Source: Alloalcanivorax dieselolei B5 (lineage in GTDB: Bacteria > Pseudomonadota > Gammaproteobacteria > Pseudomonadales > Alcanivoracaceae). From it: DNA of 64,000 nucleotides. Of the stretch, positions 1 to 64,000 are shown piece after piece. Every line of letters begins with the position of its first letter. Positions within the stretch are counted from its first letter, which is position 1. The stretch is from the NCBI RefSeq assembly GCF_000300005.1, contig NC_018691.1:1798001-1862000 (forward strand), read 5' to 3'. Made by a program: the position numbers and the translations under genes. The notes beneath the pieces were generated by a model. It had not been told where the DNA came from. It was given only the letters and a program-made list of their open reading frames with translations, and searched no databases.

Positions 1-704
1 CGGCCCGTAAAAACGCGCTGTCCATGGAAATGCGCGCCGAGCTCTATGACGCCTTGCTGGCGGCGGAGCAGGACGCCGAGGTGCGTTGCGTGGTGATCAC
101 CGGCGCCGAAGGCACTTTCTGCGCCGGCGGCGACATCGGCCAAATGAACGAAACCCAACTGGCCAGTGCCCGCACCCGCATGCGTCGCAATACCCGCCTG
201 GTGCAGCAGATGCTGACCATGGGCAAGCCGCTGATCGCTGCCGTGGAAGGCTGGGCGGTGGGCGCCGGTTTCTCCCTGGCGATGGCCTGCGACACGGTAA
301 TCGCCGCGGACAACGCCCGCTTTCAGTCGGGCTTCGGCAAAGTGGGCCTGGCCGCGGATCTGGGCTTGTTCCACACCCTGCCGTCGCGGGTCGGCATGGC
401 CCGTGCCCGTCAGATCCTGATGTACAACCAGCGGCTGGAAGCCGCCGACGCCCTGAGCCTGGGTGTGGTGGACAGCGTGGTGGAAACCGGCCAGTCCCTG
501 CAAGCCGCCTTGCACCAGGCCGAGGCCCTGAACGATCAGGCGCCGCTGGCGGTGGCCGCCACCAAGGCCATGCTCGCCGGCCAGTTGGAATGGGCCTTCA
601 CCCGTGAGGTGGATTGGCAAAGCCAATTGCTGATCAGCGCCGACCACCAGGAAGGCAAAGCCGCCTTCGCCGAAAAACGCGCACCCCGCTTCGGAGGTAA
701 CTGA
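1..704 (+). CDS. Enoyl-CoA hydratase/isomerase family protein (5' end outside window)
   Basis: Crotonase-superfamily enzyme acting on acyl-CoA thioesters in the cytoplasm. The frame is open to the window edge (ARKNALSMEM precedes the first internal ATG at 24), so the true start lies upstream and about 233 residues are visible. The first oxyanion-hole segment reads TGAEGTFCAGGDIGQM and the second VGLAADLGLFHTLPSRVG. The two glutamates that classic hydratases use are not apparent at their usual places, so an isomerase or another crotonase reaction is possible. An acyl-CoA dehydrogenase gene follows after 2 bases, with its GGAGGT ribosome site inside the end of this gene, which points to one operon. 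The family is firm; the substrate is unknown. Confidence 0.9.
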   Translation, partial: ARKNALSMEMRAELYDALLAAEQDAEVRCVVITGAEGTFCAGGDIGQMNETQLASARTRMRRNTRLVQQMLTMGKPLIAAVEGWAVGAGFSLAMACDTVIAADNARFQSGFGKVGLAADLGLFHTLPSRVGMARARQILMYNQRLEAADALSLGVVDSVVETGQSLQAALHQAEALNDQAPLAVAATKAMLAGQLEWAFTREVDWQSQLLISADHQEGKAAFAEKRAPRFGGN

Positions 705-706
705 AC

Positions 707-1864
707 ATGGCTGAGCAAAACACCGACTACAACAGCATGAGCGACGAAGACTTCCGCGTCATGGTGCGCCGCTGGCTGCAACAAAACTATCCGGAGGAAA
801 TCCGTAATCCGCCGTACCGGCTGGGCATCGGCCCCTGCCGTCCTTGGTACCAGAAGCTGTCGGAAAAAGGCTGGCTGGCACCGGGCTGGCCCACCGAGTA
901 CGGCGGCATGGGGCTCAGCGCCGGCAAGCAGCTGGCGATGATGGAAGAGATGGAAAATTACGGCTGCGCTCGTCTGCCGGACTCCGGCATCACCATGCTC
1001 GGCCCGTTGCTGATCCGTTACGGCAGTGACGAACAGAAAGCGCACTTCCTGCCGAAGATCATCAACGGCGAGCACATCTGGTGCCAGGGCTACTCCGAGC
1101 CCAACGCCGGCTCCGACCTGGCCGGCCTGCGTACCGAAGCGCTGCCTGACGGTGATGAGTGGGTGATCAACGGCCAGAAAATCTGGACCACCATGGCCAC
1201 CGAGGCCAACTGGATTTTCGTGCTGGTGCGCACCAGCCGTGAAGGCAAACCACAGCAGGGTATCAGCTTCCTGCTGGTGCCGATGGACAGCCCCGGTATT
1301 GATGTGCGGCCGATTCCCAATCTGGAGCGCCAGACCGAATTCGCTGAAGTGTTCTTCACCGACGTGCGCGTGCCGAAGGCCAATCTGGTGGGCGAGGTCA
1401 ACAAGGGCTGGAGCATGGCCAAGGCGCTGCTCGGCTTCGAACGGATTTTCCTCGGCTCGCCGAAACAATCTTCCAACGCCCTGGTGCGCGTGGAGCGTCT
1501 GGCGCGCCGGCTCGGTGTCTGGAACGACCCGCTGTTCCAGGATCGTTACACCACGCTGGCGATGGACCTGGATTGCCACAAGGCGCTCTACCAGCACTAC
1601 GCGGATCAATTGAAACGCGGCGAGTCCCTGGGGCCGGACGTCTCCATGCTGAAAGTGCACCAGTCCGAGTTGTATCAACGCATCAGCGAACTGGCACTGC
1701 TCACCGCCGGCGAGGATGCCGGCACCCTGGAACCCTTGCCCGGTGACCCGGATCTGCATCCGGCGGGGATTTTCATCCAGTCCCGGCCCACCACCATCTA
1801 CGGTGGCAGTAACGAAATTCAACGCAACATTTTGGCCAAACACGTTCTCGGGCTGCCGTCCTGA
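707..1864 (+). CDS. Acyl-CoA dehydrogenase
   Basis: FAD-dependent acyl-CoA dehydrogenase of 385 residues, close to the usual family length. It oxidises an acyl-CoA to the 2-enoyl-CoA and passes electrons to ETF. The family signature GYSEPNAGSDLAGLRTEA lies near residues 130-147, and the C-terminal flavin/substrate signature reads TIYGGSNEIQRNILAKHVLG. The start at 707 has GGAGGT about 9 bases upstream, within the end of the preceding crotonase gene. The SDR gene follows after 27 bases with its own GGGAGAG site. The order crotonase, dehydrogenase, SDR suggests degradation of a branched, cyclic or otherwise unusual acyl-CoA rather than plain fatty acid. That substrate guess is inference. Confidence 0.93.
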   Translation: MAEQNTDYNSMSDEDFRVMVRRWLQQNYPEEIRNPPYRLGIGPCRPWYQKLSEKGWLAPGWPTEYGGMGLSAGKQLAMMEEMENYGCARLPDSGITMLGPLLIRYGSDEQKAHFLPKIINGEHIWCQGYSEPNAGSDLAGLRTEALPDGDEWVINGQKIWTTMATEANWIFVLVRTSREGKPQQGISFLLVPMDSPGIDVRPIPNLERQTEFAEVFFTDVRVPKANLVGEVNKGWSMAKALLGFERIFLGSPKQSSNALVRVERLARRLGVWNDPLFQDRYTTLAMDLDCHKALYQHYADQLKRGESLGPDVSMLKVHQSELYQRISELALLTAGEDAGTLEPLPGDPDLHPAGIFIQSRPTTIYGGSNEIQRNILAKHVLGLPS

Positions 1865-1891
1865 GACAAGAGTATTAACGGGAGAGAAATC

Positions 1892-2812
1892 ATGGCACAA
1901 CAACCCATGCTGGAAGACAAAGTCGTCATCGTCACCGGTGGTGGTGGCGGCGTAGGCCGCGCCTATGTTCTGGCGGCGGCCGCCGCCGGCGCCAAAGTGG
2001 TGATCAATGACATCGGCGTATCCCTCACCGGTGAAGGTGGCTCGCAAAGCCCGGCGGAAGAAACCCTCGCCATGGTGCGCGAACTGGGCGGCGAAGGCGT
2101 CATCAACACCGACAGCGTGTCCGACTGGGACAGCGCCCGCCGCATCGTCGATTGCGCCCAGGATCACTTCGGCCGTCTCGACGCGGTGGTCAACAACGCC
2201 GGCGTGCTGCGCGACGTCATGTTCCACAAAATGTCACTGGAAGAGTGGCAGCTGGTGGTGGACGTTCACCTCAACGGCACTTTCTATGTAAGCCGTGCCG
2301 CCGCCGAAATTTTCCGCAAGCAGCACAGTGGTGCCTACATTCATACCGTCAGCACCTCCGGTTTGATCGGTAACTTTGGCCAGGCCAACTACTCCGCCGC
2401 GAAACTGGGCATCGCCGCGTTGTCCAAATCCATTGCTCTGGACATGCAGCGTTACGGCGTGCGTTCCAACTGCATCGCGCCGTTTGCCTGGAGCCGCATG
2501 ACCAGTTCCATTCCCGCCCGCACCGACGAAGAAAAAGCGCGAGTGGAAAAACTCAAGCAAATGACTCCGGACAAGAACGCGCCTTTGGTGGTGTTCCTGG
2601 CCTCGGATCAGGCCCAGGACATCAGTGGCCAGATCTTCTCCGTGCGCAACAACGAGATTTTCACCATGGGCCAGAGCCGTCCGCTCAAGAGCGTGCATCG
2701 TGGCGAAGGCTGGACCCCGGAAACCGTGGCCGACCACGCCATCCCGGCACTGAAGTCCACCTTCTATCCGCTGGAGCGCAGCGGCGACGTGTTCAGCTGG
2801 GATCCGATTTAA
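1892..2812 (+). CDS. SDR family oxidoreductase (3-hydroxyacyl-CoA dehydrogenase type)
   Basis: Short-chain dehydrogenase/reductase of 306 residues. The Rossmann glycine motif is TGGGGGVGRAYVLAAA (about residues 15-30), followed by NNAGVL. The catalytic Ser lies in HTVSTSGLIGNFGQ and the catalytic Tyr/Lys in NYSAAKLGIAA. The length and the long C-terminal segment recall the dehydrogenase part of peroxisomal multifunctional enzyme type 2, which oxidises 3-hydroxyacyl-CoA; this comparison is from memory. The gene is third in the operon after the crotonase and the acyl-CoA dehydrogenase, so it probably performs the 3-hydroxyacyl step. A block of three REP pairs separates it from the transporter genes. 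Confidence 0.9.
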   Translation: MAQQPMLEDKVVIVTGGGGGVGRAYVLAAAAAGAKVVINDIGVSLTGEGGSQSPAEETLAMVRELGGEGVINTDSVSDWDSARRIVDCAQDHFGRLDAVVNNAGVLRDVMFHKMSLEEWQLVVDVHLNGTFYVSRAAAEIFRKQHSGAYIHTVSTSGLIGNFGQANYSAAKLGIAALSKSIALDMQRYGVRSNCIAPFAWSRMTSSIPARTDEEKARVEKLKQMTPDKNAPLVVFLASDQAQDISGQIFSVRNNEIFTMGQSRPLKSVHRGEGWTPETVADHAIPALKSTFYPLERSGDVFSWDPI

Positions 2813-2835
2813 CAGGGCACTCCCAGCACCCGATG

Positions 2836-3113
2836 TAGCTACAAAGCCGCTGTAGGAGCTTGCCCTGCAAGCGAATGTGCCAACGCCGGAAGACTGGAAT
2901 TCGCCAGCAGGGCTGGCTCCTACAGACCAGGCTACGAAGCCGCTGTAGGAGCTTGCCCTGCAAGCGAATGTGCCAACGCCGGAGGACCGGAATTCGCCAG
3001 CAGGGCTGGCTCCCACAGACCAGGCTACGAAGCCGCTGTGGGAGCTTGCTTGCAAGCGAATGTGCCAACGCCGGAAGACTGGAATTCGCCAGCAGGGCTG
3101 GCTACTACAGATC
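2836..3113. repeat. Three tandem inverted REP pairs (BIME-like)
   Basis: Three consecutive units of about 88 bp. Each consists of CTGTAGGAGCTTGCCCTGC-type sequence, a short variable spacer, and the inverted partner ATTCGCCAGCAGGGCTGGC with CTACAG. Unit to unit the sequence is nearly identical; the third has GTGGGAG in place of GTAGGAG. Each pair can fold into a long hairpin. This is a REP doublet array between the SDR gene and the TRAP genes. Confidence 0.9.
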
Positions 3114-3171
3114 ATGCAACAACCCGAGCCTGACCTTTCACGACCAACACTCAACAATAAGGATAACCATT

Positions 3172-4311
3172 ATGTTCAAGTCCCTCGCCAAATGGGCGGC
3201 GCTGGCCGCCTTGCCTCTGGTCGCCGCGCACAATGCGCTGGCCGACGACGTCAACCTGGAACGTTCCATGCTCTGGAGCGCCTACGATGTGGGCTCCTCC
3301 GGTTATACCGAAGCGTCGATGATCGCCGACGCGATGATGCAAGAGTACGGCGTGCGTATTCGCATCATGCCCTCTGGTACCGCCATCGGTCGTCTCAAGC
3401 CGCTGGAAACCGGCCGGGTCAAATTCGCCTTCCTCGCCACCGAAACCTATTTCGCCGCCGAAGGGATCTATGATTTCGCCAGTCCCGACTGGGGCCCCCA
3501 GGATCTGCGTGTGCTGCTGGGCCGTCCGGCCTCGGTGTCGCTGGCCACCGCCGCCGATGCCAACATCAAGACGCTCGAGGACCTGCGTGGCAAGCGTGTG
3601 GCCTATGTGGAAGCGAACCCTTCGGTGAACATCAAGGCCGAAGCGCTGATGGCGTCCGCTGGTCTGACCTGGGACGACGTCCAGCAGGTGCGCCTGCCGT
3701 CCTATGGTGCCTCTCTGCGCGGCATGATCGAAGACACCGTCGATGCCGCCATCGTGTCTCCGGGAGCGCCAACGCTCTATGAGCTGGAGTCCAGCCCCCG
3801 TGGTCTGGCGTGGCCGAATATCCCCCTGGACGACGAGGAGGCCTGGGACCGTCTGAACAAGGTGGCGCCGATCTTCGAAGCCGCCATGGAAACGGTCGGC
3901 GCCGGTATGTCCGAGGACAAACCGGCGCCGATGGCGGCGTACCGCTATCCGATGATCGTTACCTATGCCGCGCTCTCCGATGACGAGGCCTACAACATGA
4001 CCAAGGCGGTGGTGTCCACCTATGACCTGTACAAGGACTCCAATCCGGTGATGCCCCGTTGGGACGTGAAATTGTCCGGTCGGCCGCCGGTGGATGCGCC
4101 TTTCCACCCCGGTGCGATTCGCTATCTGAAGGAAATCGGCGTGTGGACCGCCGAGGACGACAAATGGAACCAGAAGCGTATCGAGCATCTTCAGAAAGTG
4201 AAGGCCGCGTGGAAGGCCGCGCGTGACGACGCCAAAACCAAAGGCATCAGTGACGACGCCTGGCCGCAATTCTGGATGGACTACCGCAAAGAGGCCCTGG
4301 GCGCCGGTTGA
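3172..4311 (+). CDS. TAXI family TRAP transporter solute-binding protein
   Basis: Periplasmic substrate-binding subunit of a TAXI-type TRAP transporter, 379 residues. An N-terminal Sec signal (MFKSLAKWAALAALPLVAAHNALA) ends near residue 25, and the mature part begins with DDVNLERSMLWSAYDVGSSG. ETGRVKFAFLATETYFAAEGI and RVLLGRPASVSLA are typical of this family. The frame is open further upstream through the REP block, but the ATG at 3172 is chosen because the signal peptide starts there and AAGGATAACC precedes it. A hairpin and the fused permease gene follow. Genomic context suggests import of an organic acid that enters the CoA pathway next door; the ligand is unknown. Confidence 0.92.
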   Translation: MFKSLAKWAALAALPLVAAHNALADDVNLERSMLWSAYDVGSSGYTEASMIADAMMQEYGVRIRIMPSGTAIGRLKPLETGRVKFAFLATETYFAAEGIYDFASPDWGPQDLRVLLGRPASVSLATAADANIKTLEDLRGKRVAYVEANPSVNIKAEALMASAGLTWDDVQQVRLPSYGASLRGMIEDTVDAAIVSPGAPTLYELESSPRGLAWPNIPLDDEEAWDRLNKVAPIFEAAMETVGAGMSEDKPAPMAAYRYPMIVTYAALSDDEAYNMTKAVVSTYDLYKDSNPVMPRWDVKLSGRPPVDAPFHPGAIRYLKEIGVWTAEDDKWNQKRIEHLQKVKAAWKAARDDAKTKGISDDAWPQFWMDYRKEALGAG

Positions 4312-4330
4312 GGCCACTCAGGCTTGTGAG

Positions 4331-4368
4331 CGAAGCGGCCGGGCGGTGATCCCGTTACGGCCGCTTCG
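4331..4368 (+). promoter_or_regulatory. Intercistronic hairpin between TRAP binding protein and permease
   Basis: Perfect 11-bp inverted repeat CGAAGCGGCCG / CGGCCGCTTCG with a 16-base loop, 20 bases after the binding-protein stop and 32 bases before the permease start. There is no U-tract, so it is more likely an mRNA stabiliser or partial attenuator that keeps the binding protein in excess over the permease. That role is inference. Confidence 0.6.
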
Positions 4369-4399
4369 TTGTCATCGATTGAATGACGGAGAAACGACC

Positions 4400-6349
4400 A
4401 TGCAGGCCGAATCCAATCCCGACACCGCCCCGGCCATGAGTCCGAAAGGGGAGGTCACACGGGTATCCGGCGCCGCTTACGTCGCTGTCTTGATACTGTC
4501 CGCCCTGGGGCTGACCCTGGCGGTGAACCAGGTCTTTACACTCAGGCTGTTCGGCTTTCAGCCACTGAGTACCGCTTTCTATTACCTGTTGATCGGCGTG
4601 TTCGTGGCCGTGGCTTTTCTGGTTTTTCCCGCCACCAAGGGCAGCCGCGAACGGGTGCCGTGGTACGACTGGCTACTGGCGTTGATAACCCTGGCGGTGG
4701 GCGTTTACTTCTCCTCCAACGCGGCCACCATTATCAATAGCGGCTGGGACATCGACGCCCCCATGCTGCCCACGGTGCTGTCCGGAGTGCTGGTCCTGAT
4801 CGCGCTGGAAGGCGTGCGCCGTTGCGGTGGCACCGTCCTGTTGCTGGTGTGTCTGGTTTTCAGCATCTATCCGTTGTTCGCCGACAGCATGCCCGGCGTG
4901 TTGTGGGGATCCCAATACACCCTGGAGGAAGCGGTGCGTGCCAACGCCATGGGCGTGGAGAGCATCATCGGCATTCCCATGCGCGTGGTGGCGGATTTGC
5001 TGATCGGCTTCATTGTCTTCGGTGTGGTGCTGACGGTGTCCGGCGGCGGTGATTTCTTCATGAAGCTGGCCTACGCGCTGATGGGATCCCGTCGCGGCGG
5101 GCCGGCCAAGGTTTCGATTCTGTCCTCGGGCTTCTTCGGCAGTCTTTCCGGCAGCGCCGTGTCCAATGTGCTGTCCACCGGTCCGATGACCATCCCCACC
5201 ATGAAGCGCTACGGTTACCCCGGCACCTATGCCGCCGCGGTGGAAGCCTGTGCCTCCACCGGCGGCACCATCATGCCTCCGATCATGGGCGCGGTGGCGT
5301 TTATCATGGCGTCCTTTCTCAATGTCCCGTACTTGGAAGTGGCGTCCGCCGCTTTGGTGCCGGCGCTGTTTTTCTATTTGATCCTGTTCCTGCAGGCGGA
5401 TGCGCACGCCGCGCGCAAGGGGCTGAAAGGACTGCCCAAGGAAGAGCTGCCATCGGTGGTGAAAACCCTGCTGGAAGGCTGGATCTATCTTTTCAGCCTG
5501 GCGCTGCTGGTCTTTCTGCTGCTGGCCTGGCGGATTGAATCCATGGCGCCGTTCTACGCGTCCGTGGCGTTGCTGGTGACCGCTTTGGTTTTGCATCGCG
5601 GCGGTAACCGCAAGCGGGTGATCCTGGATGTGATTGTCGAGTCCGGCAAAAACGTGGCCAATCTGGTGGCGATTCTGGCCGGCATCGGGCTGGTGGTGGG
5701 GGCGCTGTCCCTGACCGGCGCCGGCACGGCTTTTTCCCGTGAACTGATCCAGTACGCCGGCGACAACGTGGCGTTGCTGCTAATACTGGGGGCGCTCACC
5801 AGCTTCGTACTGGGTATGGGCATGACCGCCAGCGCCTGCTACATCTTCCTGGCCATCGTGCTGGCGCCGGCGCTGGTGAAAATGGGCCTGGATCCGGTGG
5901 CCAGCCACATGTTCATTCTCTATTGGGGCATGCTGTCCTATATCACGCCGCCGGTGGCGCTGGCGTCGATCACCGCCGCCGGAGTGGCCGGCGAGCCGGC
6001 AATGAAGACCGCCTTCCAGTCGTTCAAATTGGGATCGGTGCTGTTCATTTTGCCGTTCCTGTTCGTGATGGAACCGGAGCTGATTCTGCGCGGCGAACCG
6101 ATACTGATCGTCCGCTATGTCATCACCGCCGCCATCGGCGTCTGGATGCTGTCCGCCGGGTTGGAACGTTACGCCTATTTCCACGGTACGTTGAACCGCT
6201 TCAAGGCGTTGCTGTTTCTGATCGGCGGCCTGCTGATGATGGTGCCCGGCTGGGAGACGGATGTGGCCGGCGTGGCGCTGGTGGGGCTGGTTTATCTCAG
6301 CGGTCTGCTACTGCCGGGAACCCGGAAAGACGCGCAAACCGAAACCTGA
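4400..6349 (+). CDS. TRAP transporter permease, fused 4TM/12TM subunits
   Basis: Inner-membrane permease of a TAXI TRAP system in which the small and large subunits form one chain of 649 residues, the usual length. The N-terminal part (roughly residues 20-170) has about four membrane spans. The DctM-like part carries GFFGSLSGSAVSNVLSTG and ACASTGGTIMPPIMGAVAFI, the conserved loops of the large subunit, and later MGMTASACYIFLAIVLAP and YITPPVALASITAAG. The ATG at 4400 is chosen because GACGGAGAAA precedes it and the hairpin lies just upstream; the frame is open further back but overlaps the binding-protein gene. It works with the upstream binding protein in ion-driven uptake. Confidence 0.93.
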   Translation: MQAESNPDTAPAMSPKGEVTRVSGAAYVAVLILSALGLTLAVNQVFTLRLFGFQPLSTAFYYLLIGVFVAVAFLVFPATKGSRERVPWYDWLLALITLAVGVYFSSNAATIINSGWDIDAPMLPTVLSGVLVLIALEGVRRCGGTVLLLVCLVFSIYPLFADSMPGVLWGSQYTLEEAVRANAMGVESIIGIPMRVVADLLIGFIVFGVVLTVSGGGDFFMKLAYALMGSRRGGPAKVSILSSGFFGSLSGSAVSNVLSTGPMTIPTMKRYGYPGTYAAAVEACASTGGTIMPPIMGAVAFIMASFLNVPYLEVASAALVPALFFYLILFLQADAHAARKGLKGLPKEELPSVVKTLLEGWIYLFSLALLVFLLLAWRIESMAPFYASVALLVTALVLHRGGNRKRVILDVIVESGKNVANLVAILAGIGLVVGALSLTGAGTAFSRELIQYAGDNVALLLILGALTSFVLGMGMTASACYIFLAIVLAPALVKMGLDPVASHMFILYWGMLSYITPPVALASITAAGVAGEPAMKTAFQSFKLGSVLFILPFLFVMEPELILRGEPILIVRYVITAAIGVWMLSAGLERYAYFHGTLNRFKALLFLIGGLLMMVPGWETDVAGVALVGLVYLSGLLLPGTRKDAQTET

Positions 6350-6373
6350 ATCACGGTCTGTGGAGCCGTGCCG

Positions 6374-6483
6374 TTTCACCCTCTCCCTGTCCCTCTCCCC
6401 TCAAGGGAGAGGGGACCGAATAGAAGGGGTTGTCTTGTCTCCCCTCTCCCTTGAGGGGAGAGGGGCCGGGGGAGAGGGTGAAA
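6374..6483. repeat. 110-bp nested inverted repeat, copy 1
   Basis: An element built from CCCTCTCCC/GGGAGAGGG blocks. Outer arms TTTCACCCTCTCCC and GGGAGAGGGTGAAA enclose two internal hairpins, CCCTCTCCCCTCAAGGGAGAGGG and its mirror, so it can fold as a three-way structure. A nearly identical copy lies at 24503-24612. It sits between the permease and the citryl-CoA lyase-like gene. Many proteobacterial genomes carry dispersed repeats of this kind; its function is not known to me. Confidence 0.85.
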
Positions 6484-6527
6484 CAGCCGTCAATTTCATA
6501 CCAACGAACCAAAACGAGGAAGTCACC

Positions 6528-7310
6528 ATGGCTCGTCAAAACAAACCGATTCGCTCCGACATCGCCTGGAGCACCCGTGACCGCATCGAAGTGCGGGGCA
6601 AGGATCTGCCCAATGACATTCTCGGGCACATGAACCTGGGGGACCTGGCTTATCTGCAACTGACCGGGCAGGCGCCCACCGAGCAACAATCCAAGGTGTT
6701 CAACGCCATCGTCATCACCCTGGTGGAACACGGTATCACGCCGTCCGCGCTGGCCGCGCGCATCACCTATGCCGGCGCGCCGGAATCCCTGCAAGCGGCG
6801 GTGGCCGCCGGCCTGTGCGGTCTTGGCACGGTGTTCGTCGGCAGCATGGAAGGCGCCTCGAAAATGCTTTATGAGGCGCTGCCGGATGCGCAAGCCGATG
6901 TCGATCTGGATGCCCTGGCGGATCAAGTGGTCGCCGGCTTCCGTGGCCGCAAGCAGATCATTCCCGGCCTTGGCCACCCGCTGCACAAGCCGGTGGATCC
7001 GCGCACCCCGCGGCTGTTCCAGATCGCCGAGGAAAATGGCCTGTCCGGTCGCTACGTGGATCTGATGCAGCGCATCGCCGCCAAAGCCGAAGCGGCCTCC
7101 GGGAAACAACTGCCGATCAATGCCACTGGCGCCATCGGCGCGATCTGCTGTGAATTCGGTTTCCCCTGGAAAATCGTGCGCGGCTTCGGCGTCATGGCCC
7201 GCGCCATCGGCTTGGTGGGGCACATCCTGGAAGAATCGGAAAACCCCATGGGCGTGGAAATCTGGCAACGCGTGGAAGACGAAGCTACTGCGCACATCCG
7301 GCCGGAATAG
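6528..7310 (+). CDS. Citryl-CoA lyase-like protein (citrate synthase superfamily)
   Basis: Protein of 260 residues with a single shortened citrate-synthase-type domain, far below the 370-430 residues of true citrate synthases. IIPGLGHPLHKPVDPRTPRL (near residues 145-164) holds the active-site His region, and INATGAIGAICCEFGFPW the later conserved segment. Proteins of this size are usually annotated as citryl-CoA lyase or citrate synthase-like CoA lyases that cleave or form a C-C bond between acetyl-CoA and an oxo acid. The ATG at 6528 has ACGAGGAAGT upstream; the open frame before it runs through the repeat and is not used. It closes the catabolic operon. Confidence 0.8.
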   Translation: MARQNKPIRSDIAWSTRDRIEVRGKDLPNDILGHMNLGDLAYLQLTGQAPTEQQSKVFNAIVITLVEHGITPSALAARITYAGAPESLQAAVAAGLCGLGTVFVGSMEGASKMLYEALPDAQADVDLDALADQVVAGFRGRKQIIPGLGHPLHKPVDPRTPRLFQIAEENGLSGRYVDLMQRIAAKAEAASGKQLPINATGAIGAICCEFGFPWKIVRGFGVMARAIGLVGHILEESENPMGVEIWQRVEDEATAHIRPE

Positions 7311-7324
7311 CTCTCCACCGCTTC

Positions 7325-7412
7325 GCTATGAAGCCGCTGTAGGAGCTTGCCTTGCAAGCGAATCTTTTGGGGCCAGAAGTCCAATTCGCCAGCAGGGCTG
7401 GCTCCTACAGCA
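7325..7412. repeat. REP doublet
   Basis: One inverted pair of GTAGGAG-type REP units (GCTGTAGGAGCTTGCCTTGC and AATTCGCCAGCAGGGCTGGC with CTACAGC) just after the citryl-CoA lyase-like gene and between convergent genes. Confidence 0.88.
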
Positions 7413-7471
7413 GCTTTGTGGCTATCCCGGGACGGCTCTTCTGATTGTCCCTTGTCAGCTATCCCAGCAGC

Positions 7472-8887
7472 TCATCCCAGAAAAGAATGCAGCACGAACA
7501 CCCACACGCACAGTGTCGGCACGATGATCCAGAAGAACAGGCCGTCCCAGCGCCAGGCGATCATGTAGGACGAGCGCTGCAACAGCTGCTCAAGCACCTG
7601 CATGGCGGCGGTGAAGGGTGAGGTGATCATCGCCAGGGACCAGGCGCTCATCAGCGCCACCGCCAGCACCACCGGTTCCAGTCCAATCTCGTGAGTATCG
7701 GCGAAGATACCGGCGATCAGGGTCACGGAAACAATCGGGTTGAGACCAATCTGCGCTAACAGGATCACCGCCATCATCGCCGCCACCGCGAACCAGGGGC
7801 CATACAGGCCGGTGTGCAACAGCGCCTCGGCCAGCATGTCGCGATCAATCACCGGCACCAGCAGCGCGCCGAGGAACGCGGAGCCGCCGAGAATCGCCAC
7901 TTCGTTACGGTTGGCGCCGAAGATCAGACGGGAATGCCGGTACAGCAACATGGCCGCCCGCCGGGCACCGGTGCCGCCGCCCAGCCGGCGCCGCTGCAAC
8001 GACAGCCAGATGAAGGCACTGAGCGGGCAGGCGATCAGCACCGCCACCGGCAAGCGCACATCCAGCACCCAGCCACACAGGAACACCGCCGAAGTGATCA
8101 CCGCGGCCAGGGCGGTGAACTGCCACAATGGTTTGGGAGAACGCCGATCCACCGGCGGCACTTTCAGGTTGCGCGGGCGCAGCACCCAATCCAGCAACCA
8201 GCCCATGGCGAACATCAGCACCGCGGTGGGCAGAGCCACCGGCGCGATGGTGTGCCAGCGCAGTGACGGCATGTTCGACAGCATCACCGCCATGGTCACG
8301 CCCAGCGGCGACAGCAACGGCACCAGGGCAAAGCCGCGCAGAATCGACAGCATCATCCGCCGTTCACGCACCGCCTGCACACGCCGTTCGCCGCCGGCGG
8401 CACTGAGACTGTTGCTGCGTTGCACCATGGAGCCGAACAGGCCGATCACGCCGATGTTGATGATCATGCCGAACACCGCGGTGCCGATGGACAGCGTCGG
8501 GTAGCGCCAGGCCGGACGCTGGCGGATCAGCACCTGACCGGCGTGACGCACCAGGCGGGAGCGCATGGCCGACACCCGCAACAGGCCCAGGGCGGAGACG
8601 AAAGTGGCGAAGAAACAGAACCGATCCCAGGCCGCCAGAAACTGGGGCAGGGGATTATCACTCTGAGTTGATATCAGGACGGACAGGATGGTGATGAACA
8701 ACAGCAGGCCCTTGGCCAGTTTGCTCATGCGAGGCCATTGCACCAGCAGATAGATCAGCAGAGTGGGGCGCGCGATCCAGGGGGAGAGCGGATTGGGGAA
8801 CAACAGGGAAACCAGGGTGGCGGCCATGCACAGCGGCAAGGCGTAATCCAGCAGCCGGCGCAAACGCCGGGGCCATTCCCTGTTCAA
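7472..8887 (-). CDS. Multi-pass inner membrane protein of unknown function
   Basis: Hydrophobic protein of about 471 residues with some ten to twelve predicted membrane spans. I do not recognise the family with certainty. A central basic cytoplasmic stretch (SAAGGERRVQAVRERRMM) and the loops QIGLNPIVSVTLIAGIF and AWSLAMITSPFTAAMQ are reminiscent of ion-transporter superfamily permeases, which would fit a carboxylate or anion carrier, but that is weak inference. The start used is TTG at 8887; there is no ATG close to the N-terminus, and an internal Met (LCMAATL) is a possible alternative. It stands alone, convergent with the catabolic operon and divided from neighbours by REP elements. Confidence 0.7.
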   Translation of the reverse strand: MNREWPRRLRRLLDYALPLCMAATLVSLLFPNPLSPWIARPTLLIYLLVQWPRMSKLAKGLLLFITILSVLISTQSDNPLPQFLAAWDRFCFFATFVSALGLLRVSAMRSRLVRHAGQVLIRQRPAWRYPTLSIGTAVFGMIINIGVIGLFGSMVQRSNSLSAAGGERRVQAVRERRMMLSILRGFALVPLLSPLGVTMAVMLSNMPSLRWHTIAPVALPTAVLMFAMGWLLDWVLRPRNLKVPPVDRRSPKPLWQFTALAAVITSAVFLCGWVLDVRLPVAVLIACPLSAFIWLSLQRRRLGGGTGARRAAMLLYRHSRLIFGANRNEVAILGGSAFLGALLVPVIDRDMLAEALLHTGLYGPWFAVAAMMAVILLAQIGLNPIVSVTLIAGIFADTHEIGLEPVVLAVALMSAWSLAMITSPFTAAMQVLEQLLQRSSYMIAWRWDGLFFWIIVPTLCVWVFVLHSFLG

Positions 8888-8927
8888 TTAACCTGTCCCC
8901 TGATTGTTTTATTGTGCTGCGGTCGCG

Positions 8928-9090
8928 CTACGAAGCGGCTGTAGGAGCTTGCCCTGCAAGCGAATGCCCCGTGTTGGGCGCCAATTCGCCAGCAGGGCTG
9001 GCTCCTACAGATCAGGCTACGAAGCCGCTGTAGGCGTTTGCCCTGCAAGCAAATATCCCAATGCCAGTCGTGATCGCCAGCAAAGCGGCG
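8928..9090. repeat. REP doublet plus a decayed REP unit
   Basis: A full GTAGGAG-type inverted pair (to about 9012) is followed by a second, degraded unit starting GCTGTAGGCGTTTGCCCTGC and ending near GATCGCCAGCAAAG. It sits between the membrane protein gene and the 3' end of the acyl-CoA dehydrogenase gene. Confidence 0.85.
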
Positions 9091-9091
9091 T

Positions 9092-10243
9092 TTACTGTGC
9101 CTCGCGCACCATGTTGCGAGCGATCACGATCTGCTGGATCTGGGTGGTGCCTTCGTAGATCCTGAACAGACGCACATCGCGATAGAAACGCTCCACCGCG
9201 TATTCGGACATGTAGCCGGAACCGCCGTGAATCTGCACCGCGCGATCGGCCACCCGGCCCACCATTTCCGCGCAGAACAGTTTACAGCAGGACGCGTCCA
9301 GGCTCACCGGCTGGCCGGCGTCCTTGGTGCGGGCGGCTTCCAGAACCATGGAACGGCCGGCGAACGCTTCGGCGCGGGAGTCGGCCAGCATCGCCTGGAT
9401 CAACTGGTGCTCGGCCAGCGGCTGACCGAACTGCTTGCGTTCCATGGCGTAGCGCAGGGCATCCTCGATCAGGCGTTCGGCCACGCCCACGCACACCGCG
9501 GAGATGTGCAGGCGGCCGCGATCAAGCACCTTCATGGCGGTTTTGAAACCCTGGCCTTCCTTCAGGCCGATGATGTTTTCCGCCGGCACCCGGCAATCTT
9601 CGAAAGTGATGTCGCAGGTGTGGGCGCCTTTCTGGCCCATTTTCACATCCGGCTTGCCACGGATCAGGCCCGGGGTGTCGCCCTCGACGACAAAGGCGGT
9701 GATGCCGCCGGCGCCTTTGTTGTCCGGGTCGGTACGCGCCATCACCGTGTACAGGTTGGCCTTCGGGCCGTTGGTGATGAACCGTTTGGTGCCGTTCAGA
9801 ATGTAGTGGTCGCCATCGCGCACGGCGCGGGTTTTCAGGCTGGCGGCGTCGGAGCCGGCGTCCGGCTCGGTCAGGCAGAAGGAACTGATCACTTCGCCGG
9901 TGGCCAGCTTCGGCACGTACTTGCGCTTTTGCTCTTCGGTGCCGTCGATCAGAATACCCTGGGCGCCGATACCGTTATTGGTACCGAACAGGGAACGGAA
10001 AGCCGGCGAGGTCCGTCCGATCTCGAACGCCACCAGCGCCTCTTCTTCCATTGTCAGGCCCAGACCACCATACTCTTCCGGGATGGACAGGCCGAACAGG
10101 CCCATCTCTTTCATTTCCTGGACAATGTCTTCGGGAATGGCATCGTTCTCAGCCACGGATTGCTCGGCGGGCACGAGACGGTCACGGACAAAACGTCGAA
10201 CAGTGTCGACGAGCTGGTTGAGCAGTTCGGGGTCACGAATCAT
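9092..10243 (-). CDS. Acyl-CoA dehydrogenase
   Basis: Acyl-CoA dehydrogenase of 383 residues. SFCLTEPDAGSDAASLKTRA (near residue 125-145) and KRFITNGPKANLY are the flavin-site signatures. RIYEGTTQIQQIVIARNMV at the C-terminus carries the Glu expected to be the catalytic base in short/medium-chain types. The start is the ATG at 10243 (MIRDPELLNQ); an upstream in-frame Met would add 31 residues unlike the family. It is a separate gene from the dehydrogenase at 707-1864 and only modestly similar. It is divergently placed from the thiolase gene at 10494, so the two may share a control region of 250 bp. It probably takes part in beta-oxidation of a short or substituted acyl-CoA. Confidence 0.93.
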   Translation of the reverse strand: MIRDPELLNQLVDTVRRFVRDRLVPAEQSVAENDAIPEDIVQEMKEMGLFGLSIPEEYGGLGLTMEEEALVAFEIGRTSPAFRSLFGTNNGIGAQGILIDGTEEQKRKYVPKLATGEVISSFCLTEPDAGSDAASLKTRAVRDGDHYILNGTKRFITNGPKANLYTVMARTDPDNKGAGGITAFVVEGDTPGLIRGKPDVKMGQKGAHTCDITFEDCRVPAENIIGLKEGQGFKTAMKVLDRGRLHISAVCVGVAERLIEDALRYAMERKQFGQPLAEHQLIQAMLADSRAEAFAGRSMVLEAARTKDAGQPVSLDASCCKLFCAEMVGRVADRAVQIHGGSGYMSEYAVERFYRDVRLFRIYEGTTQIQQIVIARNMVREAQ

Positions 10244-10493
10244 GATTCTGTCGTTTCGATCAGCAAGAGAGTATGGGCGGACCGGGCGGTCACCCGACTT
10301 GCAAGGCACTCTGTCACGGCCTATCCTTTCCGTCAAGTTTCAAAACAACATTCCGCACAGCGGACGCCACTTCCCGTGCTTCCCTATGAATGGCGCCGTG
10401 CCTTGTGGGAGCGGCTTATGGACCGCGATTGCGGTCGATTACCGCCTCACCAGAACACTTGGATTCGGGACCAACCTTTGAGGACCTCACAGC

Positions 10494-11702
10494 ATGCTTG
10501 ACGCCTACATCTACGACGGTTTGCGCACTCCTTTCGGCCGCCACGCCGGCGCCCTGGCACCGGTACGCCCGGATGACCTGCTGGCTTCCGTCATCAGCAC
10601 CCTGGTCAACCGCAACGACTTCCCCCTGGAGAAGTTCGAGGACGTGGTGGCCGGCAACACCAACCAGGCCGGTGAAGACGCCCGTAACGTGGCCCGTCAC
10701 GCCGGTTTGCTGGCCGGCCTGCCGGAGTCGGTGGCCGGTGTCACCGTGAACCGCCTGTGCGGTTCCGGTCTGGCCGCGACTCTGGACGCCGCCCGCATGG
10801 TCACCGTCAACGAAGGCGATCTGGTGATCGCCGCCGGCGTGGAATCCATGAGCCGCGCCCCGTTCGTCATGGCCAAAGCGCAAACCCCTTATAGCCGTGA
10901 CATGAAGGTGTTCGACAGCACCATCGGCGCGCGCTTCCCCAACCCGAGAATCCTCAAGGAATTCGGCGCCGACACCATGCCGGAAACCGCCCACAACGTG
11001 GCCGCCGAACTGGGCATCAGCCGCGAGGAAGCGGACGCCTATGCGGCCCAGTCCCAGGCCCGTTACGAAGCAGCCCGCGCCGACGGTTTCTTCAAGGAAG
11101 AAATCATGGCGGTGGAAGTGCCCCAGGGCCGCAAGAAGCCGCCCCTGGTGGTGGACGCCGACGAGCACCCGCGTCCGGGCACCGGCGCCGAGCAGCTGGC
11201 CAAGCTGCCGGCCATCGTTGAGGGCGGCATCGTCACCGCCGGCAACGCTTCCGGTGTCAACGACGGCGCCGCCGCGCTGATCATCGGCTCCCGCGCCGCC
11301 GGCGAAGCCGCTGGTATCGCGCCGCGCGCCCGCATCATCGCCGGCGGCGTGGCCGGCGTGGCGCCGCGGGTCATGGGCCTGGGTCCGGTGGAGGCCTGCA
11401 ACAAGGTACTGGACCGTGCCGGTCTGACCCTCAAGGACATGGACGTAATTGAAATCAACGAGGCCTTCGCCACTCAGGTGCTCGGCTGCTGCAAGCAACT
11501 GGGCCTGAAAGGCGACGATGAGCGCCTCAACCCGAACGGTGGCGCCATCGCTGTCGGCCACCCGCTGGGCGCTTCCGGCTCCCGTCTGGCGCTGACCGCG
11601 CTGCGCCAACTGGAGCGCACCGGCGGCCGCTACGCGCTGGTGAGCCTGTGTATCGGTATCGGCCAGGGCGTGGCCATGCTGATCGAGCGCCTGCCGCGCT
11701 AA
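10494..11702 (+). CDS. Acetyl-CoA acetyltransferase / 3-ketoacyl-CoA thiolase
   Basis: Thiolase of 402 residues, full length. The acyl-accepting Cys is residue 89 in VNRLCGSGL, the His lies at 356 in GGAIAVGHPLGASGSR, and the second Cys at 386 in SLCIGIGQG. It cleaves a 3-ketoacyl-CoA to acetyl-CoA and a shortened acyl-CoA. The spacing of motifs and overall look are of the PcaF/PaaJ-like thiolase group, so beta-ketoadipyl-CoA or a related substrate is possible; the sequence alone does not decide. It is divergent from the acyl-CoA dehydrogenase gene and is followed by REP elements and ohrR. Confidence 0.93.
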   Translation: MLDAYIYDGLRTPFGRHAGALAPVRPDDLLASVISTLVNRNDFPLEKFEDVVAGNTNQAGEDARNVARHAGLLAGLPESVAGVTVNRLCGSGLAATLDAARMVTVNEGDLVIAAGVESMSRAPFVMAKAQTPYSRDMKVFDSTIGARFPNPRILKEFGADTMPETAHNVAAELGISREEADAYAAQSQARYEAARADGFFKEEIMAVEVPQGRKKPPLVVDADEHPRPGTGAEQLAKLPAIVEGGIVTAGNASGVNDGAAALIIGSRAAGEAAGIAPRARIIAGGVAGVAPRVMGLGPVEACNKVLDRAGLTLKDMDVIEINEAFATQVLGCCKQLGLKGDDERLNPNGGAIAVGHPLGASGSRLALTALRQLERTGGRYALVSLCIGIGQGVAMLIERLPR

Positions 11703-11713
11703 CGCCGGAGTAT

Positions 11714-11852
11714 CTCACTGTAGGAGCCAGCCTTGCTGGCGAATGGTCCCCCAGAGTTGGGAAATTCGCTTGCAGGGCAGGCTGCCCGCCGCCCGGCTCC
11801 TACAGCGGCTTCGTAGCATGCTCTTGTAGGAGCCAGCCCTGCTGGCGAGTCA
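11714..11852. repeat. REP doublet plus extra REP unit
   Basis: GTAGGAG-type units in the opposite order to most others: CACTGTAGGAGCCAGCCTTG, then AATTCGCTTGCAGGGCAGGC with an insert (TGCCCGCCGCCCG), then a third unit beginning TGTAGGAGCCAGCCCTGC. It lies directly upstream of the ohrR operator. Confidence 0.85.
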
Positions 11853-11875
11853 GCTCCCTGACTTCGATTTTTCTT

Positions 11876-11903
11876 GATATTAAATAGTGCACGATTTAAT
11901 ATC
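11876..11903. promoter_or_regulatory. OhrR operator upstream of ohrR
   Basis: Near-perfect 28-bp palindrome (13 of 14 base pairs match) centred on AAATAGTGCACGATTT, ending 6 bases before the ohrR start. It shares the core TTAAATAGTGCAC with the palindrome before ohr, which indicates autoregulation by OhrR. Confidence 0.8.
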
Positions 11904-11909
11904 GCCCTC

Positions 11910-12356
11910 ATGAACGATCACGACACCCCCGACAGCCTGCTCAAGCTCGACCTCCAGGTCTGCTTCGCCCTTTATTCCACCAACCTGGCCATGACCAAGG
12001 TCTACCGCCGGTTGTTGCGCGAACTGGGGCTCACTTACCCGCAATACCTGGTAATGATGGTGTTGTGGGAGGAGGATGGACAGACCGTGTCGGAGATCGG
12101 CGAGCGGCTGTTCCTGGATTCCGCCACGCTGACGCCGCTGCTCAAGCGACTCGAAGGCATGGGCCTGCTGTCCCGCCGCCGGGCCGTCGATGACGAGCGC
12201 CGGGTAAGGGTGCAGCTTACCGACCCGGGACGTGAGCTGCGCATCCGGGCTGAAGCAATTCCCGAAGCGGTGGCCTGCGCCAGCCAGTGCCAGCCGGAAG
12301 AACTGAGGGCACTGAAAGATCAGCTTCATGCCTTGCGCCGTAAACTGAACGGGTAG
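11910..12356 (+). CDS. ohrR: MarR family regulator, OhrR type
   Basis: MarR-type winged-helix repressor of 148 residues. [20 protein letters not shown] near the N-terminus holds the single reactive Cys expected of OhrR (C17 when counted from MNDHDTP), and the Tyr residues just after it are also typical. The recognition region is [20 protein letters not shown] followed by the wing [16 protein letters not shown]. OhrR represses ohr and itself until its Cys is oxidised by an organic hydroperoxide. The start at 11910 places the palindromic operator immediately upstream; an earlier in-frame start would run through that operator. The ohr gene follows, with its own operator. Confidence 0.88.
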
Positions 12357-12395
12357 GGCGCCACGTTGCACATTGGCGCCTTGCTTTGGGTTTAT

Positions 12396-12415
12396 TTAAA
12401 TAGTGCACTATTTAA
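12396..12415. promoter_or_regulatory. OhrR operator upstream of ohr
   Basis: A perfect 20-bp palindrome TTAAATAGTGCACTATTTAA, 31 bases before the ohr start. The same core stands before ohrR, so one repressor should control both genes. Confidence 0.85.
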
Positions 12416-12445
12416 TAGCGCAAAATCACCGTAAAGGAGAGCACC

Positions 12446-12874
12446 ATGAGTGTCGAAAAAGTACTGTATCGCGCCGAAGCCAAAGCCACCGGCGGCCGTG
12501 ACGGCCGCGCCGTGAGCAGCGACAACGCCCTCGATGTGAAGCTGACCACGCCGCAGGCCCTGGGGGGGCCGGGCGGCGAAGGCACCAACCCGGAGCAGTT
12601 GTTTGCCGCCGGCTACAGCGCCTGTTTTCTCAGCGCGCTGAAACTGGTCGCCGGCAAGGCCAAGGTGACTTTGCCCGCCGAAAGCAGTGTTCAGGGGCAG
12701 GTGGGCATCGGCCCGGTGGGCGCTGGTTTCGGCCTGGAGGTGGCGCTGACCGTGAGCCTGCCGGGTCTGGATCAGCCCCAGGCGGAGCAACTGGTCGACA
12801 AGGCGCACGAAGTGTGCCCGTACTCCAACGCCACCCGCGGCAACATCGACGTCAGCCTGAACGTGCAGGTCTGA
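12446..12874 (+). CDS. ohr: Organic hydroperoxide resistance protein
   Basis: Ohr/OsmC-family thiol peroxidase of 142 residues that reduces organic (fatty-acid) hydroperoxides with lipoylated protein as reductant. Both catalytic cysteines are present: C60 in [13 protein letters not shown] and C124 in [12 protein letters not shown]. The start at 12446 has AAAGGAGAGC upstream. Regulation by the neighbouring OhrR is indicated by the perfect palindrome just upstream. A rho-independent terminator follows. A peroxide defence of this kind suits an organism with heavy fatty-acid metabolism. Confidence 0.95.
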
Positions 12875-12886
12875 TTCCCGCCCCCG

Positions 12887-12927
12887 AGCCCCTTGCCAGG
12901 ACCCTGGCGAGGGGCTTTGTTTATTTT
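12887..12927 (+). terminator. Rho-independent terminator after ohr
   Basis: Stem AGCCCCTTGCCAGG paired with CCTGGCGAGGGGCT (one mismatch), followed by TTGTTTATTTT. It lies 13 bases after the ohr stop codon. Confidence 0.85.
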
Positions 12928-13022
12928 CATCAAACCTTCATCCGCCATCATCGCTTTTGCCCTGGCGCCTGCTAGAGTTTGCAGGTGAATTCCCAGTCTT
13001 GCGCCATGTTCAAGGAGCGATC

Positions 13023-13883
13023 ATGAAAACCACGCTTTCTCTCTCCGCCCTGACGGTGGCCGCCTTGCTGACCGCCTGTGACCAGGGGCCGGCCAACGAT
13101 TCCCGATCCTCCGGGCAAGGCGGTTCCGCCATGGAAGGTACCGCCATGGAACAGGAAGAACAGCAGGTGACCCTCAAAGGCGAAGTGCTCTATCGGGAGC
13201 GCATTGCGTTGCCGCCGGATGTCACCGTGAGGGTGGTGCTGGAGGACGTTTCCCTGGCCGATGCCGCGGCCAAGGTGATCGCCGAGCAGACCATCGAACC
13301 GGAAACCCAGGTGCCGATTCCGTTTGCGCTGACGTACATGCGCGGTGACGTCAATCCGGACATGGGCATGGGCTACGCGGTGCGCGCGGAAATCCGCGAT
13401 CAGCAGGACAAACTGCTGTGGACCACCACCGAGCGGCATACCGTGGAAGTGGGTGAGAGCAACGACCAGCCGGTAACCGTCATCGTTCATCGGGTGCCCG
13501 GTGACGACACGCCTCGGGAGAATCCGGAGAATATGGAGGGGGTAGAGGGTGCCGGGTTGTCTCCGGCGGCGCAGAAAGTCCGTGAGCAGGGCGCCCAGTT
13601 CTGGGCGGCGGGCAATGAGCCCGGCTGGAGCCTGGCCATCTATCCGCAGGTGAAACTGGAGCTGGTCACCGATTACGGTGAAACCACCATCGCCACTCCG
13701 GATCCCGGTCCCAAGGAAGAGGGCGGCAAAACCCTCTACCAGGCCAGCAACGAAGACACCGACCTGACCGTGGAAATCGAACAGAGCCCCTGCCAGGACG
13801 ACATGAGCGGAAAGGAGTATCCGTACACCGTGATGGTCAGCTACGGCGATACCACTCTGAACGGGTGCGGCCAGGAGTTGTGA
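13023..13883 (+). CDS. YbaY/YscW-like lipoprotein with C-terminal COG3650-like domain
   Basis: Predicted outer-membrane or periplasmic lipoprotein of 286 residues. The lipobox is LLTAC (Cys at about residue 19), followed by a Ser/Gly/Glu-rich linker. Residues of about 45-150 (VTLKGEVLYRERIALPPDVT to VTVIVHRVPGD) form a YbaY/YscW-type beta domain. The C-terminal part (FWAAGNEPGWSLAIY, CQDDMSGKEYPYTVMVS, LNGCG) matches the small domain seen in COG3650 proteins. Function is unknown; proteins with these domains are linked to envelope stress and membrane integrity. The ATG at 13023 is chosen for the signal peptide and the AAGGAGCGATC upstream. Confidence 0.82.
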   Translation: MKTTLSLSALTVAALLTACDQGPANDSRSSGQGGSAMEGTAMEQEEQQVTLKGEVLYRERIALPPDVTVRVVLEDVSLADAAAKVIAEQTIEPETQVPIPFALTYMRGDVNPDMGMGYAVRAEIRDQQDKLLWTTTERHTVEVGESNDQPVTVIVHRVPGDDTPRENPENMEGVEGAGLSPAAQKVREQGAQFWAAGNEPGWSLAIYPQVKLELVTDYGETTIATPDPGPKEEGGKTLYQASNEDTDLTVEIEQSPCQDDMSGKEYPYTVMVSYGDTTLNGCGQEL

Positions 13884-13907
13884 GGGTGGCTTCTGCGACC
13901 CTTGCTA

Positions 13908-14002
13908 CAACGCCGCTGTAGGAGCTTGCCCTGCAAGCGAATTCCCCAACGCCGGGGCCCGGGTTCGCCAGCAGGGCTAGCTCCTACAGCGGCTTCGTAG
14001 TC
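13908..14002. repeat. REP doublet
   Basis: Inverted pair of GTAGGAG-type units (GCTGTAGGAGCTTGCCCTGC and GTTCGCCAGCAGGGCTAGC with CTACAGCGGCTTCGTAG) between the convergent lipoprotein gene and the small gene pair at 14041-14699. Confidence 0.88.
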
Positions 14003-14040
14003 AGGCCCGTGAAACACAGCGATCCAAGGGACCGCGCCCC

Positions 14041-14439
14041 TCACTCCGACAAAAACACCCGCCCCAGCCGCTCCGCTTCTTCCACGCTGGCCACTATCCG
14101 TAGCGGCACATTGAACAGCCCGGCCAGGGCCGCGCTCTGGGTTTGCATCACCAGCCGTTTGGCGGCGTTCGGCTGCACCCCGACCATGCCCTTGCAGGCA
14201 CGGGCCAGCGCGTCCCGGTTGCGCTTGAGCCACAGCGTGCGGCGCTTGCGGTCCTGGTGAGTCTCCTGCGCCACCTCGGCGTTACCCAGCAGCACCACGA
14301 ACGGTTCCGGCTGGGCGATCAGGGCGTTCATCTCTTCTTCCCAGCGCAGCGCGTAACCCTCCGGCAGGGACGCGGGGAAGAAGCGCACCACGGGAAAGGC
14401 GCTGATGTCGTGAATCTCGAAGTCGTCCAGCGTCATCAT
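14041..14439 (-). CDS. Conserved hypothetical protein, possibly STAS-like
   Basis: Small soluble protein of 132 residues, function unknown. The pattern FVVLLGNAEVAQETHQDRKRRTLWLKRNRDAL followed by ACKGMVGVQPNAAKRL recalls short proteins of the STAS/SpoIIAA-like kind, in which a beta strand is followed by a basic helix and a central loop. I cannot confirm the family. It overlaps the upstream partner gene by ATGA, so the two are translationally coupled. The pair is divergent from an AraC-type regulator, which may control it. Confidence 0.65.
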   Translation of the reverse strand: MMTLDDFEIHDISAFPVVRFFPASLPEGYALRWEEEMNALIAQPEPFVVLLGNAEVAQETHQDRKRRTLWLKRNRDALARACKGMVGVQPNAAKRLVMQTQSAALAGLFNVPLRIVASVEEAERLGRVFLSE

Positions 14440-14699
14440 CGCCCCTCGCGCTGATCATCCAGCCACTGGCGCAGGCTGGGTTGGCGCACCTGCAGGATGT
14501 CGAACAGTCCCAGCGCATCCAGTGCCGGCAGTAATTCCGCCAGATCCCGTTCCGCTTCCCGCCGTTGCGGCTCCGGCGTGGCCGGGTCCAGCCACTGGCG
14601 GGCATTGACCAGAAACGCCCCCACCGACCCCTTGCGGATGGTGACGCCGTCGAGGTCCAGGGTGCTTTGCTCGTCGGGCAGTATGTCATTGGCTCGCAT
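14436..14699 (-). CDS. Small conserved hypothetical protein
   Basis: Soluble, acidic 87-residue protein, unrecognised. It begins MRANDILPDEQSTLDLDGV and has a helical, Leu-rich C-terminal half (RDLAELLPALDALGLFDIL). It starts at an ATG preceded, on the minus strand, by AAAGGATCTAACC. Its stop overlaps the start of the 132-residue partner gene, so both are probably made together. The divergent AraC-type gene begins 111 bp away and the shared gap is the likely control region. Confidence 0.65.
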   Translation of the reverse strand: MRANDILPDEQSTLDLDGVTIRKGSVGAFLVNARQWLDPATPEPQRREAERDLAELLPALDALGLFDILQVRQPSLRQWLDDQREGR

Positions 14700-14810
14700 G
14701 GTTAGATCCTTTCAATGGAAGGGCGGGAACAGGGGGGTGAAAACAGACTAGCGCGAAGCGAATGACTGAAATACGGTATAGAGGTCATTCAATAACGGAA
14801 ACTCGCCATC

Positions 14811-15587
14811 ATGGCTTTAACCTCTGGCAGCGGTTCCTTTCCCGCCTTTCCCGGGCCTCTGGTGGCCCGTGTCTGGAACAAACGGGACGCCGAACGCGAG
14901 GCGCGCATGGCCGGCGTGCACAGTCATGACGAAGGCCAGTTGTGCGGCGCCATCGACGGTCTGCTGACCGTGCGGACCGGTGCCACCCTGTGGGCGGTGC
15001 CGGCGGTTCACGCGATCTGGATTCCACCGCGCTGCGAGCACGGTATCGACCCCCATGGCCGGTTCGATGGCTGGGCGCTGCTGATGCGCGAGGAGCTGTG
15101 CGCGGGGCTGCCGGAGGCACCCTGCACAGTGCGGGTTTCCGGGCTGTTGATGGAAGCGGTGAAACGTGCCGCCAGTTGGGACCAGGAGAGCTGGGAGCGT
15201 CGGCATGATCCGCTGGCGGCGGTCATCGCCGCCGAGATTCGCGAGCTGCCGGAAGCGCCGTTGGGGTTGCCCATGCCCACCGATCCACGCCTGCTGAAAG
15301 TGGCTCGCGCCCTGCTGGATGAGCCGGCGGACCGGCGCGACCAAAGCGAATGGGCGCGTTGGGCCGGGCTCTCGGCGCGCACCCTGTCACGGCGCTTTCC
15401 CCAGGAAACCGGCCTCAGCTTCCAACGATGGCGGCAACGGGCGCGGCTGCTGCGCGCCTTGGAATGGCTGGCCAACGACACCCCGGTGACCACCGTCGCC
15501 CTGGAACTCGGCTACGACAACGTCAGCGCCTTCATCGCCGCCTTCCGCGACAGGTTTGGCGTGACACCAGGGAAGTGGCGGGGGTAG
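14811..15587 (+). CDS. AraC family transcriptional regulator
   Basis: Regulator of 258 residues with an N-terminal cupin-type sensor domain (HSHDEGQLCGAIDGLLTV, WAVPAVHAIWIPPRCEHGI) and a C-terminal pair of AraC helix-turn-helix motifs (WARWAGLSARTLSRRFPQET, then TPVTTVALELGYDNVSAFIAAFRDRFGVTPGKWR). The sensor form is common in regulators that respond to small organic molecules. It is divergent from the two unknown small genes at 14041-14699, which are the obvious candidates for its regulon. It is followed by REP elements that lead into the RAYT gene. Confidence 0.92.
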   Translation: MALTSGSGSFPAFPGPLVARVWNKRDAEREARMAGVHSHDEGQLCGAIDGLLTVRTGATLWAVPAVHAIWIPPRCEHGIDPHGRFDGWALLMREELCAGLPEAPCTVRVSGLLMEAVKRAASWDQESWERRHDPLAAVIAAEIRELPEAPLGLPMPTDPRLLKVARALLDEPADRRDQSEWARWAGLSARTLSRRFPQETGLSFQRWRQRARLLRALEWLANDTPVTTVALELGYDNVSAFIAAFRDRFGVTPGKWRG

Positions 15588-15775
15588 GGGGCTCCTACAG
15601 ATCATGCTACAAGGCCGCTGTAGGAGCTTGCCCTGCAAGCGAATGCCCCGCGTCGGGCGCCAATTCGCCAGCAAGGCTAGCTCCTACAGACTGTGCTACG
15701 AAGCCGCCGTAGGAGCATGCCTTGCAAGCGAATGCCCCAACGCCAGGGAGCCTGATTCGCCCTACAGATTATGCT
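15587..15775. repeat. REP array upstream of RAYT gene
   Basis: A lone right-hand unit (GGCTCCTACAG), a full GTAGGAG-type pair, then a further left-hand unit (GCCGTAGGAGCATGCCTTGC) with a shortened partner (GATTCGCCCTACAG). It is placed immediately before the REP-associated transposase gene, and more units follow that gene. RAYT genes flanked by REPs are their usual arrangement. Confidence 0.88.
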
Positions 15776-15811
15776 ATGACTCAGGGAAACAAAGATTGAA
15801 GGAGAATGACA

Positions 15812-16267
15812 ATGCCAAGGATGGCTCAAGGGCACCGTTTGCGGTCAGGGCGGTTCAGTGAAACCGGACGCATCTATTCGATCACGATAATTTGTTGGCA
15901 GAGGAATTCTCTTTTTTCCACCTTGCCGCAAGGCCGGTGTGCGGTACAGGCGATGCAAGGCACTTCCTGGCAGGCCAATACATTGTGTTTTGTGGTGATG
16001 CCAGATCATGTGCATTGGCTATTACAGCTTAGGGACGATGCTCGCTTATCCGATGTGGTTCAGAAAATGAAATCATTGGCTTGTAAGCGCTGGCGCCGAT
16101 TATGCGGAACCAACAGGCCGCTATGGCAAAGGGGCTTCCACGACCGGGCACTGAGAATAGATGATGACGTCGTTGCGGCGGCCAGGTACATCATCGCGAA
16201 TCCCTTACGAGCAGGTCTGGTCCGCTCCGTTCGCGATTATTCGCTCTGGGATGCGGTCTGGATATAA
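15812..16267 (+). CDS. REP-associated tyrosine transposase (RAYT)
   Basis: Protein of 151 residues of the Y1/HUH transposase superfamily related to IS200/IS605 TnpA. The HUH motif reads VVMPDHVHWLLQL, and the catalytic Tyr is in AAARYIIANPLRAGLV, both intact. SIIICW-like and LWQRGFHDRALR segments are also characteristic of RAYTs. RAYTs are single-copy domesticated enzymes that bind and cleave REP hairpins. The second ATG (15812) is preferred because AAGGAG lies 7 bases before it, whereas the ATG at 15806 is too close. Its bracket of GTAGGAG REPs suggests that it mobilised this REP family in the genome. Confidence 0.93.
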   Translation: MPRMAQGHRLRSGRFSETGRIYSITIICWQRNSLFSTLPQGRCAVQAMQGTSWQANTLCFVVMPDHVHWLLQLRDDARLSDVVQKMKSLACKRWRRLCGTNRPLWQRGFHDRALRIDDDVVAAARYIIANPLRAGLVRSVRDYSLWDAVWI

Positions 16268-16380
16268 AAATCATTCGCCAGCAGGGCTAGCTCCTACAGG
16301 CCATGCTACAAGGCCGCTGTAGGAGCTTGCCCTGCAAGCGAATGAGCCGGGATTCGTCATCGGGCTGGCTCCTACGGGGG
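16268..16380. repeat. REP units downstream of RAYT gene
   Basis: A right-hand unit (ATTCGCCAGCAGGGCTAGC with CTACAGG), then a left-hand unit GCTGTAGGAGCTTGCCCTGC with a decayed partner (GATTCGTCATCGGGCTGGC). Together with the upstream array these bracket the RAYT gene. Confidence 0.87.
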
Positions 16381-16425
16381 GGAATGCCGTACCGTTAAAC
16401 CCTTTCTGAACTCGGGAGAACAACA

Positions 16426-17400
16426 ATGGCGAAGGCCTTGGTCATGCATGAAGCCGGTGGTCCGGAAGTGTTGCGGGTGGAAGAGGTGGACGTGGGCGAC
16501 CCCGGTCCCGGGGAGGTGCGGATCAAACAGACCGCCATCGGCGTCAATTTTCACGACATCTACGTACGCTCCGGTTTGTATAAAACCTTGCCGCTACCCG
16601 GCATCCCCGGCCTGGAAGCCGCCGGTGAGATCACCGCGGTGGGCGAGGGAGTGGAAGGCTTCGCGGTGGGCGAACGGGTGGTGTACGTCTCCGGCAACTA
16701 CGGCGCTTACGCCGACGAACGGAGGATCAGCGCCGATACCCTGGTGAAGATTCCCGATGGCGTGGATGAAATCAGCGCCGCCTCGATGATGGTGCGCGGC
16801 TCCACCGCCCACGTGCTGCTGCATCAGGTGTTTCCGTTACAGGCCGGCCAGACCATCCTGGTGCAATCCGCCGCCGGCGGTGTCGGGCAACTGCTGGTGC
16901 AGTGGGCACACCATATGGGCGCCACGGTAATCGGCACCGTCGGCAGTGAGGAAAAAGCGGAGCTGGTGCGCGCCCGGGGCTGTGACCACGTGATCCTCTA
17001 CCGTGAGGAGGATATCGTCGAGCGGGTCCGGGCGATCACCCAAGGCGAGGGCGTGGCGGTGGCCTACGATTCCGTCGGCAAGGACACCTTCTATGCGTCC
17101 CTGGACTGCCTGGCGCCGCTGGGACATCTGGTCAACTTTGGCCAGTCCTCCGGCCCGGTGGAACCGATGCCGGTCTCGCTGCTGGCGCGCGGCTCCAACA
17201 CCGTGGTGCGGCCCATGCGCGGCCACTACACCCGTGACCCGAAAGAGCGGGACGCCACCGCCGCCGCCTTCTTCGAGGCCCTGAAAAGCGGCGTGCTGAC
17301 ACCGGAGCCGCCGCGGGTGTATCCGTTCGAACAAATCGGACAGGCGCATCAGGACATGGAGGACCGCCTCACCAGCGGCGCGGTGGCATTGAAGGTGTAA
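16426..17400 (+). CDS. qor: NADPH:quinone oxidoreductase (zinc-free MDR family)
   Basis: Quinone reductase of 324 residues in the medium-chain dehydrogenase/reductase superfamily. The N-terminal GroES-like part has GVNFHDIYVRSGLY, the hallmark of the zinc-free quinone reductases. The nucleotide-binding motif is VQSAAGGVGQLLVQWA (near residues 146-161), followed by GTVGSEEKAELVRARGCDHV. It reduces quinones or enones with NADPH. AACTCGGGAGAAC precedes the ATG. It stands alone between REP elements, and nothing in the sequence shows its control. Confidence 0.93.
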   Translation: MAKALVMHEAGGPEVLRVEEVDVGDPGPGEVRIKQTAIGVNFHDIYVRSGLYKTLPLPGIPGLEAAGEITAVGEGVEGFAVGERVVYVSGNYGAYADERRISADTLVKIPDGVDEISAASMMVRGSTAHVLLHQVFPLQAGQTILVQSAAGGVGQLLVQWAHHMGATVIGTVGSEEKAELVRARGCDHVILYREEDIVERVRAITQGEGVAVAYDSVGKDTFYASLDCLAPLGHLVNFGQSSGPVEPMPVSLLARGSNTVVRPMRGHYTRDPKERDATAAAFFEALKSGVLTPEPPRVYPFEQIGQAHQDMEDRLTSGAVALKV

Positions 17401-17436
17401 GACTGACCGCGGTCCGTTGATCCGCTCTTACAGGTC

Positions 17437-17524
17437 AGCTTACGAAGCCGCTGTAGGAGCTTGCCCTGCAAGCGAATGGGCTCGAGGCAAAAAAGATTCG
17501 CCAGCAGGGCTAGCTCCTACAGGG
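17437..17524. repeat. REP doublet
   Basis: Inverted pair of GTAGGAG-type units (GCTGTAGGAGCTTGCCCTGC and GATTCGCCAGCAGGGCTAGC with CTACAGG) between qor and yigZ. Confidence 0.88.
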
Positions 17525-17637
17525 GCCTTGTAGCGACCTGTGGGACTATGATTGCGAGATCGACTTACAAAGCGTTCTCTCGCGTGGAATGAACACCGAG
17601 GCCGGACACAAAGGCCGGGACCCCGTACAATGCCGCC

Positions 17638-18249
17638 ATGACGGAACCGGCCCCCCCTTCTTATCCGGTCCCCGCCGCGGCGGTGGATCGGGAGATTGAA
17701 ATCAACAAAAGCCGCTTCATCGCCTGGCTGCGACCGGTCACCAACCGGGCGGCGGCACAGGCGGTGCTGGCGGAAGCCCGTGAGCGTTACCCGGACGCCA
17801 CCCATCACTGCTATGCCTGGCTGATCGGGCCGCCGTCCTCCGCCCAGGGCGCCGCCAACGACGACGGCGAGCCCTCCGGCACCGCCGGACGACCAATTCT
17901 CAATGTGCTGCAGCACAAAGGCGTGGGCGACGCCATGGTGGTGGTGATCCGCTACTTCGGTGGCGTCAAGCTGGGGGCCGGCGGCCTGGTGCGGGCCTAT
18001 TCCGCCGCGGCGGAAGCGGTGCTGGCGGCCATGGAAGTGATTGAGCAGGAGCCCACCAGCGAGGTCACCGTGAGCCTGGACTTCGCTGGCGAGCAACCCT
18101 TGCGCCACTGGTGCGGCCAGCATGAAGCCGAGCTGATGGAGATCCAGTATGGCGAGGGCGTGACCGCCCGCGTCAGCCTGCCGGATCTGGCTCTGGGGGA
18201 TCTGCACGCATTCTGCGCGGCGCATGGGTTTGCCATCGAGAAACCGTAG
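17638..18249 (+). CDS. yigZ: YigZ/IMPACT family protein
   Basis: Protein of 203 residues with the N-terminal UPF0029/IMPACT domain, seen as EIEINKSRFIAWL, ATHHCYAWLIG, NDDGEPSGTAGRPIL and VVVIRYFGGVKLGAGGLVRAYS, all near-invariant in the family. A C-terminal DUF1949-type domain follows. The biochemical role in bacteria is not settled; the eukaryotic relative IMPACT modulates translation control. The ATG at 17638 gives the expected short N-terminus. It is monocistronic as far as can be seen. Confidence 0.92.
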   Translation: MTEPAPPSYPVPAAAVDREIEINKSRFIAWLRPVTNRAAAQAVLAEARERYPDATHHCYAWLIGPPSSAQGAANDDGEPSGTAGRPILNVLQHKGVGDAMVVVIRYFGGVKLGAGGLVRAYSAAAEAVLAAMEVIEQEPTSEVTVSLDFAGEQPLRHWCGQHEAELMEIQYGEGVTARVSLPDLALGDLHAFCAAHGFAIEKP

Positions 18250-18261
18250 GGAGATGGAATC

Positions 18262-18290
18262 TTCGCCAGCAGGCTGGCTCCCACAGAGCC
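18262..18290. repeat. Solitary REP unit
   Basis: Single right-hand unit TTCGCCAGCAGGCTGGC followed by TCCCACAGAGCC, without a left-hand partner, just after yigZ. It is of the CCCACAG (GTGGGAG) subtype. Confidence 0.75.
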
Positions 18291-18376
18291 AAACATACGA
18301 CGCCTTTCACCATGGGCTAACCATTCCACTCCAGGCACTCTCGAAAACCCCATTCCGATAATAAAAGGAGAGCCCC

Positions 18377-18781
18377 ATGTCCATTGTCGATCCGGACAAA
18401 GACCGCCTGCCGGATATCCTCGCCGGCATTCCCGCCGATACCCCCATCGTCATGCTCAACCTGCTGCGTTTCCGTGCCGTCGCCCACTACCGGAAAAGCG
18501 GTGATGCCGACTACGATGGCCGCGAAGCCTACCGGCGCTATTCCGAAGTGGCGTTCCGCAAAGTCGAAGGCGTGGGCGGCAAACTGATCTGGTCCGGGGA
18601 TGCCCTGGCCGGGGTGATCGCGCCGCCGGATGAGCACTGGGATGAAGTGCTGCTGGTGCGTTACCCCTCGATCCAGGCCTTCGCCGCTATGCTGGCGGAC
18701 CCGGAGTACCGGGAAGCCACCCGTCACCGCACCGCCGCCCTGGAAGAAGCCCGCCTTGTCGCCATGAAGCAGTCGCCATGA
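18377..18781 (+). CDS. DUF1330 domain-containing protein
   Basis: Small soluble protein of 134 residues with the ferredoxin-like dimeric alpha-beta fold of DUF1330. TPIVMLNLLRFR near the start, a central EAYRRYSEVA segment and DEVLLVRYPSIQAFAAMLADPEYREA are typical. Function is unknown. The start has a strong AAAGGAG six bases upstream. It is the last gene before the polysaccharide export genes and is separated from them by a 415-bp gap. Confidence 0.85.
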   Translation: MSIVDPDKDRLPDILAGIPADTPIVMLNLLRFRAVAHYRKSGDADYDGREAYRRYSEVAFRKVEGVGGKLIWSGDALAGVIAPPDEHWDEVLLVRYPSIQAFAAMLADPEYREATRHRTAALEEARLVAMKQSP

Positions 18782-19196
18782 AACAACAGTCCGGTTAATG
18801 CTCTGTAACAATTCCGTATCAAAGGGTTGAACAGACCGCCAAAGAGCCCTGGCCCCTTGCGCTGGAGCCCGCCCGCCGGTACCGTCCTGGCCTGCCGGGG
18901 CCCGGGGGCGGTCATAAACCGGTAACAGTGAATCCCGAGCCTGTTGCTTTGATGCGCATGGCGCGGGGCACCGTACCAGCCGTGATTTCTGTCGAACAGA
19001 ACACAGCGCGCCGGGGTCCGCGATGGCGAAATGATCAGGGCCTCGGGCCGGGCAGGGTCGGGGAATCGCCTTTGCTATAGCCATCTGGTGGTAAAGTCGA
19101 TGTAAAATGCCGGCTGCCGCCGTATTCACGACGTAACGGCCGGGTCATAATCCCGCTCCGGAAGGAGTGTAAAAACGGGTTGGAAAAGGATCCCCA
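18782..19196. other. 415-bp gene-free region ahead of wzi
   Basis: No convincing gene on either strand. A long-range inverted repeat GACCGCC (18834-18840) / GGCGGTC (18907-18913) encloses a very GC-rich stretch that could fold, followed by a less structured segment and GGAAGGAGTG close to wzi. It should contain the promoter of the export operon. I could not pick a clear promoter, and no known riboswitch consensus was recognised. Confidence 0.5.
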
Positions 19197-20681
19197 GTGG
19201 TTGATTGGGCTAAGTGGTTAAAAGGCAGCGCCGCCGTCGCGCTGATCGGATGGGTGTCCGGGGTGCAAGCCGCGCCCTGGGTGGAAACCGGTGATCTGCG
19301 AGCCAGGCACCACGTGGAAGCACTGTCCGCCATGGGCTGCTTCAAGGGGCTGACCCTGACCTGGCCGCTGAACTGGTCGGCGATTGCCGTGGGTATGTCC
19401 GGCATGCCGGAAGAGTGCCGCAGCTCCGACCACGCCGCTTACTTGCGCGCCGCCATGGATCAGGCCAAGGGCCAGACCCGCACCGCCACCCTCACGCTCG
19501 GCGGCGCCAACCAGGAACCGCTGTTTTCCCATTTCGGCTCCCAGCCCATGGGCGAAGCCGATGCCCGCATGGCCGTCAGCTATACGGGCCGGCGCTGGGC
19601 CGCCAACATCGAAGCCCAATACATCGACAACAACCGTGATGAGCGCGAAGTGCGCGCCGACGGCAGCTACCTGGCCGGCCGTCTCGGCAACTGGCAACTG
19701 GGCGTCGGCGCCATCGATCGCTGGTGGGGCCCGGGCTGGCACAGCTCCCTGGCCTGGTCATCCAACGCTCGTCCGGTGGCCGGTTTCTGGGTCAGCCGCC
19801 AAACCCCCTATGCACCCCAGTCCCGCTGGCTCAACTGGATCGGCCCCTGGGATCTGCAGATGTTCGGTGGGCAACTGGAACAGGATCGCGGCATCCCCGA
19901 TGCCAAATTGCTGGGTGGCCGCCTGACGCTGCGTCCGGCCTCTTTCTTGCAAATCGGCTTCACCCGTTTGTTCCAATGGGGTGGGGATGGGGCAACCGAA
20001 GGTGGCGGGTCTTTGTGGGATGCCATCATCGGCAAGGACAACGGTCAGCAGAACCAGGATCCTAGCAACCAGGTCGCTGGTTTTGATTTCCGTGCAAGCT
20101 TCCCGTTGTTCGGTGTGCCCACCAGTTTCTATGGCCAGGCCATGGGCGAGGACGAGGCCGGTTACATGCCGTCCAAGTACGCCACCCAGTTCGGTTTCGA
20201 CTTCCTTACCCATATGGGCAAGGGCAGTCAGCGCTTTTTCATCGAGGGCGCCAACACCGTGGCTGGGGATCTGTTCGGCAATGCCCGCGAAGGCGTGATG
20301 TACGAACATTCAAGATATACCAGCGGCTTCCGATATTATGGACGCAATCTGGCCAGCACCTGGGAAAGCGACGCCAAGGTGGCGACCCTGGGGGTACAGC
20401 AGTTCTTCCGCAGTGGCGTGGTGTTCACCGCGGCCCTCAGCAGCGCCACCCTTAACGTGGATGGCGGCAAACGGGCTCATGTGCACCCGGACGGCGCCGA
20501 AATCCTCCAGGCCGTGGATGAGCAGGATGTGATCCTCGGCGAGCTGCGTCTGGAACACGATTTTCTCGGTGGCCGGCTCACCTGGGCCTTGGCCGCCACC
20601 GACGATCCGGTGGAAACCTTCGCTGGCGAGAGCGAACGTTTGACCGCCATGGCGCAATGGCGCCGTACCTTTGACTGGTAA
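19197..20681 (+). CDS. wzi: Capsule assembly outer-membrane protein, Wzi family
   Basis: Outer-membrane beta-barrel protein of 494 residues. Wzi proteins anchor capsule or help assemble surface polysaccharide. A signal peptide is present (WLKGSAAVALIGWVSGVQAA). Family features include WWGPGWHSSLAWSSNARPV and WLNWIGPWDLQMFGGQLEQDR, which match the conserved barrel lumen segment. The start is GTG at 19197 with AAAGGA upstream; no suitable ATG exists before the signal peptide. The genes wza, wzb and wzc follow in the same direction, wza starting 12 bases after the stop, so this is the first gene of the export operon. Confidence 0.9.
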   Translation: MVDWAKWLKGSAAVALIGWVSGVQAAPWVETGDLRARHHVEALSAMGCFKGLTLTWPLNWSAIAVGMSGMPEECRSSDHAAYLRAAMDQAKGQTRTATLTLGGANQEPLFSHFGSQPMGEADARMAVSYTGRRWAANIEAQYIDNNRDEREVRADGSYLAGRLGNWQLGVGAIDRWWGPGWHSSLAWSSNARPVAGFWVSRQTPYAPQSRWLNWIGPWDLQMFGGQLEQDRGIPDAKLLGGRLTLRPASFLQIGFTRLFQWGGDGATEGGGSLWDAIIGKDNGQQNQDPSNQVAGFDFRASFPLFGVPTSFYGQAMGEDEAGYMPSKYATQFGFDFLTHMGKGSQRFFIEGANTVAGDLFGNAREGVMYEHSRYTSGFRYYGRNLASTWESDAKVATLGVQQFFRSGVVFTAALSSATLNVDGGKRAHVHPDGAEILQAVDEQDVILGELRLEHDFLGGRLTWALAATDDPVETFAGESERLTAMAQWRRTFDW

Positions 20682-20693
20682 CAGGATTTTCCG

Positions 20694-21833
20694 GTGACTA
20701 TGACGACAACTACCAAGTCCCTGCTGATCACCGCTCTGCTGGGCGTGTTGGGCGGTTGTGCCTTCGCTCCGGGCGCGCACATTTCCAATGCGCCGGGCTG
20801 GTTCAGCGAAGACGACGGCGTGGAAGCCGAGGCGCTGCCCGACGTGGTGGAAATACACGAGATCAGCACCGCCATTCTGCGGCAGACCGAGCAGGAAGGG
20901 CCGCTGATGCCCCCCGAGGGGTTGCTGGACGAACCGGAAGACTACGATTACCGGGTGGGCCCCGGTGATGTGCTGCAAATCACCGTTTGGGACCATCCGG
21001 AGCTGACCATCCCCGCCGGTTCCATGCGCAGTCCCTCCGAAGCGGGTAACTGGGTGCACAATGACGGCACTATCTTTTACCCCTATGTGGGGAAAATCGA
21101 CGTCAACGGCCTGAAAGTCACCGAGATCCGCGAGCTGATCACAAGCCGCATCTCCCAATACATCGAAGACCCGCAGGTGGACGTCACCGTGGCGGCGTTC
21201 CGCAGCCAGAAGGTCTACGTCACCGGTGAAGTGAAACAGCCGGGCGCCTACCCCATCACCAACGTGCCCATGCGTCTGTTGGACGCGGTGAACGCCGCCG
21301 GCGGCCTGGGCGAAAACGCGGACTGGACCGATGTGGATTTGAGCCGTGATGGCACGGACTATCGTCTGAGTTTGAGAGCGGTGTACCAGGAAGGGAATCC
21401 GGCTCATAACGTGCTGATGCGTCCCGGTGACGTGGTGCATGTGGCCCGCAACGAAGACAACAAGGTGTTTGTGCTGGGTGAAGTGAAGGAAGCTCAGCCG
21501 GTACCGATGACCCGCAATGGCCTGACCCTGGCGGAAGCCCTGTCCACCGTGGGCGGCTTCAATCAGCAGACCGCGGACGCTTCCGGGGTCTTCGTGATTC
21601 GCCGTGCCCAACCAGGCGCGGAGAACCTGGTGGATGTGTATCAACTGAATGCCAAGGATGCCACGGCTCTGGTGATGGCGGATGCGTTCAATCTGCAATC
21701 CCGCGATATCGTCTATATCACGGCGGCGCCGGTAGCCCGTTGGAATCGTGTGATCCAGAATATTCTGCCCACAGTGCAGATGATCTACTTCGGTTCTCTT
21801 GCCCAGGATCGGATATGGGATCGCGATAACTGA
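20694..21833 (+). CDS. wza: Polysaccharide export outer-membrane lipoprotein Wza
   Basis: Wza-type octameric export channel protein of 379 residues. The signal peptide ends in the lipobox LGGC (Cys near residue 21). The polysaccharide-export domain is seen as YRVGPGDVLQITVWDHPELT, followed by SLBB-type beta-grasp domains (VYVTGEVKQPGAYPITN, VFVLGEVKEAQPVPMTRNG). The C-terminus has the amphipathic segment that forms the outer-membrane helix barrel. The start is GTG at 20694 or the ATG two codons later. The stop overlaps the wzb start (TGATG), so the two are translationally coupled. It works with Wzc in Wzy-dependent export. Confidence 0.93.
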   Translation: MTMTTTTKSLLITALLGVLGGCAFAPGAHISNAPGWFSEDDGVEAEALPDVVEIHEISTAILRQTEQEGPLMPPEGLLDEPEDYDYRVGPGDVLQITVWDHPELTIPAGSMRSPSEAGNWVHNDGTIFYPYVGKIDVNGLKVTEIRELITSRISQYIEDPQVDVTVAAFRSQKVYVTGEVKQPGAYPITNVPMRLLDAVNAAGGLGENADWTDVDLSRDGTDYRLSLRAVYQEGNPAHNVLMRPGDVVHVARNEDNKVFVLGEVKEAQPVPMTRNGLTLAEALSTVGGFNQQTADASGVFVIRRAQPGAENLVDVYQLNAKDATALVMADAFNLQSRDIVYITAAPVARWNRVIQNILPTVQMIYFGSLAQDRIWDRDN

Positions 21834-22261
21834 TGTTTGAGAACATCCTTGTGGTATGCGACGGCAATATCTGTCGCAGCCCCACCGTGGCGGCGCTGTT
21901 ACGTGAGCTGAAACCGGAGAAATCGGTCAGCTCCGCCGGCCTGGTGGGGCTGGAAGGACACGATATGGACCCGATGGCCCGGGACGTGGCCCGGGCCAAT
22001 GGTTTGGAGTGCGGTGAGCACAGCGGCCGCAAACTGACCAGTGCCCTGTGTCGCGACGTCGACCTGATTCTGGTGATGGAAACCCGTCAGCGGGACCGTA
22101 TTATCAGCCAGTTTCCCGAGGCCAGTGGCAAGACGTTTTTGTTGAGCCACTGGAATGGCGGCCACGACATTCCCGACCCTTTCCGCCGCGGGCGGGAAGT
22201 GTTCGAACGCATCTATCCCATGCTGCGGCAGGCCACCGAGGCCTGGGCCGGCAAACTTTGA
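21833..22261 (+). CDS. wzb: Low-molecular-weight protein-tyrosine phosphatase Wzb
   Basis: Cytoplasmic phosphatase of 142 residues that dephosphorylates the Wzc tyrosine tail and so cycles polymer assembly. The P-loop CDGNICRS gives the catalytic C9 and R15. The general-acid Asp lies in HDIPDPFRRG near residue 115. It lies between wza (overlapping TGATG) and wzc (22 bases further on), the standard order of capsule/EPS operons. Confidence 0.95.
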   Translation: MFENILVVCDGNICRSPTVAALLRELKPEKSVSSAGLVGLEGHDMDPMARDVARANGLECGEHSGRKLTSALCRDVDLILVMETRQRDRIISQFPEASGKTFLLSHWNGGHDIPDPFRRGREVFERIYPMLRQATEAWAGKL

Positions 22262-22283
22262 TCAAAAGGAACGATCCCTCCCT

Positions 22284-24494
22284 ATGAGCAGCCCGCAAAC
22301 CAATAACTCCGGCCGCCTCAACGTGATCAACGACGAAATCGACCTGCGCCGTCTTTGGGGGCTGTTGATGGACGCCCGCTGGCTGGTTATCGGCACCACG
22401 GTGTTGGCGTTGATGCTGGGGCTGGCCTACGGTTTCGTCGCCACCCCCATTTATAAAGCGGATGGTCTGCTGCAGGTGGAACCGAAAACCAGCAGCATGG
22501 CCAGCATCGGCGATTTGAACGAGTTGCTGGGCCAGGAATCCTCCTCCGAAGCCGAGATCCAGTTGATCCGTTCCCGCATGGTATTGGGCCAGGTGGTGGA
22601 TCAGCTGCATATGGATATCGGCCTGGCGCCGGAGCGGCTGCCGCTGATCGGGGCTTTCGGCGCACCGGAGCCGGCACCGGAAGGCACCCCGGTGCCATTG
22701 TTCGCCGGTTTCCGCGATAGCGAAACCTACGTCACCGTGAACCATTTCAATGTGCCGGATCGTTTGCTGGACGAACCCTTTACCTTGCAATCCGAGGACG
22801 GCCTGCCGGCGCTTTATTACGACGGGGACCTGGTGGCCAAGGGCCCGGCGGATCAGCCTCTGCGCAGCGAGGACGGCAGCATCCATCTGGAGTTGGGCGA
22901 ATGGCAGCCCGGTGAAGAAGAGCTCACCCTCACCAAGTATTCGATACTGACCGTGGTCAACGGTATTCGTGCCAGCCTCGGGGTGAGCGAAGTGGGCAAG
23001 CAGACCGGTATCATCAATATGAGTTATACCGGCGCGAATAAGGGCCGCATTCGTGCCGTGCTCAACGCCATTGCCGATAACTATGTATTGCAGAATATTC
23101 AGCGCACCGCCGAGGAAGCGGAAAAAAGCCTGGAGTTCCTGGATCAGCAACTGCCGGAAATCAAGACTACCCTGAACGGCGCCGAGGAGAAACTCAACGC
23201 CTACCGGCTCAAGAGCGAGTCCGTGGACCTGAGCCTGGAAACCCAGTCCGTATTGGAGCGGCTGGTGTCCATCGAAGCCAAGCTCAATGAACTGAAAATC
23301 AAGGAAAGCGAAGTCTCCGCCCGTTTTACCCGTGAGCACCCGGCCTACCGCACCCTGCTGCAGCAGCGCCGCTCCCTGGAAAACGAGAAGGCGGAAATCA
23401 ACAAACAGATCAATCAGCTGCCGGAAACCCAGCAGGAAATCCTGCGATTAATGCGCGACGTGGAAGTGAATCAGGAGATCTACGTCGCCTTGCTGAACAA
23501 GGTGCAGGAACTGCGCATCATGCGGGCCAGTACCGTGGGTAACGTGCGCGTTATCGACAATGCGCTGGTTCAACCGGAGCCGGTGAAACCGCAAAAAGGC
23601 CTGGTCGCAGCTCTGGCTGGCCTGCTGGGCTTGATGATGTCCGTGGGCTATGTGTTGGTGCGTGCTGCTTTCAATCGCGGCGTGGAAACCCCGGATCAAC
23701 TGGAAGAGCAGGGCATTTCCGTTTACGCGGCGGTGCCGCTGTCCGAGCATCAGCAGAAACTGGATCGGGTGATGGCGGCACTGCGCCGTCGCAAACGGGG
23801 CAAGCACGAGCCGATTTCCCTGCTGGCGCAAAAAGATCCGGGCGACCTGGCCATTGAGGCGCTGCGCAGCCTGCGCACCAGCCTGCATTTCGCCATGATG
23901 GAGGCGGACAACAAAGTACTGATGATTTCCGGCCCCAGCCCGGGCGTGGGTAAATCCTTCGTCACCGCCAACCTGGCGGCGGTGCTGGCCCAGGTAGGCC
24001 AGCGCGTGGTGGTGGTGGACGCCGATATGCGCAAGGGCCACCTGCACCGTTATTTCGAGAACGATGGCCAGACCGGGCTGTCGTCGTACCTTTCCGGGCA
24101 GGCGGATCTGGAGCAGGTGCTGGTACAAACCAAGGAAGAAAATCTGTCCTTCATTTCCCGTGGCCAGATTCCACCGAACCCGGCGGAGTTGCTGATGCAC
24201 AAGCGCTTCGGCGAACTGATGGACAGACTCTCCGAGCAATTCGATCTGGTCCTGGTGGACACGCCACCGATCCTGGCGGTGACCGACGCCGCCATTGTCG
24301 GCCAACTGGCCGGCACCAGCCTGATCGTGGCCCGCTACGGCCAGAACTCGGTGAAGGAAATCGACGTCACCATCAATCGCTTCGAGCAGAACAAGGTCAC
24401 CATCAAAGGCGCCATCCTCAACTGCATCGAACGCCGCGCCTCCAACGAATACGGTTATTACAGCTACTACAAGTACAGTAGCGACAAAAGCTGA
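22284..24494 (+). CDS. wzc: Polysaccharide co-polymerase / tyrosine autokinase Wzc
   Basis: Inner-membrane protein of 736 residues. The N-terminal Wzz domain is bounded by membrane spans near residues 32-52 and 440-465, with a coiled periplasmic region between (EEAEKSLEFLDQQLPEIKTT and onwards). The cytoplasmic BY-kinase has Walker A SGPSPGVGKS at 549-558, Walker A' VVVDADMR with D579, and Walker B VLVDTPP with D659. The C-terminal tail NEYGYYSYYKYSSDKS (721-736) is the tyrosine cluster that is phosphorylated and is the target of Wzb. The ATG at 22284 is chosen by AAAAGGAACG upstream. It controls polymer length and export together with Wza. Confidence 0.95.
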   Translation: MSSPQTNNSGRLNVINDEIDLRRLWGLLMDARWLVIGTTVLALMLGLAYGFVATPIYKADGLLQVEPKTSSMASIGDLNELLGQESSSEAEIQLIRSRMVLGQVVDQLHMDIGLAPERLPLIGAFGAPEPAPEGTPVPLFAGFRDSETYVTVNHFNVPDRLLDEPFTLQSEDGLPALYYDGDLVAKGPADQPLRSEDGSIHLELGEWQPGEEELTLTKYSILTVVNGIRASLGVSEVGKQTGIINMSYTGANKGRIRAVLNAIADNYVLQNIQRTAEEAEKSLEFLDQQLPEIKTTLNGAEEKLNAYRLKSESVDLSLETQSVLERLVSIEAKLNELKIKESEVSARFTREHPAYRTLLQQRRSLENEKAEINKQINQLPETQQEILRLMRDVEVNQEIYVALLNKVQELRIMRASTVGNVRVIDNALVQPEPVKPQKGLVAALAGLLGLMMSVGYVLVRAAFNRGVETPDQLEEQGISVYAAVPLSEHQQKLDRVMAALRRRKRGKHEPISLLAQKDPGDLAIEALRSLRTSLHFAMMEADNKVLMISGPSPGVGKSFVTANLAAVLAQVGQRVVVVDADMRKGHLHRYFENDGQTGLSSYLSGQADLEQVLVQTKEENLSFISRGQIPPNPAELLMHKRFGELMDRLSEQFDLVLVDTPPILAVTDAAIVGQLAGTSLIVARYGQNSVKEIDVTINRFEQNKVTIKGAILNCIERRASNEYGYYSYYKYSSDKS

Positions 24495-24502
24495 GGTGGT
24501 TT

Positions 24503-24612
24503 TTTCACCCTCTCCCTGTCCCTCTCCCCTCAAGGGAGAGGGGACCGAATAGAAAGGTTTGTCTTGTCTCCCCTCTCCCTTGAGGGGAGAGGGGCCGGGG
24601 GAGAGGGTGAAA
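24503..24612. repeat. 110-bp nested inverted repeat, copy 2
   Basis: Almost identical to the element at 6374-6483, with the same outer TTTCACCCTCTCCC arms and two inner CCCTCTCCC hairpins. It begins 9 bases after the wzc stop. It may act as a terminator-like structure or be a dispersed repeat; there is no U-tract directly after it. Confidence 0.85.
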
Positions 24613-24730
24613 TACACAGACCCAAACGCTATATCCCCATAGCCAATCAATCATTGAATGGAATATGAGAGCCAGTACCATGGATGGTTTTACGGTAATC
24701 CGCTACCTGACCACGGGCGCTCTCTGACCT

Positions 24731-26503
24731 ATGACTCCGGAAATCCTGTTCACACTGCTGATTGTTCTGGGCGTGCTGGTCGCCCTGGCCAGTAACCGGG
24801 TACCGGCGGAAGTGACCATGATGGGGGCCATGGTGATCGTCCTGGTCATCGGCATCATCACCCCGCAACAGGCCCTGGCCGGGTTCGCCAACCAGGGCTT
24901 GATGACCGTCGGCGTGTTGTACATCGTGGCCGCCGCGCTACGGGATACCGGCGCCATCTATTGGGTGGCTCATAAACTGCTCGGCCAGCCCAAAACCGCC
25001 TTCGGCAGCCAACTCCGTCTGATCGCGCCCACCGCCTTGCTCAGTGCCTTTCTCAACAACACCACGGTGGTGGCGATGATGATCCCGGCGGTGCAGGAAT
25101 GGGCCCAGCGTCTGCGGTTGTCCGCCTCCAAACTGCTGATGCCGCTCAGCTACGCCGCCATCCTTGGTGGCACCTGCACCCTGATCGGCACCAGCACCAA
25201 CCTGGTGGTGGATGGTCTGGTGCAGCAAAAAGGGCTGCCCGGTTTCCACATTTTTGATCTCACCTGGGTGGGCTTGCCGCTGCTGGTGATCGGCTCGGTG
25301 TTTCTGCTGCTGTTCGGGCGGCGCCTGCTGCCCAGCCGGGAAGGGCTGGTGGAACAACTGGAGCACGCCCGCGAATACCACGTGGAAATGCGCATCCCCG
25401 AGGGCAGCCCGCTGCACCACAAGACCATCCAGGAAGCCGGCCTGCGCAATCTCACCCACGGTTATCTCACCGAGATCCAACGCGATGGTCATCTCTATAC
25501 CGCGGTGGGCCCGGACATGCAGTTACAGACCGGCGATCAGTTGGCCTTCATCGGTGCCCCGGAGACCGCCCGGGAATTGCAGCGCATCAATGGCCTGGTG
25601 CCGGCCCATGGCGCCGTGCACAAGCTGAACCTGAATACCCATCAGCGTTGTCTGGTGGAAGTGGTGATCGGGCCGGAATTTCCCGGCGTCAACCAGACCG
25701 TCAAGGAAGCGGCTTTCCGCACCCGCTATCAGGCCGCCATTCTCAGCATCAGCCGCCACGGCCTGCGCCTGCCCGGCAAAGTGGGGGAAATGGTGCTCAA
25801 GGTGGGCGACACGCTGCTGCTGGACACCGGCGAGAGCTTTATCGAGCAGTACCGCTATCGCCGGGACTTCATGCTGGTGAGCCCGCTGCGGGATTCCACG
25901 CCGCCGGATTTCCGCAAGGCGCCGCTGGCCACCGGCATCCTCGGGCTGATGATCCTGATGAACGTGCTGGGCTGGTTCTCGGTACTGGAAGCGGCGTTCC
26001 TGGCCGCCGGGCTGCTGCTGATGACCCGCTGTGTCACCGTCAACCGCGCGCGCATGAACGTGAGCGTGAACCTGCCGGTGCTGGTGGTGATTGGCGCGTC
26101 CTTTGCTTTGGGCACGGCGCTGGAGGAGAGCGGGGCGGCGGGCTGGATCGTGGACAGCCTGTTCCGTGCCCACATCACCTCGCCGTGGATGGCGCTGGTG
26201 CTGATCTATGTGATCACGGCGCTGTTCACCGAGCTGATCACCAATAACGCCGCCGCGGTGCTGGTATTCCCGCTGGCTCTGGGGGTGGCGGAGCAGTTGG
26301 GCGTGAGTCCGATGCCGTTCATCGTCGCCGTCATGTTCGCCGCCTCGGCCAGCTTCATGACGCCGCTGGGTTATCAGACCAACCTCATGGTGATGGGCCC
26401 CGGTGGCTACCGCTTCACCGACTACCTGCGCATCGGCGTGCCCATGAGCCTGATCGCCGGCGCGGTATCCATTACGCTGATCCCGCTGGTCTGGCCGTTC
26501 TGA
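24731..26503 (+). CDS. SLC13 family permease with two RCK_C (TrkA-C) domains
   Basis: Inner-membrane transporter of 590 residues of the DASS/ion-transporter superfamily. About five to six N-terminal spans include AFLNNTTVVAMMIPAVQEWA and LGGTCTLIGTSTNLVVDGL. Two cytosolic TrkA-C/RCK_C domains follow at about residues 205-300 and 305-395, then a second membrane half with ELITNNAAAVLVFPLALGVA and TPLGYQTNLMVMGPGGY. The repeated N-N-T and S-T-N-L signatures are diagnostic. Such proteins carry sulfate or carboxylates. The convergent cysC gene just downstream makes sulfate a reasonable guess. Confidence 0.9.
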   Translation: MTPEILFTLLIVLGVLVALASNRVPAEVTMMGAMVIVLVIGIITPQQALAGFANQGLMTVGVLYIVAAALRDTGAIYWVAHKLLGQPKTAFGSQLRLIAPTALLSAFLNNTTVVAMMIPAVQEWAQRLRLSASKLLMPLSYAAILGGTCTLIGTSTNLVVDGLVQQKGLPGFHIFDLTWVGLPLLVIGSVFLLLFGRRLLPSREGLVEQLEHAREYHVEMRIPEGSPLHHKTIQEAGLRNLTHGYLTEIQRDGHLYTAVGPDMQLQTGDQLAFIGAPETARELQRINGLVPAHGAVHKLNLNTHQRCLVEVVIGPEFPGVNQTVKEAAFRTRYQAAILSISRHGLRLPGKVGEMVLKVGDTLLLDTGESFIEQYRYRRDFMLVSPLRDSTPPDFRKAPLATGILGLMILMNVLGWFSVLEAAFLAAGLLLMTRCVTVNRARMNVSVNLPVLVVIGASFALGTALEESGAAGWIVDSLFRAHITSPWMALVLIYVITALFTELITNNAAAVLVFPLALGVAEQLGVSPMPFIVAVMFAASASFMTPLGYQTNLMVMGPGGYRFTDYLRIGVPMSLIAGAVSITLIPLVWPF

Positions 26504-26509
26504 GAGAAA

Positions 26510-26581
26510 GCATTCGCTGGCAAGTCCGCTCCCACAGACGAACTACGAAGCCGCTGTGGGAAGCTTGCTTGCAAGCGAATG
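26510..26581. repeat. REP doublet (GTGGGAG subtype)
   Basis: Inverted pair ATTCGCTGGCAAGTCCGC with CCCACAG, and CCGCTGTGGGAAGCTTGCTT with GCAAGCGAATG, between the convergent SLC13 and cysC genes. From here rightward most REPs carry GTGGGAG rather than GTAGGAG. Confidence 0.82.
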
Positions 26582-26583
26582 TC

Positions 26584-27201
26584 TTAAACCCCAATCCCTT
26601 CAATCAACTGCTTCACGCAGGTTTCGAGATCGTTCTCGGCGGTGTTGATCACCACCTCCGGCTTCTCCGGCGCCTCATAAGGGCTGTCGATGCCGGTGAA
26701 TTCCTTGATGATCCCTTGGCGCGCCTTCTGGTACAGCCCTTTGGGGTCACGCTTCTCGCATTCCTCCAGCGGTGCATCCACGAACACTTCCACGAACTCG
26801 CCATCCTCGAATAGCTCGCGGGCGGCATCGCGGTCGGCACGGAACGGGCTGATGAACGCGGTCACCACCACTAGGCCGGCGTCCACCATCAACTTCGCCA
26901 CTTCGGAGACACGGCGGATGTTCTCGGTGCGGTCCTCGTCGCTCATGCCCAGGTTTTTGTTCAGGCCATGACGCACGTTGTCCCCGTCCAGCAGATAGGT
27001 GTGCTTGCCTTGCTGAGTCAGAGCCACTTCCAGAGCGTTGGCCAGAGTGGATTTGCCGGAACCGGAGAGGCCGGTCAGCCAGATGCACTTGGGAGTCTGG
27101 CCCTTGGCCTTGGCCCGGTCGGCCTTGGTCAGGTGGGACTGGTGCCAGATCACTTCGGCCTTGGCGTCGTGCTCACGCTTCTGATAAGGGCTGTCGCTCA
27201 T
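26584..27201 (-). CDS. cysC: Adenylylsulfate kinase
   Basis: APS kinase of 205 residues that phosphorylates APS to PAPS in the cytoplasm. The Walker A P-loop reads [18 protein letters not shown]; further family motifs are [31 protein letters not shown] and [23 protein letters not shown]. All catalytic elements are present. GGAGGATTCA precedes the ATG on the minus strand. No cysD, cysN or cysH is nearby, and the gene lies between capsule export genes and rfaH. PAPS for sulfation of a surface polymer is therefore possible, although general sulfate assimilation is equally allowed. Confidence 0.95.
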
Positions 27202-27293
27202 TGAATCCTCCGTTGACGATGAATGCCGGCTGGCAGCCCGCTATGGTAGGGCTTTGGCCGGGGGCTTCAATATCTATTGGTTCTTTGCTTAAA

Positions 27294-27364
27294 CCTTCGC
27301 CAGCAAGCTCGCTCCCACAGCAATCCACGAAGCCGCTGTGGGAGCGAGCTTGCTAGCGAATGTA
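27294..27364. repeat. REP doublet (GTGGGAG subtype)
   Basis: Inverted pair CTTCGCCAGCAAGCTCGC with CCCACAG, and CCGCTGTGGGAGCGAGCTTG with CTAGCGAATG, between cysC and rfaH. Confidence 0.85.
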
Positions 27365-27868
27365 TACCGCGCCCCCTCGCATAATAATCACCAAAGATAA
27401 TAAAAAAGCATTGCCCGATATTTATCTTTAATTCTTTAGGATTAGTCAAAAAGAGTACCATGGTCCAACCTAACCCCTTGAGGCGGCAACACTTTTAGGG
27501 AAAACGCCTTTGTCAGGAAAGGGTCACAAAAGACTACCAGAATCGCCAGCTGACAATATTGTGAACGTACAGGGGTATCGGTAGTATCGTGCCCGGGCGG
27601 TGGCTGCAAATAATAGAAACCGGTGGAGTGTTACAGAGCTGTAAAAACTTCACAAACCGGTATCCGCTCAATGTTCAGGTCAGGGGGATCCCAGTACAGT
27701 GCGGAGCGGCTGGCGCGATTGGAATGGTCGTGGCCAGGCCGAGTAGTTGGTAAACAGCAAGGACGTAAGGACGCGATCGGCATGAGGAGGCAAGCAACTT
27801 GGGACGCCCCGCGACAGCCACAGTTCGGCACCCCATGCCGGCCCGCTTGTAGAGGCTCCCGGTAACCT
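27365..27868. other. 504-bp upstream region of rfaH
   Basis: No convincing gene; the short frames here lack family features. A possible sigma-70 promoter is TTGTGA (27559-27564), 17 bases, TAGTAT (27582-27587). An AT-rich stretch at 27370-27450 lies next to the REP. The part from 27640 to 27860 is untranslated leader of rfaH if that promoter is right, which would make an unusually long 5' UTR of about 275 bases. Confidence 0.45.
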
Positions 27869-28393
27869 ATGTTGCACCCCAATTCATCCGTGACAAACCC
27901 CGCCGCCGGCCAGGATGCTTGGTACGTGGTGCAGTGCCGCGCCAACCAGAACTACCGGGCCCGGGAAAACCTGGAAAACCAGGGCTTCACCTGCTTTCTC
28001 CCGGAACTCTCCGTGGAACGCCTGCGTGCCGGGCGCCGTATTCAGCGTGAAGAACCGTTGTTCCCCGGTTATTTGTTTATCCGTCTCGATCGCGCCGGCG
28101 GCTGGCACACGGTGCGCTCCACCCGTGGGGTACAGAAACTGGTCACCTTCGGCAACCAGCCGGTACCGGTACCCGACCGCGTGGTGGAAGAGCTGCAAAC
28201 CCGTACCGAAAGTCAGGACCAGGAGCAGGCTTTTGCTCCCGGCGACACCCTGCGTATCGAAAACGGCCCCTTCAAGGACCTGGAAGCGGTATTCCAGCGC
28301 TTTGATGGCCAGGAAAGAGTGATCGTCCTGATGGGCATGCTGCACAAGCAGCACCAGTTAACCCTGTCCATCAAGGACGTCAGCCGCCATTAG
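27869..28393 (+). CDS. rfaH: Transcription antiterminator RfaH (NusG paralogue)
   Basis: NusG-family elongation factor of 174 residues. The NGN domain is seen as AWYVVQCRANQNYRARENLENQGFTCFLPEL and PLFPGYLFIRLD; the C-terminal KOW-like domain starts near FAPGDTLRIENGPFKDLEAVF. RfaH is recruited at ops sites in long surface-polysaccharide operons and suppresses pausing and termination. An exact ops core lies 99 bases after the stop codon. Only this paralogue is present here, so RfaH rather than housekeeping NusG fits the context. Confidence 0.9.
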   Translation: MLHPNSSVTNPAAGQDAWYVVQCRANQNYRARENLENQGFTCFLPELSVERLRAGRRIQREEPLFPGYLFIRLDRAGGWHTVRSTRGVQKLVTFGNQPVPVPDRVVEELQTRTESQDQEQAFAPGDTLRIENGPFKDLEAVFQRFDGQERVIVLMGMLHKQHQLTLSIKDVSRH

Positions 28394-28465
28394 CCCCCCA
28401 AATGGGGGATGGCCAACCGGATCGGCGGCCATACAATGCAACCGGGCCAACACTGCCCACCCGTT

Positions 28466-28503
28466 CTCAGGGAACCGACGGTAAACCCTGTGGCGGTAGC
28501 GTG
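28466..28503 (+). promoter_or_regulatory. JUMPstart / ops element (RfaH recruitment site)
   Basis: GGCGGTAGCGTG at 28492-28503 matches the ops core exactly. The bases before it (CTCAGGGAACCGACGGTAAACCCTGT) resemble the wider JUMPstart sequence, in which GTAAA and CCAGG stand before the core. It lies between rfaH and the ParDE genes, upstream of the long O-antigen cluster. Confidence 0.85.
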
Positions 28504-28525
28504 CCTGGAGAGGGTGAATAGCAGC

Positions 28526-28575
28526 TTCACGGCATACCCAAATTCGCGCTATATTCATAACTGCTCAATATGAAT
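28526..28575 (+). promoter_or_regulatory. Promoter and inverted repeat before parD
   Basis: TTCACG, 18 bases, TATATT (28550-28555) forms a plausible promoter. The inverted repeat ATTCATA (28553-28559) / TATGAAT (28569-28575) overlaps the -10 box, as expected for autoregulation by the ParD-ParE complex. Confidence 0.55.
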
Positions 28576-28586
28576 AGGAGTCAGCC

Positions 28587-28871
28587 ATGGCTACGACAAG
28601 TTTGACCTTGGGCTCCCATTGGGAGCGCTTTGTTAAAGAAGAGGTCGCTAGCGGTCGGTACGGATCCGTCAGTGAAGTGATCCGGGACGGGTTACGTACT
28701 CTGGAAATGCGCCAGACAAAATTGGCGACTTTGCGCGCTCATCTCTTGGAAGGCGAAGCGCAGGCGGCTCGTGGTGAATACGTTGACAACTTCAGCATGG
28801 ATGAGCTGATCAGGGATCAGGATGATGCCAAACAGCACTCGATATCGGGTAACACTCCGGGCCAGGGATGA
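28587..28871 (+). CDS. parD: Type II antitoxin, ParD/CC2985 family
   Basis: Antitoxin of 94 residues. The N-terminal ribbon-helix-helix (TSLTLGSHWERFVKEEVASGRYGSVSEVIRDGLRTLE) binds the promoter and the C-terminal part (FSMDELIRDQDD) wraps the toxin. ATGAATAGGAG gives the ribosome site before the ATG. The gene overlaps the toxin gene by 50 bp in another frame, tighter than usual. It lies between the ops element and the rest of the polysaccharide cluster. Confidence 0.88.
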   Translation: MATTSLTLGSHWERFVKEEVASGRYGSVSEVIRDGLRTLEMRQTKLATLRAHLLEGEAQAARGEYVDNFSMDELIRDQDDAKQHSISGNTPGQG

Positions 28872-29124
28872 CCTCATTGCTATTGCCCGATATACAGCAG
28901 CCAATTGGGGCCGGGCGCAGCGCGACATATACATGCGGAACATGGAGCAACGTTTCGTGTGGCTTGCGGAAAATCCGTCGCGGGGGCGTCATCGACAGGA
29001 TATCAAGAAGGGCTACCACTGTTATCCTCAAGGGAGCCACTTAATCTTCTATGTAATCAATGAGTGGGGAATCGACATCATTGGCATTCCCCACAAACGC
29101 ATGGATATAGAAGAGCACTTCTAG
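28822..29124 (+). CDS. parE: Type II toxin, ParE/RelE superfamily
   Basis: Toxin of 99-100 residues. ParE-type pattern: YRVTLRARDDLIAIARYTAANWG, then NPSRGRHRQDIKKGYHCYPQGSHLIFY and IIGIPHKRMDIEEHF. The GYHCYPQGSHLIFY-type segment with a final IPHKRMD is characteristic of ParE rather than RelE, so gyrase is the likely target. There are two adjacent start codons (28822, 28825). It overlaps parD by 50 bp. Confidence 0.88.
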   Translation: MMPNSTRYRVTLRARDDLIAIARYTAANWGRAQRDIYMRNMEQRFVWLAENPSRGRHRQDIKKGYHCYPQGSHLIFYVINEWGIDIIGIPHKRMDIEEHF

Positions 29125-29140
29125 CATTTCCTGCTGACCC

Positions 29141-29251
29141 TCTACACCGCCGCTGTGGGAGCGGGCTTGCCAGCGAACCCGTTCTCCCCAACAGGGAGAA
29201 CGGACAAAAACAAAAAAGAAACACCAAGGAAGGGGGGGGGGAACACAATGC
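29141..29251 (+). repeat. Direct repeat flanking the HipBA-like module, left copy
   Basis: About 110 bp that recur at 30812-30925. In order: a REP unit (CCGCTGTGGGAGC), a 10-bp hairpin CCGTTCTCCC / GGGAGAACGG, a poly-purine run AAAGAAACACCAAGGAAGGG, and CACAATGC. In the right-hand copy that final ATG is the start codon of the metallo-hydrolase gene; here it leads directly into the hipB-like promoter. Confidence 0.9.
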
Positions 29252-29252
29252 C

Positions 29253-29324
29253 TTGACGCTTGGATGTGATGTGAATATATGCTACAAGATATAAAAATTG
29301 CTCATATATGAGGCATATATTCAC
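29253..29324 (+). promoter_or_regulatory. Promoter and operator of the HipBA-like operon
   Basis: TTGACG (29253-29258), 17 bases, TATATG (29276-29281) is a strong promoter. A perfect 12-bp inverted repeat GTGAATATATGC (29271-29282) / GCATATATTCAC (29313-29324) overlaps the -10 box and ends at the start codon. A second palindrome, CTCATATATGAG (29301-29312), lies between the arms. The layout fits repression by the HTH antitoxin. Confidence 0.8.
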
Positions 29325-29576
29325 ATGACATTGCAAGAATTGGGCGCCCAGTTTGCCGGGTTACGCAAGGCAAACGGCCATAGCCAACAACAAGTGGCCG
29401 CCATGAGCGGGGTGGATCGCACCGCGGTCTCCCGCTTTGAATCCGGCCGGATCACGGAACTGGGCTTCAGCAAAATCGAACGGCTATTCGCACTATATGG
29501 GATGGAGCTGGCGCCAAGGTCCCGCAAAACGCCGACGCTGGACGATCTGGTGAGGGAGCGTGAATGGCGTCAGTAG
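29325..29576 (+). CDS. XRE-type HTH antitoxin, HipB-like
   Basis: DNA-binding protein of 83 residues. The helix-turn-helix is visible in GLRKANGHSQQQVAAMSGVDRTAVSRFESGR. The ATG at 29325 is used because the operator ends at the base before it; an earlier in-frame ATG at 29298 lies inside the operator. It overlaps the HipA-like gene by 13 bp. Its expected roles are to neutralise the kinase and repress the operon. Confidence 0.87.
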   Translation: MTLQELGAQFAGLRKANGHSQQQVAAMSGVDRTAVSRFESGRITELGFSKIERLFALYGMELAPRSRKTPTLDDLVREREWRQ

Positions 29577-30772
29577 ACGAACTCGACGTCACCAGTGGCA
29601 ATGAACTGGCAGGACGGTTGAGCAGGCGCGCCAGGCACGCCGGCGAAGAGTACAGCTTTGCTTACCGTACGGATGAGCCGGAACGGGCGGTATCGCTGAC
29701 CATGCCGCTGCGCACGGCATCCTACCAGTTCCCGAGGCTGCACCCGGCGTTTGCCCAGAACCTTCCCGAAGGCTATTTGCGGGATGCCATTCGCCGCACG
29801 GTAAGCAAACTGCACGGTGCCAATGATCTGGCGTTGCTCGCCGCGCTTGGCCCATACCAGATCGGCCGCTTGGGTTATGTCTCGCCTGGCCGGGCCACTG
29901 AAGTGGTGCGCTCGACCGAGAGGCTGGAGACACTGCTGGATTCAGACAATCCTGATTTATTCGCCGAACTGGTGGAAAAGTACGCACTGAACTCGGGTAT
30001 CTCGGGAGTGCAACCTAAACTGCTGGTGGATGTTGCCGCTGAACCACCAAGAGACAAAGCCGCGATTCGCTCCAGCAGGTTGATTGTGAAAGCCTGGGGC
30101 ACGGATTACCCGGACCTCGCTCTGAATGAATATTTCTGTATGCAGGCGGCCAGCAGAGCGGGGCTGGACGTTCCCCGTTTCGACGTCTCCCGTGACGGCC
30201 GGCTGTTCATCATGGAGCGCTTCGACCTCACCGAAACGGGCGCCTACCTGGGCTTTGAAGATGGCTGTGTATTGCAGGGGCTGTCACCGGAAGAAAAATA
30301 CGACGGCACCTATGAACGCCTGGCCCGATCCGTATCCGACTTCGTATCGCCGCCATTGCGACAAACCGCGCTGGCCGGCCTGTTTCGCTCCATTGTGCTT
30401 TCCTGGGCGGTGCGAAATGGCGATGCGCACCTGAAGAACTTTGGTGTGATCTATGACCGCCCGGGCGGCACGGTGGCTTTGGCCCCGACCTACGATATCG
30501 TGACCACCACGGCGTACCTGCGTAACGATGTGCCGGCGCTTCATCTTGCAGGCAGCAAGCGCTGGTGGCCGGTGGATCGTCTGGCCGAGTTCGGCGCTCG
30601 ACACTGTGCCCAGAACACCCGGCAGGTCAAAGAGACGATTGGCGCCGTGGGCAGCGCGCTGACAATGACCTTGCCTGAATTGAAAGACGCCTCCCCGCGC
30701 TTTCCGGATGTGGCACCCGCCATGATAAAAGCCTGGGAAGAAGCAGTGAATGAAATCGCGGCATGGGCATAG
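29564..30772 (+). CDS. hipA: HipA-like serine/threonine kinase toxin
   Basis: HipA-domain protein of 402 residues. The N-terminal subdomain (YRTDEPERAVSLTMPL) is followed by the glycine-rich loop GISGVQPKLLVD and the kinase core. The catalytic Asp is D287 in NGDAHLKNF and the metal-binding Asp is in APTYDIVTT. Family members phosphorylate a tRNA synthetase and induce growth arrest; the target here is unknown. It is coupled to the upstream HTH gene. The pair is flanked by direct repeats, so it is probably an inserted unit. Confidence 0.9.
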   Translation: MASVDELDVTSGNELAGRLSRRARHAGEEYSFAYRTDEPERAVSLTMPLRTASYQFPRLHPAFAQNLPEGYLRDAIRRTVSKLHGANDLALLAALGPYQIGRLGYVSPGRATEVVRSTERLETLLDSDNPDLFAELVEKYALNSGISGVQPKLLVDVAAEPPRDKAAIRSSRLIVKAWGTDYPDLALNEYFCMQAASRAGLDVPRFDVSRDGRLFIMERFDLTETGAYLGFEDGCVLQGLSPEEKYDGTYERLARSVSDFVSPPLRQTALAGLFRSIVLSWAVRNGDAHLKNFGVIYDRPGGTVALAPTYDIVTTTAYLRNDVPALHLAGSKRWWPVDRLAEFGARHCAQNTRQVKETIGAVGSALTMTLPELKDASPRFPDVAPAMIKAWEEAVNEIAAWA

Positions 30773-30811
30773 GCCCAAGCACGCTCCCGCAATGGAGCTA
30801 CAAACCCGCTC

Positions 30812-30925
30812 TCTACATCGCCGCTGTGGGAGCTAGCCTTGCTGGCGAATCCGTTCTCCCGAACAGAGAGAACGGACAAAAAAACATAAAAAAAGAAACA
30901 CCAAGGAAGGGGGGAAACACAATGC
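30812..30925 (+). repeat. Direct repeat flanking the HipBA-like module, right copy
   Basis: Second copy of the repeat at 29141-29251, roughly 85 percent identical by eye, with the same order of REP unit, hairpin, purine run and CACAATGC. The ATG in its last bases starts the metallo-hydrolase gene, so this copy is probably the original upstream region of that gene. Confidence 0.9.
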
Positions 30926-32361
30926 ACCAACCACAGACCACCTGGCCGGAAATCCGCCACCACGGCGCCGTCGACGGCGTCACCGGATCCGCTCACGAAC
31001 TGTGTCTGGACCACCAGCACAGCCTGCTGGTGGACTGCGGCCTGTTCCAGGGCCGCGACCAGGGCCCCGGCGGCGCCAACGCCGACGACCTGACCATCGA
31101 CTTCCCGGTGGCCCAAATCAAGGCCCTGGTAATCACCCACGTGCATATAGACCACGTGGGCCGAATACCCTGGCTGCTGGCGGCGGGCTTCAAAGGCCCG
31201 ATCCTCTGCAGCCAACCCTCGGCAAAGCTGCTGCCCATCGTCCTGGAGGACGCTTTCAAACTGGGCTTCAGCCGTCGGCCGGACGACATAGACCGCTACC
31301 TGCGGGTGATCAAACGGCGCCTGGTGCCGTTGCCCTACGACCAATGGCACACCGCCCTGGACGCCGGCCACGGCCAGATACGAATAAGGCTGAGACGAGC
31401 AGGGCATATCCTCGGCTCCGCCTACGTGGAATGCGACGTAAAGGGGCCACCGGGCCGGCACCGGGTGGTGTTCTCCGGGGACCTGGGCGCACCGCACGCG
31501 CCCCTGCTGCCGGCGCCCAAGCCGCCCCACGGCTGCGACACCCTGGTGATCGAAAGCACCTACGGGGACCGCAACCACGAAGACAGAAAGGAACGCCAGC
31601 AGCGGCTACAACGGGTACTGGCCCGCGCCCTGCAGGACCAGGGCACGGTCCTGATCCCGGCCTTCAGCATCGGCCGTACCCAGGAGTTGCTGTACGAACT
31701 GGAGGACATCCTCCACCGCAACCCAAAGAGCAGAGTGCACAAAACCCTGCCCTGGAACGAACTGCCGGTGATCCTGGATTCCCCTCTGGCCAGCCGCTTC
31801 ACCAGGGCCTACCGGGAACTGAGGCCCTTCTGGGAGCAGGAAGCGCTCAAGCGGATCACCAAGGGCCGCAAGCCCCTGGGCTTCAAACAACTGCTCACGG
31901 TGGACGACCACGACGCCCACCTGAGAATGGTCCGCCACCTGGCGGACAGCGCCCGCCCCGCCGTGGTGATCTCCGGCAGCGGCATGTGCACCGGCGGCCG
32001 CATCGTTAACTACCTGAAGGCGATGCTGCACGATCCCAGGCATAATGTGCTGTTCGTGGGCTACCAGGGCAAAGGCACACCGGGGCGGCAAATACAGCGG
32101 CAAGGGCAGGGCGGTACCGTGACCCTGGATGGTGAAACCCACACCATCCAGGTAAGCGTGGACAACCTGGGCGGCTACTCCGCCCATGCCGATCAGCAAG
32201 GGTTGATACGGTTCGTCACCGGCATGCGGAAAGCCCCAAACGCCATCCGCGTAGTGCACGGCGACGACGGCGCAAAGAGGAAATTGCAACGCGAACTAAG
32301 CCGCCTGCTCCCACAATGCCGCATTTTATACCCCTGTGGGAGCCAGCCTGCTGGCGAATGA
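30922..32361 (+). CDS. MBL-fold beta-CASP metallo-hydrolase (RNA-processing exonuclease family)
   Basis: Protein of 479 residues with a metallo-beta-lactamase domain and a beta-CASP insertion. The metal site is THVHIDHVGR (H73, H75, D77, H78), with further ligands in GHILGSAYVE and VVFSGDLGA. The beta-CASP part has IPAFSIGRTQELLYEL and VVISGSGMCTGGRIVNYL; the RMMBL part is VSVDNLGGYSAHADQQGL. Relatives are CPSF-73/YSH1-like RNA endo/exonucleases. The ATG at 30922 follows the purine-rich AAGGAAGG; the open frame upstream is not used. Its neighbours give no pathway, although its position behind ops may bring it under RfaH. Confidence 0.9.
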   Translation: MHQPQTTWPEIRHHGAVDGVTGSAHELCLDHQHSLLVDCGLFQGRDQGPGGANADDLTIDFPVAQIKALVITHVHIDHVGRIPWLLAAGFKGPILCSQPSAKLLPIVLEDAFKLGFSRRPDDIDRYLRVIKRRLVPLPYDQWHTALDAGHGQIRIRLRRAGHILGSAYVECDVKGPPGRHRVVFSGDLGAPHAPLLPAPKPPHGCDTLVIESTYGDRNHEDRKERQQRLQRVLARALQDQGTVLIPAFSIGRTQELLYELEDILHRNPKSRVHKTLPWNELPVILDSPLASRFTRAYRELRPFWEQEALKRITKGRKPLGFKQLLTVDDHDAHLRMVRHLADSARPAVVISGSGMCTGGRIVNYLKAMLHDPRHNVLFVGYQGKGTPGRQIQRQGQGGTVTLDGETHTIQVSVDNLGGYSAHADQQGLIRFVTGMRKAPNAIRVVHGDDGAKRKLQRELSRLLPQCRILYPCGSQPAGE

Positions 32362-32446
32362 ACCTTCGGTCCCGTGGAATACACTCTCTGTATCCCCACG
32401 CAACGCCGACAAAGCCGCTGTGGGAAGCTTGCTTGCAAGCGAACGG
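32330..32446. repeat. REP units overlapping the metallo-hydrolase 3' end
   Basis: CCCCTGTGGGAGCCAGCCTG with CTGGCGAATG (32333-32361) overlaps the last codons of the metallo-hydrolase gene, so its C-terminus (PCGSQPAGE) is REP-encoded. A second GTGGGAA unit with GCTTGCTTGCAAGCGAACG lies at 32411-32446. Confidence 0.8.
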
Positions 32447-32613
32447 GTTTACCGCAAGAGTCACCAAGCCCCGCAGGACGGCTATAGATATTGCTGTAGA
32501 AGCGGCCTTCGGACCGCGATAAGGCAACTGGATGCCGCGAATCCAGTCGCATGAACAACCCAACGCACCACATTCAATAACCGGTAAAATCGTTAACACA
32601 AAGGACGCTATCA

Positions 32614-34889
<2,276 letters not shown>

Positions 34890-34899
34890 GGTCCGTTAT

Positions 34900-35481
34900 A
34901 TGAATTATCAGAAGCATTCTAGTGCGATTGTCGATGAAGGTGCTCAAATTGGTGAAGGCTCCCGTGTTTGGCATTTTGTTCACGTTTGTGGAGGGGCCAA
35001 GGTTGGCCGCAATGTGTCGATGGGACAGAACGTCTTTATTGGCAACAAAGTGACCATTGGTGACAACTGCAAGATCCAGAACAACGTTTCCGTGTACGAC
35101 AACGTTCACCTTGAAGAAGGCGTTTTCTGCGGCCCAAGCATGGTCTTCACCAATGTATACAATCCCCGTTCTTTGATAGAGAGGAAAGATGAGTACCGGG
35201 ATACCTTGGTCAAAACCGGTGCCACACTGGGAGCCAACTGCACCATCGTGTGCGGTGTCACCGTTGGCGAGTTCTCCTTTGTCGGAGCCGGGGCTGTCAT
35301 AAATAAGGACGTACCCGCCTATGCCCTGATGGTTGGAGTGCCAGCAAAGCAAATCGGGTGGATGAGCGCCTATGGTGAGCAGCTTGACCTGCCCCTGCAA
35401 GGACAGGCTGAAGTGGCCTGCCAGCATACCGGTGACCGTTATATCCTTAACGACAATCAAGTATCCAGAGTGAAAGTCTGA
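34900..35481 (+). CDS. wbpD: UDP-GlcNAc3NA N-acetyltransferase (left-handed beta helix)
   Basis: Acetyltransferase of 193 residues made of hexapeptide repeats ([40 protein letters not shown]). It acetylates the 3-amino group of the UDP-amino sugar made by WbpE. VWHFVHV and [27 protein letters not shown] are typical of WbpD. It overlaps the wbpE start (TGATG). The amino sugar is made in the cytoplasm and later joined to the repeat unit. Confidence 0.92.
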
Positions 35482-36572
35482 TGCAGTTTATTGATCTGGC
35501 CGCGCAGCAAGCGCGCATTAAAGATAAGATCGACGCGGCTATACAGAAAGTTTTGGCTCACGGTCAGTACATTCTGGGTCCGGAAGTTTCAGAATTGGAA
35601 GAACGGTTGGTCGATTATACAGGGGCTAAGTATTGCATTACCTGTGCTAATGGCACGGATGCACTGCAGATTGCTCAGATGGCACTCGGGATAGGACTCG
35701 GTGATGAGGTAATTACACCTGGATTTACCTACATTGCCACGGCTGAAACCGTAGCCCTACTTGGCGCGAAACCGGTTTATGTGGATATTGACCCCAGAAC
35801 ATACAATTTGGACCCCGAAAAGCTGGAAGAGGCAATAACCCCTCGAACTAAGGCAATAATTCCTGTCTCCCTATATGGTCAGTGTGCAGACTTTGATGCA
35901 ATTAACGATATTGCGGGGAAACATGGCATTCCTGTTATTGAAGACGCAGCTCAAAGTTTTGGTGCCACTTATAAAGGAAGGAAATCATGCAATTTAACGA
36001 CAATTGCGACAACGAGCTTCTTTCCAAGTAAGCCATTGGGATGCTATGGAGATGGAGGTGCTGTATTTACGAACGATGACGAACTGGCAAGGATTATTCG
36101 CCAGATCGCTCGACATGGGCAAGAGCAACGCTATCGTCACGTACGTATAGGTGTTAATAGTAGGTTAGACACAATACAGGCAGCAATTTTACTTTCCAAG
36201 CTGGATATCTTCGATAATGAGGTTCAGATGAGAGGGGAGATTGCCGACTATTATAATAGTAAGCTCGATGGTGAGGGGGTGTCTGTGCCGATAATTGAGA
36301 ATTATAATTCAAGTGTATGGGCTCAGTATTCAATAGAGGTAAAAAACAGGGATGAAATGAGAATTTTTCTCGAGAATATGAACATTCCAACTGCTGTCCA
36401 TTACCCAATTCCTCTCAATAAGCAGAAGGCTCTTGAAACTACGGCATGCAATTTAGATGTCGGGGATAGTGTTTCAAATAAAGTGCTAAGTTTGCCGATG
36501 AGCCCATATCTAGCGAAAGACGATCAGTCCCTTGTAATAGAAGCAGTAAGAAGATGGAGTGATGAAAAGTAA
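35481..36572 (+). CDS. wbpE: UDP-3-keto sugar aminotransferase (DegT/DnrJ/EryC1/StrS)
   Basis: PLP-dependent sugar aminotransferase of 363 residues. The PLP-binding Lys is K184 in SFFPSKPLGCYGDGG; the substrate strand is CANGTDALQIAQMALGIG and the conserved segment VIEDAAQSFGATYKG. It installs the 3-amino group on the sugar made by WbpA and WbpB. From the middle of this gene on, codon use becomes AT-rich (for example ATA, AAT, TTA), suggesting a recombination boundary close to 35.8 kb. The start overlaps the wbpD stop; its own stop overlaps wzx. Confidence 0.92.
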   Translation: MQFIDLAAQQARIKDKIDAAIQKVLAHGQYILGPEVSELEERLVDYTGAKYCITCANGTDALQIAQMALGIGLGDEVITPGFTYIATAETVALLGAKPVYVDIDPRTYNLDPEKLEEAITPRTKAIIPVSLYGQCADFDAINDIAGKHGIPVIEDAAQSFGATYKGRKSCNLTTIATTSFFPSKPLGCYGDGGAVFTNDDELARIIRQIARHGQEQRYRHVRIGVNSRLDTIQAAILLSKLDIFDNEVQMRGEIADYYNSKLDGEGVSVPIIENYNSSVWAQYSIEVKNRDEMRIFLENMNIPTAVHYPIPLNKQKALETTACNLDVGDSVSNKVLSLPMSPYLAKDDQSLVIEAVRRWSDEK

Positions 36573-37944
36573 CTACAAAATGAGGGGGAGGGTTAAAGCG
36601 CTGCTCGCAAATAGCTTTATTAAATCTGTTGGGGTTTTGGCCGGTGGTACTATTCTGGCTCAGGCGCTATCTGTCGCATGCTTGCCTATATTAACAAGAC
36701 TATATGGGCCTGAGGAGTTTAATGTATTAGCCGTTTATGTTGCAGTGTTAGGTCTGTGTGCGTCCGTAGCATGTTTACGGTTGGAGATAGCTATACCTAT
36801 ACCTAATGAAAATGCCGAAGCGTTAGATCTCCTAAGACTGTCTCTGCTCGCATCGATACTCGTTTCGTCAGTCGTGGCCTTATTCTTTTTTCTTCTTCCA
36901 GGAAGGGCGTACACAGCCTTGCATTTGGAACAGGTTAAGGGCTACGTTTACTTGATCCCATTAGGGGTGTTGTTGGCGGGCCTCTATTCAGCTCTTCAGT
37001 ATTGGTGTTCAAGAGAAAAAAGATTCTCGCTGGTGGCGAAAACTCGTGTTTTCCAATCTATTGGTGGTATATCAACTCAAGTCGTATTTGGTTTTCTTAG
37101 TGGAAAGGCTCTTGGACTTCTTCTGGGACATATGCTGAAAGGTGGTATTGGAAGCATTGGCTTGGTTAGCGTTGTTTTTAAAAAAAATAACTTCCGACTA
37201 TCTGAAATCAACCTTCTTAAGCTGTGGGAGACTTTAAGAAAATACCAGAGATTTCCAAAATATTCTGCATTAGAGTCCATATCTAATAATGCAGGAATTC
37301 ATCTCCCTATAATTATTATAGCTACTGCTTCATCGGATAAACAGGCAGGTTTCTTTCTTTTGGCTTCTCAAGTAATGACAATCCCAATGTCATTAATAGG
37401 TAATGCTACTGCCCAGGTATTTTTGTCTGAAGCTGGAAAAAAATATAGAGAAGGTGGTCTGTCTGTATTTTCTTTGAATACTGTAGACGCTCTAATTAAA
37501 ATTGGGGTAGGTCCACTTGCATTTGTAGGGATTGTTTCCCCTATATTGTTTCCTTTGTTTTTTGGTCAGGGTTGGGAACGATCTGGTGTTATCGCCGCGT
37601 GGATTACCCCATGGATTGTAATTCAATTTCTAGCCTCCCCAATATCGATGGTGATGCATGTCTGTGATAAGCAAAGGAGAATGCTTGCTTTAACTTTGAC
37701 TGGCGGGATGCTGAGAGTTTCAGCCTTATTTTTGCTGCCAGTCTTTTATGATTTCGATTTAGTTGCTATTCATGCGATTTCAGGCTTTGTTTTTTATGCT
37801 ATATGCATGCTCGTCTTCATTAAGGCTTCAGGTGGGCTTCTCCGAACTTTCCTTGCCTCTAGCCTTAAAAGTTTTTTCCTCTTTGCTTTGCCGTGGATTT
37901 TGGGTGGTATGGCCTTGGTTTATGTCATTGAAGGTGCTTTATGA
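36559..37944 (+). CDS. wzx: O-antigen flippase Wzx
   Basis: Polytopic inner-membrane protein of 461 residues with about 12 spans, of the MATE-like oligosaccharide flippase family. It starts NSFIKSVGVLAGGTILAQAL and has LPILTRLYGPEEFNVLAVY, the usual Wzx N-terminal signature. It moves the lipid-linked repeat unit across the inner membrane. Sequence is strongly AT-rich compared with the flanks. It overlaps wbpE by 14 bp and the acyltransferase gene by 4 bp. The start is the ATG at 36559 or the next codon. Confidence 0.9.
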   Translation: MMKSNYKMRGRVKALLANSFIKSVGVLAGGTILAQALSVACLPILTRLYGPEEFNVLAVYVAVLGLCASVACLRLEIAIPIPNENAEALDLLRLSLLASILVSSVVALFFFLLPGRAYTALHLEQVKGYVYLIPLGVLLAGLYSALQYWCSREKRFSLVAKTRVFQSIGGISTQVVFGFLSGKALGLLLGHMLKGGIGSIGLVSVVFKKNNFRLSEINLLKLWETLRKYQRFPKYSALESISNNAGIHLPIIIIATASSDKQAGFFLLASQVMTIPMSLIGNATAQVFLSEAGKKYREGGLSVFSLNTVDALIKIGVGPLAFVGIVSPILFPLFFGQGWERSGVIAAWITPWIVIQFLASPISMVMHVCDKQRRMLALTLTGGMLRVSALFLLPVFYDFDLVAIHAISGFVFYAICMLVFIKASGGLLRTFLASSLKSFFLFALPWILGGMALVYVIEGAL

Positions 37945-38504
37945 AAAGTTTGATAAGAAAATCTGCTCTAAAATTTAAACCTTTTTTTGTTTTCATTTTT
38001 TCACTTTTTTTTGAGAAAAAATATCTAAAAGGGAAGCATTTTGATAATAGCTTTTATGGTCTGAAGTGCGGAATTAGGGCTATTTGGACTAGAAACATTT
38101 TGCGGATCTCAAGACCGTATCCTTTTCCAGTCGTTCTGGGTTGCCATATAAGTAACCCAGAAAAAATAAACTTCCACCCTGACGATCTAAATAACTTTCA
38201 ATCACCGGGAACATATTTTCAGAACTTTAGTGCCGAGATAACTCTCGGAAAGGGTGTCTATATTGGTCCAAACGTTGGCCTCATAACGGCGAATCATAAC
38301 TTAAAAGACCCTGATCTTCATGAGCCGGGGAAGCCTATAGTTTTAAAAGAGAAATGTTGGATTGGCATGAATGCGGTTATCTTACCCGGAGTTATCCTGG
38401 GGCCAAGAACGATTGTGGCAGCTGGTGCCGTTGTGGCGAACAGTTTCCCAAAGGGGGGTGTAATGATAGGCGGGGTTCCAGCGAAAGTAATCAAAGAAGT
38501 GTAG
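37941..38504 (+). CDS. Left-handed beta-helix acyltransferase (maltose/serine acetyltransferase type)
   Basis: Sugar O-acetyltransferase candidate of 187 residues. Hexapeptide repeats are visible as ITLGKGVYIGPNVGLITANHN and CWIGMNAVILPGVILGPRTIVAAGAVV. The His in TANHNLKDPDLH is typical of WbbJ-like transferases. It would acetylate a sugar of the repeat unit in the cytoplasm. It overlaps wzx by ATGA. AT-rich like its neighbours. Confidence 0.85.
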   Translation: MKSLIRKSALKFKPFFVFIFSLFFEKKYLKGKHFDNSFYGLKCGIRAIWTRNILRISRPYPFPVVLGCHISNPEKINFHPDDLNNFQSPGTYFQNFSAEITLGKGVYIGPNVGLITANHNLKDPDLHEPGKPIVLKEKCWIGMNAVILPGVILGPRTIVAAGAVVANSFPKGGVMIGGVPAKVIKEV

Positions 38505-38537
38505 TAGTGTTGCATATTTGAGAATCCATATTATAAA

Positions 38538-39734
38538 TTGACTGTGTCCGGGCTGAATATGATAGATAATGGAGAGAGAGCTGAAGCATCTCTTGTCTCT
38601 TCTGTTTTAGTTTTTTTTATTATTTTTTCGTATTGGAACGTTCATTCATGGGTAATACTATCTTCCATGGGGAGGTTTTTTCTGCTTGGAATGGCAGGCG
38701 CTGTTCTTTTCCTATCTTTTCACATGATTACTAACTCCGGAACTATAAATAGGAATTTTTTTAAAGCAACGAAAGGACTGTTTTTTCTTCTCCTTCTTTA
38801 TCTCGCTAGCAGTGTTTGGTCTCTGAACCCTTTGCCTCTTATTTCAAGAAATGTGCAGATACTATCTGTAATATTTGTTTTGTATGTTTTTTTTGTGCTT
38901 GGAATGAGAAGAGGTGGAGAGAAAATACTAAAATATATATTGCTGTTTTCTTTCTTTGCTGTTTTATTTTGCTTTGCATTATGGGGCTTTGGTGGTAGTG
39001 ATGGCGGGTTTGATAACCCGAATGTTGTTGGTTTGTGGGCCTCGGTTATGGCTGTTTCCGTTTTGGCAACCAGAAAAGTCGGTGTCTTCTTTTGGATTCC
39101 ATTTCTCATTGCTTCTCTTCTGGTTTTTTTGAGCGGTTCTCGGACAGCTTTAGGGGGTATGTTGTCCGGCATGCTTTTATATTTCTTCTGGCCAGCACTG
39201 AAGAGTAATAGACTTCTATTTTGGTTTACATTGTTCTTCATATTTTTTCTGTCCTCCATAATGATCTTATTAATATCAGGAGTGCTTGGCGACCTGTCTG
39301 ATGCAAATCAGGTTATGAGGGAAATTTCAGGCAAAAACCTTTTGTCAGGAAGGGATGTTGCATGGCCAATTGTTATCGATTTGATTAAAGAAAAGCCTTT
39401 CTTAGGGTGGGGAGGAGGCGTGAATTTATCAGATATTACAGATTTCCACTTTTCAGCACATAACTATTATCTTCAGACTGCGATGCAAACTGGATTGACT
39501 GGTCTTCTGTTTTTACTTTTCTCGATTTGTTGCGTATGGAATGCACTATGGTTTTACAGGGATGGTTCACTGACAAGAACTGCTAGTGCATTATTTGTGG
39601 TGGTGATAATGAGTCAGAATTTTGAGGTGACCCTTTTGCAGAATAATATGGCATTAAGTTATCCAATGTGGATGCTGCTAGGATTGGCGTTTGGTGTTGC
39701 TCAACGAGAAAAAAGTGCTGAGGTTATAAAGTGA
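38538..39734 (+). CDS. wzy: O-antigen polymerase Wzy (O-antigen ligase superfamily)
   Basis: Polytopic membrane protein of up to 398 residues with 10-12 spans and a large periplasmic loop. Wzy_C features are LVFLSGSRTALGGML and KPFLGWGGGVNLSDITDFHFSAHNYYL. In this position, beside wzx, a polymerase is more likely than the ligase WaaL, but the two cannot be told apart from sequence alone. The first possible start is TTG at 38538; the ATG at 38559 is the alternative. A second member of the same superfamily lies at 53878-55191. Confidence 0.82.
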   Translation: MTVSGLNMIDNGERAEASLVSSVLVFFIIFSYWNVHSWVILSSMGRFFLLGMAGAVLFLSFHMITNSGTINRNFFKATKGLFFLLLLYLASSVWSLNPLPLISRNVQILSVIFVLYVFFVLGMRRGGEKILKYILLFSFFAVLFCFALWGFGGSDGGFDNPNVVGLWASVMAVSVLATRKVGVFFWIPFLIASLLVFLSGSRTALGGMLSGMLLYFFWPALKSNRLLFWFTLFFIFFLSSIMILLISGVLGDLSDANQVMREISGKNLLSGRDVAWPIVIDLIKEKPFLGWGGGVNLSDITDFHFSAHNYYLQTAMQTGLTGLLFLLFSICCVWNALWFYRDGSLTRTASALFVVVIMSQNFEVTLLQNNMALSYPMWMLLGLAFGVAQREKSAEVIK

Positions 39735-40828
39735 AATGCTGTATCGTTCATTTTCCATTCAGAATTGAGGAAGGTGCAACATCCGCTAGTGGGATTCGCC
39801 CCGCTCAAATGTTAGATGCATTCCGGAGTCTAGGGTTTAATGTGGATGTTGTTTCAGGAAGTTCGAAAGAGAGAAGAAAAGCAATAGAAGAAATAAAAAA
39901 AAATATTAAAAGAGGCGTCAGGTATGATTTTTTGTACTCTGAGTCGTCAACTATGCCAACGGCTCTTACTGAAAAACATCACTTTCCTGTATCTCCTTTT
40001 TTAGATTACGGTTTTTTTCGCGTGTGCAAAAGAGAAGGCATTCCTTGTTTTCTTTTTTATAGAGATATCTATTGGGCTTTTTCAGAATACTCCGATAAGG
40101 TCGGCTGGTTAAAGGCATTATTTGCAAAGTTTTTCTATATATGCGACCTCTGGATGTATCGAATGACAATTGACAGATTGTATCTTCCTTCTCTGGAAAT
40201 GGGAGAGTATATTCCTATATACCCAAAGGGAAAAATGGATGAGCTCCCGCCTGCGCACTCAAGAGAACTGAATGATTCTGATATGAATGAGGATCGCTCA
40301 AATGAAGGGCTTCAGCTTTTTTATGTTGGGGGGGTTTCTGAGCATTATAAAATGCATGAGCTTTTCGAGGCTGCAAAACTTGTTTCCGGGATAAAGATAA
40401 CAATATGTACTAGGAGAGAGGAATGGCTTTCTGTTCAACATGAATACTCTCCCATTCCGGATGTTGTTAATATTATCCATGCAAGCGGGCGTGATATGTA
40501 CGCCATACTGGAACAGTCTGATATAGCACTACTATATGTTGAGCCCCATACTTATCGTGATTTTGCCGTACCTTTAAAGATGTATGAGTATCTTGGTTTT
40601 GGGAAGCCCATTATTGCTTCTAGTGGAACTCTCGCAGGGAGTTATGTGGCAAAGGCTACCATCGGCTGGTCTATTCCCTACGCAAGTCAAGATCTTGTGA
40701 ATCTTCTGCAATTTTTGACTTCAAACCCAAATGAAGTCCGCGTTATTAAAGAAAGTGTATTGTCTACCGCAAAAGAAAATACCTGGTTGGAACGCGCTCG
40801 CAAAGTGGAAAAGGATGCTGAATTATGA
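39731..40828 (+). CDS. Glycosyltransferase (GT-B fold)
   Basis: Cytoplasmic or membrane-bound glycosyltransferase of 365 residues. GASATSGIRPAQMLDAFRSLG-like N-terminal features and the C-terminal donor site LYVEPHTYRDFAVPLKMYEY / LGFGKPIIASSGTLAG point to a GT4-like retaining enzyme, more diverged than its neighbours. The start is GTG at 39731, overlapping the wzy stop; the stop overlaps the next glycosyltransferase gene. It adds one sugar of the repeat unit; donor and acceptor are unknown. Confidence 0.8.
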   Translation: MKCCIVHFPFRIEEGATSASGIRPAQMLDAFRSLGFNVDVVSGSSKERRKAIEEIKKNIKRGVRYDFLYSESSTMPTALTEKHHFPVSPFLDYGFFRVCKREGIPCFLFYRDIYWAFSEYSDKVGWLKALFAKFFYICDLWMYRMTIDRLYLPSLEMGEYIPIYPKGKMDELPPAHSRELNDSDMNEDRSNEGLQLFYVGGVSEHYKMHELFEAAKLVSGIKITICTRREEWLSVQHEYSPIPDVVNIIHASGRDMYAILEQSDIALLYVEPHTYRDFAVPLKMYEYLGFGKPIIASSGTLAGSYVAKATIGWSIPYASQDLVNLLQFLTSNPNEVRVIKESVLSTAKENTWLERARKVEKDAEL

Positions 40829-41949
40829 AGGTTGTATTACTGGCAAGCGCATCCTCTATACACACTGCGCAGTGGGCTAATGGTCTGTCAAGAAATGGGG
40901 TGGAGGTTCATGTTGTTTCTCAACACCCCGTAAAACAATTTTTTGAAAAATCCATAAGCTTGCATATCTTCCCTTTTCGTGGGGTTTTTGGCTACTTCTC
41001 TATGATAAGAGGAGCAGGTAAGACTATCAAGAGTATTAAGCCAGATATTCTAAATGCCCATTATGCAAGCGGATATGCCACTACGGCTCGTTTTTTAAAT
41101 GTTCGTCCTTGGCTTTTATCAGTATGGGGCAGCGACATTTTTGAATTTCCAAATAAGAGCGCAGTTCATCGCTGGTTGGTTCGTTCGAATTTACGTTCCG
41201 CTGATGCGATCGCTTCAACAAGTCAATGTATGGCTCGTGAAGTTGTTAATTTGGAACCTAGTCTCAGGAGTGTGCATATTACTCCTTTTGGCGTGGATGT
41301 TTCGGCCTATGAAAAATTAAACAGGGCTGCCAATAGCCATAAAGAAGGATGCGGCGGTAACGTTACGGTTGGTACAGTAAAAACGCTGGAGGCACAGTAT
41401 GGGGTTGATACTCTAATTCGTGCTTTCTCTCTCGTATATCAGAGATTGATGGACGAGGATCCGCTTCTTGCATCGAGGCTTAGATTGAGGCTGGTGGGGG
41501 ATGGAAACGAGAAAGAATATTTAATGGCATTGGCTATTGAATTGGGCGTTTCGGAGATCACGGACTTTGTCGGGCGGATTCCTCACTCTCAGGTGCCTAA
41601 GATGCTCAAGAGCATTGACATATATGTTGCTCTCAGCCGGCGGGAGAGCTTTGGCGTTGCAGTCCTCGAAGCTGGAGCCGCTGGCCTGCCAGTGGTTGTA
41701 TCTAACGTCGGAGGGTTACCTGAAGTCGTCATTGATATGGAAACGGGGTTTATAGTGCCTCCAGATCGCCCGGAGTTGGCGGCTAATGTAATTTTTAAAT
41801 TATTGAAAGAGCCTGAATTGCGTTTTGAAGTTGGGATGAAGTCTCAGATTTATGTGAAATCTAATTACAGTTGGGATGCTTGTTTAGAGAAAATGCTTCA
41901 AACTTATACTGGAGTGATCGATTCTTGCGAGATGGAAGGTTATGAATAG
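40825..41949 (+). CDS. Glycosyltransferase family 4
   Basis: GT4 glycosyltransferase of 374 residues. N-terminal ASSIHTAQWANGLSRNGVEVHV binds the acceptor, and the donor-site motif is SRRESFGVAVLEAGAAGLPVV with SNVGGLPEVVIDMETGF. It retains the anomeric configuration of its UDP- or GDP-sugar donor. ATGA overlaps on both sides place it within the operon. AT-rich. Specificity unknown. Confidence 0.9.
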   Translation: MKVVLLASASSIHTAQWANGLSRNGVEVHVVSQHPVKQFFEKSISLHIFPFRGVFGYFSMIRGAGKTIKSIKPDILNAHYASGYATTARFLNVRPWLLSVWGSDIFEFPNKSAVHRWLVRSNLRSADAIASTSQCMAREVVNLEPSLRSVHITPFGVDVSAYEKLNRAANSHKEGCGGNVTVGTVKTLEAQYGVDTLIRAFSLVYQRLMDEDPLLASRLRLRLVGDGNEKEYLMALAIELGVSEITDFVGRIPHSQVPKMLKSIDIYVALSRRESFGVAVLEAGAAGLPVVVSNVGGLPEVVIDMETGFIVPPDRPELAANVIFKLLKEPELRFEVGMKSQIYVKSNYSWDACLEKMLQTYTGVIDSCEMEGYE

Positions 41950-43009
41950 AATTTTAACTATCGTTGGTGCTCGCCCTCAGTTTATTAAAGCTGGTGTTGT
42001 CTCAAAAGCTATATCGGCGCGATCTGATTTAAATGAAATCATTGTTCATACTGGCCAACATTTTGACGCGAATATGTCTGATGTCTTTTTTGATCAGCTA
42101 GGAATTCCCGCCCCTGATTGCCAGTTGAACATTCATGGTGGCAGCCATGGTGCAATGACTGGCCGAATGCTTGAGAAACTTGAGGAGGTAATGTTAGGCG
42201 AAAAGCCTGATAGGGTGTTGGTGTATGGTGATACCAACTCCACACTTGCTGGCGCCCTTGCTGCTGCTAAATTACATATTCCGGTTGCCCATATTGAAGC
42301 TGGTCTTCGTAGTTTTAACATGAATATGCCCGAGGAGATCAATCGCATCCTGACAGATCAAATCAGTGACATTCTTTTTTGTCCAACTGATATTGCTGTG
42401 AGCAATTTGAAGAGAGAGGGTTTTGAAGATAAGCCTGTTTCAGTTGTGCAGGTTGGCGATGTTATGCAGGATTCCGCATTGTTTTTTGCGGAAAGGGCTG
42501 AGGTGCCGAGGGGTGTTACGATATCGGAAGAGTTTATTGTTGCTACTCTTCACCGGGCTGAAAATACTGACAATCCTGAACGTTTGGGTAGCATCATTAA
42601 AGCTCTTAACGATATTCATGGAACAATTGCCCCCGTGGTTCTTCCTCTTCACCCTAGAACTCGTAACGTTGTCAAAAAGCTTGGTCTTGATTTAAGCGTT
42701 CAAGTCATAGATCCGGTTGGCTATTTTGAGATGGTTTGGCTGTTGAGTAAATCTGGTCTCGTTTTGACAGACAGTGGGGGAGTCCAGAAAGAGGCTTTCT
42801 TTTTTGGAAAAGCGTGTGTGACCATGAGGGATCAGACCGAGTGGGTGGAACTCATAAATGCTGGTGTGAACGAGCTGGTGGGGGCGGACTATTCTTCAAT
42901 CATCGACTCAGTAAAACGGCACTATGGGCGAGTTGTGAAAGATGAGAATGAGCTCTATGGCGGGGGGCGCGCTGCGTCAAGAATAGCCAATTATTTGAGC
43001 GGCCAATAA
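41942..43009 (+). CDS. wbpI: UDP-GlcNAc(3NAc)A 2-epimerase
   Basis: Non-hydrolysing UDP-N-acetylglucosamine 2-epimerase family enzyme of 355 residues. Motifs are TIVGARPQFIKAGVVSKAI, VHTGQHFDANMSDVFFDQLG, VYGDTNSTLAGALAAAKL and VAHIEAGLRSFNMNMPEEINR. In the presence of wbpA, wbpB, wbpD and wbpE the product is expected to be UDP-ManNAc3NAcA (the WbpI reaction); WecB-like epimerisation of UDP-GlcNAc is the alternative. It overlaps the preceding glycosyltransferase gene by 8 bp. Confidence 0.88.
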   Translation: MNRILTIVGARPQFIKAGVVSKAISARSDLNEIIVHTGQHFDANMSDVFFDQLGIPAPDCQLNIHGGSHGAMTGRMLEKLEEVMLGEKPDRVLVYGDTNSTLAGALAAAKLHIPVAHIEAGLRSFNMNMPEEINRILTDQISDILFCPTDIAVSNLKREGFEDKPVSVVQVGDVMQDSALFFAERAEVPRGVTISEEFIVATLHRAENTDNPERLGSIIKALNDIHGTIAPVVLPLHPRTRNVVKKLGLDLSVQVIDPVGYFEMVWLLSKSGLVLTDSGGVQKEAFFFGKACVTMRDQTEWVELINAGVNELVGADYSSIIDSVKRHYGRVVKDENELYGGGRAASRIANYLSGQ

Positions 43010-43020
43010 ATTTGGGTGAT

Positions 43021-44256
43021 ATGAAAAAGACTATTTGGATTATTAACCAATATGCCTCTCTTCCTTCCACGGGTATGGGCGGCCGCCACCGGGACTTGGC
43101 TAGGGAGTTAGCCAGGCGAGGGCACAAGGTTACATTGGTTTCGGCTCGTTGGACCCACCTGGTGCGAGATAACGAAGCTGCCGAAGCTGCACCAGATGAA
43201 GAGATGTTTGAAGGATTTCGGTTCGTTCGAGTTTCCGTGGGGCGCTATGCACATGCTCAAGACAAGAAGAGGATCCTAAACTGGTTTTCTTTTGCTTGGA
43301 AGTTGACAGGACTGGCGGGCACCCTTAATGAGAGGCCGGACGTTGTGCTATATTCCTCGCCTTCACTCATCGGGTTCCTAGGCGCTGAGAGGCTCGCTAG
43401 AAAATATAGCGCTAGATTGGTTTTTGAGGTAAGGGATATATGGCCTCTTACTTTTTCTGAGTTGGGTGGATATTCCCATCGTCATCCATTTATCCGTTTT
43501 CTACAATGGATAGAGGATCGTGCCTATCGAAACTCAGATTTTGTCATATCGAATTTGCCGGGTGCGGTAGATCACATGATTGGCAGAGGATTGTCTTCTG
43601 AGAAGTTTCGCTGGATACCAAATGGGTTCTCAAAAGCGGATGTGGATCAGTGTTTGCCCTTGCCCAGCGAAGTTTACTCTAAGCTCCCAAAGGATACTTT
43701 CAACATTTGCTATACGGGCACCATTGGTACAGCTAATGCTCTTCATACACTAGTTAAGGCTGCTAGTTTATTGAAGGATGAGCCGAGTATCAGTTTTACA
43801 ATAGTCGGTCAGGGGAGCGAGAAGGAAGCACTGAAGGAAAGCGTCACAAGACTTGGGTTGAGTAATGTTTTCTTTGTCGACCCTGTTCCAAAAAATATGG
43901 TTCAGTCTATATTGCAGGAATGTGACGTTTGTTATCTTGGTTTGACCGGAGACAGCTTGTTTCGCTTTGGTGTCTCGCCTAATAAGCTGTTTGACTATCT
44001 GGTTTCTGGAAAACCTATTATTTATGGAATTGACTCCGGTGACTATCGACCGGTCGAGGAGTTTGGTGCTGGTTTGCAGATAAAGCCGGAAGACCCCGTC
44101 GGTCTCGCGAATGCGGTCAAAGAATTAAAGAGTAGATCTAAAAGGGAACTGTCAGAAATGGGGGGGAATGGACGGAAGGCAGCATTTGAGTATCACGAGT
44201 ATGGCATGCTGGCGAAGAAACTTGAAAATGTATTGCTGAAAAATCAGATAGATTAG
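43021..44256 (+). CDS. Glycosyltransferase family 4 (WbuB/WbpH-like)
   Basis: GT4 enzyme of 411 residues. It begins [26 protein letters not shown], characteristic of WbuB-type N-acetylfucosaminyl or related transferases. [13 protein letters not shown] lies in the middle, with the donor site [23 protein letters not shown]. The ATG at 43021 is chosen over a TTG 9 bases earlier. It would transfer a sugar early in repeat-unit assembly, next to the initiating transferase. GC content begins to rise again here. Confidence 0.9.
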
Positions 44257-44279
44257 TAAGCCTAAGTTGGACATATATA

Positions 44280-44903
44280 GTGATTAAGCGCCTTTTGGAC
44301 GTTGTCTGTGTTAGTATCGGGATGTTTCTGCTTTCTCCCGTTATTCTTGCAATTTGTCTGCTAATTAGGATGAAGCTAGGGAAGCCCGTTTTTTTCCGTC
44401 AGCACCGTCCTGGCGTAAATGGCAAAGTCTTCGAGATGGTTAAGTTCCGCACCATGACGGATGAGCGGGACGAGAATGGCGAACTGCTGCCCGATGACGT
44501 GCGCTTGACCAAGTTCGGCGCTTTTCTGCGTTCCACAAGTCTGGATGAGTTACCCGAGCTGATTAATGTCCTTAAGGGCGATATGAGTCTGGTCGGGCCT
44601 CGCCCGCTGCTGATGGAGTACTTGCCCCTGTACTCCGAGCGCCAGTATCGACGCCATGAAGTAAGGCCTGGCATTACCGGTTGGGCACAGATCAATGGCC
44701 GGAATGCCTTGTCTTGGGATGAGAAGTTCGAGCTTGACGTATGGTACGTGGAGAATCGCTCTCTATGGCTGGATATCAAGATTCTGTTTCTTACCGTCTT
44801 GAAGGTGGTGAAGCGGGATGGGATTAGCCATGGTGGGGAGGCGACGATGCCGAAGTTTACGGGTAGCGATGATTCCAAAGAGGGAACGTCTTCTTCTGAG
44901 TAG
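44280..44903 (+). CDS. Initiating sugar-phosphate transferase (PglC/WcaJ C-terminal type)
   Basis: Bacterial sugar transferase of 207 residues. A single N-terminal membrane helix ([22 protein letters not shown]) is followed by [44 protein letters not shown] and [22 protein letters not shown]. It transfers a sugar phosphate to undecaprenyl phosphate and so starts each repeat unit. The small form resembles PglC, which uses UDP-diNAcBac, in line with the PglD- and PglE-like genes that follow. The start is GTG at 44280. Confidence 0.92.
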
Positions 44904-44920
44904 AGCAAGGGCGTTTCATC

Positions 44921-45045
44921 CTCTCCTCGCTTCACCCTCTCCCCCAAGCCCCTTATTCACCCTGAGAGGGTTCACCCCTTCGGGGCCAGCCTGCGGCTGT
45001 TCTGCGCTGCGCTGGTCCCCTCAAGGGAAAGGGGAGAAATAATCA
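44921..45045. repeat. Degenerate CCCTCTCCC-type repeat
   Basis: Parts of the 110-bp nested repeat (TCACCCTCTCCCCC, CCTCAAGGGAAAGGGGAGAA) broken up by a GC-rich insert with TTCACCCCTTCGGGGCCAGC. It is a decayed or rearranged third copy, placed between the sugar transferase and the acetyltransferase genes. Confidence 0.65.
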
Positions 45046-45055
45046 GAGAATTGAT

Positions 45056-45681
45056 ATGAGACGACTAGCGATCCTAGGTGCTAGCGGGCACGGCAAGGTG
45101 GTGGCTGATGCCGCCTTATGCGCCGGTTGGGACGAAGTGTGCTTCTTTGATGATGCCTGGCCGGCGCTTGAGCGTAATGATGAGTGGCCAGTGGTGGGGG
45201 ACTTCGCCCGTATGTTGCGCCAAGAAGGTACTGACTTTGATGCTGCGGTTGTGGGTATCGGGCGTAATGAGGTTCGCCTTGCCAAGATGGCGGCTCTCAA
45301 GGATGCGGGTATTCCGTTGACCAGCGTTATTCACCCTGCCTCCGTGGTGAGTCGTTACGCCTCTATTAGCGAGGGGTGCGTTATTTTTGGCGGGGCTATC
45401 GTCAATGTCCGTGCCGCTCTTGGTGACGGCTGCATCATTAATACCGGCGCGACGGTGGATCACGATTGTCGCCTGGCTGAAGGCGTTCATATCAGCCCTG
45501 GAGCCAATCTTGCTGGCAATGTGACGGTTGGAAAGGGCTCCTGGGTTGGTATCGGGGCCTGTGTTCGCCAGGGCATCACCATTGGCCGGAACGTGATGGT
45601 GGGCGCTGGTGCGGCGGTAGTTTCATCCCGGATGATGTGACTGTGGTGGGCGTGCCCGCCAAAGTTGTAGAGAGGGATTGA
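45056..45681 (+). pseudogene. PglD-like N-acetyltransferase, frameshifted near its 3' end
   Basis: Sialic-acid O-acetyltransferase / PglD family protein. The N-terminal Rossmann-like part LAILGASGHGKVVADAA and the hexapeptide repeats to NVMVGAGAAVV are intact. The continuous frame stops at 45640 after 194 residues, ending AAVVSSRMM. In the frame starting at 45622 the expected family C-terminus follows (FIPDDVTVVGVPAKVVERD, stop 45679-45681). One base has been lost, or two gained, near 45617-45625. The truncated product lacks only the last coil and may still work, or the shift may be a sequencing error. It would acetylate the 4-amino sugar made by the neighbouring aminotransferase. Confidence 0.82.
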
Positions 45682-45933
45682 GTCATTTTGGGATTACAAC
45701 CCAAGCTTGCTGCCTCCGATGGGCGTTAAAGACGCTGCCCAGGGGCGCTGGCCGGGTGCTGCGGTGAAGTAGAGGGCATGACGAATTCGCTCTTGATGCT
45801 GAACGTATGGCCAGTGTATTGTGAAGGTTGATCTATGGGGCAGGCGAAATAATACATGGAGCGGTGGGTGGTTGCCGCCTCTGAATGTGAGCTAAGATGC
45901 CAGAGATACCTACTTAATCTAAAGGAAAAAATC

Positions 45934-46137
45934 GTGGAAATTCAATCTCTTACCATATCAGAACGAATCCTCCTGGCAGAAGCGTTGTGGGACAGCGTTG
46001 TCGCGGAGAATGCGGATATCCCTCTCTCGGAGTCTCAGAGAGACGAACTTGATCATCGGCTCTCTGCGTTCGAAATAGATCAGGATGAAGGTGACTCATG
46101 GTCTGAGGTCAAAGCCAGGGTATTGTCAAAGAGATGA
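45934..46137 (+). CDS. Addiction module antitoxin, PF09720 family
   Basis: Small protein of 67 residues of the putative addiction-module component family. The core is EIQSLTISERILLAEALWDSVV and DELDHRLSAFEIDQDEGDSWSEVKARV. The start is GTG at 45934, since AAAGGA lies 7 bases upstream; an earlier in-frame start at 45856 would add residues foreign to the family. It overlaps the toxin gene by ATGA. It lies between the PglD-like and PglE-like genes, an insertion into what is normally a contiguous pair. Confidence 0.87.
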   Translation: MEIQSLTISERILLAEALWDSVVAENADIPLSESQRDELDHRLSAFEIDQDEGDSWSEVKARVLSKR

Positions 46138-46433
46138 TCTACAGACTCACTTTCCGGAAGGAGGCGGAGTTTGATATTGGCTCATCCTTTGATTATTACG
46201 AGGAGAAAAGAGAAGGTCTTGGTCACGATTTTCTGCTTTGTGTGGAAGAAGCATTGGGTAAGCTGAGAAGAAACCCATTAATATATCCCTTGATCTATAA
46301 AAATTTAAGGCGCATTCCCATTAGACGCTTTCCTTATCGGTTATTTTATTTGGTAAAGGGGGATCGTATTGTCATCACTGCTGTTTTCCATGCCAGAAAA
46401 GATCCAAGGTCATGGCATAAGCGCACAGAATAG
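46134..46433 (+). CDS. Type II toxin, ParE/RelE superfamily
   Basis: Toxin of 99 residues. RKEAEFDIGSSFDYYEEKREGLGHDFL is the usual N-terminal helix of PF09720-partnered toxins; RRIPIRRFPYRLFYLVKGDRIVITAVFHARKDPRSW is the C-terminal beta-sheet with the active-site basic residues. Coupled to the antitoxin gene by ATGA. The target is unknown. Confidence 0.88.
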   Translation: MIYRLTFRKEAEFDIGSSFDYYEEKREGLGHDFLLCVEEALGKLRRNPLIYPLIYKNLRRIPIRRFPYRLFYLVKGDRIVITAVFHARKDPRSWHKRTE

Positions 46434-46501
46434 CTCGCCACATATATTCTCTTAGCCACTTTCTCTGTTCGCCCTTCATTTAACGAACTTCTGGATAAAT
46501 C

Positions 46502-47677
46502 ATGTTGAACGGACCTTTCCCCCCCTGGCCTTCCTTTACCCAGGAGGAAGCGGACGCGGTGCAACGCGTGCTGCTGTCCAACAAAGTGAACTACTGGACC
46601 GGCCAGGAGTGCCGGGAATTCGAGAAGGAATTCGCTGCCTTTGCCGGGACTGAATACGCTATCGCCGTGGCCAACGGCACCGTGGCGCTTGATCTGGCGT
46701 TGCAAGGGCTGGGCATTGGGCCTGGCGATGAAGTGGTGGTGACGCCACGTACTTTCCTGGCTTCCGCCACCACGGTGATCAATGCCGGGGCGACACCGGT
46801 ATTTGCCGATGTGGATCCGGACACTCAGAACATCACTGCTGAAACCGTCGCCAAGGTGATAACACCGCGTACCAAAGCCGTTATCTGTGTGCACCTGGCC
46901 GGCTGGCCCAGCGATATGGATGCCATGATGGCTTTGGCCGACGAACAGGGCTTCTATGTTATTGAAGACTGCGCCCAGGCCCATGGCGCTACCTGGAAGG
47001 GGCGCCCGGTGGGCGGCTTGGGTCATGTGGGCTGCTGGTCGTTCTGCCAGGACAAGATCATGACCACCGGTGGAGAGGGGGGCATGGTCACCGTGAATGA
47101 CCGTGATCTCTGGTCCCGCATGTGGAGTTTCAAGGACCATGGCAAAAGCTGGGATGCGGTGTATGAACGTGACCATCCGCCGGGCTTCCGTTGGTTGCAT
47201 GAGAGCGTGGGCACCAATTGGCGCATGATGGAAATGCAGGCGGCCATTGGGCGGATTCAGCTGAAGCGTATGCCGGAATGGACTCGCCTACGTCTGGCCC
47301 ATTCCCAGGCCATTTGGCAAACCGCCAGTGACATCCCCGCTTTGCGTATACCGGAAATTCCCACCGAAGTGGGGCATGCTGGTTACAAATGCTATGTGTT
47401 TGTGCAGCCGGAAAAGCTGGTCGAGGGCTGGGATCGTGATCGTATCATGAACGAGATCGTTGCTCGTGGCGTGCCTTGCTTCTCTGGCTCCTGCTCTGAA
47501 GTCTATCTGGAGAAGTGTTTCCAGGACCTCGATCTGGCACCGAATGAGCGCCTGCCGGTAGCCAAGGAACTGGGCGAAACCAGCCTGATGTTCCTGGTGC
47601 ATCCCACCCTGGAGCAGGTACATATCGATAAGACTTGCGAGACACTTCGGGCGGTGATGGCGGAAGCTTCGGCTTAG
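46502..47677 (+). CDS. Sugar aminotransferase, PglE-like (DegT/DnrJ/EryC1/StrS)
   Basis: PLP-dependent aminotransferase of 391 residues. K185 in FCQDKIMTTGGEGGMV is the PLP lysine; VANGTVALDLALQGLGIGPGD and VIEDCAQAHGATWKGRPVG are family motifs. It would convert a 4-keto-6-deoxy UDP-sugar to the 4-amino sugar. The matching UDP-GlcNAc 4,6-dehydratase (WbpM/PglF) is not in this window. The final 90 bp recur at 49732-49821 and, decayed, at 53659-53700. A REP doublet and accessory genes follow instead of further pathway genes. Confidence 0.92.
   Translation: MLNGPFPPWPSFTQEEADAVQRVLLSNKVNYWTGQECREFEKEFAAFAGTEYAIAVANGTVALDLALQGLGIGPGDEVVVTPRTFLASATTVINAGATPVFADVDPDTQNITAETVAKVITPRTKAVICVHLAGWPSDMDAMMALADEQGFYVIEDCAQAHGATWKGRPVGGLGHVGCWSFCQDKIMTTGGEGGMVTVNDRDLWSRMWSFKDHGKSWDAVYERDHPPGFRWLHESVGTNWRMMEMQAAIGRIQLKRMPEWTRLRLAHSQAIWQTASDIPALRIPEIPTEVGHAGYKCYVFVQPEKLVEGWDRDRIMNEIVARGVPCFSGSCSEVYLEKCFQDLDLAPNERLPVAKELGETSLMFLVHPTLEQVHIDKTCETLRAVMAEASA
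47588..47677 (+). repeat. Terminal repeat A: intact 3' end of the aminotransferase gene
   Basis: The last 90 bp of the aminotransferase gene (MFLVHPTLEQVHIDKTCETL onward). It matches copy B (49732-49821) at 84 of 90 bases, and its last 42 bases match copy C (53659-53700) at about 28 of 42. Copies B and C carry no rest of the gene. The copies bound accessory gene modules. Confidence 0.9.
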
Positions 47678-47682
47678 AGGCC

Positions 47683-47755
47683 GTTCGCCAGCAGGCTGGT
47701 TCCCACGGACCATGCCACGAAGCCGCTGTGGGAGCCTGCTCGCAGGCGAATGTGC
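47683..47755. repeat. REP doublet (GTGGGAG subtype)
   Basis: GTTCGCCAGCAGGCTGG with TTCCCACGG, then CCGCTGTGGGAGCCTGCTCG with CAGGCGAATG, directly after the aminotransferase stop and before the two-gene accessory module. Confidence 0.83.
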
Positions 47756-47959
47756 CAACGCCGTACGGCCTGTTTGGAACATTCGGATGACAGGGCAAGG
47801 GGCCCGTGGGCTGACCGCTGCTTCCCAGGCGAGGGGTAGGTTGACAGCCTGAAGCGGGGCGGTGAAGATGCCGTTAATCCGTTGATTTTCTAATCTTTTC
47901 GAGTGCAAGTCATGCAAGCTCGTAGGTGACGGTTTAACAGCAAGCGAAGAATCCGCTCG

Positions 47960-48346
47960 TTGGAAGAACTGGAGGGAATGTATCTAGTGTCTCTGAGCGA
48001 TAGGGTGGTCTATTGCGGTAACCCTGTGCACAAGAGGAACCCAGGCGATTTCGGCTTAAGCCCGCCTGCTGGCCCGCGGCCCGGCAAGTCATTGTGTGAT
48101 ACGGCGGCTATCTTCGAAAAGGCCGTGGCTGGCGAGTTATTGAAGGAAGGCGCCAGGCGCGGTTTGGTAAGCCGACAGGTCAATAATGACTGGCCCCAAA
48201 ATATTTGGGCCGTTACCGACGATGGCATGCCACTGGAGGCGCAATTGGAGAATCGGGAGACTGGGGCCTATCACGGATACCCCATGCCACCGACTGACCC
48301 TTTTGTCGAGCTGGTGATGACGGAATGGGAGGCTCGGCGACCATGA
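47960..48346 (+). CDS. Conserved hypothetical protein, first gene of an ImmA-like module
   Basis: Soluble protein of about 128 residues, unrecognised. Distinct segments are MYLVSLSDRVVYCGNPVHKRN, KSLCDTAAIFEKAVAGELLKEG and NDWPQNIWAVTDDGMPLEAQLE, the last followed by YHGYPMPPTDPF. The Trp-Pro-Gln-Asn-Ile-Trp-Ala-Val stretch looks like a compact toxin- or sensor-like domain, but I cannot place it. The start is either TTG at 47960 or ATG at 47978. Its stop overlaps the next gene by ATGA, so the two act together. The module lies between terminal repeats A and B. Confidence 0.75.
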   Translation: MEELEGMYLVSLSDRVVYCGNPVHKRNPGDFGLSPPAGPRPGKSLCDTAAIFEKAVAGELLKEGARRGLVSRQVNNDWPQNIWAVTDDGMPLEAQLENRETGAYHGYPMPPTDPFVELVMTEWEARRP

Positions 48347-49704
48347 CCAACAAGGGCCTGAGGTTGGGCTTTCAATGGGAAGCCGCGGGTAATGATAATG
48401 CTGAGTCGTATCACACCATGGCGCGGTTGTCGTTAGCCGTTAATGGTTATTCCCTGACACGTAATGAAGATAGCTGGTCGCGTACGGTTAAGGGCGATGT
48501 GCTGGTGTCGTTGTACCCGTTGGCTGTCTGGTTTGCCTCTTCATGGTGGCGTTTGTTGCATGAGCCGCACCCGGGTAAAGGGGTGCGGCCGTCGGTATCT
48601 TGGCGCATGGCCCATGAGTTAGCTGCTGCTAACCAGGGCTATGTTTGGCCTACTGTCATGTTTGCGACCGATGGCGAAGGCATACAAGTCTGGTCTTCAC
48701 CATCGGATGATGGTACTGAACAGTCGGTTCGATATCTGAATAGTTCACGCTTCCCTTCTTTTGTCCCAATGGATGATTTCCGTAAGGAGGTTTCGGCATT
48801 TATCGACGCGGTACTAAGTCGGTTACGTGATTGTGGCTGCACCGATACTGAGCTTGCAACGCTTTGGAAGCTTGTCAGGGATGAACTTGCTGATCCGGAG
48901 ATTGCACGGTTACGTACCTTTGAAGCGATGATGGGGTATGATCCGGAAGAATGTCCTCAATTACTTATGCAATCTATGATCCGCATGACGGATGAGGTGG
49001 GCGAGGAGTCCTTGTCCGAGCTGATATCCGCTTTCGCAAGGGGCAAGGAATTCGGCTCATGCCAGGAGAAGGAAATTGAGCGTTTTGCCGAATTGAAGGG
49101 AATGGAAGGCAAACCGGATATCCCTGATCTTGCAACCTCAAACGGTGTCGGAGAAAGCCATGCACCATGGATGCCGGCGGTTCAGGATGCGAGAAACATA
49201 CGTGATTATTTTGGGTGGGGCTTGGAACCGCTGTCCAATGAGAAACTTCTTTCTGCTCTGGGCATCAGTGCTAAGACCGTTGACAGTTACACGCCGGAAA
49301 ACACATCAAGGGTATCGGTGGCGATCCCGCAGCGTCAGGGCCTAATCCGTTTCATGCCACGTAAGAAGCATCCCGTGGCCCGGCGCTTTGAGTACGCTCG
49401 CCTTCTCGGGGACTGTATATTCCAACAACGTGACGAGGGTTGGCTTGTCTCTTCGGATCTGAGCACGTTTCGGCAGAAATATCAGCGCGCTTTCGCTGCG
49501 GAGCTGTTATGCCCAATTGAGGGGGCAAAGGCGTTTATGCAGGACGATTATTCAGAGTCATCTGTTGAGGATGCTGCGGAGTACTTCGACGTTAGCACAA
49601 CCGCAGTTACCAATTTGCTGGCAAGCAACAACCTTATTGAAACGGATGATTTTTCCGATGGTAAAGATGTCTGGCCTTACCGCCCTATGGTAACGGTTGG
49701 ATAA
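48343..49704 (+). CDS. ImmA/IrrE-like protein lacking the HExxH motif
   Basis: Protein of 453 residues. The N-terminal part (LRLGFQWEAAGNDNAESYHT, VSLYPLAVWFASSWWRLLHEP, AHELAAANQGYVWPTVMF) resembles, from memory, large proteins ending in ImmA/IrrE domains. The C-terminal part has FAAELLCPIEGAKAFM near residue 383, then a winged-helix-like segment DAAEYFDVSTTAVTNLLASNNLI, as after the zinc site of ImmA. Where AHELGH is expected, FEYARLLGDCIF stands (residues 349-360), so the metalloprotease is probably inactive. Translationally coupled to the 128-residue gene; GGGAGG precedes the ATG. A sensor or DNA-binding role in a defence-like module is inference. Confidence 0.75.
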   Translation: MTNKGLRLGFQWEAAGNDNAESYHTMARLSLAVNGYSLTRNEDSWSRTVKGDVLVSLYPLAVWFASSWWRLLHEPHPGKGVRPSVSWRMAHELAAANQGYVWPTVMFATDGEGIQVWSSPSDDGTEQSVRYLNSSRFPSFVPMDDFRKEVSAFIDAVLSRLRDCGCTDTELATLWKLVRDELADPEIARLRTFEAMMGYDPEECPQLLMQSMIRMTDEVGEESLSELISAFARGKEFGSCQEKEIERFAELKGMEGKPDIPDLATSNGVGESHAPWMPAVQDARNIRDYFGWGLEPLSNEKLLSALGISAKTVDSYTPENTSRVSVAIPQRQGLIRFMPRKKHPVARRFEYARLLGDCIFQQRDEGWLVSSDLSTFRQKYQRAFAAELLCPIEGAKAFMQDDYSESSVEDAAEYFDVSTTAVTNLLASNNLIETDDFSDGKDVWPYRPMVTVG

Positions 49705-49975
49705 CGCGGCGTTTTGCCGGCCACGAGTTCAATGTTCCTGGTGCATCCCACCCTGGAGCAGGGACATATCGACAAGACCTGTGAGACGCTTCGGGCGGTG
49801 ATGGCGGAAGCGTCGGCTTAGGCTTGAGCCCTGGACATCGCGGTCCACGGACCGCGGTACTGCCCGAGGAGCCCCCACCGATTGATCTCCTATAAAGTGA
49901 CGGCAACGGCTTACACGAGCTGCTGTTCTGACTGACAGATCAACTTTTCTCTCCACTCCATACTCCCCTTGGGAA
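49705..49975. other. Junction region between the ImmA-like module and IS66
   Basis: No complete gene. It holds terminal repeat B, a palindrome CGGTCCACGGACCG (49841-49854) that also stands after copy C, the sequence CACCGATTGATCTCCT (49876-49891) that recurs at 55321, and finally the 8-bp IS66 target duplication at 49968-49975. Confidence 0.75.
49732..49821 (+). repeat. Terminal repeat B: orphan copy of the aminotransferase 3' end
   Basis: 90 bp with 6 mismatches to 47588-47677, still readable as MFLVHPTLEQGHIDKTCETL and on to the stop codon. No other part of an aminotransferase gene precedes it; the ImmA-like gene ends only 27 bp before it. Confidence 0.92.
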
Positions 49976-50057
49976 GTAAGCGTCCGGCGACCCCATCTTG
50001 AGTCGACGGTTGCGGCCTTCACGATAGTGTCCACTTATTTCTTAGTGGACACTATCG

Positions 50058-50441
50058 ATGGACCCGTTAAGCGTATCTCAGCCCCAACCTCAACCACGAC
50101 GTCGCCGTCACTTCTCCCGTGAGTTCAAGGCGCACATCGTGGCCGCCTGTCAGGAACCGGGCGTGTCCGTCTCCCGGATCGCCCTGGACAACCAACTCAA
50201 CGCCAACCTGGTCCGCCGCTGGATCCGTGAAGCCGAGCAAGCCGGCCAGACAATAACGTCACCCGCGTTTATGCCCTTGGCGGTACCGGTGGCGTCGAGC
50301 CCTCCTGACCGGTCTTGCGCCAAGGAGTCGGGTAACCGCATCCGCATTGAAGTGCCCCGCTCCGGCGGACCGGTCATCGTGGAATGGCCCGCCGAGCAAG
50401 CCCATCAGTGCCTGGCCCTGTTACGCGAGCTGCTGCGATGA
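50058..50441 (+). CDS. tnpA: IS66 accessory protein TnpA
   Basis: Protein of 127 residues with the helix-turn-helix of IS66 OrfA: RRRHFSREFKAHIVAACQEP and NQLNANLVRRWIREAEQAG. It is needed with TnpB and TnpC for IS66 transposition. Its stop overlaps the tnpB start (ATGA). An inverted repeat AGTGTCCACT / AGTGGACACT lies just before its start. Confidence 0.93.
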   Translation: MDPLSVSQPQPQPRRRRHFSREFKAHIVAACQEPGVSVSRIALDNQLNANLVRRWIREAEQAGQTITSPAFMPLAVPVASSPPDRSCAKESGNRIRIEVPRSGGPVIVEWPAEQAHQCLALLRELLR

Positions 50442-50773
50442 TCCGCATCGACGAGATCTGGCTGGCCACCGCGCCACTGGACATGCGCGCCGGACCGGAC
50501 AAGGCCCTGGCCCGGGTGATCCAGGTGTTCGGTGCGGCGAAGCCACATCAGGCTTACCTGTTCGCCAACCGCCGGGGCAACCGCATGAAAGTGCTGATCC
50601 ACGACGGCTTCGGTATCTGGCTGTGCGCCCGCCGGCTCCATCGGGGCAAGTTCCACTGGGGTGACGCTTGGCGCGGCGATCAGTTGCGCCTGAATGAAGA
50701 ACAACTGGCCGCCCTGGTGCAGGGCCTGCCCTGGCAGCGACTGGGCGACGAGGCCGTGATCTCGGTGCTGTAA
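50438..50773 (+). CDS. tnpB: IS66 accessory protein TnpB (IS66_Orf2)
   Basis: Protein of 111 residues. MIRIDEIWLATAPLDMRAGPD and FHWGDAWRGDQLRLNEEQL are diagnostic of IS66 Orf2. The start at 50438 overlaps the tnpA stop; a longer in-frame start would invade tnpA. Confidence 0.94.
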   Translation: MIRIDEIWLATAPLDMRAGPDKALARVIQVFGAAKPHQAYLFANRRGNRMKVLIHDGFGIWLCARRLHRGKFHWGDAWRGDQLRLNEEQLAALVQGLPWQRLGDEAVISVL

Positions 50774-50847
50774 CCACACCTCGTTCCCGTTGGCTATACG
50801 CCCAACCTCCAATCGCCCACCGGGCGCTGGCTTGGCATACTGTCCGC

Positions 50848-52425
50848 ATGACCTCGCGCCCTGACCTCAACGCCCTCTCTCCCGACCAACTCCGTGCCCT
50901 GGCCACCGAGTTGTTCGATCACTTGGAGAGCAAGGATCGGGTCCTCGCCCAAAATGACCGGACCCTCAGCCAACAAGAAAAAGCGATCCGTCACCGCGAC
51001 GCGGTGATCGAGAAACAGGCCCACGAACTGGCGCTGCTCAAGCGCCACAAGTTCGCCCGGCGCAGCGAGCAGTTCAAGGGCGTGCAGGGCCAGTTGCTTG
51101 ACGAACTGATCGACGCCGACCTGGCCGCCATGGAGGCGGAGCTGGCCGAGTTACTTCCAACGCAGGCGCCCCCCGCCGCTGCCAAGCAACAGCCCAAGCG
51201 CGCCCCGCTACCGCCCCAACTGCCCCGCACCCTGATCCACCATGAACCCGAGGATACGCAATGCCGCTGTGGGTGTGCGCTCAAGCGCGTCGGCGAGGAC
51301 ATCAGCGAGAAGCTGGACTACGTGCCGGGCGAGTTCACGGTGGAGCGCCATATCCGGGGCAAGTGGGCCTGCGAGCAATGCGAGACCTTGATCCAGGCGC
51401 CGGTGCCGAGGCAAGTCATCGACAAAGGCATCCCGACGTCTGGGCTGCTGGCCCAGGTGCTGGTGGCCAAGTACGCCGATCATCTGCCCCTGTACCGCCA
51501 GGAGCGCATCTTCGGCCGGGCCGGTCTGGCGATCCCCCGTTCCACCCTGGCCGAGTGGGTGGGCACCTGCGGTGTGTGGTTGCAGCCACTGGTGGATGCG
51601 CTCAGAGCCCAGTTGCTAGCCCAGCCGGTGCTGCACGCGGATGAAACGCCGGTAGCGATGCTGGCACCGGGCAAGAAGAAAACCCACCGGGCCTATGTGT
51701 GGGCTTACTGCAGCACCTCGTTCTCTGAACTGAAGGCCACGGTCTACGACTTCGCGCCCAGCCGGGCGGGCGCACACGCCCGCGCCTTCCTGGGGGACTG
51801 GCATGGCAAGCTGGTGTGTGACGACTACGCTGGCTATAAGGCGGGCTTCGGCGAGGGCATTACCGAGATCGGTTGCCTGGCGCACGCCCGTCGCAAGTTC
51901 CACGACCTGCACGTGGCCAACAAGAGTGAGCTGGCCGCCCAAGCGCTGGAGTCCATCGGTGCGCTGTACGGGATCGAGCGAGAGGCGAAGGATCTGCCGG
52001 ATAAAGACCGCCAGCGCTTGCGCAACGAAAAAGCCCGGCCCATCGCCGACGCCCTGCACCAATGGATGATCTCCCGACGGCAAAAAGTCCCGGACGGCTC
52101 GGGTACGGCCAAAGCCCTGGACTACAGCCTGAAACGCTGGGCGGCGCTGACGCGCTACCTGGACGATGGCGCGGTGCCGATCGACAACAACCGGGTGGAA
52201 AACCAGATCCGCCCCTGGGCGCTGGGGCGCAATAACTGGCTGTTCGCGGGCTCTCTGCGCAGTGGTCAACGTGCGGCCGCCGTCATGAGCCTGATCCAGT
52301 CGGCGAAGCTGAACGGCCACGATCCTTATGCGTATCTGAAGGATGTGCTGGCTCGGCTGCCGACGCACAAGAACAACGCCATCGACGAACTCCTGCCGCA
52401 AAACTGGGCGCCGACCTCCGCCTGA
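50848..52425 (+). CDS. tnpC: IS66 transposase TnpC
   Basis: DDE transposase of 525 residues, full length. An N-terminal leucine-zipper-like helix is followed by a zinc-binding part (CRCGCALKRVGEDISEKLDY, KWACEQCETL). The catalytic residues are D265 in HADETPV, D325/D326 in CDDYAGYKAG and E451 in NNRVENQIRPWALGR. All appear intact. Confidence 0.96.
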   Translation: MTSRPDLNALSPDQLRALATELFDHLESKDRVLAQNDRTLSQQEKAIRHRDAVIEKQAHELALLKRHKFARRSEQFKGVQGQLLDELIDADLAAMEAELAELLPTQAPPAAAKQQPKRAPLPPQLPRTLIHHEPEDTQCRCGCALKRVGEDISEKLDYVPGEFTVERHIRGKWACEQCETLIQAPVPRQVIDKGIPTSGLLAQVLVAKYADHLPLYRQERIFGRAGLAIPRSTLAEWVGTCGVWLQPLVDALRAQLLAQPVLHADETPVAMLAPGKKKTHRAYVWAYCSTSFSELKATVYDFAPSRAGAHARAFLGDWHGKLVCDDYAGYKAGFGEGITEIGCLAHARRKFHDLHVANKSELAAQALESIGALYGIEREAKDLPDKDRQRLRNEKARPIADALHQWMISRRQKVPDGSGTAKALDYSLKRWAALTRYLDDGAVPIDNNRVENQIRPWALGRNNWLFAGSLRSGQRAAAVMSLIQSAKLNGHDPYAYLKDVLARLPTHKNNAIDELLPQNWAPTSA

Positions 52426-52506
52426 CAAGGTGGGATTACCGGACGCTTACCTTGGGAACGGGTTTCGGCCTGTTGGGAGCAGATGGACAATGGGGAGGAG
52501 AGGGCG

Positions 52507-53085
52507 ATGTCGATCAAACTAGAGGGGAATTGGAAGCGAGGGCTGGCCTATGATGTTCACACCCTGGACAGTACGTATCTGGGGGTGGATGAATTCGGAC
52601 ATGATCAGTGGAAAAATACTCGCAGTGAAATCGGGGAGCTGCTCTACCAACTAAAATATCGCGGTGGAACGAGGAATATTAAGGCCATTGTGCAGCTACT
52701 TGACAAAATCAAGGGTATTGAGTCCATGGACTACATACTGCCCATACCGTCAACAAACCACCTCCGGCCTGTTCAGCCTGTCATGGAGGTTGCCCGTGCG
52801 CTTGGCGAGCGGCGTAATGTTGAAGTGCTGGAGACCGCTCTGTGCAAACGTGGAGGAGGGCCGGAACTGAAGAACCTCTCCAATGCAAATGACCGAGAGA
52901 CTCTTCTTCGGGATAACCTCTACCTTGGCGGCACCGTTAGCCTTAGGGACAAGAGTGTGTTATTGCTTGATGATGTCTACAGGTCCGGCACCACATTGAG
53001 GGTAGCAGCGGATATTCTGTATGAGCAAGCTGGTGTCAGGGATGTCTATGTCTTAACGATGACCAAAACCAGGAGCAACCAATGA
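52507..53085 (+). CDS. Phosphoribosyltransferase-like protein (ComF-type), module partner of a SLOG protein
   Basis: Protein of 192 residues. VLLLDDVYRSGTT (151-163, with D155 and D156) is the PRPP-binding motif of type I phosphoribosyltransferases. YILPIPSTNHLRPVQPVMEVA and an LKYRGGTRNIKAI segment are as in ComF-like proteins, although no zinc-finger part is present. The N-terminus (LAYDVHTLDSTYLGVDEFGH) is unusual. The ATG at 52507 is chosen over 52483 because GGGGAGGAG lies 6 bases before it. It overlaps the following SLOG-like gene by ATGA. A role in making or salvaging a nucleotide ligand for the partner is inference. Confidence 0.8.
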   Translation: MSIKLEGNWKRGLAYDVHTLDSTYLGVDEFGHDQWKNTRSEIGELLYQLKYRGGTRNIKAIVQLLDKIKGIESMDYILPIPSTNHLRPVQPVMEVARALGERRNVEVLETALCKRGGGPELKNLSNANDRETLLRDNLYLGGTVSLRDKSVLLLDDVYRSGTTLRVAADILYEQAGVRDVYVLTMTKTRSNQ

Positions 53086-53642
53086 CTTCGGTATTCGTAG
53101 CGGGTTCCCGGCAGCTTGTGCGGCTCAATGAGCAAGTCCTGGAACGCCTGCGGAACATCGTCACGGGTTCTTATCAGGTTCTGATAGGGGATGCCAACGG
53201 GGCCGACAAGGCGGTCCAATCCTTCCTGTTCGGGCAGGGTTATTCGAAGGTTTTGGTTTTCTGTTCAGGTTTGAAATGCCGCAATAATCTGGGGGCATGG
53301 CCTACCTTTAACGTCGATGTGCCGAAAGGTGTCACGGGAAGGGCTTTTTACACCTATAAAGATATCGAAATGGCCAAAAAAGCAGATTACGGCTTGATGC
53401 TTTGGGATGGGAAAAGCCCTGGTACGATCAACAATGTGGCCGAACTTTTGAAGAGAGAAAGGAAAGTTCTGGTCTATTTTGCCCCGAAGCAACTGTTTCT
53501 GCCCGTTGGATCCGTGTGTGATATGGAAGGTCTGCTCCTTCATTGCGCTCCTGATGATGTGTTGAAAATAGAAAAAAAAGTGGGACTGAAAGATAAACTG
53601 CGAAAGGCGGTGGAATCAGAACAGTCTGTGCTTCATTTTTAG
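53082..53642 (+). CDS. SLOG-like nucleotide-binding protein
   Basis: Protein of 186 residues with a Rossmann-like core. VFVAGSRQL (GSR at 8-10) and VLIGDANGADKAVQSFLF (GDANGAD at 36-42) match the pattern of the YspA/cpYpsA branch of the SLOG (SMF/DprA-LOG) superfamily. DIEMAKKADYGLMLWDGKSPGTINNV is the typical third segment that reports on a modified nucleotide. SLOG domains are known in nucleotide-signal and conflict systems; pairing with a phosphoribosyltransferase gene by ATGA overlap suggests the two make and sense a nucleotide. The last bases run into terminal repeat C. Confidence 0.78.
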   Translation: MTSVFVAGSRQLVRLNEQVLERLRNIVTGSYQVLIGDANGADKAVQSFLFGQGYSKVLVFCSGLKCRNNLGAWPTFNVDVPKGVTGRAFYTYKDIEMAKKADYGLMLWDGKSPGTINNVAELLKRERKVLVYFAPKQLFLPVGSVCDMEGLLLHCAPDDVLKIEKKVGLKDKLRKAVESEQSVLHF

Positions 53643-53658
53643 AGGCGGCAAACCCTTT

Positions 53659-53700
53659 TGTGAAGTGTTTCGGGCGGTAATGGGGGAGGCGGCTGAATAG
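53659..53700 (+). repeat. Terminal repeat C: degenerate copy of the aminotransferase 3' end
   Basis: 42 bp readable as CEVFRAVMGEAAE and stop, against CETLRAVMAEASA and stop in the intact gene (about 28 of 42 bases). It begins 16 bases after the SLOG-like stop. The palindrome CGGTCCACGGACCG follows within 40 bases, as after copy B, which supports homology. Confidence 0.75.
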
Positions 53701-53877
53701 CTGGGGATGATGGTCCGTGGATCGCTCGGTCCACGGACCGCAACCACTCTTTTAGCCGTTTCGTGAACCTGTTCATGCGCTCCACAGGAACGGCCTGTCT
53801 TCCCTTCTGTCCAATCACCGACGGATTCATTCGCCAGGGCCGGTTTGTCCCAGGCTGGCCCTGATAAAGGAATACAG

Positions 53878-55191
53878 GTGATTATGGTGTCCTCTCTCCC
53901 CCTCGCGTCTGGGCCGGATCGTGTTTTTTCCGTGCTTTCCAGTCTTCTGCTTTTCGCCTTCCTCTCCCTGTTGATGACCTTCCGCTACAGCTATGCCGTG
54001 GTGCCTTTACTGGCCGGAGGTGTGGCCTTGAGTGGGCTGTTGTTTGTGTGGCTTCAGCCGGGGCATTCCTTGCGGCTGGGCCGGGGAGATGTTCTTTGCC
54101 TGGCTGTTCTTCTTCTGTTCTCCCTGCTTTGGTTGGCGGATGTGGGGCGGACGGGCAAGTGGCCGGTAGGCGAAGGGAACCAGGGTATTCTGCTGCCATT
54201 GTGGCCCATGCTGGCGGCCCTGGTGCTAATGGCCTGGCGTGCGTTTCCGCCGAAGGTTGGGTTTTGGTGGGCCGGGGTGGCGTTGGGGGCGTTGCTGGCC
54301 GGGGGCATCGCTTCCTATGAGCATTGGGTGCTGGGGCGCGGGCGGCCGGACAATGGCATGAACGCCATTCCCTTCGGTAATATTTCGTTGTTGTTGGCGA
54401 CGCTATCGCTGGTGGGACTACTAACGCGATTGGGGATGCGGCCTGTGAAAGGGGAGTGGTGGTTGCGGGGCTTTTACGCGCTGGCAATCGGTGCCGGTTT
54501 GCTCGCCGCCGTGCTGTCGGGCACCCGAGGCAGTTGGATTGTTTTCCCGGCTCTGATTTTGCTGGTGTTTGGCGTTTTCTGGCGGCAATTGCATCGGGGC
54601 GGCATGGTGGCCTTGGCGCTTTTGGTGGCGGTGGTGGTTCTGAGTGCGTCCTTCATGCCCCGGGCCGGGGTGACCCAGCGCGTGGCCCAGGCGGTGGAGA
54701 ATCTGGAGGAATATACTGAAGGCGATACCTATTCCTCTCTGGGCATTCGCCTGGAAATGTGGCGGGCCGGTGTCCGGTTGTTCCGTGAGAAGCCCATTCT
54801 TGGTTGGGGCGAAGGGCGGTTGGAGGAGCGCCGTGACCAATGGGTGTCTGAGGGGCTTTACGATAAGGGCATCAGCCGTTACGACCAACTCCACAACGAC
54901 CTGATCGATACCGCCGCCCGCCGTGGTCTGGTGGGGCTGGTTTCGTTATTGCTGCTGTATGGCGTGCCGCTCGTCCTGTTCGCTACACACTTGCGGCGTC
55001 GCAGGGATGTTCAGGGACAGGCGCTGGCCTTGTCCGGGGTAATCGTGGTGGTGGCGTTCATCGGTTTCGGGCTGACGCAGTCCCTGTTGCGGGATGTGCG
55101 CGGGTTGTCCGGCTTCCTCGGGATGCTGACGGCGTGCTGGTGTTTGTTGAAGGCGACGCCGGAGGGTGCGAGAGAAACGGCTCAAAGCTGA
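53878..55191 (+). CDS. O-antigen ligase/polymerase superfamily membrane protein
   Basis: Polytopic inner-membrane protein of 437 residues with about 11 spans and a long periplasmic loop. Wzy_C/WaaL features are AAVLSGTRGSWIVFPALI, LEMWRAGVRLFREKPILGWGEG and YDQLHNDLIDTAARRGLVGL, with the conserved His in the last. It may be the ligase WaaL that joins the polymer to lipid A-core, while the AT-rich gene at 38538 would be Wzy; the reverse cannot be excluded. GC-rich, unlike wzy. The GTG at 53878 follows AAAGGA; a TTG at 53845 and an ATG at 53884 are alternatives. Confidence 0.85.
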   Translation: MIMVSSLPLASGPDRVFSVLSSLLLFAFLSLLMTFRYSYAVVPLLAGGVALSGLLFVWLQPGHSLRLGRGDVLCLAVLLLFSLLWLADVGRTGKWPVGEGNQGILLPLWPMLAALVLMAWRAFPPKVGFWWAGVALGALLAGGIASYEHWVLGRGRPDNGMNAIPFGNISLLLATLSLVGLLTRLGMRPVKGEWWLRGFYALAIGAGLLAAVLSGTRGSWIVFPALILLVFGVFWRQLHRGGMVALALLVAVVVLSASFMPRAGVTQRVAQAVENLEEYTEGDTYSSLGIRLEMWRAGVRLFREKPILGWGEGRLEERRDQWVSEGLYDKGISRYDQLHNDLIDTAARRGLVGLVSLLLLYGVPLVLFATHLRRRRDVQGQALALSGVIVVVAFIGFGLTQSLLRDVRGLSGFLGMLTACWCLLKATPEGARETAQS

Positions 55192-55212
55192 TTTCTGAGC
55201 GGCTGTGGGAAG
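55183..55212 (+). repeat. 30-bp direct repeat, left copy (ligase gene 3' end)
   Basis: CAAAGCTGATTTCTGAGC followed by GGCTGTGGGAAG, which contains the ligase gene stop codon. It recurs at 56619-56648 with one mismatch. The two copies bound the HigBA-containing segment. Confidence 0.85.
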
Positions 55213-55322
55213 CTTGCTTGCAAGCGAATGCCCAACACCGGAGGCCGTATTCACCAGCAGGCTGGCTCCCACAGAAACCTCAGCTACGAAGCCGCTGTGG
55301 GAGCCGCCCGGCAAGCTTCCCA
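55196..55322. repeat. REP doublet and extra unit (GTGGGAG subtype)
   Basis: GGCTGTGGGAAGCTTGCTTG with CAAGCGAATG, its partner ATTCACCAGCAGGCTGGC with CCCACAG, then a further left-hand unit CCGCTGTGGGAGCCGCCCGG. They follow the ligase gene stop. Confidence 0.85.
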
Positions 55323-55463
55323 CTGATTGATCTCCTGCAAGGTAACGACACAGGTCTTGGGTCTGGCCAAGCCTGCTTGATACTGTTTATATGGGCAGCA
55401 TATTGTGATGGGTAATCCATGGGTCAATTCATGACTTCGGTACTCGTGGCGGGGGCTAACGAG
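55321..55463 (+). pseudogene. Relic of a second PRTase-SLOG module
   Basis: CACTGATTGATCTCCT at 55321 matches the left boundary of the intact PRTase-SLOG unit at 49876. At 55431, ATGACTTCGGTACTCGTGGC matches the first bases of the SLOG-like gene at 53082 (21 of 23 bases through the following GGG), coding MTSVLVAG against MTSVFVAG. Everything between and after has been lost. It looks like an internally deleted copy of the module. Confidence 0.65.
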
Positions 55464-55470
55464 CCATCAC

Positions 55471-55499
55471 TTGACGCACAATGGTGTTGTGCATAGAAT
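55471..55499 (+). promoter_or_regulatory. higBA promoter and operator
   Basis: TTGACG (55471-55476), 17 bases, TAGAAT (55494-55499). The inverted repeat GCACAA (55476-55481) / TTGTGC (55487-55492) fills the spacer, a natural site for HigA autorepression. Confidence 0.75.
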
Positions 55500-55519
55500 G
55501 AGCAAAGAGAATCAGGGAC

Positions 55520-55813
55520 ATGGCTGTCGAATTCAGGGACGTGTGGCTGGAGGCGTTTTACGAGAATAGCCAAAGCCATCGGAGGATACCCAGTACCATC
55601 GAAGGGGCATTGTTCAGGAAGCTGGAGATCCTGGACGCGGCGACCCGGGAGTCTGACTTGAGGAGCTCTCCGGGGAATCGGTTCGAGCACCTTGAAGGAA
55701 ATCTGGACGGGTGGTGTTCTATCCGGGTAAACAAGCAGTACCGCCTGATCTTCGAATGGATCGATGGCGTTGCTCAAGGCACTTATCTGGATCCTCATAT
55801 CTACAAGGGCTAG
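55520..55813 (+). CDS. higB: HigB-type toxin (RelE superfamily)
   Basis: Ribosome-dependent mRNA interferase candidate of 97 residues. The family pattern is EGALFRKLEILDAATRESDLRSSPGNRFEHLEGNLDGWCSIRVNKQYRLIFEW and DPHIYKG at the end, with the catalytic-type Arg and His positions present. The toxin gene stands first, before the HTH antitoxin, as is normal in higBA. A clear promoter with an inverted repeat lies upstream. Confidence 0.92.
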   Translation: MAVEFRDVWLEAFYENSQSHRRIPSTIEGALFRKLEILDAATRESDLRSSPGNRFEHLEGNLDGWCSIRVNKQYRLIFEWIDGVAQGTYLDPHIYKG

Positions 55814-55827
55814 TGGAGGATAAGGTT

Positions 55828-56157
55828 ATGCGGAACACAAGACGTCGTCCGGTCACGGTTGGCGAGATGCTGGTGAGCGAGTTCCTGGAGCCCATGAATA
55901 TCGAAATCGGTGAGCTGGCCGAGGCAATGGGCGTCCACAGGAACACGTTGAGCCGGATCGTTCACGACAAAGGCGTTCTGACCGCCCCCATGGCGATCAA
56001 GTTGGCCGCGGCCTTGGGGAACACCCCGGAATTCTGGCTCAATATTCAACACGCGGTGGCGTTGTGGGATGTACGCCAGAGTGCCCATGAGCATGAAGCG
56101 AGAAACGTGAGAAGAGTCACGGGGCACTTGGAGAATAGAAAAGCGGCGACTCTTTGA
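55828..56157 (+). CDS. higA: HigA antitoxin (XRE family)
   Basis: HTH antitoxin of 109 residues. RRRPVTVGEMLVSEFLEPMNI and GELAEAMGVHRNTLSRIVHDKG form the DNA-binding part, followed by LAAALGNTPEFWLNIQHAVALW, all typical of HigA. The ATG at 55828 follows GGATAAGG and is 14 bases after the higB stop. Confidence 0.93.
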   Translation: MRNTRRRPVTVGEMLVSEFLEPMNIEIGELAEAMGVHRNTLSRIVHDKGVLTAPMAIKLAAALGNTPEFWLNIQHAVALWDVRQSAHEHEARNVRRVTGHLENRKAATL

Positions 56158-56302
56158 TCACCATGAAAATATAGAAACTCAGAGTTTGGTGCGCACCCGC
56201 CAATAGCCTGGTTCCGAGTCCTGGTTGCTCATACTCGTACCATGCGGCGGCCTCTATCGCTTCCTGCGAGGCCTCTTGCAGTATCCTTACCGTGTCCCAC
56301 TT
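56114..56302 (-). pseudogene. Truncated ParE/RelE toxin fragment
   Basis: On the minus strand, directly after the PF09720-type antitoxin stop and in the same frame, WDTVRILQEASQEAIEAAAWYEYEQPGLGTRLLAG reads as the N-terminal helix of a ParE/RelE toxin. There is no start codon in that frame, and the frame soon runs into the higA 3' end on the opposite strand. The toxin half is lost, which leaves its antitoxin gene as an orphan. Confidence 0.75.
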
Positions 56303-56545
56303 TTATCGGCCTATTCTTGCGCGAACCTTTGGTCGGAACCCATTGCGGCTTAACAGCGTGGCCTTGCCGCTCTTGACGTTGGACACACGGCGAGCAATTT
56401 CATCGTCCCAGGCTTGGGCGTGCTCAACAGAGTCATCCCGAGGGCCGTCCAAGCTCATTATGAGCTCGCGAGCCAGCGCCGCACGCTCCGACTCGGAGAG
56501 ACTGGTAATCTGGGAACGTAGGAAATGGAATGCTTCGGTAGTCAC
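56303..56545 (-). CDS. Orphan addiction module antitoxin, PF09720 family
   Basis: Protein of 80 residues. SLSESERAALARELIMSLDG and AQAWDDEIARRVSNVKSGKA match the PF09720 antitoxin core. The start is GTG at 56545. The partner toxin downstream is only a fragment (56114-56302). It is distinct from the intact pair at 45934-46433. It is convergent with higA. Confidence 0.83.
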   Translation of the reverse strand: MTTEAFHFLRSQITSLSESERAALARELIMSLDGPRDDSVEHAQAWDDEIARRVSNVKSGKATLLSRNGFRPKVRARIGR

Positions 56546-56618
56546 GGTGCCTCCGCGAGTGGTGATGTTGCCATGCTATCGCGGTTCAGAGGCGCTAACA
56601 AGGCGGTCAAAAGGGGCG

Positions 56619-56648
56619 CAAAGCTGATTTCTGAGCTGCTGTGGGAAG
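56619..56648 (+). repeat. 30-bp direct repeat, right copy
   Basis: CAAAGCTGATTTCTGAGC followed by TGCTGTGGGAAG, one mismatch to 55183-55212. Here it is not preceded by a ligase gene, so it marks the right boundary of the segment carrying HigBA. Confidence 0.85.
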
Positions 56649-56742
56649 ATTGCCGGGCGGCGCTCCGCTTGCAAGCGAATTGCCAACGGCAGGGGAAAAT
56701 AATTCGCTGCCAAGGCAGCTCCCACAGCGGCTTCGTTGTCCG
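56630..56742. repeat. REP doublet, diverged subtype
   Basis: GCTGCTGTGGGAAGATTGCC, an insert GGGCGGCGCTCC, GCTTGCAAGCGAATTGCC, then ATTCGCTGCCAAGGCAGC with TCCCACAGC. The right half with TGCCAAGGCAGC differs from the common GCCAGCAGGCTGGC form and recurs at 60025-60058 and, inverted, at 63443. Confidence 0.8.
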
Positions 56743-56865
56743 GCATGATGGTTTTCAGTTGGACCCTAATCCGGAGTCCGCCCGGGCAGCGTCCGACAGA
56801 GAAAAGCTCCCGTGTAGAAGAGCTGCAAAGCCGCTATTGCAAATGCTCCGGACCTATTCGCCTGC

Positions 56866-56926
56866 AGGGCAGGCTCCTACAGCGGGGTTACGAAGCCGCT
56901 GTGGGAGCTACCCTGGAGGCGAACGA
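56866..56926. repeat. REP doublet, short
   Basis: CGCCTGCAGGGCAGGCTCCT with ACAGC, then GCTGTGGGAGCTACCCTGGA with GGCGAACG, just after the 3' end of the TRAP permease gene. The 386-bp gap 56546-56931 holds only REPs and the 30-bp repeat. Confidence 0.78.
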
Positions 56927-56931
56927 AGAGG

Positions 56932-58249
56932 TCAGAACTTCGCCTGCCCGGGTAGCCACAGCACCAGTTGCGGGAACAGGGAAATCAGCACCACCACTAC
57001 CAGCATCACCGCCACGAAGGGCAGGGCGCCGCGCAGGATGTGGCCCCATTGCATGCCCGGTGGTGCCACGCCTTTGAAGTAGAACAGGCTGCCGCCCACC
57101 GGCGGGGTCAGGAAGGCGGTTTGCAGCATCACCGCCACGCAGGTGATCACCCACAGCGGATCCAGATCGTACTGCCGGATCAGCGGTAGGAAGATCGGGA
57201 ACAGGATCAGCACGATGGCGATCCAGTCGATGAAGGCGCCGAGGACGAACGTCAGCCCCATGATCACCAGGTAGACACCCCATTTGCTCAGGTTAAGGTG
57301 GCTGACGAAGTCAACGATGATCTGGTCGCCGTCCATGCTGTGGAACAGGGCGGTGAAGCATACCGCGCCGACGATGGTGATCATCGCCATGGCGGTGATC
57401 TTGGCGGTTTCCTGCACCGATTCCTTGAGCATGGTGAGGCTGAAGCGGCCGTAGGCGATGGTCATCAGCAGAGCGACGAAGGCGCCGACACCGGAGGCTT
57501 CGGTGGGGGTGGCCCAGCCGGAGAAGATCGAGCCGAGCACCGCCGCCACCAGAATCACCGGCGGCACCAGATTGATCAGAGCGCCGCTGATGCGTTTGCC
57601 AACCGGCATGGCGGCGGCTTCTTCCGGGCTGAGCGCGGGGCCCCGTTCCGGGTAGCGCCAGCACAGCCCCAGTACGTACAGCACGTAGCACAGCGACAAC
57701 AACAGGCCCGGCACGATGGCGGCCAGGAACAGCTTGCCCACCGACAACTCCGCTTCATTGCCCATGACGATCAGCATGATGCTGGGCGGGATCAGTACGC
57801 CCAGGGTGCCGCCGGCGGTGATCAGCGGAGATTTCCTTGCGGTAGCCATATTTTTCCAGCACCGGCGCGGCCAGCAGGCCCATGGTCACCACCGAGGCGC
57901 CGACGATGCCGGTGGTGGCGGCGAAGATGGTGGAGACGATGATGACCGCCACCGCCAGACCGCCGCGCACCGGGCCCAGCAGGTAGCGCAGTGACTCGAA
58001 CAGGCCTTCCGCCACCGCCGATCGCGACAGGAAGTTGGCCATCAACGTGAACAACGGGATCGCCACCAGAGTGTAGTTGTTCATGGTGGAGAACACGGCG
58101 CTGACAAAAATGTCGATGATGCCGGTGCCCCAACTGGTGAGACCGAACAACATGGCGATGCCGCCGAACACGAAGGCGATCGGGTGGCCGGTGGCGATGC
58201 CCAGCAGCAGCGCGGCGAACATGCCGGCGATGATCCAGACTTCATTCAT
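56932..58249 (-). pseudogene. dctM: TRAP transporter large permease (DctM), frameshifted
   Basis: Large 12-TM subunit of a DctPQM TRAP transporter. The N-terminal part begins MNEVWIIAGMFAALLLGIATG at 58249 and runs to EKYGYRKEISA; the rest continues in another frame as LITAGGTLGVLIPPSIMLIV to the stop at 56932. A single-base deletion near 57825-57835 explains the break, since a normal gene would read through ISA-LITAGGTLG. Either the strain has lost the permease or the base is a sequencing error. The short downstream frame could start at an internal ATG (57849) but would lack the first third. It is the last gene of a minus-strand operon. Confidence 0.85.
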
Positions 58250-58778
58250 GTTGCGCCTCCGGCTGGTCGCCGCCTTCGATCAGTACCAGAAGGTGTTTGA
58301 GGGTTTCCGAGAGGCCTTGCAGTGCCAGCAGGGCGAAGCAGACCGGAATCACCGCCTTGAACGGATACAGTGGTGGCGCGAAGGCGGTGTTGCTGGTTTC
58401 GCCCATGGACCAGGAATACTCGGTGAAGCCGATGCCGTAGACCGCCACGGTGATCACGAACGGGAAGAACAGCACCAGGTAGCTGACGATGCTGAGTAAC
58501 GCTTGCGCGCGCGGGCCCAGGTGTTCGTAGAGCAGGTCCACCGAGACGATGCTGCGATGCAGCAGAGCATAGGCGGCCACGATCATGAAGTGGAAGCCGA
58601 ACAGCATGGTGATGGTCTCGAAGGCCCAGATGCCGGGCGCATTGAAGACCCGGCGGCTGACCACTTCGAACACGGTAACCAGCATCATCGCCAGCACCGA
58701 CCAGGCGCCGATGCGGCCAACCCAGTCGCTGATGCCGTCGAGAATACGGATAAGGTGGCGTATGGCCTGCATGATCAA
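58242..58778 (-). CDS. dctQ: TRAP transporter small permease (DctQ)
   Basis: Small subunit of 178 residues with four membrane spans: RIGAWSVLAMMLVTVFEVVSRR, AFETITMLFGFHFMIVAAYALL, LLSIVSYLVLFFPFVITVAVY and VIPVCFALLALQGLSE. VFEVVSRRVFNAP and the W-ETS-like YSWSMGETSNTAFAPPLYPFK are typical of DctQ. It overlaps dctM by 8 bp and dctP by 4 bp, so the three are one operon. Confidence 0.93.
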   Translation of the reverse strand: MIMQAIRHLIRILDGISDWVGRIGAWSVLAMMLVTVFEVVSRRVFNAPGIWAFETITMLFGFHFMIVAAYALLHRSIVSVDLLYEHLGPRAQALLSIVSYLVLFFPFVITVAVYGIGFTEYSWSMGETSNTAFAPPLYPFKAVIPVCFALLALQGLSETLKHLLVLIEGGDQPEAQHE

Positions 58779-59911
58779 TCCAGCCGGTAGCCGTTGAGTT
58801 CATTGGTGCCGAAGCTCCAGGGGCCCTGCATGCGGCGGTAGGGCGCGTAGGCTTTGAGGTAGGCCTGTTGGCTTTCCAGCACGTCCTGGAAGTCCGGGTT
58901 CTTGGCGGCGATGTCGCGTACCGCCTTGTTGACGATGCCTTCGATGGTTTTCAGATCTTCGTCGGGCATTTGGTTGACTTCGATGCCGTACTCCTCCTCG
59001 AACCGTTGCGCGGCGACGCCATCCATGTAATTCCGGTTGGCGCTGGAACGGGCCATGATCGCTTCGCTGGCGGTGGCGACGATGTTCTGTAGGTCCTCGG
59101 GCAGCTCGTTCCAGGCGTCCTTGTTGATGGCGATACCGTAGACCGCCGCGCTCTGATGCCAGCCCGGGGTGGACCAGTATTTGGTGACGTCCTGCAGGTG
59201 CAGGATTTCATCGGAGTCCGGGCCGCCCACTTCGCCAGCGTCCACCACGCCCCGTTGCAGTGCTTCATAGACGTCATACACGCCGATGGATACCGGCGAG
59301 GCGCCGAGCTCGGTCATTACCCGGGTCTGGATCAGGCCGGCGATACGCACTTTCAGGCCTTTGTAATCTTCCAGGCCGCGGATCGGCACATTGGAGCGAA
59401 TGCCGGACTCGGTGCCCAGGGTAGTGATCGGGAAATAGACCGTGTTGAACTGGCCGTAAATGCGGTTGTATTGCTCCAGGCCGCCGGCGGCGTAGATCCA
59501 TTGGAAAAAGTCGAAACCGCTGAAGCCCATGACATGAGAGCCGAGCAAATCGAAGGCGGTGTTCTTGCCGGACCAGTAGTTGGGCCAGTCGCCACCGGCT
59601 TGCACGGTGCCTTTGCTGACGGTGTCGAGCACCTGGGTCGGGCTGACCAACTGGCCTTGGGAATAGCGTTTGATTTTCAGGCGGCCGTTGCTGAGCTGGT
59701 CCACCAGATCAACGAATTCCTGTTCGTATTCGCCGGAGCTGGAGGTGTCGCTCCAGGTGCTGACCATTTTCCAGGTGAAGGTTTCCTGGGAGGTTGCGGT
59801 GCTTTTTTCCGTGCTGGCATTGGCGGTGTCACCGGCTTCGCCGGAACAGCCGGCAAGGGTGAACAGGGTGAATGCGGTGATGCCGATCAGCATCGTTTTG
59901 ATGGGATTCAT
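58775..59911 (-). CDS. dctP: TRAP transporter solute-binding protein (DctP family)
   Basis: Binding protein of 378 residues. The N-terminus has a lipobox (FTLFTLAGC) followed by a Ser/Thr-rich linker, so it is a lipid-anchored form, which is less usual for DctP. FTWKMVSTWSDTSSSGEY, VSKGTVQAGGDWPNYWSGK, LKVRIAGLIQTRVMTELGASP and DAGEVGGPDSDEILHLQDVTKYW are family segments; the last resembles binding proteins for branched or cyclic acids. The start is ATG at 59911 with AGGAGCG upstream on the minus strand; the longer frame enters a REP. The ligand is probably an organic acid activated by the ligase in the same operon. Confidence 0.92.
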   Translation of the reverse strand: MNPIKTMLIGITAFTLFTLAGCSGEAGDTANASTEKSTATSQETFTWKMVSTWSDTSSSGEYEQEFVDLVDQLSNGRLKIKRYSQGQLVSPTQVLDTVSKGTVQAGGDWPNYWSGKNTAFDLLGSHVMGFSGFDFFQWIYAAGGLEQYNRIYGQFNTVYFPITTLGTESGIRSNVPIRGLEDYKGLKVRIAGLIQTRVMTELGASPVSIGVYDVYEALQRGVVDAGEVGGPDSDEILHLQDVTKYWSTPGWHQSAAVYGIAINKDAWNELPEDLQNIVATASEAIMARSSANRNYMDGVAAQRFEEEYGIEVNQMPDEDLKTIEGIVNKAVRDIAAKNPDFQDVLESQQAYLKAYAPYRRMQGPWSFGTNELNGYRLD

Positions 59912-59965
59912 GGAACGCTCCTGGATTTGTTTTAGGAATGGCGTTGGTGGGTTCGCTTTGTTCTG

Positions 59966-60061
59966 CCTACGAAGCCGCTGTGGGAGACTTGCTTGCAAGC
60001 GAATCGCCAACGGCAGGAAAGCAATTCGCTGCCAAGGCAGCTTCCCACAGCGGCTTCGATT
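59966..60061. repeat. REP doublet (TGCCAAGGCAGC subtype)
   Basis: CCGCTGTGGGAGACTTGCTT with GCAAGCGAATCGCC, then AATTCGCTGCCAAGGCAGC with TTCCCACAGC, between dctP and the DUF35 gene. Confidence 0.85.
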
Positions 60062-60482
60062 AACTCGTCGTGGGCACCCACTGCAAAAAGCAGACACCGC
60101 TGTCCTCGTCCTGCTGAAAGTGCACTTTCACACGCACGCCGCATTGAATCTTCTCCACGTCTGCGCCGAAGGCGTTGCCGAGTAGCCTTAAGCCGTTTTC
60201 CAGTTCGGCGACGACGATGGCGTAGGGGAGATGGTCCTTGAACCAGGGGTGGGGCGCGCGGTACACCACGGAGTAGGTGTAGACCACCGCCTGATCGGGC
60301 ATCACCGGCCAATGGAAACGGTCGCCGTGGCACTGTTTGCACAGGTCCCGGGGCGGCCATTGCAACTGACCGCAGGCGTCGCATTGTTGTACCCGCAGCT
60401 GCTGATCTTTGAGGCCCTGGAAGTGAGCCTGATAGAGCGGGTCCTCGATGTCGGGCAGGGGGCGTTGAACGGGGTTACCCAT
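60060..60482 (-). CDS. DUF35 OB-fold/Zn-ribbon protein, thiolase partner
   Basis: Protein of 140 residues. A rubredoxin-like zinc ribbon is formed by CDACGQLQWPPRDLCKQC, followed by the OB fold (VVYTYSVVYRAPHPWFKDHL, YAIVVAELENGLRLLGNAFG). DUF35 proteins form complexes with SCP-x/lipid-transfer-type thiolases, as in sterol side-chain breakdown. The start at 60482 has CGAGGA six bases upstream; a start at 60509 that overlaps the thiolase stop (TAATG) is also possible. Confidence 0.9.
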   Translation of the reverse strand: MGNPVQRPLPDIEDPLYQAHFQGLKDQQLRVQQCDACGQLQWPPRDLCKQCHGDRFHWPVMPDQAVVYTYSVVYRAPHPWFKDHLPYAIVVAELENGLRLLGNAFGADVEKIQCGVRVKVHFQQDEDSGVCFLQWVPTTS

Positions 60483-60508
60483 GGTGTCCTCGCTGGGTCC
60501 TGTGACCA

Positions 60509-61678
60509 TTAGTTGTGCAGGATGGCGATGGCGCCGTCGCCGAAATCGCCATAGCCGGTGACCAGGCCGAGATGGGCACCGGCCACCTGGGCCTGATCGG
60601 CGTCGCCGCGCAGTTGGCGCACCGCCTCCACCACGTGGTTCATGCCGGAGATATGCGCCTGGGAGAGCAAGCCGCCGTGGGTGTTCAGCGGTAATTCTCC
60701 GCCCAGGGCGATGCGGCCGTTGGCGACGAAGTCCGGTGCTTCGCCGCGCTGGCAGAAGCCGATTTCCTCCAACTGCCGCAGCACGATGAAGGTGAAGCAG
60801 TCATAGATCTCGGCGAAATCCAGTTCGTCCAGGCGGATGCCGGCAATGTCCAGCGCCCGCGGTGCCGCTTTGCCGATGCCCATGCCGAGAATGTCCGGGC
60901 GATTGCTGAGATCGTCCGGAGAATCGGGATGGCCTTCGGCGGTGGCCGCCACGTACACCGGCGGCTTGCCACCGGCGCGGCGCGCGGCGTCGGCGCGGGT
61001 TACCAGAATGGCGGCGGCGCCGTCGGTTTCCAAGCATACGTCCAGTAGCTTGAACGGCGTCACCAGCATCGGGGAGGCATCGTAGTCCTCCCGGCTCATG
61101 GGCCGGTCACGGAACCAGGCGCGCGGGTTGAGGTGGGCGTGGCGGCGGGTGTTCAAGGCCACCGTGGCCATGCCTTCGCGGCTGGCGTTGGTTTCATGGA
61201 ACCAGCGGTTGGCGTGCAGGCTGTACCACTGCATCGGCGCGATCATGCCGTAGGGGTATTCCAGATTGCGGCGGATGTCATCGCCGGGCCACACCACCCG
61301 GGGGCCGGAGTCGGTGGCACCCAGGCGCATGCTGCTGTAGGCGTTGCGGCCGGCGCTGACCAGCACGCGTTCGGCAATGCCCGAGGCCACCGCATGGCAG
61401 GCCAGGTGCAAACCGGCCACCGGGCTGGCGCCGCCGATCTTGATGTGGGCGTGGAACTTCAGATCGGTGATGCCCAGGCCGGCGACGAAGTCCTCGTTGG
61501 TGCCCACCCGTGAGGTCATCACCAGGCCGTCCACGGCGCCGCTTTCGGTACCTGCGTCGGCGCAGGCTTTCAGCGAGGCTTCCATCAGCAGTTGCAGGCC
61601 GCTTTTGTCGGTGCCCCGGGTGTATTCGGTTTCGCCGATGCCGGCGATGGCGGCGGTGTCCGGTTGATAGCGGCTCAT
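60509..61678 (-). CDS. Thiolase / lipid-transfer-type acetyl-CoA acetyltransferase
   Basis: Thiolase-fold enzyme of 389 residues of the SCP-x type. The reactive Cys lies in GGASPVAGLHLACHAVASGIA, DLDFAEIYDCFTFIV-like EIYDCF is present, and NTHGGLLSQAHISGMNHV holds the active-site His. Unlike classic thiolases it lacks the second CxG Cys and needs a DUF35 partner, which is the next gene. Its start overlaps the stop of the acyl-CoA ligase gene. It would shorten a branched or bulky 3-keto-acyl-CoA, or act as an aldolase partner. Confidence 0.92.
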   Translation of the reverse strand: MSRYQPDTAAIAGIGETEYTRGTDKSGLQLLMEASLKACADAGTESGAVDGLVMTSRVGTNEDFVAGLGITDLKFHAHIKIGGASPVAGLHLACHAVASGIAERVLVSAGRNAYSSMRLGATDSGPRVVWPGDDIRRNLEYPYGMIAPMQWYSLHANRWFHETNASREGMATVALNTRRHAHLNPRAWFRDRPMSREDYDASPMLVTPFKLLDVCLETDGAAAILVTRADAARRAGGKPPVYVAATAEGHPDSPDDLSNRPDILGMGIGKAAPRALDIAGIRLDELDFAEIYDCFTFIVLRQLEEIGFCQRGEAPDFVANGRIALGGELPLNTHGGLLSQAHISGMNHVVEAVRQLRGDADQAQVAGAHLGLVTGYGDFGDGAIAILHN

Positions 61679-63339
61679 GACGCGGCCCCGGTGTTCAGCC
61701 CCAGTTTATCCATGGCCAGGGTGCGAAGGGCCGGCTTGTCGAACTTGCCAGTGAGGGTGATCGGCCATTCCTCCCGGGTTACCGCCACCAGGTGTTTGGG
61801 TATCTTGAAGCCGGCGATGCGTTCCTTGCAGAAGGCTTTCAGGGTTTCCAGTTCCAAATCCTTGCCGGGGTGGGTTTCCACCACGGCTGTCACAGCTTCG
61901 CCCCAGCGGTCGTCGGGAACGCCGACAACCTGCACGGTGGCGATATGCGGGTGCTGTTCCAGGAACATTTCCACTTCCCGCTGTGATACGTTTTCGCCGC
62001 CGGTTTTCACCATCTGCTTGAAACGGCCCCGGTAGTAGACGTTGCCACCGGCGTCTTTCCAGCCGTAGTCGCCGGTGTGGAAGAAGCCTTCGTCGTCCAT
62101 GCTCTCGGCGGTTTGCTTCGGCATCTTGTAGTAGCCGAGGAACAGCGACCAGCCGCGCACGCAGATTTCTCCGGGCTCGTCGGCGCCGCATTCCCGGCCG
62201 CTTTCCGGGTTCACTATTTTCACTTCGCAGCCGGGGAAAGGGCGGCCGTTGCTGTTCTTGCGCACGACCTCGTCGCTTTCTTCCGGCGGTACCGCCACCG
62301 AGGTGCCTTCGGTAAAGCCGTAGTGGTGGGTGACCGAGGTGTGGCCAAAGCCCAGCTCGCGGACTTTGTCGTACCACTCGGGGCCGCAGGCCAGCATGAT
62401 GCGGTCGACCTGGCTGACGTCGGTATCGGCGAAGTCCGGGTGCGCCGACATGGCCCGGTAGTGGGTGTCGAAGCCGCCCATGCAGGTGATGCCTTCCTCG
62501 CGGATCAGCTTCAGGGCGTGGCCCGCTTCGAAGTAGTCCATCAGCACCGTGGTGGCGCCGAACAAGGCGTTGCCCAGGGTGGTATAGATGCAGCCGCCGA
62601 CATGATAGAAGGGCGACATGCCGAGCTGGCGGTCACCGGGTTTCATGCGGAAGGTGGATTGATAAAGGTGCCCGGCGATGGCGACGTTACTGCCGTGGCT
62701 GCGCAGCGCCGGTTTCGGGAAGGCGGTGCTGCCGGAGGTGAACAGAATATAGGACGGTGCGCTGGGGGAGAGCCGGGCGAACCAGGCTTCCACTTCCCGT
62801 GGCCGCACGTGGGCGCCGGAGTCCATGACATCGTTGAAGTCGAAGCAGCCGTCGTGGGTTTGGCCCGCCGGGCTCAGCGTCACCACGGTTTTCAGATGGG
62901 GGAAGCGTTGGCTGTGCAGGAAGCCCGGCGCGGCAGTGGCCAGTTCCGGCAGCAGTTCGGAGAACAGGGCCAGGTAGTCCACGTCGCGGAATTCGTCCAT
63001 GGTCACCAGTGCCTTGACGTCGGCGCAGTGCAGCACGTGTTCCAGTTCCTGACGGCGGAACGTCACGTTGATCGGCACGATCACCGCGCCCAGCAGGCTG
63101 ATGGCGTAGGACAGATAGAACCATTCCGGCCGGCCGCCGATCAGGGTGGCCACGTGATCGCCGGGCCCGATACCCAGGTTGCTCAGTCCCTTGGCCAACG
63201 CGCAGGCCCGTTGGTATTGCTGTGCGAAGGTGATCGACTCTCCGTGATAACGCAGTGCGACGCCGTCCGGCCAGTGCTCGGCCGCGTCCCGGGCCGCGTC
63301 GGGAATGGTTTTGTGCAACAGAGACGGCTCGCTGGCCAT
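61675..63339 (-). CDS. AMP-dependent acyl-CoA synthetase/ligase
   Basis: Adenylate-forming enzyme of 554 residues that activates a carboxylic acid to its CoA thioester. The P-loop is YILFTSGSTAFPKPALRSH; YGFTEGTSVAVPP is the second core, TGDYGWKDAGGNVYYRGRFK the hinge, and the C-terminal Lys lies in PITLTGKFDKPALRTL. GGAGAACC precedes the ATG on the minus strand. It is first in an operon with the thiolase, DUF35 and TRAP genes, which suggests that the acid imported by the TRAP system is activated here. Confidence 0.93.
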   Translation of the reverse strand: MASEPSLLHKTIPDAARDAAEHWPDGVALRYHGESITFAQQYQRACALAKGLSNLGIGPGDHVATLIGGRPEWFYLSYAISLLGAVIVPINVTFRRQELEHVLHCADVKALVTMDEFRDVDYLALFSELLPELATAAPGFLHSQRFPHLKTVVTLSPAGQTHDGCFDFNDVMDSGAHVRPREVEAWFARLSPSAPSYILFTSGSTAFPKPALRSHGSNVAIAGHLYQSTFRMKPGDRQLGMSPFYHVGGCIYTTLGNALFGATTVLMDYFEAGHALKLIREEGITCMGGFDTHYRAMSAHPDFADTDVSQVDRIMLACGPEWYDKVRELGFGHTSVTHHYGFTEGTSVAVPPEESDEVVRKNSNGRPFPGCEVKIVNPESGRECGADEPGEICVRGWSLFLGYYKMPKQTAESMDDEGFFHTGDYGWKDAGGNVYYRGRFKQMVKTGGENVSQREVEMFLEQHPHIATVQVVGVPDDRWGEAVTAVVETHPGKDLELETLKAFCKERIAGFKIPKHLVAVTREEWPITLTGKFDKPALRTLAMDKLGLNTGAAS

Positions 63340-63442
63340 GATCGGTTCTCCTTGTTGGCGGGGGGGCAGGCTCGACTGACCGGTCAGCCTAGAACGGGCA
63401 CCACTCCTGTTCTTGCGTCAACTGGCTAGACGTATGCGGGCT

Positions 63443-63532
63443 TCCACTGTGGGAAGCTGCCTTGGCAGCGAATGGGGTCTCGGTCTCCCAAGTACTTCGT
63501 TTGCAAGCAAGTTCCCACAGCGGCTTCGTGGC
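63443..63532. repeat. REP doublet (TGCCAAGGCAGC subtype)
   Basis: ACTGTGGGAAGCTGCCTTGG with CAGCGAATG, then TTCGTTTGCAAGCAAGTTCC with CACAGCGGCTTCG, in the gap between the acyl-CoA ligase gene and galE. Confidence 0.82.
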
Positions 63533-63606
63533 CCTCTCCGTGGGAAACGATTAAGGTAGCAACCACTCCATGCATCCAGGACGCGTACGAAGGAGAAGGA
63601 ATCAAT

Positions 63607-64000
63607 ATGGCGATGGTATTGGTCACCGGCGGTGCCGGTTATATCGGCTCTCACACGGTATTGTTGCTGCTGGAAGCGGGCCATCGGGTGGTGGTGGTGG
63701 ATAACTTCAGCAACAGCAGTGCGGAATCGCTGCGCCGGGTGGAAGCACTGACGGGCAAGAGCGTGGCGCTGGTGGAAGGGGATATCCGTGACGGCGGGCT
63801 TATGGAGCAGGTGTTGCGGGATCACCAGGTGGAAGCGGTGGTGCATTTCGCCGGCCTGAAGGCGGTGGGGGAATCCGTGGCTCAGCCGCTGCGCTATTAC
63901 GATTGCAACGTGGTGGGCACGATTCGCTTGCTGGAGGCGATGGACAATGTGGGTGTGCGTCGTTTGGTGTTCAGCTCTTCCGCCACTGTCTATGGTGACC
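63607..64000 (+). CDS. galE: UDP-glucose 4-epimerase (3' end outside window)
   Basis: First 131 residues of a GalE-type SDR. The NAD motif is [20 protein letters not shown], followed by [37 protein letters not shown] and [10 protein letters not shown], where the catalytic Ser region begins. It interconverts UDP-glucose and UDP-galactose, or the N-acetyl forms, and supplies surface polysaccharide synthesis. AAGGAGAAGG lies upstream of the ATG at 63607. No stop is reached before the window ends. Confidence 0.95.

Follow-up and report, generated by a model that had tools for sequence, protein, structure and literature searches.

We hold, with slightly better than even confidence, that the 3′ end of a DegT/DnrJ/EryC1/StrS aminotransferase gene (AT) is a recurrent entry site, at which module DNA enters repeatedly by a single crossover without an integrase. 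This model is drawn from an empty site, a distal gene end colinear with the native downstream sequence, varied cargo, copies of variable length and a step in identity within the AT end. The features of the window, by which we mean the whole 64-kb stretch of DNA analysed, are collected in Table 1. AT positions are counted back from the stop, with -1 as the final base of the gene. The gene is set in a polysaccharide locus of Alloalcanivorax, and its nearest NCBIfam models are sugar transaminases, every one under cut-off.

Table 1. Coordinates of the aminotransferase gene, its displaced ends and the neighbouring modules in the window
Feature	Position	Strand	Evidence
Intact DegT/DnrJ/EryC1/StrS aminotransferase (AT), source of copied 3′ end	46502..47677	+	Pfam PF01041, E 1.8e-95
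Copy A, 3′ end of the functional gene	47588..47677	+	final 57 bp 56/57 to Alcanivorax sp. 24
Putative recombination boundary, AT -58 to -52	47620..47626	+	A. xenomutans-like before, sp. 24-like after
REP-like dispersed repeat directly after AT stop, left edge of module 1	47678..47770	+	at least 52 matches in own genome (40 of 178 candidates scored)
Module 1 gene 1, 128 aa	47960..48346	+	no family found
Module 1 gene 2, 459 aa	48325..49704	+	weak RmrA-like C-terminal match
Copy B, displaced AT end, -90 to stop	49732..49821	+	84/90 to A
Palindrome of native AT-ligase spacer, after B	49839..49856	.	window 49732-49856 matches A. xenomutans (L062) 11087-11212
IS66-family element, secondary insertion	49976..52450	+	8-bp CTTGGGAA at 49968-49975 and 52451-52458
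Module 2 gene 1, phosphoribosyltransferase related to PsyrT/ShosT	52483..53085	+	PADLOC PsyrT E 4.8e-14, ShosT E 4.6e-10
Module 2 gene 2, 186 aa	53082..53642	+	no model match
Copy C, decayed, older displaced AT end	53659..53700	+	31/42 to B
Palindrome of native spacer, after C	53727..53740	.	then colinear into ligase; window 53727-55217 = L062 11197-12687, 92.8%
O-antigen ligase-type gene (Wzy_C)	53845..55191	+	Pfam PF04932; next gene after AT in A. xenomutans
Ligase end, proximal copy of 39-bp repeat (-13 to +26)	55179..55217	+	36/39 to 56615-56653
HigB-type toxin and HTH gene, inserted behind ligase	55520..56157	+	PF05015 E 7.9e-38; HTH_3 E 3.6e-9
Distal (resident) ligase-end copy	56615..56653	+	56615-56714 = 97/100 columns to L062

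Repeated gene ends and the modules between them

A repeat search recovered the A/B pair at 93% and a three-member family at 47636-47677, 49780-49821 and 53659-53700, in which C is 74% identical to B. The local alignment of A with B spans exactly AT -90 to the stop, and the best 42-mer of C against B was equalled by none of 2000 dinucleotide shuffles of 53643-53726 and by none of 100 shuffles of the 6 kb around it. On these three grounds the preliminary description was right about the A/B repeat, its decayed third copy and their coordinates; its statement that no other part of the gene accompanies the copies is borne out for B, beside which the alignment finds no further AT sequence, and its suggestion that B and C differ in age agrees with their difference in decay. 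Copy C lies where a native gene end is expected, as the A. xenomutans AT end and spacer (-43 to +194) align through it to the ligase start over 195/246 columns. The palindrome described just 3′ of both B and C is indeed there, at 49841-49854 and 53727-53740, respectively; since the same palindrome is found in the A. xenomutans empty site, 19-36 bp past the AT stop, it belongs to the native spacer and is no part of any module. Copy B is 83/90 identical to A. xenomutans and likewise 83/90 to Alcanivorax sp. 24. Five of the six differences between A and B are synonymous, as are five of six in a second genus (G055), as would be seen between two working alleles.

The 459-aa protein of module 1 has weak PADLOC matches only (RmrA, E 2.1e-4; capP, E 0.003) and is matched in 5 of 369 class genomes, its own counted, while the 128-aa protein has no family match in Pfam, PADLOC or NCBIfam; the 'ImmA-like' label once attached to this pair is given by none of these three libraries. 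The ORF pair also occurs in L063 and, by eye, in L201 and L202. Module 2 had been described as a phosphoribosyltransferase-SLOG pair, of which the first half stands on the PsyrT and ShosT models and the second is given by no library: the 186-aa protein, found in 3 of 369 class genomes with its own counted, matches no model in Pfam, NCBIfam or PADLOC, and SLOG is a label that we assign by eye. We take a DprA/SLOG-type antitoxin to be the partner of the phosphoribosyltransferase in toxin-antitoxin (TA) defence of the ShosTA/PsyrTA type, which module 2 resembles in its first gene but not, by any model match, in its second. The IS66 element is a later arrival, as already proposed, with inverted ends of 25 nt (84% complementary) and the 8-bp CTTGGGAA on both sides. 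REP-like sequence adjoins module 1 on its left and also touches the ligase-end repeat. A displaced ligase end also occurs in sp. 24, where a different ligase (64% protein, 72% DNA) is followed by a 211-bp native-type piece.

The same junction in related genomes

Comparison with relatives, the check that the preliminary description had proposed, gave an empty site and other cargo at the same gene end, in keeping with its claim of a recurrent entry site. In A. xenomutans (L062) the AT is followed by 138 bp and the ligase. The spacer after C is this native AT-ligase spacer, so that the distal end is the resident one. In a congeneric species (G009), the distal end is colinear with its sister G010 (94.7% over an alignment length of 1,130, from AT -111). 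Thus, an insertion relative to an empty relative is shown twice, by L062 for the window and by G010 for G009, and to the question of which end is native the answer, where testable (window C and G009), is the distal one.

By our reading, an accessory module directly follows the AT in 5 of the 29 family genomes with this gene, with four cargo types. Displaced AT ends are present in three of the 29, namely the window, G009 (two pieces) and G055, the last with a TA-type pair on either side of the displaced copy. Different cargo lies between partial end copies in G009 and G055 and after an intact end in G008 and G011; in G011 the module sits at the junction without an end copy and, compared with the layout of G012, bases +5 to +30 are replaced. 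The left edges of the AT copies differ (-284/-281, -130, -90 and about -43), as do the repeat lengths, which are 90 bp for B, 133 bp for G055 and ~43 bp of AT for C; the G009 repeats run from AT -111, with a further part covering -284 to -238. The copied ends of two neighbouring genes have left edges at -13 and -11. In sp. 24 the AT and module 1 are found without copy B, possibly the layout of a donor. A 19-bp match of G046 to its own AT end was left uncounted.

Displaced gene ends are not dense genome-wide in an 864-kb sample (40 stretches of 20 kb and the window in three pieces, 793 ORFs), as judged from the five same-strand downstream copies of gene ends that remained, out of 15, once matches were limited to those with at most four copies in the sample. 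These five comprise the AT twice (once via an antisense ORF), an O-methyltransferase with a 191-aa frame after it, a near-full tandem paralogue and one copy in L179; the other matches kept were three of gene starts, one upstream end (the near-full tandem paralogue again) and one end on the opposite strand. Dispersed REP repeats were considered as the sole cause and rejected, as copy B is not REP sequence and matches the sample only twice. A 32-bp similarity (81%) between the left edge of module 2 and that of the HigB module is absent elsewhere in the sample. Across 81 loci (the best 80 of 401 named matches, and the window), close AT-end pieces occur in L071 and the window only. Another scan took in 96 sources (1.87 Mb, 1594 ORFs), from which five loci that repeat the same genomes had been dropped and among which L050 overlaps the window; it gave 32 gene-end copies downstream on the same strand, many from REP or tandem repeats, and of these the AT copies and L127 were looked at more closely. 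We found no report of truncated gene copies at defence islands in one open-access library.

An identity step in the gene end and the route of entry

Over AT -272 to -58 the window agrees with sp. 24 at 178/215 positions and with A. xenomutans at 202/215, and over -57 to -1 at 56/57 and 50/57, respectively. The best split, from 58 informative sites in the final 500 bp, falls after -58. Identity to sp. 24 then stays at 97-100% per 60 bases from 47670 to 48149, into the module, and this jump that continues into the module points to a recombination boundary inside the 90-bp repeat. The signal of homologous recombination comes from one set of four genomes. Copy A is 86/90 identical to sp. 24, and within these final 90 bp there are just two sites, -40 and -10, at which A agrees with sp. 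24 and differs from both B and A. xenomutans. Among the six sp. 24-like sites, A. xenomutans has a private state at three (-52, -28, -5); when L064 serves as the outgroup, a single site supports the window and sp. 24 together. Further upstream (-500 to -273) the sites are mixed, 9 being A. xenomutans-like and 15 sp. 24-like, which implies that the AT has recombined more than once, so that the step at -58 does not necessarily mark the insertion. That the proximal end travels with the module, and is therefore the donor's, is favoured by the identity step, short of proof, and the same holds for the earlier proposal that each module brings its own end copy.

In the single-crossover model, DNA of a related strain carrying an AT end with a module behind it would enter the cell and, as a circularised fragment, integrate Campbell-wise by one homologous crossover within the AT end. 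The gene would be kept intact as resident body plus donor end, while the resident end, from the circle joint onwards (-90, -130 or -284), would come to lie beyond the module, still joined to its native spacer. Repetition would place the newest module beside the gene, with the older ends decaying at a greater distance, giving the order A, module 1, B, module 2, C, ligase. We infer the circular intermediate, the single crossover itself and dependence on RecA. A ComEC/Rec2 homologue is present in the genome. There is a laboratory counterpart in E. coli conjugation: PMC3240628 reports that 56/60 Lac- recombinants gave a PCR product of a partial lacZ-end duplication, which measured 109-950 bp in the 14 that were sequenced and was attributed to a shortened circle integrating by single crossover. 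Several observations sit less easily with the single-crossover model. The two G009 pieces have nearly the same left edge (-284, -281), unexpected for random joints; the G011 junction module lacks an end copy; G055 has no close empty relative; and the AT-end signal comes from few sites, with B equidistant from both relatives.

A module might instead insert itself by a process that duplicates a long and variable target, in the sense of Nobusato and Kobayashi, a possibility of some weight that we nonetheless think unlikely. Such insertion with long target duplication is described for restriction-modification (R-M) units (Nobusato et al. 2000, Gene 259:99, as described in PMC3874152, PMC3031569 and PMC1643837), with duplications 'in the order of 100 bp' according to the first two. 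Here too the cargo is TA-type in several cases, the direct repeats are variable (15 to >100 bp), there is no transposase apart from the later IS66, and A and C in G009 have, by our reading, common states absent from G010, which fits copying within the lineage and counts against the single-crossover model. On the other hand, neither window module matches an R-M family in Pfam, PADLOC or NCBIfam, and copies made in place should start identical, whereas the proximal end in the window is nearer to sp. 24 than to its own distal copy (84/90), by a small margin. Homology-facilitated illegitimate recombination of linear DNA, with a homologous left join and an illegitimate right join in the resident gene that leaves its end behind, would explain variable right joins without an integrase, and G011 and the displaced ligase end of sp. 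24 look like such cases. We consider it distinctly improbable, as the boundary at -58/-52, if it is the left crossover, is on the 3′ side of the right join at -90 and a duplication would be needed; moreover, this process usually deletes, according to PMC3240628.

The geometry, in which the gene is restored and the resident end displaced, and its recurrence resemble an attachment site, and the AT end could be one for site-specific elements whose integrase was lost or acts in trans. A site-specific integrative element has a fixed core and a linked integrase; the copies share no common edge, and the 64-kb window has no recombinase gene of PF00589 or PF00239. PF00589 occurs at five places in the genome, all outside the window, and PF00239 has no match in the genome. 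The statement that there is no integrase gene here thus stands for the two families searched, whereas the comparison with attachment sites is unsupported, given the copied stretch without a fixed edge and the lack of either family, and we hold this explanation to be very improbable. Equally small is the probability we give to whole-gene duplications later deleted down to their ends, which the preliminary description had named as the reading that would overturn its own. The distal pieces are partial AT copies, as such deletions would leave; against this, 46 family genomes hold, among the matches listed, no second AT match above 44% identity besides end pieces, the extra close pieces seen are 3′ parts, cargo differs between copies, and native spacer follows the distal ends.

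Relation to known systems and what the displaced ends record

The locus shares with R-M units, as far as the cited sources describe them, empty relatives, long variable direct repeats, selfish or defence-type cargo and the lack of a transposase. Unlike those units, the cargo here is TA-like or unnamed, events recur and stack up at a single gene end, the proximal copy may stem from a donor and the proposed step is ordinary homologous recombination. Many gene-gain hotspots lack integrases, according to PMC5635113, and the locus resembles them in this respect and in cargo turnover, a polysaccharide setting (rfb is named there) and a recombination signal in the flanking gene; however, a double crossover would leave no copies, whereas here displaced ends record single-sided events in order. 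The lacZ case (PMC3240628) is alike in its partial gene-end duplications of variable length around inserted DNA, but concerns a selected laboratory plasmid, as opposed to natural modules that recur at the same site across several species.

The route by which individual small defence modules enter genomes is not settled. The cargo of these modules may defend or addict the cell. In a broader reading that we offer only speculatively, the AT 3′ end would be a general docking site of Alcanivoracaceae without a recombinase of its own, where defence or TA cassettes are addressed by a carried end copy, host recombination does the work and a time-ordered stack results, comparable to an integron array in logic, not in enzyme. 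The displaced ends record in what order the modules came in, where the copies have their edges and, possibly, whether each end is of resident or donor origin, and with such a record recombination-driven insertion can be weighed by sequence against self-driven insertion.

The native end of the aminotransferase gene

The window (G000:C1:1798001-1862000) lies within a 4.93-Mb single-contig genome. Its aminotransferase gene (AT), of the DegT/DnrJ/EryC1/StrS family, has a PglD-type gene and a ParE-type toxin-antitoxin (TA) pair upstream and a Wzy_C ligase gene downstream; the nearest relatives by AT are Alloalcanivorax xenomutans JC109 (L062, 96%), Alcanivorax sp. 24 (L063, 95%) and A. balearicus (L064, 95%). 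AT positions are counted backward from the stop, with -1 as the last base. The preliminary description had reported displaced AT 3'-end copies, B after module 1 (a 128-aa and 459-aa ORF pair) and C after module 2 (a PRTase and its partner), and had proposed looking for uninterrupted AT-ligase order in a relative. Both copies were confirmed as described, and A. xenomutans has that order, its ligase ORF beginning 138 bp after the AT. Three separate stretches of the window align with this empty site (table), and direct alignment carries the third further left, across C, as far as AT base -43. C and the sequence downstream are therefore the native right side. B, with its native-spacer piece, is an end of intermediate position, and the newest junction is that of A, flanked by REP-like sequence. 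B retains 84/90 identity to A and is less decayed than C, whose differences fall mostly at amino-acid-changing positions (9/14 versus A, 8/11 versus B), a pattern that a long-nonfunctional fragment should show. Of the two insertions, module 1 is thus probably the more recent, in line with the earlier reading of two events of different age.

Coordinates of features in the window and compared loci
Feature	Locus	Position	Content
Empty-site match, piece 1	window	46502-47677	AT
Empty-site match, piece 2	window	49732-49856	B and 35 bp native spacer with palindrome
Empty-site match, piece 3	window	53727-55217	spacer and ligase
PglD-like gene	window	45615-45690	frameshift
TA pair	window	45856-46433	Unstab_antitox/ParE-type
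Left flank, PRTase module	window	49874-49905	32-bp sequence
Left flank, HigB module	window	55319-55350	32-bp sequence
PglD-AT spacer, sp. 24	L063	7381-9765	TA genes
REP-like array, sp. 24	L063	19324-20344	tandem units
Pseudomonas fluorescens PS691	L127	11335-19003	displaced end piece
Window's genome, elsewhere	L199	12494-13762	displaced end copy
G307	L201	5293-7931	module-1-like pair
G132	L203	4710-12981	PRTase and partner

The neighbouring PglD-AT spacer also gathers TA modules. In sp. 24, it contains a Phd/PIN pair, an antitoxin of an addiction module, and AbiEi together with a partial AbiEii. PglD and AT adjoin in A. xenomutans, unlike in the window, where the tabulated TA pair lies between them. 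Relative to A. xenomutans and sp. 24, a frameshift close to the 3' end truncates the window's PglD-like gene. Elsewhere in the sp. 24 locus, REP-like units form a tandem array with a period of ~91 bp.

Recurrence at this and other gene ends

Among 46 genomes of the family searched, 29 carry this AT at no less than 64% identity; all 29 loci were inspected, of which three had little right flank (G001 1.1 kb, G002 3.7 kb, G052 7.4 kb). By inspection, five of them have an accessory module immediately after the AT (the window, sp. 24 (G008) with the same pair, G009, G055 and G011), a count that leaves out a 263-aa ORF after the AT in G010. Displaced AT ends (matches of at least 40 bp) occur in three: the window, G009 and G055. 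G009, of the same genus, has AT-end pieces at +2382 (-281 to -159) and +4897/+4935 (-284 to -238, then from -111 on). The distal piece is colinear with the sister genome G010, which has no insert. The cargo of G009 comprises a TIGR04255 protein, an HTH protein, a protein without a named family and further genes, including a hexapeptide-type one. In G055, of another genus, the AT is followed by a Gp49/HTH pair and then by a 133-bp copy of the AT end (127/133). After a stretch of spacer common to A's flank (43/50 columns) comes another Gp49 gene, whose antidote-like partner matches TIGR02684 below the cut-off; further genes lead on to the region directly 3' of the AT in two other loci (L084 and L152). 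Different genes between partial copies of one AT end, the variation expected of an insertion hotspot, are thus seen in both genomes. Compared with G012, G011 has three ORFs, one MqsA-type, at a junction without an end copy, bases +5 to +30 being replaced.

The same geometry is found at other gene ends. Behind the window's ligase, a HigB/HTH pair is flanked by a 39-bp repeat of the ligase end (36/39), whose distal copy matches A. xenomutans in 97/100 columns. Two 15-bp copies of the PglD end enclose a Phd/PIN pair behind that gene in sp. 24, and window-like sequence (147/181) resumes at the distal copy. In P. fluorescens PS691, where the cargo differs, the gene following the AT has a 105-bp piece of its end repeated 5.6 kb downstream, with other genes in between.

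Elsewhere in the window's genome, a 191-aa frame stands behind an O-methyltransferase-like gene (by eye), and a displaced 52-bp copy of that gene's end comes after it (43/52). The left flanks of the PRTase and HigB modules have a 32-bp sequence in common (81%), which was not found elsewhere in the sampled genome.

Cargo of the modules

The module 2 PRTase matches the PsyrT and ShosT models, and its partner was matched in 3 of 369 genomes of the class, its own included. In G132 the two stand between genes resembling type I R-M subunits (by eye), and in G342 the partner adjoins a different gene. Module-1-like pairs were seen by eye in G307 and in G321, where the pair lies beside an apparent RelE/YefM pair. 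Both modules are putative defence or TA-type cargo. In G307, the pair lies between the two copies of a 25-bp direct repeat (92%, E 0.001).

The module 1 junction and mode of entry

In sp. 24 both module 1 ORFs are joined to the AT at the same left junction as in the window (459-aa proteins 87% identical), without a B copy after them; a different ligase follows (64% protein, 72% DNA), then a 211-bp native-type ligase piece (93% to the window's). Along the AT, the window is identical to sp. 24 at 208/228 (-500 to -273), 178/215 (-272 to -58) and 56/57 (-57 to -1), and to A. xenomutans at 202/228, 202/215 and 50/57. At positions separating these two relatives, the first interval is mixed (A. xenomutans 9, sp. 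24 15, neither 2); in the second the window shares the A. xenomutans state at 26/30 (sp. 24 2, neither 2), and in the last the sp. 24 state at 6/6. The match to sp. 24 continues at 97-100% per 60 bases over 47670-48149, then falls to 87-88%. This identity step and continued match place a recombination boundary within the 90-bp repeat, the position expected from a single crossover. At three of the six sp. 24-like end sites, it is A. xenomutans that carries a private state, and just two sites, -40 and -10, group A with sp. 24 and B with A. xenomutans. B is equally distant from both (83/90 each), and the AT shows more than one tract.

The repeated ends had been likened to attachment sites lacking an integrase gene. 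For the two recombinase families searched, the lack holds in the window: the genome's five PF00589 places all lie outside it, and no PF00239 match was found. A fixed core does not, as left edges vary (-90; about -43; -130; -284/-281; ligase -13; PglD -11; O-methyltransferase -48), and both results argue against an attachment core. A circularised fragment could instead integrate by single crossover within the AT end, which would restore the gene with a donor end, displace the resident end, give copies of variable length and leave the crossover inside the repeat. Displaced resident ends and variable copy length fit the cases seen; donor origin of the proximal end and crossover within the repeat are suggested by one set of genomes only. 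In E. coli conjugation, 56 such events are reported against 4 illegitimate ones; the duplicated ends spanned 109-950 bp in the 14 clones sequenced (PMC3240628). The AT-end modules also work like R-M units inserted with long target duplication, on the order of 100 bp (PMC3874152), but are not assigned to that class because neither window module holds an R-M gene and the proximal copy may be donor-derived.

Hotspots that lack an integrase and show recombination in their flanking genes are already known (PMC5635113). The phenomenon at the AT end is real, recurrent and partly explained; as far as our literature searches show, what is apparently new is that insertions have stacked repeatedly and in order behind a single gene end in two genera, and that one repeat still shows a recombination boundary within it.
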